DNA of 35,269 bases from Sedimenticola sp. GTDB taxonomy: Bacteria > Pseudomonadota > Gammaproteobacteria > Chromatiales > Chromatiaceae. Position 1 is the first letter of the stretch; every line of letters starts with the position of its first letter. The notes under the pieces are model-generated. The model searched no databases and had not been told where the DNA came from. It saw only the letters and a program-made list of their open reading frames with translations. Below, in pieces: positions 1 to 35,269 of the stretch. The stretch spans positions 1 to 35,269 of the forward strand of contig JALSTP010000182.1 in the NCBI GenBank assembly GCA_026983675.1, in the 5' to 3' direction. The translations under genes and the position numbers were made by a program.

Positions 1-22
1 GGCGATTCATGAATAATCCGGG
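1..22 (+). repeat. Right terminal part of dispersed inverted-repeat element, copy 1 (cut by window edge)
   Basis: Positions 1-22 are identical to the right end of the complete element at 31881-31902 and include the 17-bp terminal repeat TTCATGAATAATCCGGG (6-22). The body of this copy would lie left of the window. The next bases, CTAGGAGTCTGTCGG (23-37), are also repeated, with one change, outside the opposite end of the 31.7-kb copy. The repeated unit may therefore extend beyond the obvious terminal repeat. No transposase is visible. Confidence 0.75.
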
Positions 23-78
23 CTAGGAGTCTGTCGGATTTAGGATTATTAACCCGGCAACAATATATATCGCATTCA

Positions 79-175
79 GGGCTTCAGGCAGGCGCCGGAA
101 CAAGGCGCAGTGCGCAAGCAAGGGGCATTCCCTTGCCAAGCACTGGAACGCGGGTCCGGCGCCTGCCTGAAGCCC
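79..175. repeat. Large perfect-stem inverted repeat (hairpin/cruciform)
   Basis: A 21-bp arm at 79-99 is the exact reverse complement of 155-175. The 55-nt interior has further nested pairing: CAGTGC with GCACTG, and GCAAGGG with CCCTTGC around a short loop. Almost the whole 97 nt can fold into one long hairpin. No gene covers it. It could be a repetitive extragenic palindrome, part of a decayed mobile element or a structured RNA; the sequence alone does not decide. Confidence 0.8.
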
Positions 176-234
176 CTAACCCTATGATATTCAAAGACAG
201 GCTGCGGCGTGCCGGCCCGCAGACTGCGTTGCCC

Positions 235-265
235 CATCTTGCTGTAGGGTGGCTACAGCAAGATG
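235..265. repeat. 12-bp perfect hairpin
   Basis: CATCTTGCTGTA (235-246) and TACAGCAAGATG (254-265) are exact reverse complements around a 7-nt loop. The right arm ends at the point where similarity to the 31.7-kb element begins (264). There is no T-run on either strand next to the stem, so it is not a typical intrinsic terminator. It belongs to a row of stem-loops in the non-coding left end of the window. Confidence 0.75.
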
Positions 266-377
266 CACAGGGGATTTTCCGATCGAGTGGAATACGGGCT
301 GTATTGCCGAGGAAGGAAAATTCCCTCTGTGGACAAGGATCAAGCAAGGGCGCGAGCGACTTCATGAATAATCCAGG
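264..377 (+). repeat. Dispersed inverted-repeat element, copy 2 (left end missing)
   Basis: This 114-bp stretch matches the reverse complement of 31743-31856 with four substitutions counted by eye. It ends at 361-377 in a one-mismatch version of the 17-bp terminal repeat. The other terminal repeat is absent; at 264 the similarity stops against an unrelated hairpin. Internally, GGGATTTTCC (271-280) pairs imperfectly with the GGAAAATTCCC that ends near 326, giving a foldable core. It looks like a truncated non-autonomous mobile element or intergenic repeat, oriented opposite to the 31.7-kb copy. Confidence 0.8.
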
Positions 378-552
378 TTAAAGAGCCGGTGGGTTCGGGT
401 TGCGGCTGAACGGTGGATTGATCGGCCGCATGGCCGATTGTCCGTTCCATCAAGACCGGAAGAGGATCCCGGTGAGGCTTCAACCACCCATCTCCGCGCA
501 TCCCCTCACCCCAATCTCCTTCCATCAATTCAAGACACCCGGAACACCGACC
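378..552. other. Non-coding gap with one hairpin
   Basis: No convincing gene lies between the repeat block and the end of the hydroxylase gene. The one clear structure is a short perfect hairpin, ATCGGCC (421-427) with GGCCGAT (432-438) around GCAT. It lies downstream of the minus-strand hydroxylase but has no T-run on that strand, so a terminator role is doubtful. Confidence 0.5.
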
Positions 553-1230
553 CTATACGTCGCTCCACATCCGCACCAGGTTCGCAAACGATTTGTCGAC
601 GAGCGCCGTGGAGCGCGCTTCCGGCGCCTCCCGCAACAGTTGTTCCCGGGCCTGGTTGAGGTCGAACAGGAGTTCCCGTTGCGCCGGATCACGCACATGG
701 CTCTGAATCCACAACAACGCGACCATGCGCTGACCGCGTGTCACCTCCGCCACATGATGCAGACTGGATGAGGGATACACCACTGCGTCGCCCGCTGCCA
801 GCTTGACCCGTTGCGTCCCAAACGCGGTCTGGACCACGAGTTCCCCTCCCTCATAGCTGTCGGGATCGTTCAGGAATACCGTCATGGAGACATCGGTGCG
901 AAAAAGCCCGCCCCCTCCCCCGCCCATGATGGGATCGTCCACATGATCACCATAGGTCATACCCGGCTCGTATCGAGCAAAGATTGGGTCTGCCATGCGA
1001 TAGGGGAACACCGCTGCCTTGAAGGTCTCGTTTTGGCTGAGACTGCCCATCAAGATACGTACCAACAACTCCTGGCGCTTGGGCTCCTTTTTCATCTCCA
1101 GATTGTTCTTCACCCGTGCCGCCGCCATACCCGCGGTCAGCTTGCCGTCCACAAATTCCGCCCCGGTGAGAATCTCGTGGATCTTCTCGATCAAGGGCGA
1201 ACCGAGCAGCTTCGGGATCTTCAACATCAT
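553..1230 (-). CDS. PKHD-type Fe(II)/2-oxoglutarate hydroxylase (PiuC/YbiX family)
   Basis: This 225-aa protein belongs to the iron/2-oxoglutarate oxygenases related to PiuC/YbiX, cytosolic enzymes often tied to iron physiology whose substrates are largely unknown. It shows the facial-triad pattern: H96-x-D98 in GDHVDD, a distal His (H158 or H159) in YPSSSLHHV, and the co-substrate Arg in the following TRGQR. The length is normal for the family. The first ATG (1230) overlaps the stop of the upstream pseudo-receiver gene in an ATGA, so the two are probably translationally coupled. One oddity is an uninterrupted run of six glycines (about residues 103-108) just after the HxD motif, where relatives have a mixed loop. 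No siderophore receptor is adjacent, so a role in iron uptake is not supported by context. Confidence 0.88.
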   Translation of the reverse strand: MMLKIPKLLGSPLIEKIHEILTGAEFVDGKLTAGMAAARVKNNLEMKKEPKRQELLVRILMGSLSQNETFKAAVFPYRMADPIFARYEPGMTYGDHVDDPIMGGGGGGLFRTDVSMTVFLNDPDSYEGGELVVQTAFGTQRVKLAAGDAVVYPSSSLHHVAEVTRGQRMVALLWIQSHVRDPAQRELLFDLNQAREQLLREAPEARSTALVDKSFANLVRMWSDV

Positions 1231-1622
1231 GACGTCTCTTCCTCCTGTATCGCCCGATCCAACGCCGCGCCGAGCCGGGCCTCGGTCACTGGCAACGGTA
1301 ACACCTCAAAGACCGCATGCCGCCGTAACACTTTTTCCAAACGCGGCAGATCGGGCTTCTCGATGAGCACGATCACCCGGGCACTGCATCGGTAACGCTG
1401 CATGGTCGCCAGCAGCGACTCCAGATTGCTCATCCGGTCACGGAATTCGGGATCGAAATTGAACTCTGTCACCACCACCGTCGGGCAGTGCTTCTTAAGC
1501 CACCCCTGCGCCTTGCGCGCCGAATTGACGAACTCCACTGAAAATCCGTGTTTTTGATACAACGCGTTAAAGTTAGGATATCCACCGGCTTCCACGATGG
1601 CGAGAAGTTGTCGTAGGCGCAT
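1227..1622 (-). CDS. Degenerate receiver-like protein
   Basis: This is a 131-aa soluble protein with the alternating strand/helix pattern of a response-regulator receiver domain. A hydrophobic strand VVVTEF is followed by an acidic segment NFDPEF. A later strand ARVIVLIE precedes VLPLPVTEARL, where a normal receiver has Lys-Pro and this protein has Leu-Pro. The conserved phosphorylation-support Lys therefore appears to be missing, and no output domain follows. I infer a pseudo-receiver or adaptor rather than a phosphorylated regulator. It overlaps the downstream hydroxylase gene by 4 nt. Its start is only 37 bp from the divergent start at 1660, and no strong ribosome-binding site is seen, so the start is less sure than the frame. 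Confidence 0.6.
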   Translation of the reverse strand: MRLRQLLAIVEAGGYPNFNALYQKHGFSVEFVNSARKAQGWLKKHCPTVVVTEFNFDPEFRDRMSNLESLLATMQRYRCSARVIVLIEKPDLPRLEKVLRRHAVFEVLPLPVTEARLGAALDRAIQEEETS

Positions 1623-1659
1623 AATTCATTAAGGATCCAAATACCAAGGGGAGATGACT

Positions 1660-1977
1660 ATGGTACTGAATCTGATTGTCGGCGACTATTCGATGAATCT
1701 CGAAGTCCCCGAAAAATACCTCAAAGAGGCGGACGAGTTATATGCAATGATGGATCGGGACATGGACAAAGGCTGGCAGATGGGGCGCGAATGGGTCGAT
1801 AGCCCCGACCGGTTGCAACGCTGCCAGATCGCCGCCGATAAACTGCTCGACGCCTTGGAAACCGACAATCACCGGCTGGCGCTCGTCGCCGCAGGTTACA
1901 TTCTCACCCGGCTGCCCGGGACAACGTCTGTCAACATCGACAACAGCGGCGAAATGACGGGAACCACCTTTGCGTAG
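1660..1977 (+). CDS. Small conserved-looking protein of unknown function
   Basis: This encodes 105 aa, acidic, soluble and mostly helical, with no signal peptide or membrane segment. I do not recognise the family. An ATG at 1654 lies directly against the purine-rich AAGGGGAG (1646-1653), which leaves no spacer. The ATG at 1660 has about 6 nt and is chosen as the start. The C-terminal third (LALVAAGYILTRLPGTTSV) could pack as a helix followed by a strand. It is divergent from the pseudo-receiver/hydroxylase pair and convergent with the 347-aa unknown gene. Confidence 0.6.
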   Translation: MVLNLIVGDYSMNLEVPEKYLKEADELYAMMDRDMDKGWQMGREWVDSPDRLQRCQIAADKLLDALETDNHRLALVAAGYILTRLPGTTSVNIDNSGEMTGTTFA

Positions 1978-2020
1978 GAACACCGGTCGGCCATCGCCAA
2001 CCTGAGCCCCCGCACCTCTT

Positions 2021-3064
2021 CTACAAGTGATTCTCCTCGACCATATGATGGATCGGCTCAGCGGCATCCTCGCCAAAGCGGTGATAAAGATCCAGCATAC
2101 GCTCGGCAATCGCCTGCCAATGCGCCCGTCCTTCGGCGCTGACCACGCGCAACCGCCTCCTGTCACTCGTTGTCACCCACGTGTCATAAGCCTCCTGCAG
2201 ACTGGGGAAAAGCGACTTGCGCATTGCCGAGAAATTACCCAGCACAAAGTGAATCGACGCATCCCGTCCCTCATCGAGCAGGTGTGGCAGCGTCATCGTG
2301 CAGTCCGCCAAGTGGTCCCGTACCGCCCGGGCCATGAGTTCGGCCGGCGTATGACTGAGACTCAGCACCATGTCATTCCAGCGCTGCCCCAATAACCTGC
2401 CGGCCTCATATTCACCCCGTTCATGCAGCAGCAGGGTCTCCATCTCTGCATCTGTCATGGCATCGAGCGCCACATCCAGATCCCCCTCGAAGTCATAGCA
2501 GGAAAAAGCACGACCCAGCGCATTCTCCGGCCGTGACCAACGCCAGTTTTCCAGCTTCTCCCACAGCATGCGCCGCAACGACTCGCGGCGCACGAAGATC
2601 GCCTGACCACAATTCATGGCGGGCGGTGAAGAGAGGTCGCGCGCCAACTCGCTCCCCGCCACATACAGAGAAAACTCCTCCGGTGCCTCATGACGCTCCA
2701 ACCAGGCAAGGAAGAAATGGCTGCGACCGGAGCGGCCCACCCCCCCGCTGTACACCAGCCCAAGGGGCGTCAGCTTGCGATTGATGGCCTCGGTATCGAA
2801 GGGATCGTAGAGTTCTCCATCCACTTCCAGACGCTCGAACGCCACACCTTGCAGCCCTTCCCACAACTGCTCCCGCGCCATCAGCCAGTCCCCCACTTCA
2901 TCCTTTGGCAGCCGCTCGCCATAGGCCATCCCGTGTTCCCAGCGGTAATATTCCCGCATCTTCATCAGGTAGGTACAGAGCCCATACTCCGCGCCCCATT
3001 GGGCATCCGAAATGTCGCAGTTCCTCTGCACGGACTGCTGAAGCTTTTCCACGAATCTGTTCAT
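2021..3064 (-). CDS. Conserved protein of unknown function (Sfum_1244-like)
   Basis: This is a 347-aa soluble protein, rich in Trp, Glu and Arg, with no signal peptide. From memory it resembles a family labelled Sfum_1244; I could not check this, and no activity is known to me. The open frame continues upstream to 3322, but that part runs over the divergent gene. The Met at 3064 (MNRFVEKLQQSV) is the natural start. The N-terminal part is a helical region with many aromatic residues (MREYYRWEHG). The middle has VYSGGVGRSGRSHFFLAW, and the rest is again helical. It is divergent from a 184-aa unknown gene and a MoxR/VWA pair, which suggests a shared function or regulation. Confidence 0.75.
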   Translation of the reverse strand: MNRFVEKLQQSVQRNCDISDAQWGAEYGLCTYLMKMREYYRWEHGMAYGERLPKDEVGDWLMAREQLWEGLQGVAFERLEVDGELYDPFDTEAINRKLTPLGLVYSGGVGRSGRSHFFLAWLERHEAPEEFSLYVAGSELARDLSSPPAMNCGQAIFVRRESLRRMLWEKLENWRWSRPENALGRAFSCYDFEGDLDVALDAMTDAEMETLLLHERGEYEAGRLLGQRWNDMVLSLSHTPAELMARAVRDHLADCTMTLPHLLDEGRDASIHFVLGNFSAMRKSLFPSLQEAYDTWVTTSDRRRLRVVSAEGRAHWQAIAERMLDLYHRFGEDAAEPIHHMVEENHL

Positions 3065-3109
3065 CTCTGTATGCGGCCTTTCAATACGTCCATTACCCAA
3101 GTAGAATAG

Positions 3110-3130
3110 TATGTTATTGACCGTAACATA
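3110..3130. promoter_or_regulatory. Dyad in divergent intergenic region (possible operator)
   Basis: TATGTTA (3110-3116) and TAACATA (3124-3130) form an inverted repeat with a 7-nt spacer in the 142-bp gap between the divergent starts at 3064 and 3207. The symmetry extends with one mismatch on each side. The dimension fits a dimeric regulator site. No factor is proposed. Confidence 0.35.
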
Positions 3131-3206
3131 GTCGACCGTCCCCTCCAACCCGGAATTTCCCGGCCAATCGGCAGTAAATTCGGGCGGGGGGCTATAGGAG
3201 GCAACC

Positions 3207-3761
3207 TTGGCACTTCGACTCAAAAGCCACTGGCACAACGAGGATGGCGGCCGCTCCATGGAGGAGATCGGCGCCGCTATCGCCTTCAACGCCTGGCGTA
3301 TCGCGCTGGACAAGGCGATCAACCTGCACGGTGAAAACTTCGTCTACGAGACCGATCGCCAGCGCCTCGACGTAATCGCCGAATACCTGATCTTCGAGGC
3401 CCAACTGGTGGACCGTTTGGTTCACGGCGCCCTGCCCGACGAATCACGCCGCGAGCTCATTACCGCGCTGGCCCTGCGCATGGCGGAGCATTTCGCCGAC
3501 AATGCCCGGGATCTGCTCGGCCCCGGTGATTACGCCGATGCATTTATTGCCCGCTTCAATGAGCGCTCGGTGGAATATGCGGAGTTCAATTTTACCGATG
3601 AAGGCCCGAGCTATCCGTTCATGCGCCACCTCGGGTTCGAGATCCAGCAGATCATGGGTACTGAACACGAAAACCGCTGGGTGATCGACCAGGTGATGGA
3701 CATGGACGGCCCCGAGGTCTACAAACTGGTGACACGCATCACCCGCGACCTGCTCGAATAG
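3207..3761 (+). CDS. Conserved-looking protein of unknown function (TTG start)
   Basis: This is a 184-aa acidic, predominantly helical soluble protein with no recognised domain. The start is a TTG at 3207, supported by a strong Shine-Dalgarno sequence, TAGGAGG (3195-3201), five bases upstream. The in-frame ATG at 3258 (MEEIG) has no such site. Notable patches are WHNEDG near the N-terminus, FNFTDEGPSYPFMRHLGFE in the C-terminal third, and a final helix rich in Asp and Arg. It precedes the MoxR/VWA pair on the same strand after a 157-bp gap and faces the 347-aa unknown gene, so it may belong to the same functional block. Confidence 0.7.
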   Translation: MALRLKSHWHNEDGGRSMEEIGAAIAFNAWRIALDKAINLHGENFVYETDRQRLDVIAEYLIFEAQLVDRLVHGALPDESRRELITALALRMAEHFADNARDLLGPGDYADAFIARFNERSVEYAEFNFTDEGPSYPFMRHLGFEIQQIMGTEHENRWVIDQVMDMDGPEVYKLVTRITRDLLE

Positions 3762-3918
3762 ACCCCGGGCCCTTTGAGTACGCAGGCCGACCTTCGACCC
3801 GGCATCGACCTTGACGTCGGATCGGCAGATCGTTGAAAAAGCAGCGTTTCCCAGTAATCCGTATGCGGTAGAAACCGACACGGTTGGCAGATATATGATC
3901 AATCAGACATAACATCCT

Positions 3919-4962
3919 ATGCGTCCAATACAACTCCTTACCATCCTCGAACAGGAATTTCTCAGCACCCGCGACGGCCATCACACCCCCGTGATGCTGT
4001 GGGGTCCGCCCGGTGTGGGCAAATCCGACATGGTGGCCCAGGTCGCCGCGCGTCACGGCGCACCGGTGATCGACATCCGCCTCTCGCAGATGGAACCCAG
4101 CGACCTGCGGGGCATCCCTTTCCGCACAGGTGACACCGTGGAATGGGCAATCCCCGCCATGCTGCCCAACGCCGATCGCCACGGCGCCACGGGCATCCTG
4201 TTTCTGGACGAGATCACCTCCGCGCCGCCCAGCGTATCCGCCGCCGCCTATCAACTCATCCTAGACCGCCGCCTGGGCGAATACGAAGTACCCGAGGGCT
4301 GGGCCATCTTCGCCGCCGGCAACCGCCAGGGCGATCGCGGCGTCACCTACACCATGCCCGCGCCACTGGCCAACCGATTCTCTCACTTCGATGTAGAGAC
4401 CCACCTGGACGACTGGGTGGCCTGGGCCTACACCCATGGCATCGACGAGCGTGTCATCGCCTTCTTGCGCTTCCGCCCCGAACTGCTTTTCGATTTCGAC
4501 CCGGCGCACAACCCGGTGGCGTTCCCTTCTCCCCGCTCCTGGGAATTCGCTCACCGCGCACTGCAGAAATTCGAACGCCATCCCCAGTTGCTCCAGGGCA
4601 CTTTGCAGGCCTGTGTCGGCCCCGCCGCTGGCGTGGAACTCAACGCCTTCGTCAGCAGTCTCGACAAGATGCCGGATCTGGATGCCATCCTTGCCGGCGA
4701 AGAAGTGCCGGTCCCTGATGAGATCGACCTCCAGTATGCGGTTGCCGCCGCCTTGGTGGGCCGAGCCATCCGCGCCCGGGAAGGAGACGGTGGCCCCGAG
4801 GTGCTTGGCCGGATCCTCGATTACGCCGGCCACTTCCCGCAACGCGAAATGGGCGTGATGCTGGTCTCCGACATGCACCGCGCCATCGGCGCCGACCTCT
4901 TCGAAGTGCCCGAATTCAGTGCCTGGGCGCAAACCGTGTCGGACGTGATGCTCTACGAGTAG
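3919..4962 (+). CDS. MoxR-type AAA+ ATPase
   Basis: This 347-aa ATPase belongs to the AAA+ MoxR branch, which usually works with a von Willebrand A (VWA) protein to remodel or insert cofactors into client complexes. Walker A is GPPGVGKS (29-36), Walker B is GILFLDEI (92-99), and sensor-1 is in IFAAGNRQ. An arginine-finger region follows in PAPLANRFSHFDVE. The C-terminal lid is longer than in minimal MoxR proteins. It lies 3 bp before the VWA/metallopeptidase-like gene, the classic MoxR-VWA pairing. No clear Shine-Dalgarno is seen before the ATG. The client is unknown; nearby unknown genes and the PKHD hydroxylase are candidates only by proximity. Confidence 0.88.
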   Translation: MRPIQLLTILEQEFLSTRDGHHTPVMLWGPPGVGKSDMVAQVAARHGAPVIDIRLSQMEPSDLRGIPFRTGDTVEWAIPAMLPNADRHGATGILFLDEITSAPPSVSAAAYQLILDRRLGEYEVPEGWAIFAAGNRQGDRGVTYTMPAPLANRFSHFDVETHLDDWVAWAYTHGIDERVIAFLRFRPELLFDFDPAHNPVAFPSPRSWEFAHRALQKFERHPQLLQGTLQACVGPAAGVELNAFVSSLDKMPDLDAILAGEEVPVPDEIDLQYAVAAALVGRAIRAREGDGGPEVLGRILDYAGHFPQREMGVMLVSDMHRAIGADLFEVPEFSAWAQTVSDVMLYE

Positions 4963-4965
4963 ACG

Positions 4966-6213
4966 ATGGATCTCGACGCCATCCAAACCAAGCTCGCCGC
5001 CGCCCGCACCCGGCTGATTCTCGACAAGCCCTTCCTCGGCGCGCTGGTACTGCGCCTGCCGATGGAGGCGGCCGACCCCGAGTGGTGCCCCACCACCGCC
5101 ACCGACGCCCGCACGTTCTACTACAACCCCGAGTACATCGACGCGCTGCGCCTCGATGAAACCCAGTTCATGCTCGCCCATGAAGCGTTGCACTGCGCCC
5201 TCTCGCACTTCGCCCGCCGCCAGCACCGCAAGAAACAACGCTGGGATCTCGCCTGCGACTTCGCCATCAACCCCCTATTGGTGGACGAGGGACTGAAGGC
5301 GCCGCCCGGTGCGCTGGTGCTGGAGCAATTCATGGGCATGACTGCGGAAGAGATCTACCCGCTGCTCGACGAGTTCGAAGACCAGGAGAGCCTCGACCGC
5401 CATGCCTACGAAGAGGAGGAACCCCGCGATGGAAATAGCGGCAGCCAGTTGCGGGAGAGCGACCTGCAGCAGGGTGAGGGCCGCCAGCCCACAGAGACCC
5501 CGAGCGACGGTAGCGGCGACACCCCGGCCCAGCCGCGCGACGCGGCGCAGGGGGCATCACGACCGCCGCCGCTGACCCCCGACGAGCGCGAGACCCTTCA
5601 CATCCAGTGGCAACAGCGCATGGCTGGCGCTGCCCAGCAGGCGATGCAGGCGGGCAAGATGGGCGGCGCCCTGGCGCGCATGGTCGACCACATGCTGCAA
5701 CCCCAGCTCCCCTGGCGCATGCTCCTCGCCCGCTACCTGTCCAGCGCCGCCCGCGACGACTTCAGCTACATGCGGCCCTCGCGCCGCGAGGGCGACTTCA
5801 TCCTCCCCAGCCTGCGCAGCCATCAAGTGGACCTCGTGGTGGCGATCGACACCAGCGGTTCCATCGCCCAGCAGGAAATCGACGCCTTCATCGCCGAGGT
5901 TAACGCCATCAAGGACCAGCTCCGCGCCCGCATTACCCTGCTTGCCTGCGACGCCGCGCTGGCCGCAGGCGCCCCCTGGACCTATGAACCCTGGGAACCC
6001 TTCACCACGCCCGACAGCCTGGAGGGCGGCGGAGGCACCAGCTTCCGACCGGTCTTCGACTGGGTGGGGCAACAGGACCGCCCTCCGGAACTGCTGGTCT
6101 ACTTCACCGATGCCGAGGGCGACTTCCCCGATTCCCCGCCCCCCTATCCGGTGATCTGGCTGGTAAAGGGGAAAGAGAGAGTCCCCTGGGGGGAACGAAT
6201 CCAGCTGAATTGA
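4966..6213 (+). CDS. Metallopeptidase-like plus VWA-like protein (DUF2201 type), MoxR partner
   Basis: This is a 415-aa cytosolic protein in two parts. The N-terminal domain carries a zinc-protease signature, HEALH (72-76), with a further His at 81. The C-terminal domain starts near residue 286 with a VWA-like strand and a MIDAS-type motif DTSGS (295-299), and ends with a conserved LVYFTDAEGDFP segment. A linker rich in Glu, Gln, Pro and Ser (about 140-205) separates them. This is the architecture of DUF2201-type partners of MoxR ATPases. Whether the HExxH site is active is unknown. It follows the ATPase by only 3 bp and is almost certainly co-transcribed with it. Confidence 0.85.
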   Translation: MDLDAIQTKLAAARTRLILDKPFLGALVLRLPMEAADPEWCPTTATDARTFYYNPEYIDALRLDETQFMLAHEALHCALSHFARRQHRKKQRWDLACDFAINPLLVDEGLKAPPGALVLEQFMGMTAEEIYPLLDEFEDQESLDRHAYEEEEPRDGNSGSQLRESDLQQGEGRQPTETPSDGSGDTPAQPRDAAQGASRPPPLTPDERETLHIQWQQRMAGAAQQAMQAGKMGGALARMVDHMLQPQLPWRMLLARYLSSAARDDFSYMRPSRREGDFILPSLRSHQVDLVVAIDTSGSIAQQEIDAFIAEVNAIKDQLRARITLLACDAALAAGAPWTYEPWEPFTTPDSLEGGGGTSFRPVFDWVGQQDRPPELLVYFTDAEGDFPDSPPPYPVIWLVKGKERVPWGERIQLN

Positions 6214-6270
6214 AGCGCGATGGCAATCGCCGTAATGTAGGCGGGGAAACGGCCGAATGAGAAAAGAACC

Positions 6271-7662
6271 ATGCAGATCGAATTCTATGGCGCCACCAGC
6301 GGCGTCACCGGCTCCTGCCACATCCTGCGCATCGGCGACCACCTGATCCTGCTCGATTGCGGATTGATCCAGGGACCCCGGGACATCGCGGTGCTGAACC
6401 GCACCCCCTTTCCTTTTCACCCAGACGCCATCGACGCCGTGGTGTTGAGCCATGCCCACATCGACCACTCCGGACGCCTCCCGTTGCTGATCAAACAGGG
6501 CTACACCGGGCCGATCTACACCCAGAACGCCACCCGGGACCTGTGCGACATCATGCTCCAGGACTCCGCCCACCTGCAGGAACGCGACGCCGAGTATGAA
6601 AACAAATGGCGCAAGCGCAAGAAAAAGCCGCCCATCGAACCGCTCTACCGGATCGAGAACGCTCGCGCGGCAATGAAACAATTCGTTGGGCTGCGCTATC
6701 GGGAGAAGCGGGAGATCCTGCCCGGGGTCACGCTCCAGTTTCGCGATGCCGGCCATATCATGGGTTCCGCCTCGGTGGAACTCTGGCTGAACGAGAAAGG
6801 CGCGCAACGGAAGATCGTCTTCAGCGGCGACCTGGGCCAATACGACAGCCCGATCCTGAACGACCCCGCGGTGATCGAGGAAGCGGACCACGTCATCATG
6901 GAAAGCACCTACGGCAACCGCCGCCACCGCGACCGCGCCGACACCCTGCGCGAAATGGGCGAGATCATCCGTGAAGCCCGTCATGAGCGTGGCAATCTGC
7001 TCATTCCCGCCTTCGCTGTCGGCCGCACCCAGGAGATTCTCTACCACCTTGGAAAACACTACGACGAATGGGGTCTGGACCGTTGGGAAGTGTTTCTCGA
7101 CAGCCCCATGGCAATCAAAGTCAGCAAAGTCTACTGGGACTATCCGCACCTCTACGACGAGGAAGCCACGCGGCTACGGCGCCGGATCAACGAGATGCCG
7201 CATCTGCGCAACCTGCGCCTGAGCAGTTCGGTGGAGGACTCCATGGGCATCAATCGGATTCAGAGCGGCGCCATCATCATCGCCGCCAGCGGCATGTGCA
7301 CTGGCGGGCGCATTCTCCACCACCTGAAGCACAACATCGCCAACCCTGGCGCACACATCATGATCGTCGGCTACCAAGCCCAGGGCACCCTCGGCCGCAA
7401 ACTGGTGGATGGCGATCCGGAAGTTCGCATCCATGGCGACATGTACCGGGTGCGCGCCAAGGTCCACACCGTGGGCGGCCTCTCCGCCCATGGCGACGTG
7501 GACGACCTTCTGCGTTGGGCAGGCAACTTCCGCAACCGACCACGCATACACGTGGTCCACGGCGAGGACCAGACAAAGCGGGACTTCCACGACCGGCTGG
7601 AGGCCCAGCTCGGCGTCGATGCCGAGGTGCCAAAGGCTGGCGACATCCTCACACTCTATTAA
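6271..7662 (+). CDS. Beta-CASP metallo-beta-lactamase-fold RNase-like protein
   Basis: This is a 463-aa protein of the metallo-beta-lactamase superfamily with a beta-CASP insertion, the group that includes CPSF73-like and YsgM-like RNA exonucleases. Metal ligands are seen in HAHIDH (61-66), followed by AGHIMGS and FSGDLGQYD. The beta-CASP region has IPAFAVGRTQE and ASGMCTGGR, and the C-terminal domain (RMM type) has VHTVGGLSAHGDVD and HVVHGED. No signal peptide is seen, so it is cytosolic. It likely processes or degrades RNA, although the substrate is unproven. It follows the VWA gene after 57 bp and overlaps the convergent YajD gene by 4 nt. Confidence 0.88.
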   Translation: MQIEFYGATSGVTGSCHILRIGDHLILLDCGLIQGPRDIAVLNRTPFPFHPDAIDAVVLSHAHIDHSGRLPLLIKQGYTGPIYTQNATRDLCDIMLQDSAHLQERDAEYENKWRKRKKKPPIEPLYRIENARAAMKQFVGLRYREKREILPGVTLQFRDAGHIMGSASVELWLNEKGAQRKIVFSGDLGQYDSPILNDPAVIEEADHVIMESTYGNRRHRDRADTLREMGEIIREARHERGNLLIPAFAVGRTQEILYHLGKHYDEWGLDRWEVFLDSPMAIKVSKVYWDYPHLYDEEATRLRRRINEMPHLRNLRLSSSVEDSMGINRIQSGAIIIAASGMCTGGRILHHLKHNIANPGAHIMIVGYQAQGTLGRKLVDGDPEVRIHGDMYRVRAKVHTVGGLSAHGDVDDLLRWAGNFRNRPRIHVVHGEDQTKRDFHDRLEAQLGVDAEVPKAGDILTLY

Positions 7663-8021
7663 CCCTTCTTCAGCCGCTCGGCCAGATCGGCGAAAGGATT
7701 GTGGGTCGCGGTCCTGCTTTGCCCATCCCGAGACCCCGTGGCCTGCTCGATCTGGCGCTGATGTTCGTTATCGTGACAATAGAGACAGAGAAGCTCCCAA
7801 TTGCTGCCATCGGCAGGGTTGTTGTCGTGGTTGTGGTCGCGGTGGTGAACGGTCAACTCATGCAGATTGGCATGAGTGAACTCACGGCCGCAGCGACCGC
7901 AGATCCAGGGATACATCTTCAATGCCCGCTCGCGGTAGCCCTGCTCCCGCTCCTCACGTGCCTGCCGGGCCTCGGCGACAACGCGATCAAGCTTGTCTTG
8001 ATCAGGTCCATTGCTGTTCAT
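7659..8021 (-). CDS. yajD: YajD-family HNH nuclease
   Basis: This is a small (120-aa) HNH protein. It has CGRCGREF, then the core HELTVHHRDHNHDNN, and WELLCLYCHDNEH. These give two CxxC zinc-binding pairs and the catalytic His cluster of the YajD family. The biological role is unknown. The Met at 8021 begins MNSNGPDQDK; upstream in-frame sequence overlaps the glyoxalase gene and is out of keeping with the family. A GAGGGA motif precedes the start. The stop codon overlaps that of the convergent RNase gene (TTA at 7659-7661 against TAA at 7660-7662). The glyoxalase gene lies just upstream, in the same direction. Confidence 0.85.
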   Translation of the reverse strand: MNSNGPDQDKLDRVVAEARQAREEREQGYRERALKMYPWICGRCGREFTHANLHELTVHHRDHNHDNNPADGSNWELLCLYCHDNEHQRQIEQATGSRDGQSRTATHNPFADLAERLKKG

Positions 8022-8031
8022 TTGAAATCCC

Positions 8032-8418
8032 TCAACGGTACTCCAGCAACTCGATTTTGTAACCATCGGGATCGTCCACGAAGGCCATCGTCGTGCGGCC
8101 ATCGGGGGTCTTGCCTGGCCCCCACGAAAAGCCGACGCCGGCCGCCTCCAGCCGCTTGGCCACCTCTTCCATGGACTCGACCTGGTAGGCCACATGGCCG
8201 TAACCGGTACCGTGATCGTAATGATCCACGCCCCAGTTATATGTCAGCTCCAACATCGGACCGCCCTCCGGGTCACCCGGCGCGCGCAGGAAGACGAGGG
8301 TGAACTTGCCGTCCGGGTAGTCGGACCGTTTCACCTCGCTGAAACCGAGCACGCGAGTATAGAAGTCCACCGATCTTTCCAGATCGCCGACGCGGATCAT
8401 GGTGTGCAAATAACGCAT
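8032..8418 (-). CDS. gloA: Lactoylglutathione lyase (glyoxalase I)
   Basis: This 128-aa enzyme isomerises the methylglyoxal-glutathione hemithioacetal to S-lactoylglutathione in the cytosol. Metal ligands expected for Ni(II)-type bacterial GloA are all present: H5 in RYLHTM, E57 in MLELTYNWG, H75 in GYGHVAY and E123 in KIELLEYR. The spacing is one residue longer than in the E. coli enzyme. The start at 8418 has a strong AAAAGGAGGGCGT leader. It is co-oriented with yajD 10 bp downstream and divergent from the BepA-like protease gene. Confidence 0.95.
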   Translation of the reverse strand: MRYLHTMIRVGDLERSVDFYTRVLGFSEVKRSDYPDGKFTLVFLRAPGDPEGGPMLELTYNWGVDHYDHGTGYGHVAYQVESMEEVAKRLEAAGVGFSWGPGKTPDGRTTMAFVDDPDGYKIELLEYR

Positions 8419-8440
8419 ACGCCCTCCTTTTCCGACCGAG

Positions 8441-8446
8441 TATAAT
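8441..8446 (+). promoter_or_regulatory. Possible -10 element between gloA and the protease gene
   Basis: TATAAT (8441-8446) is a perfect sigma-70 -10 hexamer, and its reverse complement reads close to TATACT one base off on the other strand. No good -35 hexamer is found 16-18 bp away on either strand. It could serve the protease gene (leader of about 84 nt) or gloA, possibly with an activator. Confidence 0.3.
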
Positions 8447-8536
8447 GCAAAGAAGACGGTCATGCGTGCCCAGACAGGCCTGATGGCAGAAATGGAGAAA
8501 CGGGAACCTCTGTGCTGATTCACAGTCGTTACAATT

Positions 8537-10000
8537 ATGAAATACGGTACGGTTCTCCCTTTTCTGCTTTCCACTCTGCTGTGTGTAACGGCCACATCCA
8601 CCACGGCCCGCAATGACATCCAGTTACCCGACATTGGCGCCCCCTCCGACAGCGTCATCACCCCGGCGGAAGAGCAACGCCTCGGCAAGGCATTCATGCG
8701 CAGTCTGCGGAAACAGACGACGATCGTGAACGACCCCCTGCTGATGGAGTATATCGATGACCTTGGCCAACGGCTGGTACTGGAAAGTGGCGACAGATCC
8801 GACCAGAGCTACCACTTCTTCGTGGTCGACAACGCCGCCATCAATGCCTTTGCAGGCCCCGCGGGCTACGTTGGTGTCAATACCGGGCTGATCCTCGCCA
8901 CCCAAAGCGAGAGCGAGCTGGCGTCCGTGCTCGCTCATGAGATTGCCCATGTGCAGCAAAAACATCTGCTAAGACGCTTCGACAAGGCCCACGAGATCAA
9001 TGGCAAGACCATCGCCCTTATGCTCGTTGGTATTGCACTGGGCGCCGCCGTTTCCCCCCAGTTGGGACAGGCCGCGGTCATCGGGGCACAGGCCGGCGCG
9101 GCGCAGGCGGCCATCAACTTCACCCGCGCCAACGAGGAGGAAGCAGACCGCATCGGCATCCGCATCCTGGCCAAGGCTGGTTTCGACCCACGCGCCATGC
9201 CCGCCTTCTTCGAACGTCTCGGCCGGGCAACCCGTCTCTACGACAGCAACGCGCCGGAATTCCTGCGCACTCACCCCGTCTCCTCCAACCGTCTGGCAGA
9301 CGCCATGGCACGGGCCGAGCGTTATCCATACCGTCAGTACCCCGAAAATCCGGACTATGAACTGATGCGGGCGCGTCTCAAAGTGCGCCAGTTCGCACGC
9401 GCCCGGGCCGCGGTGACCGCATTCCGTTCATCGCTCAAGGAAGGGCGCTATCGGGACGAAACGGCGCAACGCTATGGTTATGTGCTTGCACTCATCCGCC
9501 AGGGAGACATCCGACGGGCGTCGGGCGAGCTCAAGAAACTCTTGAAAAAGGCGCCCGCCAAACCCGCCTATCTGCTGGCAGAGGCAGCTATCGCCATGCA
9601 GCAGGACAACATCCATCGCGCCCTCGATGTGCTCGCCAAGGGACTGAACGTACATCCCTACAACTATGCGTTAACCTTGCAGTACGCCAACTTACTGCTG
9701 AAAAACCAGGAATTCGCAAAGGCGCGCAAAACGCTTCTCGATGCCCTCACCGCCTCCTCCATCATCACCCCTGAAATCTACGATCTGCTCTCACTGGCGG
9801 CGGGCAATCTCGGCAGGATTGCCGAAGCACACCGTTACAAGGCCGAATACTTCTATCTCCTGGACGACCTCGAACCCGCCATTCAACAGTTGAAGCTGGT
9901 ATCGCGCGCCGCGGACCGGAATTTCTACGAAACATCCAGAGCCGAAGCACGCCGGGTGCAACTCGAAGCGGAGCTGGCAGACGACAAACGGCAACCCTGA
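8537..10000 (+). CDS. bepA: M48 family periplasmic metalloprotease with TPR-like repeats (BepA-like)
   Basis: This is a 487-aa exported protease/chaperone related to BepA (YfgC), which supports outer-membrane protein and LPS-transport assembly. The N-terminus is a signal peptide (to about Ala24). The zinc site is HEIAH (134-138), with the third ligand in the NEEEADRIG segment (199-207). A hydrophobic segment at about 158-190 is typical of the family. The C-terminal half (from about 290) is made of TPR-like helices (LAEAAIAMQQDNIHRALDVL and following). The start lacks a clear Shine-Dalgarno, but the signal peptide supports it. It is divergent from gloA. No terminator was recognised after it. 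Confidence 0.9.
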   Translation: MKYGTVLPFLLSTLLCVTATSTTARNDIQLPDIGAPSDSVITPAEEQRLGKAFMRSLRKQTTIVNDPLLMEYIDDLGQRLVLESGDRSDQSYHFFVVDNAAINAFAGPAGYVGVNTGLILATQSESELASVLAHEIAHVQQKHLLRRFDKAHEINGKTIALMLVGIALGAAVSPQLGQAAVIGAQAGAAQAAINFTRANEEEADRIGIRILAKAGFDPRAMPAFFERLGRATRLYDSNAPEFLRTHPVSSNRLADAMARAERYPYRQYPENPDYELMRARLKVRQFARARAAVTAFRSSLKEGRYRDETAQRYGYVLALIRQGDIRRASGELKKLLKKAPAKPAYLLAEAAIAMQQDNIHRALDVLAKGLNVHPYNYALTLQYANLLLKNQEFAKARKTLLDALTASSIITPEIYDLLSLAAGNLGRIAEAHRYKAEYFYLLDDLEPAIQQLKLVSRAADRNFYETSRAEARRVQLEAELADDKRQP

Positions 10001-10481
10001 TGTCATATCAGCGTAGTTGGGGTACCAGGAACTTCCATCTGTATTCATGAAAACACCAATACAATCGCCGGATTGCCCTTGGCAGTATTTCATAAACCTC
10101 TAATATTTATGTTTTTTTTACTTGCCTTACACAAACGATCAGGTATGCTAGTACGCGAATTTCATCAATGTTGATCAGGTCCCACAGACGGTGACACCAC
10201 GATGATTCCACACCTGTCAGGCCGTATCGGGGTGAAGATGCATCACCTGCCAGATATCGAAACTGCGGCCTTCGCGTGGGCAAGCATCATAGGTCCATCT
10301 GCTGGTGAACAGCCCCGCATGAAGACGTGAAATCAGACTTGGGATACAGCGGTCAACAATCCCGAATTCCGAATGCCTCCACCAGGTCGGCGCAGGATTC
10401 TGACCGAACACAACATCGACATGGCCGTCGACAACCGATACATACAATAATGGCAACATCTCGTGAGATAGGAGAAGTGAC
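10001..10481. other. 481-bp intergenic region upstream of soxY
   Basis: I see no convincing gene here. It holds an AT-rich stretch with a T8 run at 10112-10119, a possible promoter (10122-10149), a small dyad ATCAA-TG-TTGAT (10164-10175), and the 8-bp direct repeat GATCAGGT at 10137-10144 and 10173-10180. The direct repeat and dyad flank the putative -10 and could be a regulator site for soxYZ. The remainder (10200-10470) has no obvious structure. Confidence 0.5.
10122..10149 (+). promoter_or_regulatory. Possible soxYZ promoter
   Basis: TTGCCT (10122-10127) and TATGCT (10144-10149) are separated by 16 bp. Each matches four of six sigma-70 consensus positions. If used, the soxY leader would be about 325 nt. 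The site lies between two copies of the direct repeat GATCAGGT, which suggests but does not show regulation. Confidence 0.3.
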
Positions 10482-10958
10482 ATGACCACCGACACTAAAC
10501 GCAGGATTTTCCTCAAGGGTTCCGTGGCTGCTGGCATGCTTGGCGTTGCAGCCGGTGCCGGCTTGCTGATACCCCAGGCGGTACTCGCGGCATGGCCCGA
10601 AAAGGCCTTCCACGCGAAAAAACTGGATGCAGCCATCAAGGCGCTGATGGGCAGCAGCGACATGACTGCAAGTGGCGACATAAAGATCAAAGCGCCCGAT
10701 ATCGCGGAAAACGGCGCAGTCGTGCCTGTCACGGTGAAGACCGACATGCCCGATGTGAGCACCATTGCAATCGTGGCGTCGGAAAACAATACCCCCCTCG
10801 TCGCCTCTTTCGACCTCGGCAAGAACGCACTGGGATTCGTATCCACGCGCATCAAGATGGGCAAAACCGGTGACGTGATCGCCCTCGTCAAGGCGGGCGG
10901 CAAGATCTACAGCGCCAAGAAGTCCGTCAAGGTCACCATCGGCGGCTGCGGCGGCTGA
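10482..10958 (+). CDS. soxY: Thiosulfate-oxidising carrier protein SoxY
   Basis: SoxY is the periplasmic carrier whose C-terminal cysteine holds the sulfur intermediate during Sox-dependent thiosulfate oxidation. This 158-aa protein has a Tat signal (RRIFLKG near residues 8-14, then a hydrophobic stretch to about Ala35). It ends with the hallmark swinging arm GGCGG, with the carrier Cys at position 156. A clear AGGAG lies seven bases before the ATG. soxZ follows after 52 bp. No soxX, A, B, C or D is in the window. Isolated soxYZ pairs are common in gammaproteobacterial sulfur oxidisers. Confidence 0.96.
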   Translation: MTTDTKRRIFLKGSVAAGMLGVAAGAGLLIPQAVLAAWPEKAFHAKKLDAAIKALMGSSDMTASGDIKIKAPDIAENGAVVPVTVKTDMPDVSTIAIVASENNTPLVASFDLGKNALGFVSTRIKMGKTGDVIALVKAGGKIYSAKKSVKVTIGGCGG

Positions 10959-11010
10959 TCCCCCCAACCGGCCACCACAGCACATCAAGAATTCCAGAGA
11001 GGTAAACACA

Positions 11011-11328
11011 ATGGCAAAAAAATCCATCAAGATCCGCGCCAAGACCAAGGGCGGCATCACCACCGTCAAGGCCCTTATGACCCACCCCATGGAGACGGGC
11101 TTCCGCAAGGACAAGAAAACCGGCAAGAAGATCCCGGCACACTTCATCCAGGAAGTGGTCTGCAAATGGAAGGACGATGTGGTGCTGAGCGCCAACTGGG
11201 GCGGCGCCGTATCGAAGAACCCGTATCTATCCTTCAAGTTCAAGGGGGGCGAGAAAGGCGACCCGATCGAACTTAGCTGGGTCGACAACAAAGGTATGAG
11301 CGCATCGAAGTCTGTTAAAATCCGCTGA
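11011..11328 (+). CDS. soxZ: Thiosulfate-oxidising complex protein SoxZ
   Basis: SoxZ is the partner that forms the SoxYZ heterodimer. This 105-aa protein has the family's immunoglobulin-like beta pattern, with KALMTHPMETGFRKD near the N-terminus, IPAHFIQEVVC in the middle and a final WVDNKG segment. It has no signal peptide, as usual; it is thought to be exported with SoxY by the Tat system. AGAGAGGT precedes the ATG. It is co-transcribed with soxY and followed by a GC-rich hairpin. Confidence 0.96.
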   Translation: MAKKSIKIRAKTKGGITTVKALMTHPMETGFRKDKKTGKKIPAHFIQEVVCKWKDDVVLSANWGGAVSKNPYLSFKFKGGEKGDPIELSWVDNKGMSASKSVKIR

Positions 11329-11337
11329 TCACGCTAT

Positions 11338-11367
11338 ACCCGGGCCCTGCCCGCGCAGCGCCCGGGT
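11338..11367 (+). terminator. Hairpin after soxZ (possible terminator)
   Basis: ACCCGGGC (11338-11345) pairs with GCCCGGGT (11360-11367) around a 14-nt loop, 10 bp after the soxZ stop. The downstream sequence is TGCTTCCTG, T-rich at best, so this may be a weak intrinsic terminator or a transcript-stabilising hairpin. Confidence 0.45.
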
Positions 11368-11545
11368 TGCTTCCTGCCCCAACACACCACCTTCCCTCTG
11401 GCCATCAGGCCTCCAGACGCACACAGTCTGCCTGTTGCTTTCTTTCTGCAAATTGACGTACAACATCGACGCATTAGGAATTTTCTGATTAACTTCCGCT
11501 CAGATTTGGTTGAAATGCACAACGGAACAATCGGAGAGCAACACC

Positions 11546-11926
11546 ATGGCATCGAAAAACAGCAAGCAGACAAAGAAAAAAGTCGCGAAGAAGAAGGCGG
11601 CCGCAACGAAGAAAAAGGCAACGGCCAAGAAGAAGGTGACGAAAAAGACCGCGACCACCACCAAGACGGCCACCCGCAAGAAAAATACGGCAAGTAAAGT
11701 GGCGCGCAAAGCGAACCGCGCCAAACCCGGCATGACGCCCAAGGCCGCCTCCAGGCCGCAAGCCACTTCCGTTCGACCGGTAAGCGCAGCGGAGCGCCAT
11801 CAAATGATCGCCACCATGGCCTATTACCGTTGGGAGCGGCGCGGTCGATTGCCCGGGTTTGAAGAAGAGGACTGGTTGGAGAGTGAGAAGGCCGTGGATG
11901 CGATGCTCAAGAATCAGCGAGGCTGA
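11546..11926 (+). CDS. Lys/Ala-rich histone H1-like protein with DUF2934-like C-terminus
   Basis: This is a 126-aa protein in two parts. Residues about 1-60 are a low-complexity Lys/Ala/Thr tail (repeats such as KKKVAKKKAA and TKKKATAKKK) like bacterial H1-type nucleoid proteins. The C-terminal part (AYYRWERRGRLPGFEEEDW) matches my recollection of the short DUF2934 motif. The ATG at 11546 is preferred because GGAGAG lies seven bases upstream; the ATG at 11510 has no such signal. Likely roles are DNA or polyanion binding, but this is inference. It stands alone between soxYZ and glcDE, with a hairpin plus T-run just downstream. Confidence 0.8.
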   Translation: MASKNSKQTKKKVAKKKAAATKKKATAKKKVTKKTATTTKTATRKKNTASKVARKANRAKPGMTPKAASRPQATSVRPVSAAERHQMIATMAYYRWERRGRLPGFEEEDWLESEKAVDAMLKNQRG

Positions 11927-11949
11927 ACCTGCGCCCCCAAGGCACCGAT

Positions 11950-11977
11950 GGCAAGCACGCTCTGCACCTTGCCTTTT
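11950..11977 (+). terminator. Putative intrinsic terminator after the H1-like gene
   Basis: GGCAAG (11950-11955) pairs with CTTGCC (11968-11973) around a 12-nt loop and is followed by TTTT (11974-11977). It begins 23 bp after the stop codon of the H1-like gene. The stem is short, so confidence is moderate. Confidence 0.4.
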
Positions 11978-12145
11978 ACCCACGCGGTCACCTTTCAGCG
12001 GGCCACCGTCTGATCAGACACAAGGCGCACTTTCGAAGGATAGCGAGCTTTCAGGGGAGTGCGGCACCATGGATGAGCGGCCGGGGGCCCGTCCGAGGGG
12101 AGCCCCGCGCTTAACGTCTGGTCGCTGTTCTGCAACAATAGCGCC

Positions 12146-13633
12146 ATGCCACACTCATCCCCCTCCTCTCAACGTGTCGCCAGACGAGCCGGGCTGGCGC
12201 GCGCCTTTTCGGAGTTCCTTCCCCCCGACGCCATTCTGAGCCGTGAAGAGGAACTGCACCCCTACGAATGCGACGGACTGCCGGCCTATCGGCGCCTGCC
12301 CCTGCTGGTACTGCTGCCCACCACTGTCGAGGAGGTACAGGCGATTCTGCGTCACTGTAACACTCAGCATATCCCCGTGGTGGCCCGGGGCGCCGGTACC
12401 GGCCTCTCCGGTGGCGCCCTGCCACACGAGGACGGTGTCCTGCTGGTGCTCTCGCGCTTCAACCGCATCCTCGATATCGACGTCGCCAACCGATGCGCCA
12501 GGGTCCAGCCCGGCGTGCGCAATCTTGCCATCAGCGAGGCCGCCGCGCCCCATGGCCTCTATTATGCGCCCGATCCCTCTTCCCAGATCGCCTGCTCCAT
12601 CGGCGGCAATGTGGCGGAGAACGCCGGTGGGGTGCATTGCCTCAAATATGGGCTCACGGTCCACAATCTGCTGCAGGTTCGATTGATCACCATCGAGGGC
12701 GAATTGCTGACCCTGGGTGGCGGGGGACTGGATGGCCCGGGGTATGATCTGTTGGCGCTTGTCACCGGTTCCGAGGGGATGTTGGGGATCGTAATCGAAG
12801 CCACGGTCAAGTTACTGCCCATCGCCGAACAGGCACAAGCCGTATTGGCCGCTTTCGATTCCGTGGAGACCGCCGCCGACGCGGTGGCCCACCTCATCGC
12901 CGGCGGCATCCTCCCCGCGGGACTGGAGATGATGGACAACCTCGCCCTGCGCGCGGCCGAGGATTTCGTGCACGCCGGTTATCCCACCGATGCCGCCGCC
13001 ATCCTCCTGTGCGAAGTGGATGGCCATGCGGATGAGGTAACCGCCCAGTTGTCCAGGGCCGAACGCCTGCTAAAGGAGAGCGGCGCGACCGAGATCCGCG
13101 TGGCGCGCGACGACGCGGAACGCCAACGTTTCTGGGCGGGCCGCAAGGCCGCCTTTCCCGCCGTGGGGCGCATCTCGCCGGACTACTACTGCATGGATGG
13201 CACCATCCCCCGCAAACGGCTGGCGGAGGTCTTGCACGAGATCGCCGTCATGTCCGAGCGTTTCGGTCTACGGTGTGCCAACGTCTTTCACGCCGGTGAC
13301 GGCAACCTCCATCCACTGATCCTCTACGACGCCAACGTACCCGGCGAACTGGAAAAAGCGGAGCAATTCGGCGGCGAGATCCTCGAACTCTGCGTCGCGG
13401 TGGGCGGGACCATCACGGGCGAGCATGGCGTGGGTACCGAGAAAATCGATCAAATGTGCGTACAGTTTCCCGATGCCGAGCTGGAGACCTTTCATGCGGT
13501 AAAGGCGGCATTCGATCCCAATGGCCTTCTGAATCCGGGCAAGGCCGTCCCCACCCTCGCCCGCTGCGCCGAATTCAACGCCATGCATGTTCACCAGGGT
13601 GAACTGCCCTTCCCCGAGATCGAGCGCTTCTGA
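12146..13633 (+). CDS. glcD: Glycolate oxidase FAD subunit GlcD
   Basis: GlcD is the catalytic flavoprotein subunit of glycolate oxidase, which turns glycolate into glyoxylate. The 495-aa protein has the FAD-binding type-4 fold: VVARGAGTGLSGGAL (78-92) and SIGGNVAENAGGVHCLKYG bind the cofactor. VTGSEGMLG and the C-terminal NVFHAGDGNLHP and GTITGEHGVGTEK segments are typical of GlcD and D-lactate dehydrogenase relatives. No strong ribosome-binding site is seen before the ATG. glcE follows 4 bp after the stop. glycolate would come from RubisCO oxygenation in an autotroph, which fits the sulfur-oxidiser picture. A D-2-hydroxyacid dehydrogenase role is the alternative. Confidence 0.92.
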   Translation: MPHSSPSSQRVARRAGLARAFSEFLPPDAILSREEELHPYECDGLPAYRRLPLLVLLPTTVEEVQAILRHCNTQHIPVVARGAGTGLSGGALPHEDGVLLVLSRFNRILDIDVANRCARVQPGVRNLAISEAAAPHGLYYAPDPSSQIACSIGGNVAENAGGVHCLKYGLTVHNLLQVRLITIEGELLTLGGGGLDGPGYDLLALVTGSEGMLGIVIEATVKLLPIAEQAQAVLAAFDSVETAADAVAHLIAGGILPAGLEMMDNLALRAAEDFVHAGYPTDAAAILLCEVDGHADEVTAQLSRAERLLKESGATEIRVARDDAERQRFWAGRKAAFPAVGRISPDYYCMDGTIPRKRLAEVLHEIAVMSERFGLRCANVFHAGDGNLHPLILYDANVPGELEKAEQFGGEILELCVAVGGTITGEHGVGTEKIDQMCVQFPDAELETFHAVKAAFDPNGLLNPGKAVPTLARCAEFNAMHVHQGELPFPEIERF

Positions 13634-13637
13634 CGCC

Positions 13638-14699
13638 ATGGCAGAACATGACCACGACCATACGGAAACGCTGAAGGAACAGATTGTCCGCGCCGCATCC
13701 GAAGGGTCGCCACTGGAGATCCGCGGAGGCGGCAGCAAGCAGTTCTATGGCCGCGCCCCCCTGGGGGACCCGCTTGAGATCGGGGATCACACCGGCATCA
13801 TCCAGTACGAACCCACGGAACTGGTGGTCACCGTCCGAAGCGGAACGCCGCTGACGCAGATCGAACAGGTATTGGCGGAGCGGCGCCAAATTCTGCCTTT
13901 CGATCCGCCCCATTTCCAGGGCGGCGCCACCATCGGCGGCGCGGTGGCCTGCGGCCTGGCCGGTCCCGCACGCCCCTGGAGCGGCGCACCGCGGGATGCC
14001 CTGCTCGGCGTGCGCATCCTCGACGGACGAGGCCGCACAATGCGGTTTGGGGGTGAGGTGATGAAGAACGTGGCCGGCTACGATATCGCCCGTTTGATGG
14101 CCGGCGCACTGGGCACACTGGGCGTGTTACTCGATGTCTCTTTGAAGGTACTGCCGGCCCCCGGCGACCACCATACCCTGGTGATGGATCTGGATGCGCG
14201 GCAGGCGCTTGAACACATGACGGCACTGAACACACAGCCGGTTCCCCTGGCTGGCGCCGCCCATGTCGATGGGCAACTCCATCTGCGCCTCGCCTGCGAC
14301 GCGGCGTTGGCCGCCCACTGGCGACGCAGGATTGGCGGTGAACTGAGCACCGACGATGCCGGTTTTTGGCGCGGATTGCGCGACCACACCCTGCCTTTTT
14401 TCGATCAGGATGCGCCGCTCTGGCGACTGTCGCTTCCCCCGGCATCACCCCCACAAAACATCGGCAAGACATTGATCGATTGGGGCGGCGCCCAACGCTG
14501 GGTATTCACCGAGGAGACGCCGGAACAGATGTGGGCTCTGGCGACCGCCTCGGGCGGCCACGCCACCCTGTTCCGCGGCGGTAACCGCCAGGGCGGGAGG
14601 TTCCAACCGCTCCCGCGTCCCATGGCGGCGCTGCACACGCGATTAAAGAAGGTGTTCGACCCAGAAAACGTTCTCAATCGCGGGAGGCTTTATCCATAG
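13638..14699 (+). CDS. glcE: Glycolate oxidase FAD-binding subunit GlcE
   Basis: GlcE is the smaller FAD-binding subunit of glycolate oxidase. The 353-aa protein has a shortened FAD-binding type-4 domain: LEIRGGGSKQFYGR near the N-terminus, GGATIGGAVACGLAGPARPW in the cofactor region and MKNVAGYDIARLMAGALGTLG. The C-terminal end (KKVFDPENVLNRGRLYP) is characteristic. The ATG at 13638 is chosen because it begins the conserved N-terminus right after glcD; the open frame extends upstream inside glcD. The iron-sulfur subunit gene glcF, usually next, is missing, and the following gene is on the other strand. Confidence 0.92.
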   Translation: MAEHDHDHTETLKEQIVRAASEGSPLEIRGGGSKQFYGRAPLGDPLEIGDHTGIIQYEPTELVVTVRSGTPLTQIEQVLAERRQILPFDPPHFQGGATIGGAVACGLAGPARPWSGAPRDALLGVRILDGRGRTMRFGGEVMKNVAGYDIARLMAGALGTLGVLLDVSLKVLPAPGDHHTLVMDLDARQALEHMTALNTQPVPLAGAAHVDGQLHLRLACDAALAAHWRRRIGGELSTDDAGFWRGLRDHTLPFFDQDAPLWRLSLPPASPPQNIGKTLIDWGGAQRWVFTEETPEQMWALATASGGHATLFRGGNRQGGRFQPLPRPMAALHTRLKKVFDPENVLNRGRLYP

Positions 14700-14731
14700 G
14701 CGCCTGTCGACGGCAGTATCAGGATACATCG

Positions 14732-14761
14732 CTGTTTCGATGGCTCAAAGCCATCGAACAG
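14732..14761. terminator. Hairpin between convergent genes
   Basis: TCGATGGCT (14737-14745) pairs perfectly with AGCCATCGA (14749-14757) around a CAA loop, and the stem continues with one bulge (CTGTT/AACAG). It sits between the glcE stop (14699) and the stop of the convergent coiled-coil gene (14769). No T-run follows on either strand, so a bidirectional stop function is only plausible. Confidence 0.4.
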
Positions 14762-14768
14762 GAAGACG

Positions 14769-15185
14769 TCACCAGTTCATCGGATTCATCATGCCTGCCG
14801 GGGTCATGGTGTAGTTCATCTTGCCCAGGCGGTTCTGCATGATATCCATCTGCGGCGGGACCGTGGCCGCAAGGTGGGTGGTTGCCCGTTTCATTTCCTC
14901 CACCTCGGTGCGTAGCACAGTGATTTCCTGCCGCATCGCCCGCATCTCGACCAGCATTTCCGGCATGGAACGGGCCATGATAGCGGTATTCTTCGACATG
15001 GATTTGTCGAAGGAGTTGATCGCGGTGGCCACCTTGCTGATATCTCCCCCCGCCTGCTCCCAGAATTTCATCCAGTATGGAATGGTATACAATGCCCACG
15101 CCAACACGGCGACCAAGGCGATACCCACCAGGGACAGCACCACCTTGAGCAATACCCCGCTCACCAGCTCGCACTTCGTCAACAT
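14769..15185 (-). CDS. Membrane-anchored coiled-coil protein of unknown function
   Basis: This is a 138-aa protein with one strong N-terminal membrane segment (about 12-33) and then a helical, coiled-coil-like region (MLVEMRAMRQEITVLRTEVEEMKR). The C-terminal tail is rich in Met, Asn and Pro (MTPAGMMNPMNW). The likely topology has the coiled coil in the periplasm. I do not recognise the family. A good AAGGAG lies 8 nt before the start. It is on the same strand as the MSHA operon and about 200 bp downstream of mshG, and may be a separate unit because a -10-like TATAAT lies between them. A role in the MSHA system is possible only by position. Confidence 0.72.
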   Translation of the reverse strand: MLTKCELVSGVLLKVVLSLVGIALVAVLAWALYTIPYWMKFWEQAGGDISKVATAINSFDKSMSKNTAIMARSMPEMLVEMRAMRQEITVLRTEVEEMKRATTHLAATVPPQMDIMQNRLGKMNYTMTPAGMMNPMNW

Positions 15186-15257
15186 CTTCCGTCTCCTTCA
15201 GATCGCAATGGACCCTGTCCGAGCGGGCCTCCTGCCCGACGGCAGCGCCTTTCTGAT

Positions 15258-15283
15258 GATGGGCCGCAGCGCCCATCTTTTTT
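15258..15283 (+). terminator. Intrinsic terminator (plus strand)
   Basis: GATGGGC (15258-15264) pairs with GCCCATC (15271-15277) around a 6-nt loop and is followed by T6 (15278-15283), a textbook Rho-independent form on the plus strand. No plus-strand gene lies just upstream; glcE ends about 560 bp earlier. It may stop glcE read-through antisense to the coiled-coil gene. On the minus strand it has no T-run. Confidence 0.55.
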
Positions 15284-15309
15284 AATATTTAATAAATATA
15301 TTAAGTTCT

Positions 15310-15315
15310 ATTATA
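15310..15315 (-). promoter_or_regulatory. Possible -10 of the coiled-coil gene
   Basis: Read on the minus strand this is a perfect TATAAT, in an AT-rich patch between mshG and the coiled-coil gene. No good -35 hexamer is found at standard spacing. It would give a leader of about 118 nt. Confidence 0.3.
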
Positions 15316-15384
15316 GTCCGACGGAAACGGAGGTCGTGCGAGAGGAGTTGATCCAGATCACGGGATCTCCAGTTTTCTGCCGGC

Positions 15385-16617
15385 CTATCCCTTCTTGAAA
15401 GCAACGCTGGAGAGGTCCCACATGGGCAGGAATACCCCCAAGGCCAGCACCAACACCATGACGCCGATGATGACGATGATGAGGGGCTCAATCGCATCGG
15501 TGAGGCGCTTGAGTTCGTAGTCCACATCGCGTTCATAATGCTCTGCCGTCTCCAACAGCAGTTCATCCACCGTGCCTGTCTCCTCGCCGATGGCGATCAT
15601 CTGGAGGACCAGCGGGGTGAACAGGCCGGTGGCGGCGGCCGTCCGGGCGATGGATTCGCCAGCCTCGATGCCAGTACGCATCCCCAGCACCCGTTCGCCG
15701 ATGAAGGCGTTGCCCAGTGCGCCGGCCACCGAGGTCAACGCCTGCACCAGTGGGACACCCGACTGGATGGACATGGCCACCGAGCGGCTGAAGCGCGCCA
15801 GCACCGCCCGCAGGATGATCCCCCCCACCAGGGGGATGCGCAGGATGAAACGCGACCAGGCGTAGTCACCGTCGTCGGTACGCAACCACATGCGAAACCC
15901 CACGAATCCGACCACGGCCGTCACCAGCATCTCCTTCCACCAGTTGACGAAGAAATGGGATGTGGCGATCAACATCTGGGTGGCCAGGGGCAGATCGCTG
16001 TTGAACCGGGCGAAGGCTTTGGCGAAGGCGGGAATCACCCAAATGTTGATGATCACTATCGCCACGACGATCGTGGCAATGACCATGGTGGGATAACGCA
16101 ATGCGGAGCGGACGCGGTTGCGGGTGGACTTTTCCAGTTCGAGATAGTCGGCGAGCTGGCGGAAGGACTCGTCCAGCCGGCCCGTGTTCTCGCCCACTTT
16201 TATCATATTGATGAACAGCGGTGTGAACACATCCGGATGACGCGCGAGGGCGCTGGCCAAGTCACGCCCGCCCCGCAGGTCGTCCGAGACCTCCTGCAGC
16301 ACATCGGCGAGAGTGCGATTGCGTGTGGTGGCGATCAGGGTATCCAGCCCGCGCAGGATGGGCACGCCCGCGCGCATGAGGGTATGAAACTGGCGGCACA
16401 TCATGATCAGGTCGTCGAGCTTGATGCTGTCCTGCCACCAGCGGACGCCTTTCCGGGCGCCTTTGTTGCTCTCACCACCGGCAACAATCTGGATCTCCAC
16501 CGGGGTGATCTCGCTCTGGAACAGGTAGTCCGCGACCCGGTCGGCGGATTCCGCCTCCATTTCCCCTGTAACGGGCTCACCGCGCCGGGTGCGCGCCTTG
16601 TATTCGAACAGCGGCAT
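15385..16617 (-). CDS. mshG: MSHA biogenesis inner-membrane platform protein MshG (GspF/PilC family)
   Basis: MshG is the polytopic inner-membrane platform on which the MshE motor acts. This 410-aa protein begins with the family N-terminus PLFEYKARTRRGEPVTG. It contains two GspF repeats (about 70-195 and 270-395), each with a conserved helix bundle. The first includes FINMIKVGENTGRLDESF and the second LQMIAIGEETGTVDELL. Membrane segments lie at about 165-185, 215-235 and 375-400. The stop of mshE is 14 bp upstream. It is the last MSHA gene here, and no mshF or pilin gene follows. Confidence 0.95.
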   Translation of the reverse strand: MPLFEYKARTRRGEPVTGEMEAESADRVADYLFQSEITPVEIQIVAGGESNKGARKGVRWWQDSIKLDDLIMMCRQFHTLMRAGVPILRGLDTLIATTRNRTLADVLQEVSDDLRGGRDLASALARHPDVFTPLFINMIKVGENTGRLDESFRQLADYLELEKSTRNRVRSALRYPTMVIATIVVAIVIINIWVIPAFAKAFARFNSDLPLATQMLIATSHFFVNWWKEMLVTAVVGFVGFRMWLRTDDGDYAWSRFILRIPLVGGIILRAVLARFSRSVAMSIQSGVPLVQALTSVAGALGNAFIGERVLGMRTGIEAGESIARTAAATGLFTPLVLQMIAIGEETGTVDELLLETAEHYERDVDYELKRLTDAIEPLIIVIIGVMVLVLALGVFLPMWDLSSVAFKKG

Positions 16618-16631
16618 GAACGATCAGCCTC

Positions 16632-18383
16632 TCAACGTCCGGTATCCATGTCGGCATCACCCGCGATGCGCATGACCTCTTCGAGGGAGGTGACACCTTC
16701 GACAGCGTAGTCCATGGCCTGCTGGGCGATGCTGCGGTAGCCCTCGTTCCTGGCCACGGCATCACTGAATCCTTGCAGGTCCGACGTGCGCAACGCGGCC
16801 ACCATGGCGGCATCCATCTCGAGCAACTCATAGACACCGACGCGCCCGCGATAGCCGGTGCCGCCACACTGGTTGCACCCCGCCCCCCGGTAGAACCGCT
16901 CCGGCATCCGGCCGGCGCCAAGCACGTTATCCAGCCACGTCCGTTGCTGGGCATCGGGCTCGACAACCTCAGAACAGTCAGGACAGATTCGCCGCACCAG
17001 CCGCTGCGCCACCACCGCCAAGAGGGCGGAGGCAAGGAGGTAGGGGGGCGCCCCCATGTCCAGCAGACGGCTGACCGTGCCGATGGCGCTGTTGGTATGC
17101 AGCGTTGAGAGTACCAGATGGCCGGTGATCGCCGCCCGCAGGCCGATCTGTGCGGTCTCCAGATCCCGCATCTCGCCCACCATCACCACATCGGGGTCCT
17201 GACGCAGGGCGGTACGCAGCACCTTGGCAAAGGTCAGGCCGATCTTTTCCTTAACTTGCACCTGGTTGATCCGCGGCAGGCGGTATTCCACCGGATCCTC
17301 CACCGTGATGATTTTGCGTTCCGGGGTGTTGAGTTCCCGCAGCGACGCGTACAACGTGGTGGTCTTGCCGCTGCCGGTGGGACCGGTGACCAGCACGATG
17401 CCGTGGGGCATGTGCACCAGCCGGCGCAGGCGCGCCGCCATCTCCTCACCCAAACCCAGCTGGTCGATATCCAGAACGCCCGAGGTCTGGTCGAGCAGCC
17501 GCATCACCACCGCCTCGCCGTACTGCACCGGCATGGTGGACAGACGCACATCGACGCTGTGATGTTTCACCTTGATCTGGAACCGCCCGTCCTGGGGCAG
17601 ACGCTTTTCGGAGATATCGAGGCCGGCAAGCAGCTTCAGCCGCTGCACCAGGGCAGGCGCAATGCGTTTTTCAGTCATCACCTGCTCGGAGAGCACGCCG
17701 TCCACCCGCTGACGGATGCGCAGCACATCTTCATCGGGCTCGATATGGATATCGGAGGCCCGGGCCTGCAAGGCGTCCTCGAACAGGGTCTGCAACAGTC
17801 GAAAGACCGGGGCGTCATTCTCCTCCACCGTCTGCAACATCAGGCCGAGATCCACGTCCCCCTGGGACAGCTCCTCGTCCAGCTCGCCGGCAAGGGAATT
17901 CAGCTCCTCCGTACGGCGGTAGATGCGGTCCATCACGCGCAGCAGGTCGGATTCCCGCACCAGCGCCTGGCGCACACGCCGCTTGAGGGCGTGCGCCACC
18001 TTGTCGTAGGCAAACAGATCGGTGGGGTCCGCCATGCCCACCAACACATCCTGATCGGTCAGTTCCAGCACCAGCACACGAAAGCGCCGGGCAATGGTCT
18101 CGGGCAGCGCCCGCACCTTGTCGGAGTCGAGCTTGTACTTACCCAGATCGACAAACGGGATCTTCAACTGCTGGGAGAGAAACGCCAGCAGCCGATCCTC
18201 TTCCAGAAAGCCCAGTTCGATGAGTGTGTTGCCGAGCTTGTGACCCGACTTTTTCTGTTCCGCCAGCGCTGCCTGGAGCTGGGCCTCGGAGATCACCCGG
18301 TGCTGCACCAGCAGATCGCCCAGGCGGATCTTTCGCCGCGCCCGGAATTCGCTACTCTCTTCCTGTGGTAATGTATTTTCCAT
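16632..18383 (-). CDS. mshE: MSHA pilus assembly ATPase MshE (GspE/PilB family)
   Basis: MshE is the cytoplasmic extension motor of the MSHA pilus, known in Vibrio to bind cyclic di-GMP through its N-terminal MshEN domain. This 583-aa protein has two tandem MshEN-type motifs at about 20-43 and 49-72. The second keeps the Gly of the LG...G(F/L)L pattern; the first has Arg29 at that place. The ATPase core has Walker A GPTGSGKT (334-341), an Asp box, Walker B DVVMVGEMRD and a tetracysteine zinc motif (CPDC and CNQCG). The Met at 18383 is chosen; the longer frame runs over mshN. It is preceded by mshN and followed by mshG. Confidence 0.95.
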   Translation of the reverse strand: MENTLPQEESSEFRARRKIRLGDLLVQHRVISEAQLQAALAEQKKSGHKLGNTLIELGFLEEDRLLAFLSQQLKIPFVDLGKYKLDSDKVRALPETIARRFRVLVLELTDQDVLVGMADPTDLFAYDKVAHALKRRVRQALVRESDLLRVMDRIYRRTEELNSLAGELDEELSQGDVDLGLMLQTVEENDAPVFRLLQTLFEDALQARASDIHIEPDEDVLRIRQRVDGVLSEQVMTEKRIAPALVQRLKLLAGLDISEKRLPQDGRFQIKVKHHSVDVRLSTMPVQYGEAVVMRLLDQTSGVLDIDQLGLGEEMAARLRRLVHMPHGIVLVTGPTGSGKTTTLYASLRELNTPERKIITVEDPVEYRLPRINQVQVKEKIGLTFAKVLRTALRQDPDVVMVGEMRDLETAQIGLRAAITGHLVLSTLHTNSAIGTVSRLLDMGAPPYLLASALLAVVAQRLVRRICPDCSEVVEPDAQQRTWLDNVLGAGRMPERFYRGAGCNQCGGTGYRGRVGVYELLEMDAAMVAALRTSDLQGFSDAVARNEGYRSIAQQAMDYAVEGVTSLEEVMRIAGDADMDTGR

Positions 18384-18393
18384 CGGCACTCCG

Positions 18394-19539
18394 TCAGTGC
18401 GTTTCCAATGTATCGAGTCGGCCCTGGACATAGCGGCGCACGATCGGGGACAGACCGGGCAGGGAAAGCGCCCGCCGAAACGCCTTCCGCGCCTTTTCCG
18501 GTACCTGCAATGCCTCCAGTGAGATGCCTGTGCCCGCCCAGGCCGATGCATTGCGCGGATCGAGGGCCAGCAACCGTTCGAAAGCGCCCACGGCGCGATG
18601 GTGCAGACCCTGGCGCTGATAGAGCGCCCCCAGCATGGCAAGGTGCTGCATGCCCCGCCTGCCTTCCGGCAGGGTACGCTCCAGCAGGGCCAGCGCCGCC
18701 TTGTCGTCACGAGACTCCATCAGCAGGCGGCCCTTGAGCACCGCCAGATCGGGGTCCGCGGGGGTGAGGCGCAGACCCTCGTCCAACAGACGGCCGGCCT
18801 CGTCCTTGCGTCCGCCTCGCAACATCAACCCCGCCAGCAGGGTGCGCGCCCGCACATTGCCCGGCGCCATTTTCAACGTCTTGTTCAACGCCGCCTCCGC
18901 CTCCGAGAGACGTCCAGCCTCGATGAAGCGCTGCGCGCGGTCGAAATCGCCCTCTTTCGGGGTAACGGGACGGTGCTTCACCACCGCTTCGCGGTTGCGC
19001 CGTTTGCGGACCTTCCGCGCCTTGGCCTTTCTGGACGCCTTCCCCGACGTCTTCTCGATCGGCGCCACGGTCCTGGGCGTGTCCGGCGTCACGATCAAGG
19101 GGATATATTTCCCACCGTCGGTCACGGCCACCTGCTTCCCCTGTTCCGGCGCAACCGGCGCCGGCGCATCCGCGTGCGATGCTGCAGGCACGGCGGCCAC
19201 AGGGGATTCCGCCACGCCAGGTCCGTTGTCCCGCGGCGCTGGCGTAGGCGCGATGGCGGAAGGCGTTGACTCGGCGATGGCAGGCGGCGCCTCGCCGACC
19301 ATGGAATCAGGAGCGAACTCGTCCGGCGCGCCCCCATCCCCGAGGTTCTCCCACACCAGTCCGCCGGCCACCACGGCGCCCAGCACGAACGCCGCAACGG
19401 TCAACCACAAAGGCCGAGACGCTGGATGTTTCGGCACCGGGGGTGGCACCGGAAAGGGTGTGACCTCCGCCGCTTCGCGGTCGGCGCCTTCGTTCGCCTG
19501 GCGGTCGAGATCACGTAATACCTGATTGATGAGGCTCAT
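18394..19539 (-). CDS. mshN: MSHA biogenesis protein MshN-like (TPR)
   Basis: This 381-aa protein starts with the conserved MSLINQVLRDLDR, which is typical of MshN. It has one membrane segment (about 45-64), a long Pro/Ala-rich linker and a strongly basic patch (KASRKAKARKVRKRRNR, about 166-182). The C-terminal half holds about five TPR-like helical repeats, beginning at FDRAQRFIEAGRLSEAEAAL. It is likely an inner-membrane protein with a periplasmic TPR domain that helps assemble the secretin or platform. It is tightly packed between mshM (3 bp) and mshE (10 bp). Confidence 0.87.
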   Translation of the reverse strand: MSLINQVLRDLDRQANEGADREAAEVTPFPVPPPVPKHPASRPLWLTVAAFVLGAVVAGGLVWENLGDGGAPDEFAPDSMVGEAPPAIAESTPSAIAPTPAPRDNGPGVAESPVAAVPAASHADAPAPVAPEQGKQVAVTDGGKYIPLIVTPDTPRTVAPIEKTSGKASRKAKARKVRKRRNREAVVKHRPVTPKEGDFDRAQRFIEAGRLSEAEAALNKTLKMAPGNVRARTLLAGLMLRGGRKDEAGRLLDEGLRLTPADPDLAVLKGRLLMESRDDKAALALLERTLPEGRRGMQHLAMLGALYQRQGLHHRAVGAFERLLALDPRNASAWAGTGISLEALQVPEKARKAFRRALSLPGLSPIVRRYVQGRLDTLETH

Positions 19540-19542
19540 GAC

Positions 19543-20448
19543 CTACCCCCGGAGCAACAAGGCGGCGCTGATGGAGAAGATTGAGGTCAGGGTGCCCGCC
19601 AGACCGAACCACAGCCGCCAGCCGGTGAAGGGCCCGGCATTGGCGTCTTCGGTGTCGGCCACCGCCATGGCCACGTGTCGCGGCTCCACGATGCGTTTCC
19701 CCTGCCCGAAGGCGGACAACAATGACTTGTGCGCCAACACGTTGACCAGACGCGGAATCCCGCGGCTGGTGCGATAGAGCTTTTTCACCGCGCGCCGGGT
19801 GAAGGGCGTGGGGCCGTTGTAGCCGCTCACCCGCAGGCGGTGGTCTATATAACCCACCACTCCCTCCTCGCTCATGGGGTGCAGGTGATAGGAGAAGGTG
19901 ATGCGCTGGCGGAGCTGGCGCAGGTGTGGCTGGGCGAGACGCGCATCGAGTTCCGGCTGACCGAACAGCACGACGTGCAACAGCTTGCTCTTCTCCGTCT
20001 CCAGATTGGTGAGGAGACGCAGCGCCTCGAGAGTCTTGTCGGGCATCGCCTGGGCCTCGTCCAGCACCACCACCACCTTCTGCCCCGCCTGCACCTGTTC
20101 GATCAGTCGTTCGTTGATCAGGCCCACCACCTGCTCCTGGCTCATGTTGCGGTAGGACTTCACCCCCAGTTCTTCCGCCAGTGCATGGCGCAATGACGCG
20201 GGCGTCAGGCAGGGATTGGGGATATAGGCGGTGGAAAAACCGTCGTCCAGGCTGTTGAGCAGCCGCCGGCACAAGAGCGTCTTGCCAGTCCCCACCTCGC
20301 CCGTGACCTTGAGGAAACCTTCACCCATCCGCAGCGCCACGTTGAGGACGTTCAGCGCTTCCTGATGGTCCGGATAGGCATAATAGAAGGCCGTATCCGG
20401 GGTGAGCCGGAACGGCGATTCCTTCAGTCCGAAATGTTGCCTGTACAT
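19543..20448 (-). CDS. mshM: MSHA biogenesis ATPase MshM (ExeA-like)
   Basis: This 301-aa AAA-type ATPase resembles ExeA/GspA. It starts with the family signature MYRQHFGLKESPFRLTPD, has Walker A GEVGTGKT (50-57) and Walker B KVVVVLDEAQAM, and ends with a hydrophobic stretch (about 280-300) that probably anchors it in the inner membrane. ExeA relatives help place the secretin through the peptidoglycan, but this protein lacks the C-terminal peptidoglycan-binding domain. It lies 12 bp after mshL, the secretin gene. Confidence 0.93.
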   Translation of the reverse strand: MYRQHFGLKESPFRLTPDTAFYYAYPDHQEALNVLNVALRMGEGFLKVTGEVGTGKTLLCRRLLNSLDDGFSTAYIPNPCLTPASLRHALAEELGVKSYRNMSQEQVVGLINERLIEQVQAGQKVVVVLDEAQAMPDKTLEALRLLTNLETEKSKLLHVVLFGQPELDARLAQPHLRQLRQRITFSYHLHPMSEEGVVGYIDHRLRVSGYNGPTPFTRRAVKKLYRTSRGIPRLVNVLAHKSLLSAFGQGKRIVEPRHVAMAVADTEDANAGPFTGWRLWFGLAGTLTSIFSISAALLLRG

Positions 20449-20460
20449 TTGCGCTCCCCT

Positions 20461-22206
20461 CTATCGAGCCGGCGCCTCGCCCCGGGTGCCGAAGATCTCC
20501 GGACTGGCGCCATAGTGAAATCCGCGATCGAGCCTCTGAATGCGCTGGGAGGTGTTCCGGAGGCTGTTTCCCCAGGTCCGAGAATCCTTCACCACCGTCG
20601 GCCGCAGAAGGATCACCAGCTCGCTCTTCACCGCGCCCTGGCGGGTATGGCGGAACATCTGCCCCAGTACCGGAAGGTCGCCCAGAACCGGGGTCGAGGT
20701 CACATTCTCACTCATCTTCTCCTGCATCAAGCCTCCAATCACCACCAGTTGGCCGCTGTGCGCATAAACCATGCTGTCGGACTCCCTGACCGTGCTGCGT
20801 GCCAACGGCAGGCTCTGCTCCTGATCGCCCACCTTGATCCGCTTCTGCTGATCGGTGACGTTGCTGACCGAGGGATGAACGTGCAGTGTCACCCCGCCCT
20901 GCGCGTCGATCTGTGGCGTAACATCGAGGGCGATGCCGGAAAAGAAGGGGGTCAGGGTGATGTCCGGCGTCGTGGTGGTAGCAGTGCCCGTTACCGTGGT
21001 GCTGGATACATCAGTGACGAAGAACTCGTCCGTGCCCACTTTGATCACCGCCTTCTGGTTGCTCAGGGTCGAGACCCGTGGGTTCGAGAGCACCTGCACA
21101 TTGCCCTGACTCTTCAGCAGTTCGATGAAGGCCATGAAGCTGCCGGTATTCAGCACGCCGCCGAAAAATCCGCCAAAGGACTTGAAGTCGGTAAAGCCGA
21201 CGGGCGAATTCTGTTGTGGATCATTGATGCCACCACGCGGCAGATCGACATTGCCGAGCCCCCCATTGGAGAACAGGCCACCACCGCCCGACTGGCCCAG
21301 CGAAAGGCTGTTACCGTGGCTGGTCGCTATCTTGGCCCAGTCGATACCCGCCTGGTAACCATCCTTCAATTCGACCTCGATCACCTTGGCTTCGAGGATC
21401 ACCTGACGGTGCATGGCATTGTCGGTGGTGCGCAGGTAATTCTCCACCTCGCGCAGTTCCGCCGGCATGGCGCGCACCACCACCAGCCCCGACTCCGGCG
21501 ACACCACCACGGACCGGCCATTGGCATTACCCACCAAGGTATTCAAGGCTGTGCGCAAACCCTTCCAGAAATCCGATTCCGACTCAGTGGAGATATCACT
21601 GCCGGAGGTGGAGGCCGCGCCGCTGCCGCTGCTGTCGCCGCCTTCACCGCCACTGTCGCCGCCTCCCTGGGCATCGCTGACCTGACCGGAACTCACCCGG
21701 GTATGGGAGAGCCCCTTGCGTTTCATATTAAGATAGTTGACCTGAAAGATACGCGACTGAAGACGCACGGGAAGCACCTGATAGCCACTGGCCGTGTGCT
21801 CGAATTCATAGCCGTAGACATCGCGCAACGTCTCCATCACCTCCTGGAGGGTGACATTCTTCAGACTCAGGGAGATCTTTCCCTGTACGTCCGGGTGGAC
21901 CACCATGTTCTCGGAGGTTCCCTCCACCAGCCCCATGAAAAAGTCCCTGGCGTCCATGTCCTTTACGCTGATATCGAAGCGGCGTTGCGCAGGTGCGGCG
22001 CCGGTGGCAAGGTGCAGTGGGGGCAACAACGCCTCACTGACCTCGGCGGGCGGCGCAGGGGGCGCGGCCTTGTGCTCTTGCGCTCCATCGTCCAGCGTTG
22101 TGCGGATATGATCGAGGGTCGTACCTTCCTTGGGGGGCACGCTGCCGCAACCGCCCAAGACCGAAGCGGCCACAACCGCCGTCAAGAATCTCAGTCTTCC
22201 TGTCAT
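20461..22206 (-). CDS. mshL: MSHA secretin MshL (outer-membrane lipoprotein)
   Basis: MshL forms the outer-membrane channel of the MSHA pilus. The 581-aa protein has a lipoprotein signal with lipobox LGGC (about 18-21). It then has a short secretin/TonB N-domain (ISVKDMDARDFFMGLVEG), N1-type domains and the C-terminal secretin core with VLSNPRVSTLSNQKAVIKVG and VIGGLMQEKMSENVTSTP. A long Ser/Gly-rich loop (about 165-200) sits between the N-domains. The start codon overlaps the mshK stop (ATGA), and mshM follows. Confidence 0.94.
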   Translation of the reverse strand: MTGRLRFLTAVVAASVLGGCGSVPPKEGTTLDHIRTTLDDGAQEHKAAPPAPPAEVSEALLPPLHLATGAAPAQRRFDISVKDMDARDFFMGLVEGTSENMVVHPDVQGKISLSLKNVTLQEVMETLRDVYGYEFEHTASGYQVLPVRLQSRIFQVNYLNMKRKGLSHTRVSSGQVSDAQGGGDSGGEGGDSSGSGAASTSGSDISTESESDFWKGLRTALNTLVGNANGRSVVVSPESGLVVVRAMPAELREVENYLRTTDNAMHRQVILEAKVIEVELKDGYQAGIDWAKIATSHGNSLSLGQSGGGGLFSNGGLGNVDLPRGGINDPQQNSPVGFTDFKSFGGFFGGVLNTGSFMAFIELLKSQGNVQVLSNPRVSTLSNQKAVIKVGTDEFFVTDVSSTTVTGTATTTTPDITLTPFFSGIALDVTPQIDAQGGVTLHVHPSVSNVTDQQKRIKVGDQEQSLPLARSTVRESDSMVYAHSGQLVVIGGLMQEKMSENVTSTPVLGDLPVLGQMFRHTRQGAVKSELVILLRPTVVKDSRTWGNSLRNTSQRIQRLDRGFHYGASPEIFGTRGEAPAR

Positions 22207-22571
22207 TGTCTGTTCGCCTTGTTGAATACGATGCGTTGCTTCACGTCATCCTTCACCAACGGGAGTTCGATCCGCCTTCCGCCACGCCGCATCAGCACGC
22301 GTCCCGGCTCTATCCGGACCACACGGGCGTTACCAATACGTCCACCCACCCCCAGCCGTTTGCCATTGATGACCGCCGTATGGCCCCGGGGCGAAAGCTG
22401 GATCTGACTCACCTGCATCGGCCGTGAGGCCTTTTTCGCGGGCTGCGCCCCCCTGGTCGCCGGTTGCGCTTCCCTGAGCGCAGCGGGCGGCCGGGTGGGA
22501 TCATGCAGATCGGCCGCCAGCAGGGGTCCGGCGATGCCGATCAGAAGTAAAAACAGAAACCTGTCAGACAC
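22203..22571 (-). CDS. mshK: MSHA biogenesis protein MshK-like
   Basis: This small (122-aa) exported protein has a signal peptide (SDRFLFLLLIGIAGPLLAA), the sequence DPTRPP just after it, and a C-terminal PilP/GspC-like beta domain (TAVINGKRLGVGGRIGNARV). These features fit MshK, which links the inner platform to the secretin. A GTG at 22571 is preferred, with GGAGG upstream, overlapping the mshJ stop by 8 nt. An ATG at 22595 would add a charged extension. mshL begins at its stop codon. Confidence 0.85.
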   Translation of the reverse strand: MSDRFLFLLLIGIAGPLLAADLHDPTRPPAALREAQPATRGAQPAKKASRPMQVSQIQLSPRGHTAVINGKRLGVGGRIGNARVVRIEPGRVLMRRGGRRIELPLVKDDVKQRIVFNKANRQ

Positions 22572-23283
22572 CGATCCAGCCCTCCGATAATCCAATGGTG
22601 TGCAGCTCGATACGCACCCGCGCCTTCGGATACTTCGTCACTTCGTAGTCGATGCCGTCCCACAGGAGGCGCCAGGGCAACGCCTCGAGCGCCTTCAGAT
22701 AGGCCAGCGTATTCAGATAATCGCCTTCGAACTCCACGGCGAAACGATGCGCATACAAAAGGGGAGCTTCGGTTTTCGTTTCCGTATCCGTTTTCGGCCC
22801 CGCCTGCACGGCCGCAGACGGGGTTCCGTCTTTTTCCCCGGGGGGGGGCGACAGCGGCTTGCTCTCCAACGTCTCCAGGCTCAGTAACTTCAGCCCCTTC
22901 TGCTGCATCAGCACCTTCTCCAGCAGCCCTGCCATCCGCTCCGGTTCGATGAGCACTTCGGCGGCTCGGCGCGCGCGCCCCTTCAGCCCGTCGATCTCCT
23001 TTTCCAGATCCGCCAGTTGTTGGCGGGTATCCGCATCCGGATCGATGCCGTAGCGCCGTCCCAGCCCCTGGATCTCCTGCGCCAGCCGCTGCATCTCTTC
23101 CTGCACTTCGACGGTCTCGCCGGTCATGCGCTCCTCGCTTTGCCGGATCGTCTGCCATATCAGGTTGTCCCAGAGGATATAGACCATCACCAGGACCGCC
23201 AGAATGACGAGTACCCTCTCGCGCAGCGTGAGGGCGTCGAAGCGGCGTGCGGCGTCGTTCAGATATGTCTTAACTCGACCCAT
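22564..23283 (-). CDS. mshJ: MSHA biogenesis protein MshJ (PilO-like)
   Basis: This is a 239-aa bitopic inner-membrane protein like PilO/GspM. It has a cytoplasmic N-terminus (MGRVKTYLNDAARRFDAL), one membrane segment (about 24-42), a coiled coil (EERMTGETVEVQEEMQRLAQ) and a C-terminal periplasmic ferredoxin-like domain with FAVEFEGDYLNTLAYLKAL. It is likely an alignment-complex subunit. Its 5' end overlaps the PilN-like gene by 14 nt and its 3' end overlaps mshK. Confidence 0.9.
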   Translation of the reverse strand: MGRVKTYLNDAARRFDALTLRERVLVILAVLVMVYILWDNLIWQTIRQSEERMTGETVEVQEEMQRLAQEIQGLGRRYGIDPDADTRQQLADLEKEIDGLKGRARRAAEVLIEPERMAGLLEKVLMQQKGLKLLSLETLESKPLSPPPGEKDGTPSAAVQAGPKTDTETKTEAPLLYAHRFAVEFEGDYLNTLAYLKALEALPWRLLWDGIDYEVTKYPKARVRIELHTIGLSEGWIGV

Positions 23284-23899
23284 CGTCTTTGTCTTTTCCC
23301 GCTTTTCCCGTCATCAGTTGGAAATCGATCTGCTGATCCTTTTTCTGACGATTCAGCTTCAGGATCTGAAACGCCCGGCCCTTGAACACCTCTTCCCTGC
23401 CCAGACTGCTCAACAGGCGTGGCACCAGTTCCGGCTCCAGCACCCGGCCCTGCAGGGCGAGATAGTCTCCCCCCTTGCCGACCCGAATGGTGTTGAACCA
23501 CAAACCCTTTACCGGATGTCTGGCCAGCCCCTCGAAAAACGCCGACATGGGCTGCCGTGTTTTTCCCAGTTGCTGTTCCAGCAGGGTGTTGACAAGGCGC
23601 TGGGCGTCCCGATGCCGCATCAACACCTGCAGCCGTTTCTCCAGCAACGGGTTGGGCTGCCTGTTGGGTATGCGCTGCTTGATCTCGACGAGACGCTGGG
23701 CAATGACCTCTTTCTGGGTATCGAGGTCATCGTGCAACCGCTTCAGTTTCTGGTTCTGCCACAACATTCCGGCCGTAATCACACCCATGGTGATCACCAG
23801 CATGGCGACGATCCGGTACATCGTCAGGGCCGTGAACGGCTCTTCGCGCTTGCGGAAAATGGGCTGATAGAGATTGATCTGTTGCACGACCTGGCTCAT
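23270..23899 (-). CDS. PilN-like MSHA alignment protein (MshI2 position)
   Basis: This 209-aa protein begins with QQINLYQPIFRKREEP, a signature of the PilN/GspL-C-like family (residues NLYQP). It then has a membrane segment (about 28-47), a coiled coil and a periplasmic domain. In Vibrio-type clusters the second half of MshI, or MshI2, fills this place. The ATG at 23899 overlaps the mshI stop in ATGA; the longer frame runs over mshI. It ends inside the mshJ start region. Confidence 0.87.
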   Translation of the reverse strand: MSQVVQQINLYQPIFRKREEPFTALTMYRIVAMLVITMGVITAGMLWQNQKLKRLHDDLDTQKEVIAQRLVEIKQRIPNRQPNPLLEKRLQVLMRHRDAQRLVNTLLEQQLGKTRQPMSAFFEGLARHPVKGLWFNTIRVGKGGDYLALQGRVLEPELVPRLLSSLGREEVFKGRAFQILKLNRQKKDQQIDFQLMTGKAGKDKDDGSS

Positions 23900-24903
23900 G
23901 ACGCCTCCCTCAATGCCGCGCCCAATGCAGGCAGACAACGTTCGATGACCTCATCGGAGACATCCTCCAGTCCATCGAGGCACCGCTCCAGCTCGACCTC
24001 TTCCACCGCAATGGCGAGATTCTCGCTTGCATAGCGGATGAAACGGTCGGTGATATTGGGTTCAATGGGGACCACCTTTACCCGGCTGACGGGACCCGCG
24101 CCAAACTGGGTCTCGTAGTAGTCCATGGAACGTTGAAGCTCCAGAACGAGGGAGTCCATAACATCGTCGCGGGAAAAAGCGGGAGGCTGAACGGCATCCA
24201 GCCCGTCGCTGAAATCGAGGGTTTCGACAGCCACCCGTTCAGGCTGGCCCTGATCCCCCGTCAGATCCCGCGCATCGATCTCGATCTGGCGGCTGAGATA
24301 GAGCAACCCGTCCAGCGTGATCTCGATCAGTCCATAGCGGGGCGCCAGGTAGAGGAGCAACTGCGCACCGGCTCCCGCTTCCTCCATCACCGCCACATTG
24401 CGGACCGCAAGCTCGGTGATATCGATCGAGTCCAGCCGGATGCCCGCCCCCTCCATCAACTCCACGCGCCTGCGCACATCGGAACTGCGCGAGGCCACCA
24501 CCGACAGCATCCGCTTGGCGCCGGGGCGCTTCGGCTCGGGCAGATCGAACACATCGATGACGGCGTCGTCGATATGAAAATCGAGCAGGTCCTTGATCCG
24601 CCAGCGCACCGCCTTGCACAACTCGTCGTCGTTGACCTCGGGGGCCTCCACCTGCAGGAGGTTGTATTCCCCCGGTTCCAAGGCGCAGACACCGCTGACA
24701 TCGCGCAGCTTCAAATCCTTGACGATACCGTCCAGAACCGCCGCATGGCTGTCCGGGTTGGCACAAGAAAAAAAATCCACATGCCGCACCCCCGGTGTGG
24801 CACCCGGTCGAGTTTCCACCACTGCCACGGCAATACCCTCGGGCTGCAACCCGAACCCTGCACGCACGTGGTGGGGCGCATGACGTTTGAAAACTGAAAA
24901 CAT
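23896..24903 (-). CDS. mshI: MSHA biogenesis protein MshI (PilM-like)
   Basis: This is a 335-aa cytosolic protein of the actin-like PilM family, which binds the N-terminus of a PilN-type partner. The N-terminal part (MFSVFKRHAPHHVRAGFGLQPEGIAVAVVE) gives the first strand pair. A conserved acidic segment RIKDLLDFHIDDAVIDVFDLP and the typical DSIDITELAVRN follow. The protein lacks membrane segments, as PilM does. It is the first gene of the operon, read leftward from the 327-bp gap. The usual mshH is not upstream. Confidence 0.92.
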   Translation of the reverse strand: MFSVFKRHAPHHVRAGFGLQPEGIAVAVVETRPGATPGVRHVDFFSCANPDSHAAVLDGIVKDLKLRDVSGVCALEPGEYNLLQVEAPEVNDDELCKAVRWRIKDLLDFHIDDAVIDVFDLPEPKRPGAKRMLSVVASRSSDVRRRVELMEGAGIRLDSIDITELAVRNVAVMEEAGAGAQLLLYLAPRYGLIEITLDGLLYLSRQIEIDARDLTGDQGQPERVAVETLDFSDGLDAVQPPAFSRDDVMDSLVLELQRSMDYYETQFGAGPVSRVKVVPIEPNITDRFIRYASENLAIAVEEVELERCLDGLEDVSDEVIERCLPALGAALREAS

Positions 24904-25230
24904 GTCTGTTCCCGTCAGGGAGTTCCTCCAGTTGTTGCTCCGACCGGTCCATGAGCCACCGCAAGATCATCCTTAAAATCAATTAAACTCAATATGTTAT
25001 GAACAATGCCGTTTGGCTGGTTCAATCACTCGTCAAGAGATATCGGCGCAGGAAATAAAAGCTTGAGGAAGACCGTTCCCAGTGGATGGCAGGGAGGGAA
25101 TTGCTGGAACAGCGGACACCGGCAAACGCGAAAGGGGCAAACACGAGCAAAACGGTACAGACCGTCGAACCTCCGGCGCCGGCAAAAACCGGCGGACCGC
25201 CTTCCCCCGGCATGGAGAGCGGAGCGCGGA
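24904..25230. other. 327-bp gap between mshI and the PhoQ-like gene
   Basis: No convincing gene. The AT-rich patch at about 24975-25010 should hold the MSHA promoter on the minus strand, but only weak hexamers are seen. Near the other end, CGCCGG (25177-25182) pairs with CCGGCG (25189-25194) around CAAAAA, 37 bp after the PhoQ-like stop, as a possible terminator without a T-run. Confidence 0.5.
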
Positions 25231-26589
25231 TCAGTGAGTGCGCGCGGGGGGCCAATGAATCACAATTCGCGTTCCCCCCAGGGGACTGTCGGTCAGCACC
25301 AGGCGGGCATTGTAGGCAGACACGATCTCCCGCACCGTGGCGAGGCCAATGCCCTGCCCCGCAACGCTCTCGTCACCCCGCGTCCCCCGCTGCAACACCG
25401 CCTCGCGCATTTCCGCAGGGATACCCGGACCGTCGTCTTCGACAGTCACCTCGAGCCCCCCATCCTTCGTATATGCCCTGATCCTGACCTGCCGGCGGGC
25501 ATGCTTGAAGGCGTTGTCGAGAAGATTGCCGAGGATCTCCATCAGGTCGGTCTGATCACCACGGAACGCGCCGGTTTCCGGCACCTCCAGGGCCACCTCC
25601 AGCCGGCGCTGGTGGTACACCTTCCGCAGTGAGGCGATCAAGCGTTCGACCACCGGACGCACCGCGACAGGTTTCGCCAGCACCCGTCCGCCGGAGGCCG
25701 CGGCGCGCTGCAACTGGCGGCCGACGATGGCCTGCATGCGGGCGAGTTGTTCGGCGGCGGTGCGACGCAATTCTTCACAACCTGTATCCTGACGCTCCAA
25801 CGCCCCCTGGAGTACCGCCATGGGTGTCTTCAGGCTGTGGGCCAGATCGTCGAGGCTGTGGCGGTAGCGGGTCTGGCGTCGGGTCGATTGATCGATAAAG
25901 GAGTTGATGTTGTCGGTGAGGCCCCGGAGTTCAACGGGATAGTCGCCGTCGAGCCGTTCGGCACGGCCTGCCTCGACCTCGCGCAATGCGTTGGCCACCT
26001 GCCGCAACGGCCGCAACCCCCAGCGCAGCACCACCCCCTGCGCCAGCAACAGCACCAACGCCACCCCGGCCAGCCAGAGCCAGAGGGTGCGGCGGAAGGC
26101 CGACTGCTCTGCATCGAATCCGGCCATGTCTTCGGCGACGGAGATGAGATAGCGCCGTTCTCCACCGTCGAGTTCCCAGACGATGGCGAACTGGATGAGG
26201 GCATAGCGGTGACCCTCGGCGTCTTTCAGCCTGCCGTAGACTGGCCGACCGGGTTCAAGTGACGCCGACGGCCACGCCAACCGCCGCCCCAGCGCCGATG
26301 CCGACCGCCAGCGATAGTCACCGTTCAACGCCGTTACCGTCGCCACACGCCCCGAGTCGGGTCGATTGAAGCGGGGATCGGGCAATACCTCGGGCAGTCG
26401 CATGCCCCCCCTCTCATCCTCCTGGGCGGCGGCAAGCAGTGAGTAGACAGAGGCCAGCAGCCCTTCGCGCAGCGCCTGGCGGCTGCTGCTGTGATAGGCG
26501 CGTTCCACCGCAATGCCCGCCAGTCCCAGAAAGGCGACCAGCACCAGGGTCGCCGCCATCAGCAGCCGAAAATGGATGGAGCGTCTCAT
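25231..26589 (-). CDS. PhoQ-like sensor histidine kinase
   Basis: This is a 452-aa inner-membrane kinase. Membrane segments lie at about 9-28 and 168-190, flanking a periplasmic sensor domain of about 140 residues. A HAMP-like linker (WGLRPLRQVANAL) is followed by the dimerisation/phosphoacceptor domain with His251 in LAHSLKTP. The ATPase has the N box LLDNAFKHA, G1 DDGPGIP and G2 GQGIGLATV. The overlap with the regulator gene (ATGA at 26586-26589) and the LAHSLKTP H-box fit a PhoQ-type assignment. The signal it senses is unknown; acidic clusters of PhoQ for Mg2+ are not obvious. Confidence 0.88.
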   Translation of the reverse strand: MRRSIHFRLLMAATLVLVAFLGLAGIAVERAYHSSSRQALREGLLASVYSLLAAAQEDERGGMRLPEVLPDPRFNRPDSGRVATVTALNGDYRWRSASALGRRLAWPSASLEPGRPVYGRLKDAEGHRYALIQFAIVWELDGGERRYLISVAEDMAGFDAEQSAFRRTLWLWLAGVALVLLLAQGVVLRWGLRPLRQVANALREVEAGRAERLDGDYPVELRGLTDNINSFIDQSTRRQTRYRHSLDDLAHSLKTPMAVLQGALERQDTGCEELRRTAAEQLARMQAIVGRQLQRAAASGGRVLAKPVAVRPVVERLIASLRKVYHQRRLEVALEVPETGAFRGDQTDLMEILGNLLDNAFKHARRQVRIRAYTKDGGLEVTVEDDGPGIPAEMREAVLQRGTRGDESVAGQGIGLATVREIVSAYNARLVLTDSPLGGTRIVIHWPPARTH

Positions 26590-27266
26590 TGCCCCGCGGA
26601 GAGGGTGAACCGGTAACCGCGCCCCCGCAGGGTCTCAATGGGTTTCAGCGCGCCTCCGGGGTCGAGCTTGCGCCGCAGCCGGCCGATAAACACCTCCAGC
26701 ACGTTGCTGTCACGATCGAAGTCCTGGTAATAGATGTGTTCGGTCAGTTCGGTCTTGGAGATGACCTCACCAGGATGCAACATCAGGTATTCCAGCACCC
26801 GGTATTCGTAAGCCGTGAGGTCCACCACCTCCCCGTCCCGCCGCACCGACTGGGTGCGGGTGTCCAGCACCAGGGGCCCGAAGGTCAGCACCGGCTGCGA
26901 CCAGCCGGCGGCGCGCCGCAACAGGGCGTTGAGTCGCGCCAGCAACTCCTCCACGTGGAAGGGCTTGACCAGATAGTCGTCGGCGCCCGCCTCCAGGCCC
27001 TCCACCTTGTCCTGCCAGTTGCCGCGCGCGGTGAGGATCAGGATCGGGAAATCACGCCCCGCCTCGCGCAGTTGTTTGATCAGGTCGATACCGGAGAGTC
27101 CGGGCAGCCCCAGATCGACGATGCCCACGTCGACGGGGTATTCCCGGCCAAGAAACAGGCCTTCCTCGCCATCCGGCGCGGCATCGACAGCAAAGCCTTC
27201 GCGTGTAAGCCGCTCACGCAGTTGGTCGCGCAGCGCCGTTTCATCCTCCACCACCAGGACCCGCAT
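26586..27266 (-). CDS. PhoP-like OmpR-family response regulator
   Basis: This is a 226-aa DNA-binding regulator. The receiver has the phosphoacceptor Asp51 (VDLGLPG), the acidic pair E7/D8, Thr79 in ILTARG and Lys101 in LVKPF. The C-terminal winged helix (about 128-220) contains DLTAYEYRVLEYLMLHPGEV and ends in the typical LRGRGYRFTL. It is cognate to the overlapping kinase gene downstream. The PepSY-like gene is 8 bp upstream. The likely regulon includes envelope genes, inferred from the family. Confidence 0.9.
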   Translation of the reverse strand: MRVLVVEDETALRDQLRERLTREGFAVDAAPDGEEGLFLGREYPVDVGIVDLGLPGLSGIDLIKQLREAGRDFPILILTARGNWQDKVEGLEAGADDYLVKPFHVEELLARLNALLRRAAGWSQPVLTFGPLVLDTRTQSVRRDGEVVDLTAYEYRVLEYLMLHPGEVISKTELTEHIYYQDFDRDSNVLEVFIGRLRRKLDPGGALKPIETLRGRGYRFTLSAGQ

Positions 27267-27274
27267 CGTTCCGG

Positions 27275-27625
27275 CTACCGCCGACGCCGCAACAGGCGAC
27301 CGCTCTCGCCGTCGATGTAAAGCCGCCGAACCCGCCCCTCAGGGGTGAGGATACGGATGCGATAGCCGTTGCGGCCATCATCCTCGTAACGTTCCTTGGA
27401 GAGGATGCGGGCGCCCGTCTCTTCGCGCAGGCGCTCGATGGTGGCGTCCAGTCCCCGCCCACGGCGGCGGGGACGGTCGTAACCGCGGGCCCTCGCCGAT
27501 CCATACCCCTCATCGCCATGACGATAGCCACGCCCCTCCCGGTCAGCCATGACAGGCGTTGCCACACCTGCCAGCCCGACCAGACAGGAGACGATCAGTA
27601 TCAGAGACGAAAGGCGTTTCTTCAT
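27275..27625 (-). CDS. Periplasmic PepSY-like protein
   Basis: This is a 116-aa exported protein. It has a signal peptide (KKRLSSLILIVSCLVGLAG to about Ala27), then a Gly/Arg/Tyr-rich stretch, and a C-terminal PepSY-like fold with the pattern ATIERLREETGARILSKE and GYRIRILTPEGRVRRLYIDG. Proteins of this shape are often encoded next to PhoPQ-type systems. The Met at 27625 is chosen because it begins the signal peptide; an upstream in-frame ATG would add a non-secretory tail. It lies between the glycine-zipper gene and the regulator, in one operon. Confidence 0.78.
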   Translation of the reverse strand: MKKRLSSLILIVSCLVGLAGVATPVMADREGRGYRHGDEGYGSARARGYDRPRRRGRGLDATIERLREETGARILSKERYEDDGRNGYRIRILTPEGRVRRLYIDGESGRLLRRRR

Positions 27626-27651
27626 ACAAAGGTTTCCCCGCTTGGCATCGG

Positions 27652-28230
27652 TCAATCGTCCCATTGCTCCAGTGGGCGTTCATGGCGGCGCCAGCGGTCC
27701 CTGACCTGCGCCACGGGGCGCAGCGCCACCTCGATGCGCAGACGCCTGCCCGGCCGATGCTTCATGCGTGTTACGAAGACATGTCCTTTATAACGGTATT
27801 TTACTCTATAACCTGTAAGGCGTTCTTCGTAGGCCACTTCGTCCTGCGTCTCGCAATGGCGCGCGAGTCGACGCTCGTGCCGGTAATAGCGATGGCGGCT
27901 TGCGTCATGGCCGATGGCGCCACCCAGCACCGCCCCCGCGGCGGTCATCAGATCACGGCCCCGTCCCCGCCCAAACTGGTTGCCCACCACCCCGCCGATA
28001 ATGGCGCCGGTGATGGCGCCGACCGGGGAATCGCGTTCGGGCTCACGATATTCGACACGCTCTTTCCAGCAATATTCCTTGGGACGGCTGATTTCCACCC
28101 GTTTGTACAGGGGGGTCACCTTCACCACCCTGGCCGAGTCGTAATAGCGCTCCACCGGTGCGGCGGGGGTTGCGGTGGATAGGAGCAGGCCGGCAGCGGC
28201 CAGCATCAAGGGGGGCATCGTTCTGTTCAT
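27652..28230 (-). CDS. Glycine-zipper (2TM type) envelope protein
   Basis: This is a 192-aa exported protein with a signal peptide (to about Ala24) and a glycine-zipper region (AITGAIIGGVVGNQFGRGRG, then AAGAVLGGAIGHD, about 72-108) of the kind in small outer-membrane or lipoprotein-like proteins such as SlyB. The C-terminal part is basic. Strong GAGGAGACGCGAG precedes the ATG at 28230. PhoP-controlled SlyB-type genes are often glycine-zipper proteins, so its place at the head of this operon may be regulatory; this is inference. Confidence 0.8.
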   Translation of the reverse strand: MNRTMPPLMLAAAGLLLSTATPAAPVERYYDSARVVKVTPLYKRVEISRPKEYCWKERVEYREPERDSPVGAITGAIIGGVVGNQFGRGRGRDLMTAAGAVLGGAIGHDASRHRYYRHERRLARHCETQDEVAYEERLTGYRVKYRYKGHVFVTRMKHRPGRRLRIEVALRPVAQVRDRWRRHERPLEQWDD

Positions 28231-28349
28231 CTCGCGTCTCCTCTGTCTGGATGCTCTTTCACGGCAGGGATGTCCTGCCGTCTGACCTGACAATAGAAGG
28301 GAGAGACTGAATCGCCGCTGAACGGAACAGCGCCGGTTCCTTCCACGGC

Positions 28350-28368
28350 GCGGGGGACATCGCCCCGC
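28350..28368 (-). terminator. GC-rich hairpin after metY
   Basis: GCGGGG (28350-28355) pairs with CCCCGC (28363-28368) 17 bp past the metY stop. A second stem, GCGCCG (28330-28335) with CGGCGC (28346-28351), is adjacent. No T-run is seen on the minus strand, so this is at best a weak terminator. Confidence 0.35.
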
Positions 28369-28385
28369 ACGCCATGAAAAAGCGT

Positions 28386-29660
28386 TTACTTCGCCGCCGC
28401 CAACGCCTGTTCGATATCCGCCAGGATATCGTCGATGTGCTCGATACCGATGGAGAGGCGCACCAGGTCCTCGGACACGCCCGCCTTCTCCAGTTCCTCG
28501 GGGCCGAGCTGGCGGTGGGTGGTGGTGGCCGGGTGGCAGGCCAGGGTCTTGGCGTCACCGATATTCACCAGCCGCACGGCGAGTTGCAGAGCGTCGATGA
28601 AACGCGCGCCCGCTGTCTTGCCTCCCTTGATGCCGAAGGAGAGGATGCTGGAGGCGCGGCCACCCATGTACTTGTCCACCAGCGGCCGGTCGGGGCTGCT
28701 TTCGAGGCCGGCGTAGCGCACCCACTCCACCTGGGGATGCGCCTCCAGGTATTTTGCCACCGCCATTGCATTCTCACAGTGGCGATCCATGCGCACCGGC
28801 AGGGTCTCGACCCCTTGCAGGACGAGGAAGCTGTTGAAAGGCGAGATCGCGGCGCCCATATTGCGCAATGGCACCACCCTTGCCCGGCCGATATAGGCCG
28901 CCTCCCCCAGCGCTTCGGTGTAGACGACGCCATGATAGGAAACATCGGGCTCATTGAGACGCCGAAAGCGTTCCTTGTGTTCCGCCCAGGGGAACCTGCC
29001 GGAGTCCACCAGGATGCCGCCGATGGTGGTCCCGTGCCCGCCCAGGTACTTGGTGAGGGCGTGGACCACGATGTCGCAACCGTGTTCGAAGGGCCGGCAG
29101 AGATAGGGCGTCGGCACCGTATTGTCGGCGATCACCGGGACGCCATGGGCGTGCGCCATGTCGGCGATGGCCGCCAAGTCTGCCACATTGCCCGCAGGGT
29201 TGCCGATGGTCTCGCAGAATACCGCCTTGGTGCGGTCATCGATCAGGGCCGCCATGGCGTCCACGTCATTGGCTGGCGCGAAGCGCACATCGATGCCCAG
29301 TTGCGGCAGGGTATGGGCAAACAGGTTGTAGGTGCCACCATAGAGGGTGGAGGTGGTGACGATATTGTCGCCGGATTCGCTGATGGTGAAGATCGCGTTG
29401 GTGATCGACGCCATCCCGGAGGCCAGCGCCAGCGCCCCCACACCGCCTTCCATCGCCGCCAGCCGCTGTTCCAGCACCGCCGTCGTCGGGTTCATGATGC
29501 GCGTATAGATGTTGCCTTCCACCTTGAGGTCGAACAGATCCGCCCCGTGCTGGGTATTGTCGAAGGCGTATGAGGTGGTTTGGTAGATGGGTACGGCAAC
29601 CGCCTTGGTGGTCGGGTCCGGCTCATAACCGGCGTGGATGGCCAGCGTCTCGATCTTCAT
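28386..29660 (-). CDS. metY: O-acetylhomoserine sulfhydrylase (MetY)
   Basis: MetY is a PLP enzyme that makes homocysteine from O-acetylhomoserine and sulfide, giving direct sulfur assimilation. The 424-aa protein has the Cys/Met-metabolism fold. SYAFDNTQHGADLFDLK and NIYTRIMNPT near the N-terminus are typical, as is ALASGMASI. The PLP Lys is K204 in ALTKYLGGHG. The length is close to the norm. A very strong AAAGGAGGAG precedes the start. It is divergent from a MscS channel gene. O-succinylhomoserine use, or cystathionine gamma-synthase, is less likely from the motif set. Confidence 0.93.
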   Translation of the reverse strand: MKIETLAIHAGYEPDPTTKAVAVPIYQTTSYAFDNTQHGADLFDLKVEGNIYTRIMNPTTAVLEQRLAAMEGGVGALALASGMASITNAIFTISESGDNIVTTSTLYGGTYNLFAHTLPQLGIDVRFAPANDVDAMAALIDDRTKAVFCETIGNPAGNVADLAAIADMAHAHGVPVIADNTVPTPYLCRPFEHGCDIVVHALTKYLGGHGTTIGGILVDSGRFPWAEHKERFRRLNEPDVSYHGVVYTEALGEAAYIGRARVVPLRNMGAAISPFNSFLVLQGVETLPVRMDRHCENAMAVAKYLEAHPQVEWVRYAGLESSPDRPLVDKYMGGRASSILSFGIKGGKTAGARFIDALQLAVRLVNIGDAKTLACHPATTTHRQLGPEELEKAGVSEDLVRLSIGIEHIDDILADIEQALAAAK

Positions 29661-29709
29661 CGAATCTCCTCCTTTATTCTTGCTCTATGGCTTGTATATT
29701 GTGGGATGA

Positions 29710-29738
29710 ATGTTACGCGTGGGCATTTGCGTTGTCGA
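29710..29738 (-). promoter_or_regulatory. Putative metY promoter
   Basis: On the minus strand TCGACA (29733-29738) and TAACAT (29710-29715) are spaced by 17 bp, matching five and four of six consensus positions. The predicted leader is about 43 nt and carries the strong metY ribosome-binding site. No SAM-riboswitch-like structure was recognised. Confidence 0.4.
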
Positions 29739-29795
29739 ACAGGTTGCCGCTATGCTGCGCGCTCGATTGCGCTGAACAGGGTGACCCCCGCCACC

Positions 29796-30893
29796 ATGAC
29801 CGATTGGTTGAACAACCTCCAACCGCTGCGCGACGTCTTCAGCGGCAACCCCTATCTCCTCGCGGGCGCCATTGTCCTTCTCGGATTTGTCCTGGCGAAG
29901 GTGGTCGACCTCTTCACCACGCGGGTGCTCATGCGCGCCACTCGGCTGACCCAATCGAATCTTGACGACAAAATCATCGACGCCTTGCACAGGCCTTTGT
30001 TTCTCACGGTAATTTTTGTGGCGTTGGTGGGGGCCACCCGGGTTCTGAATCTGCCGGACAAGGCGGCCAGCTACACCGTCTCCACCGTGGTCTCCATCGG
30101 CATCCTGGTCTGGGCCTCGTTTCTGCTCAAGGCCACCCGGCTGATCCTCCAGAATCTCAGCGCCCGCAACGACCTCTATCGTTTCATCCGCGTCGAAACC
30201 CTGCCCCTGTTCCACAACCTCGCCATGCTGCTTATCGTTGGCGTGGCCGTCTACCTGATTTTCTCGGCCTGGCACATCGACATGACCGCATGGCTGGCCT
30301 CGGCTGGCATCATCGGCATCGCCGTGGGGTTCGCCGCCAAGGATACCCTGGCCAACCTGTTCTCCGGCGTATTCATTCTGGCGGATACCCCCTATAAGCT
30401 GGGTGACTATGTGGTGCTGGATTCCGGCGAGCGCGGCATGGTCACGCAGATCGGCATCCGCAGTACCCGGCTGTTGACCCGGGACGATGTCGAGGTCACC
30501 ATCCCCAACGCTATCATGGGCAACAGCCGCATCGTCAATGAATCGGGCGGACCCCACAAGAAATACCGAATCCGGGTCAAGGTGGGTGTCGCCTATGGCA
30601 GTGACATAGACGATGTCCGGGCCACGCTGATGGCGATCGCGGACCGGGATCCGGGGATCTGCAAACAACCCGAACCCCGCGTGCGGTTTCGCGCCTTTGG
30701 CGACTCGGCCCTACTGCTGGAGCTGCTGTGCTGGGTCGACGACCCTGAGCTTCGCGGGCGGGCCCTCGACGCCCTCTATACAACGATCTACAAATCATTC
30801 ATCGAAAAAGGCATCGAGATCCCTTACAATAAGCACGATATCTACATCAAGCAGATGCCCGGCAGCGGCCTCGAAGGCGCTTCGAGGGGATAA
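29796..30893 (+). CDS. MscS-family mechanosensitive channel
   Basis: This is a 365-aa inner-membrane channel of the small-conductance type, which releases solutes on hypo-osmotic shock. There are four predicted membrane segments (about 20-38, 67-83, 93-113 and 140-158), then the pore helix GIIGIAVGFAAKDTLANLFSG, the conserved beta domain (LLTRDDVEVTIPNAIMGNS) and a C-terminal alpha/beta domain. It has one more segment than E. coli MscS. The ATG at 29796 is chosen as the start of a sensible N-terminus; the open frame reaches 29580, but over metY. It is divergent from metY. Confidence 0.9.
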   Translation: MTDWLNNLQPLRDVFSGNPYLLAGAIVLLGFVLAKVVDLFTTRVLMRATRLTQSNLDDKIIDALHRPLFLTVIFVALVGATRVLNLPDKAASYTVSTVVSIGILVWASFLLKATRLILQNLSARNDLYRFIRVETLPLFHNLAMLLIVGVAVYLIFSAWHIDMTAWLASAGIIGIAVGFAAKDTLANLFSGVFILADTPYKLGDYVVLDSGERGMVTQIGIRSTRLLTRDDVEVTIPNAIMGNSRIVNESGGPHKKYRIRVKVGVAYGSDIDDVRATLMAIADRDPGICKQPEPRVRFRAFGDSALLLELLCWVDDPELRGRALDALYTTIYKSFIEKGIEIPYNKHDIYIKQMPGSGLEGASRG

Positions 30894-30961
30894 CCACCGA
30901 TGCCGGCAAAACAAGGTTCGCCTGATCCCTGGCATTGCCCCTCGTCACCAGCGGCGAGGCA

Positions 30962-31669
30962 ATGGTGGATGGCGGGCGCGGCATGAATGGGAGAAAAACA
31001 TTGGACATCGACGCGGTTCAAAAGGCGTATCGCCGATATGCACGAGGGTATGATTTTCTGTTTGGAGCGGTATTCCAGCCAGGCCGGCAGGAGATCATCG
31101 ACGGGATGGCGCTGCAACCTGGGGACCACGTGCTCGAAGTGGGTGTGGGCACTGGCATTTCGCTTTCACTCTACCCTTCCGACGTGCAGGTAACCGGCAT
31201 CGACATTTCGCCTGACATGCTCGCCGTTGCAGAACGACGGAAAGAGGAAATGGGGCTGCACAATGTGGAACTGAAGGTCATGGATGCCGAGGCGATGGAG
31301 TTCGAGGACGATCGGTTCGACAAGGTGGTGGCCATGTATGTCGCCTCGGTGGTGCCCAACCCCACCCGCTTGGTGGACGAGATGCACCGCGTCTGCCGTC
31401 CCGACGGGGAACTGTTTATCGTCAACCACTTCCAGAGCAGGCACCCCATCATTTCCCGGCTCGAGAACCTGATTGCCCCCCTGTCCAAGTTGATCGGCTT
31501 CCGTCCCGACTTTTCCCTCGACGACTTCGTGAAAGACACCGGCCTCGACATCATCGACAGCAACCAGGTCAATCTCCTCAACTATTGGACCCTGCTGCGC
31601 GCACGTAATAGCAAGCCCTCGGCCGATGACGAAGGACTCATGCCAGTGCGGGCAGCCGCCAGCGCCTGA
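30962..31669 (+). CDS. PmtA-like SAM methyltransferase (phosphatidylethanolamine N-methylation)
   Basis: This 235-aa class I methyltransferase resembles PmtA of alphaproteobacteria, which methylates phosphatidylethanolamine. It begins with AYRRYARGYDFLFGAVF, followed by motif I VLEVGVGTGISL, an acidic residue after the next strand (GIDIS) and motif III-like FIVNHFQS. No membrane segment is seen, as in PmtA. The start is uncertain: ATG 30962 has GAGG four bases upstream, but ATG 30983 gives the shorter N-terminus usual in relatives. It lies 68 bp after the channel gene, probably in the same transcript. Confidence 0.8.
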   Translation: MVDGGRGMNGRKTLDIDAVQKAYRRYARGYDFLFGAVFQPGRQEIIDGMALQPGDHVLEVGVGTGISLSLYPSDVQVTGIDISPDMLAVAERRKEEMGLHNVELKVMDAEAMEFEDDRFDKVVAMYVASVVPNPTRLVDEMHRVCRPDGELFIVNHFQSRHPIISRLENLIAPLSKLIGFRPDFSLDDFVKDTGLDIIDSNQVNLLNYWTLLRARNSKPSADDEGLMPVRAAASA

Positions 31670-31742
31670 CACGAGGCGGGCCGAGCTGAGGCCCTGAACA
31701 CGAACATATATAGCCGGCTTCGTGACACCGACAGGCTCCTAG

Positions 31743-31902
31743 CCCGGATTATTCATGAAGTCGCTCGCGCCCTTGCTTGATCCTTGTCCACACAGGGAAT
31801 TTTCCTTCCTCGGCAATACAGTCCGTATTCCACTCGGTCGGAAAATCCCCTGTGCAGACAATGCTCTGTGCAATCATCGCGGCGATTCATGAATAATCCG
31901 GG
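31743..31902. repeat. Complete copy of dispersed inverted-repeat element (MITE-like)
   Basis: Perfect 17-bp terminal inverted repeats CCCGGATTATTCATGAA (31743-31759) and its reverse complement (31886-31902) bound a 160-bp unit. Internally it contains the same near-palindromic core as copy 2 (264-377) with the opposite orientation. A short open frame (31755-31892) spans it, but the other copy shows only non-synonymous changes there. No transposase is present, so it would be non-autonomous. No convincing target-site duplication is seen: the left flank is CTAG and the right flank CCAG. Confidence 0.8.
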
Positions 31903-31948
31903 CCAGTGAATTTCACTGCGATCGGTTAAACCGAACGGACCCCCGACA

Positions 31949-31986
31949 AAAAAAGCTGCGATCCCGTACCGGGCCGCAGCTTTTTT
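31949..31986 (-). terminator. Strong intrinsic terminator after sat
   Basis: AAAAAAGCTGCG (31949-31960) pairs with CGCAGCTTTTTT (31975-31986) around a 14-nt loop with its own short stem (CCCG/CGGG). The A/T runs on both sides make it bidirectional in form. It lies 80 bp past the sat stop and should end sat transcription; it may also shield sat from pmtA read-through. Confidence 0.85.
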
Positions 31987-32065
31987 GATTGCGTACCGCC
32001 AACCCCTTCGCGCGGCACCCTCTCCAGGAGGGCGCCACGGAGCGCTCAGAAGGGGCCGATATCCA

Positions 32066-33256
32066 CTACTTATTGAGGGATTTGTAGTAATCCATCAAGA
32101 TCTCCGCCACCTCCGGCCGGGAGAATTCGGGAGGAGGCGCGATACCCTGTCCCAGCATCTCGCGCACCTTGGTGCCGGAGAGCAGGACGAAATCCTCCTT
32201 CGAGTGATCCGGGGCATCGCGCATCATCACCACCTTGTTGAGCTTCTTCGAGTAGGCGGTGTGATCGGCATTGAAGATCTCGATCTCCAGCGCACCGGCC
32301 GGCACCTCTTCCTGGAAGATGGTCTGGGCGTCGAAGGCGCCGTAGTAGTCGCCCACACCGGCATGGTCGCGGCCGATGATGAAGTGAGTCGCGCCCATGT
32401 TCTGGCGGAAGTAAGCGTGCAGCACCGCCTCACGCGGGCCGGCATAGAGCATGTCGAAGCCGTAACCGGTGATCATCACGCTATTGGGTGGAAAATAGAG
32501 TTCCGCCATCTTGCGGATCGCCGCATCGCGCACCGGCGCGGGAATATCGCCCGGCTTGAGCTTGCCGAGCAGCATGTGGATCACCAGGCCATCGGCATTG
32601 ACCGCCCCCATCGCCATGCGGCACAGCTCTTCGTGGGCGCGGTGCATGGGGTTGCGGGTCTGAAAGGCGACGACTTTCTGCCAACCGCGCTCCTTGATCT
32701 CGTTGCGAATCTCCACCGCAGTGCGGAAGGTATCGGGGAAATCATCCTGGAAATAACTGAAATGCAGCACCTGAATCGGCCCGGACACCGCATAGCGGCC
32801 TTGGTCATTGAAGGCGGCAACGCCGGGATGTTCCGGATCGGTGGTACGGTAGACCTTCTCCGTCATCACCCGCATCTGGTCGTCCGTCACCTCCTCGATG
32901 GCCTCCACATCCATCACCGCGAGAACCGGGTTGCCCTCCATGTTGGGATCGCGCAGGGCGATGCGCTTGGCATCCCTAATGGCGCCCACATCCTTCAACA
33001 GGCAAAGCACCGGCACGGGGAAGAACATGCCACCGGTCGTCATCATGTTTTCCGCCGCGCCCATGGCGTCGGCGACGTTCATGAATCCCGGCAGCGGGCT
33101 GAAGTAACCGCCTCCCAACATCACCGCGTTGCCGGCGGCCTGGGAACTGATGATCACGGAAGGCAGGCTCTCCGCCTCTCTCTCGAGGGCGTGATGCTCT
33201 TCTGTGTCATAAACGAACAAAGGCTTCAACTCATCGGAACCGACAGGTCTGATCAT
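32066..33256 (-). CDS. sat: ATP sulfurylase (dissimilatory type)
   Basis: Sat converts APS and pyrophosphate to ATP and sulfate in sulfur oxidisers (the reverse of sulfate activation). This 396-aa protein is of the homo-oligomeric, single-chain type, not CysDN. The nucleotide motifs are QTRNPMHRAH (199-208) and GRDHAG (295-300), and the C-terminal part has LNKVVMMRDAP and LLSGTKVREML. AAGGAG lies about 10 nt upstream of the ATG at 33256; the longer frame to 33358 adds no conserved sequence. No aprAB or dsr gene is nearby in this window. The gene is transcribed alone and ends at a strong terminator. Confidence 0.95.
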   Translation of the reverse strand: MIRPVGSDELKPLFVYDTEEHHALEREAESLPSVIISSQAAGNAVMLGGGYFSPLPGFMNVADAMGAAENMMTTGGMFFPVPVLCLLKDVGAIRDAKRIALRDPNMEGNPVLAVMDVEAIEEVTDDQMRVMTEKVYRTTDPEHPGVAAFNDQGRYAVSGPIQVLHFSYFQDDFPDTFRTAVEIRNEIKERGWQKVVAFQTRNPMHRAHEELCRMAMGAVNADGLVIHMLLGKLKPGDIPAPVRDAAIRKMAELYFPPNSVMITGYGFDMLYAGPREAVLHAYFRQNMGATHFIIGRDHAGVGDYYGAFDAQTIFQEEVPAGALEIEIFNADHTAYSKKLNKVVMMRDAPDHSKEDFVLLSGTKVREMLGQGIAPPPEFSRPEVAEILMDYYKSLNK

Positions 33257-33601
33257 TTTGTCTGGACTCCTTACTCTAACGTGTGACTGTATCTCAAGAA
33301 CTTCGATTGTACCCGTTCGCGCCTCCACCAACAGGCGGCAAGCCGCAACGAACGCCAAATGCGGATAGAGCGGCCGGCCCCGCGAAGGCGGCGTGGATTC
33401 GTCCGGACGACGGCAATCCCCCCTGAAAATCAGCGCTCCCTCATCCGGCCAAATCTAATAAATTACTTTAAATTTATATCCTTACCTACTGTTTTTAATT
33501 AACTTTTAAGGATAAAGCGTCAAGATATCGACCGAATTTTCATACCCTATCACAACATTAGCTTTACCGGTCCATGTTTATTTTTATGGCGGCAATAAAT
33601 T
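33257..33601. other. 345-bp AT-rich gap upstream of sat
   Basis: No convincing gene. About 33450-33600 is markedly AT-rich against the GC-rich surroundings. On the minus strand a TTGACG (33518-33523) could be a -35 element, but no good -10 lies 16-18 bp downstream. The AT-rich DNA is a likely place for UP-element or nucleoid-protein binding in the sat promoter; recD ends at its right edge. Confidence 0.5.
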
Positions 33602-35269
33602 TCACTCTGCGCCGTTCCCCCACAGCCGGCGCGCAAGGCCGGACCATCGCTCCAGACGCCGCGCCACGGCGGTGCGGCACAACGCCTCGGGACCGCTCAG
33701 GGAAAAACTGCGGCGGGCCCGGGTGATCGCCGTGTAGATCAATTCCCGCGTCAGCAGCGGCGAGTCCTGTTCCGGCAGCAGCAGGTGCACATCGTCGAAC
33801 TCCGATCCCTGCGATTTGTGAACGGTCATGGCAAACGCCGTCTCATGGGACGGCAGCCGGGCCGCCGGAATCACGCGGCAGCCCCCCCCGTCACCGGCAG
33901 GAAAACAGACCTGCGGCGAACCGCCGGCCCCGCCCATGACGATGCCGATATCCCCATTGTAGAGCCGCAATGCGTGGTCGTTGCGCACCACCATCACCGG
34001 CCGGCCGGGGTACCAGGGGTCGTATGGATCGAATCCGGCACGGTGCGCCAGACGCCGCTCCAACATCCGGTTCACCTCCTCTACGCCCCGCGGGCCGTTG
34101 CGAACCGCGCACAGCACCCGATAGCGACCGTAGGCGTCGAAGACGTCATCGAACGGCGCGCCCTGTTTCAGCAGATCCAGGTAGGCGGCATACCCCTCCG
34201 CCAACACCGCGGCCTCTGGCGCGGGCGTCCACGCAACCCCGGACGATGCCCCGGCCGTCAGGTTGTCCCACGCCTTTGCCACATCGCCGGTGCGCACCGC
34301 ATCGGCCAATCGGCCGATGCCGGAGTCACCCGCAAAGCGATAACTGTGCCTCAACAGGACGATGTTGTCGGCCAACCCGCTCTCCGCCCCCTCACCGCTC
34401 ACCGGTTCGCCCGTCACTTCGGCCACCTGTCCGGCAAAAGCGGCTGAGAACCCCGTTGCCGCCGCGCAAATATCCCCTAGCACCGCACCGGCCTCCACCG
34501 AAGCGAGCTGATCCTTGTCACCCAGCAGAATCAGCCGCGCGAAAGAGGGCAATGCAAGTAACAGCCGGTCCATCATGGCGATATCCACCATGGAGGCCTC
34601 ATCGACCACCAGCACATCCAAGGGCAGCGGATTTTCAGCGCCGTAGACGAAATCGCCTCTGCCGCGCCCCCCCAACAGCCGGTGCAGGGTCACCGCCTGC
34701 TCCGGAATGGCGGCGCGCACATGCGCCTCCACGGGCAAACCCTCCTTCGCTGAAGCGATGCTCTCCTGCAGCCGCGCCGCGGCCTTGCCGGTGGGGGCCG
34801 CAAGGGCGATTCGCTGTTCCGCGCGCTCCACCTCCACCAGCAATGCCAATATCCGCACCACCGTGCTCGTCTTGCCCGTGCCGGGACCACCCGAGATGAC
34901 GCACAGCTGCCGCAGCGCCGCCGTCGCGGCGGCCACCTTCTGCCAGTCCGGTGTCTCGGGCGCCTTGGGAAACAACCGCGCCAACGCCTGTTTCAGCGCT
35001 TGCTCATCAGGGAGCTCGAAGGGAGCAGCGCGGGCCTCCAAGGCCGCCGCCAGGCGATACTCGTGCCGCCAGTATCGATGCAGGTAGAGACGCGCGCCGT
35101 CGAGAATAAGCGGCCGGAACTCGCCCGGTCCACCCACCACCGCGCTGCGGCGCAAGACATCGATCCAGGGACCTGGCTGTGGCAGTACCATGCCCTCTCC
35201 CGCTCTTCCCGCGCCATCGCTCGCCCGATCCAGCGGCAGGCAGACATGGCCTTCGCCGGTGTGCCGACT
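33602..35269 (-). CDS. recD: Exonuclease V (RecBCD) subunit RecD, 5' end outside the window
   Basis: RecD is the fast 5'-3' helicase of the RecBCD nuclease used in double-strand break repair and degradation of foreign linear DNA. The frame is open to the right edge, so about 555 residues are visible and the N-terminus is missing. The first visible residues include GHVCLPLD, as in RecD N-domains. Walker A is GGPGTGKTST (visible residues about 127-136), followed by VVDEASMVD. Near the end are TVHKSQGSEFDDV and YTAITRAR. The upstream gene would be expected to be recB, beyond the window. Confidence 0.93.
   Translation of the reverse strand, partial: SRHTGEGHVCLPLDRASDGAGRAGEGMVLPQPGPWIDVLRRSAVVGGPGEFRPLILDGARLYLHRYWRHEYRLAAALEARAAPFELPDEQALKQALARLFPKAPETPDWQKVAAATAALRQLCVISGGPGTGKTSTVVRILALLVEVERAEQRIALAAPTGKAAARLQESIASAKEGLPVEAHVRAAIPEQAVTLHRLLGGRGRGDFVYGAENPLPLDVLVVDEASMVDIAMMDRLLLALPSFARLILLGDKDQLASVEAGAVLGDICAAATGFSAAFAGQVAEVTGEPVSGEGAESGLADNIVLLRHSYRFAGDSGIGRLADAVRTGDVAKAWDNLTAGASSGVAWTPAPEAAVLAEGYAAYLDLLKQGAPFDDVFDAYGRYRVLCAVRNGPRGVEEVNRMLERRLAHRAGFDPYDPWYPGRPVMVVRNDHALRLYNGDIGIVMGGAGGSPQVCFPAGDGGGCRVIPAARLPSHETAFAMTVHKSQGSEFDDVHLLLPEQDSPLLTRELIYTAITRARRSFSLSGPEALCRTAVARRLERWSGLARRLWGNGAE

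Follow-up and report, generated by a model that had tools for sequence, protein, structure and literature searches.

Remains of two families of short, gene-less DNA elements form a row of hairpins in a Sedimenticola genome

Introduction

The described repeat closest in kind to the main element of this study is RUP of pneumococcus, which is mobilised by IS630-Spn1. In the excerpted account, RUP is a short (107 bp) non-coding element with IS630-like inverted repeats and TA targets, present in >100 intergenic copies in one species (PMC2229807). The same excerpts describe two further families: (i) the Correia/NEMIS elements of Neisseria, which form stem-loops, have TA at their ends and fall into two size classes differing by an internal segment of ∼50 bp and (ii) CIR of Caulobacter and Brucella, which consists of two hairpin arms and a linker and, according to the listing there, lacks terminal inverted repeats (PMC2229807). 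The movement of IS630-family elements themselves has been established for ISY100, which, in the part of the report consulted, inserts at TA, duplicates it and moves by a cut-and-paste route (PMC2170065).

Here we analyse a row of hairpins at one end of a Sedimenticola sp. contig. The row turns out to be an ordinary kind of thing, namely the remains of short gene-less parasitic DNA elements of two families, A and B, which are probably copied around the genome by the enzymes of other elements. On the sequence features set out below, family A is a new, large and widely spread IS630-type MITE. It resembles RUP in being short and non-coding, in its IS630-like inverted repeats, in its TA targets and in its high copy number, but its main form is 280 bp long, it contains two internal hairpins, it occurs as a size series and it is found in many genera. 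As in the Correia/NEMIS elements, A has TA at its ends, stem-loop structure and size classes that differ by a segment of about 50 bp; the sequences differ, however, and in A the 51-nt segment lies in the loop of hairpin 1. The two arms and linker of CIR also have their counterpart in A, which unlike CIR as listed has long terminal inverted repeats that pair with one another. The puzzling hairpin row thus finds an explanation, and with it comes an IS630-type MITE that exceeds RUP in size and in breadth of distribution.

Results and discussion

Layout of the hairpin row

The window analysed here (35,269 bp) is the complete contig C182 of a genome assembled as 3.08 Mb in 232 contigs (GenBank GCA_026983675.1, contig JALSTP010000182.1). 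A preliminary description based on the bare sequence had reported strong palindromes between the ends of a dispersed repeat near position 1, and had offered a composite of palindromic repeats, a decayed mobile element or a structured RNA as readings. We are highly confident that positions 1–380 represent an intergenic pile-up of two non-autonomous MITE families, the IS630-type family A and the probably IS1380-type family B, with the following features.

1–25, plus strand: right tip of a family-B element, cut by the contig start; the inverted repeat at 6–25 is an exact B-end match, like that of full 166-bp copies
23–48, plus strand: fragment of repeat C (CTAG, then GAGTCTGTCGGATTTAGGATTA); A appears inserted into C, and B ends next to C
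47–48, no strand: TA at the left A end, a putative target duplication whose right partner is lost
49–79, plus strand: left terminal inverted repeat of a family-A MITE, matching the genome-wide A-end pattern
79–175, plus strand: family-A hairpin 1, a 21-bp perfect outer stem with a nested inner stem, seen in other A copies and in the cross-genome alignment
176–200, plus strand: linker separating A hairpins 1 and 2, placed by the alignment and the consensus fold
200–265, plus strand: 5′ arm and apical hairpin (235–265) of A hairpin 2, without the 3′ arm and without the right inverted repeat
265–266, no strand: A/B junction, truncated A to truncated B, with a pattern unique in the genome
266–380, plus strand: a second family-B element, represented by its right 115 bp; the right inverted repeat occupies 361–380
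31740–31905, no strand: complete 166-bp B element elsewhere in the window, with ends at 31740–31759 and 31886–31905; entire in locus L032

The palindromes reported earlier are present in the sequence. The 21-bp perfect stem with nested pairing is formed by 79–99 and 155–175, the CTGCGG/CCGCAG stem by CAGGCTGCGG and CCGCAGACTG (198–207/217–226) and the imperfect palindrome by an imperfect stem of 266–280 and 315–329; the perfect hairpin at 235–265 also exists, although its stem measures 13 bp (arms 235–247/253–265) and not 12. The repeat ends said to flank the row require more revision. A 20-mer is indeed common to 6–25 and 361–380 (90% identical), but the two are not the ends of one element: they point the same way, which makes each of them a right end, and come from two different B copies, the first being cut off where the contig begins. 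The most important repeat end, the A inverted repeat at 49–79, had gone unmentioned.

When the genome was searched with window positions 1–400, at least 97 matching pieces were found with 40 of the 413 first-look places scored; among these the long matches span ∼45 to 259 and are mostly 90–98% identical, a few being 77–84% identical. A search with positions 260–400 revealed a second dispersed repeat from ∼265 to 380, and positions 266–380 have strong matches of ∼110–135 bp with 91–98% identity (40 of 95 first-look places scored). The A-end pattern TTAACCCGGCAACAMTATATATCG, with up to three mismatches allowed, occurs 342 times in the 3.08-Mb genome (170 forward and 172 reverse), whereas the same pattern read backwards does not occur at all. 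The B end, at up to two mismatches, has 134 occurrences with none for its control, and four in the window versus none in 100 shuffles. The hairpin row is therefore not a product of chance. Both families have terminal inverted repeats and many copies and are without a transposase gene, as is characteristic of MITEs. The first two of the original readings can thus be retained together, as two MITE families joined at a junction that occurs a single time; the known insertion sequence that had been named as a counter-explanation is replaced by non-autonomous relatives of known IS families, the match being to no listed IS.

A separate gene in the window (2021–3322, minus strand) encodes a 433-aa protein that matches the two-domain family DUF6866 (PF21739 and PF21740).

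Structure, sizes and target of family A

The inverted repeats of family A read TTAACCCGGCAACA(A/C)TATATATCG and enclose, in the modal 280-bp form, two hairpins and a linker. Full copies run on past the break in the window as GGCGATGGGCCGCC...GTTGCCGGGTTAA. In 101 loci of the window's own genome we identified 35 distinct intact elements, taken as those with ends within four mismatches, which range from 36 to 331 bp with 12 of exactly 280 bp; sizes of 36, 86, 142, 154, 158, 190, 208, 241 and 331 bp, among others, were seen. TA is present on both sides of 33 of these 35 copies and flanks both ends of 30 of the 36 A end pairs in 60 MAG loci. When every locus up to L170 with complete flanks is included, the count is 62 of 70 intact elements, and the target is TTAA-like. 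Two of the 36 pairs in the MAG loci, both long (2057 and 3461 bp), were considered as candidates for an autonomous element within A ends and rejected after their ORFs were read: they hold host-type genes rather than a transposase, and each is a pair of separate elements around such genes.

The size series tracks the hairpins. Forms of ∼190 bp have hairpin 1 only, the 158-bp form has hairpin 2 only, the 36-bp form is a palindrome of both ends fused and the 241- and 331-bp forms have a 51-nt insert within the hairpin-1 loop. Slippage between its short palindromic bases could account for the loss of a hairpin. The loop insert, of GGTCGCTCCAGTGCATCCATGCACTCGCGACACTTGGACATCCTGTCCAGCG type, is common to different genomes (L030 1505–1835, L033 820–1150 and L154 366–696) and is also found in L070, L068, L161 and L168. 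The 36-bp fused-end palindromes lie between TA sites in several genomes (L058 2449–2484, L113 1963–1998 and L115 1528–1563; further examples are L116 1039–1074, L142 3064–3099 and L156 4433–4468).

Two properties of the insertion sites were compared with background. Open frames of ≥150 codons span 38 of 61 A sites versus 93% of 524 random positions, a soft measure in genomes this GC-rich. Runs of TTA/ATT triplets stand directly outside some A ends (flanks in L012, L026, L028 and L062), and TTA repeats adjoin A ends on 9 of 124 sides, weakly above a background of 4.5% and not convincing. A search for a clean empty site of A with both flanks yielded none, and the comparison at L019 differs at the target itself. 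For A, repeat C provides a one-sided empty-site comparison only: it has many copies in loci of the own genome, several of which continue ...GGATTAATCTACT where A is absent. In the order of events that we infer, A would have inserted into a copy of repeat C here. This repeat (CTAG-GAGTCTGTCGGRTTTAGG...; window 23–48, L037, L084, L094 and others) often lies beside B ends with inverted partners nearby, and is possibly another insertion sequence or MITE.

The likely mover of family A

The sequence of its ends places A with the IS630-type (Tc1/mariner-like) MITEs. The first 12 bp of the A end are identical to the tips of IS630 elements in the carrier genome G060 (L171) and in the own genome (L178). 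Over the inner half the sequences diverge, giving ∼19 of 24 matching bp overall, as counted by eye, and none of the autonomous elements returned by our searches has all 24 bp of the A end. In G060 the intact element is organised as TA-TTAACCCGGCAATAAAGAA...-TA around a 341-aa transposase (NCBIfam transpos_IS630, E = 5.9e-67), and a named IS630 element on an Azotobacter salinestris plasmid (NZ_CP045303.1) has TTAATCCGGCAATAAA ends beside TA. These two elements, with TTAAYCCGGCAATAAA ends, have in common with A the tip TTAAYCCGGCAA and a flanking TA at either end, but unlike A they are autonomous, with a transposase, and have a different inner half of the end.

The own genome contains a relative of this transposase in decayed form. 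A protein search identified an open fragment of 188 aa that is 88% identical to the G060 transposase over residues 2–181 and begins directly inside an IS630 end, TACTA-TTAACCCGGCAATAAAGAATATCT; no catalytic half lies next to this fragment. This truncated remnant corresponds to L178 735–1350 on contig C214, where by eye the second half has been replaced by IS-like sequence. The IS630 catalytic domain (PF13358) is not above threshold in the own genome and is absent in 9 of 13 carrier genomes, most of these hosts being fragmentary MAGs from which a multi-copy IS may be missing. Across the class, 17 of 274 genomes have a related IS630 transposase at E ≤ 1e-40. A test of 18 loci for paired ends next to TA found the TTAAYCCGGCAA tip in L171 and L203 and other ends in L181, L182, L186 and L188, while 12 gave no pair; at a further locus, L179, with a transposase of 67% identity, TTAACCCGGCCGATAAA adjoins. 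The tip is therefore a mark of an IS630 subgroup and not of the whole family. A transposase of IS4/IS5 type (PF01609) was also considered as a mover; its one match in the own genome is decayed and without a convincing A or B end.

In the mechanism suggested by these similarities, an IS630 transposase supplied in trans would recognise the A inverted repeats and excise the element, which would then insert at the TA of a TTAA-like target with duplication of the TA, as described for ISY100.

Family B and the A/B junction

In the loci examined, 15 distinct 166-bp B copies and a single shorter one (88 bp) were seen. Most lie in CTAG; the copy in L031 lies in CTAA, and this locus (1371–1675, own-genome contig C150) provides the one case in which a target-site duplication of B is demonstrated against an empty site. 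There, a complete B element interrupts the linker of an A copy, converting CCCCTAACCC to CCCCTAA-B-CTAACCC, so that CTAA is duplicated with respect to the uninterrupted A linkers, which serve as empty sites. The nearest autonomous element is an intact IS1380-family element of ∼1.6 kb in MAG 354-166_metabat2.012 (L206), which has perfect 13-bp ends (CCCGAATATTTCA), CTAG flanks and a reading frame of 404 aa (PF13701, E = 8e-162). It is like B in having CTAG on both sides and a tip of the form CCCGRAT..., with a match of 13/17 tip positions as counted by eye and an agreeing CTAG/CTAA target, and unlike B in being autonomous. The exact B end was not found in any autonomous element. By these ends and targets B is probably an IS1380-type MITE, and a transposase of that type would probably move it with duplication of CTAG or CTAA. 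A search for an IS1380 transposase in the own genome found none. As the IS630 catalytic domain is likewise not above threshold, present mobility of either family in this genome is doubtful.

In the window, A would later have lost its right part and the neighbouring B its left part, by a deletion between the two palindromes or possibly through a misjoin in the assembly, the latter because the junction lies close to a contig end that is built of repeats. Indeed, if unrelated repeat copies had been joined during short-read assembly, the A/B junction and hence the hairpin row at 200–330 would be an artefact. The window is a whole contig that begins within a B element, many contigs of the own genome start or stop in A or B copies (the 342 A ends account for many such breaks) and the junction pattern, searched with up to three mismatches, occurs in the genome at this site only. 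However, the junction sits 265 bp into the contig with non-repeat sequence further to the right, and nested A and B copies are known elsewhere in the genome, in L031. We regard an artefact as unlikely.

Hosts of family A

The distribution of A is patchy. Among 55 genomes (the own genome, 33 of the same family and 21 of the same class) the A end is present in the own genome and in Sedimenticola MAG 4281-140 only. A scan of GTDB genomes for the exact A end returned at least 60 stretches, which among the matches listed belong to 13 MAGs titled Gammaproteobacteria, Chromatiales, Thiohalobacter, Sedimenticola or Thiotrichales. MAG 4281-140 is included in both sets, as G029 and as G067, respectively. 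All 13 MAGs carry A ends, 5 to 179 each, which together with the own genome makes at least 14 gammaproteobacterial genomes. Full copies, selected as those of 278–281 bp (a 275-bp copy of another MAG was left out), have mean identities of 92–99% within a genome and 68–95% between genomes. This distribution suggests horizontal spread or loss. Viral contigs contain no exact A-end match and no paired B ends; among plasmids, A is represented by a 51-bp piece in one Azotobacter plasmid and B was not found. The larger element, A, is unusually abundant, and its hairpin shape is kept across many deep-sea sulfur bacteria. A literature search confined to open-licence papers found no report of a family-A element.

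Why the hairpin arms stay matched

The consensus fold of full A copies has one helix, formed by the two ends, and two hairpins. In ten genome consensuses, 40 of 104 predicted pairs show at least two Watson–Crick types, and length is nearly constant (mostly 278–281 bp) at a mean identity of 68–95% between genomes. Such covariation is what would be expected of a conserved, structured, three-helix non-coding RNA that is spread by transposition and kept by selection on its transcript. We considered this explanation first and dropped it once the set of pairs had been freed of folding bias. The hairpins had shown an excess of 52 G·U to 15 A·C cells, which arose from pairs chosen by the folding program, because such a program accepts G·U and rejects A·C. 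When only pairs that are Watson–Crick in half or more of the genomes are counted, 29 G·U cells stand against 19 A·C cells in the hairpins, or 16 against 15 column types.

Changes within genomes lead to the same result. We assembled 143 non-overlapping A copies from 267 hits (222 distinct sequences) and counted changes in 133 copies from six genomes with at least four copies each. Unique one-sided changes in the hairpins comprise 50 G·U and 43 A·C (P = 0.53; 95% interval of the G·U fraction, 0.43–0.64), compared with 55 to 57 for the same change classes in an unpaired-position control, so that there is no sign of RNA-level selection. Hairpin-1 cells that are not reduced to unique events lean to G·U (61 to 39), and a weak RNA-level effect may exist in this hairpin. 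Forms of A without one or both hairpins also occur between TA sites. A comparison of the window with Rfam gave no match at gathering score, and the best weak matches to a full A copy are two animal microRNA models far below their cut-offs. Given no Rfam match at that score and G·U and A·C counts that reveal no strand-specific constraint, the structured RNA of the preliminary description finds no support, and an RNA maintained by selection is highly improbable.

Changes on both sides of a pair are found in 36 cells (27 of them Watson–Crick) versus ∼2.9 expected under independence, although co-existing subfamilies lie behind some of these cells, MAG metabat2.012 being the plainest case. This fits either a DNA-level correction of one arm from the other, as in the template switching described in part of PMC8794818, or selection on DNA structure, and correction at the level of DNA suits the covariation better than RNA selection does. 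Selection on structure would act if extruded hairpins join the ends or aid the transposase, and would be compatible with the excess of both-sided changes, with the symmetry of G·U and A·C counts, which suits a DNA-level cause, and with the conserved length. It is nevertheless doubtful: hairpin-deficient forms of 36, 158 and 190 bp also lie between TA sites, ISY100 mini-transposons carrying 30 bp from each terminus transposed in the experiments excerpted from PMC2170065 and, on the partial account consulted, template switching yields the same pattern without selection (PMC8794818). More ambitious still, and very unlikely in our estimation, is the proposal that A is a widespread and still-evolving 280-bp DNA-structure element with its three-helix shape under selection, for transposase assembly or a host role; if true, this would make A a bacterial counterpart of a structured SINE that spreads via DNA and not RNA. 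We prefer a model in which template-switch correction of DNA, rather than selection on RNA, would keep the paired arms matched.

The comparison of G·U with A·C separates RNA-level from DNA-level causes and is misleading when the pairs come from a folding program. The hundreds of A copies constitute a natural data set in which to ask whether it is selection or template switching that maintains the paired arms of palindromic DNA. The window itself holds a possible instance of the latter: most copies read CAGCGGCGATG at the end of the apical hairpin, whereas the window copy reads CAGCAAGATG, which is exactly complementary to the other arm.
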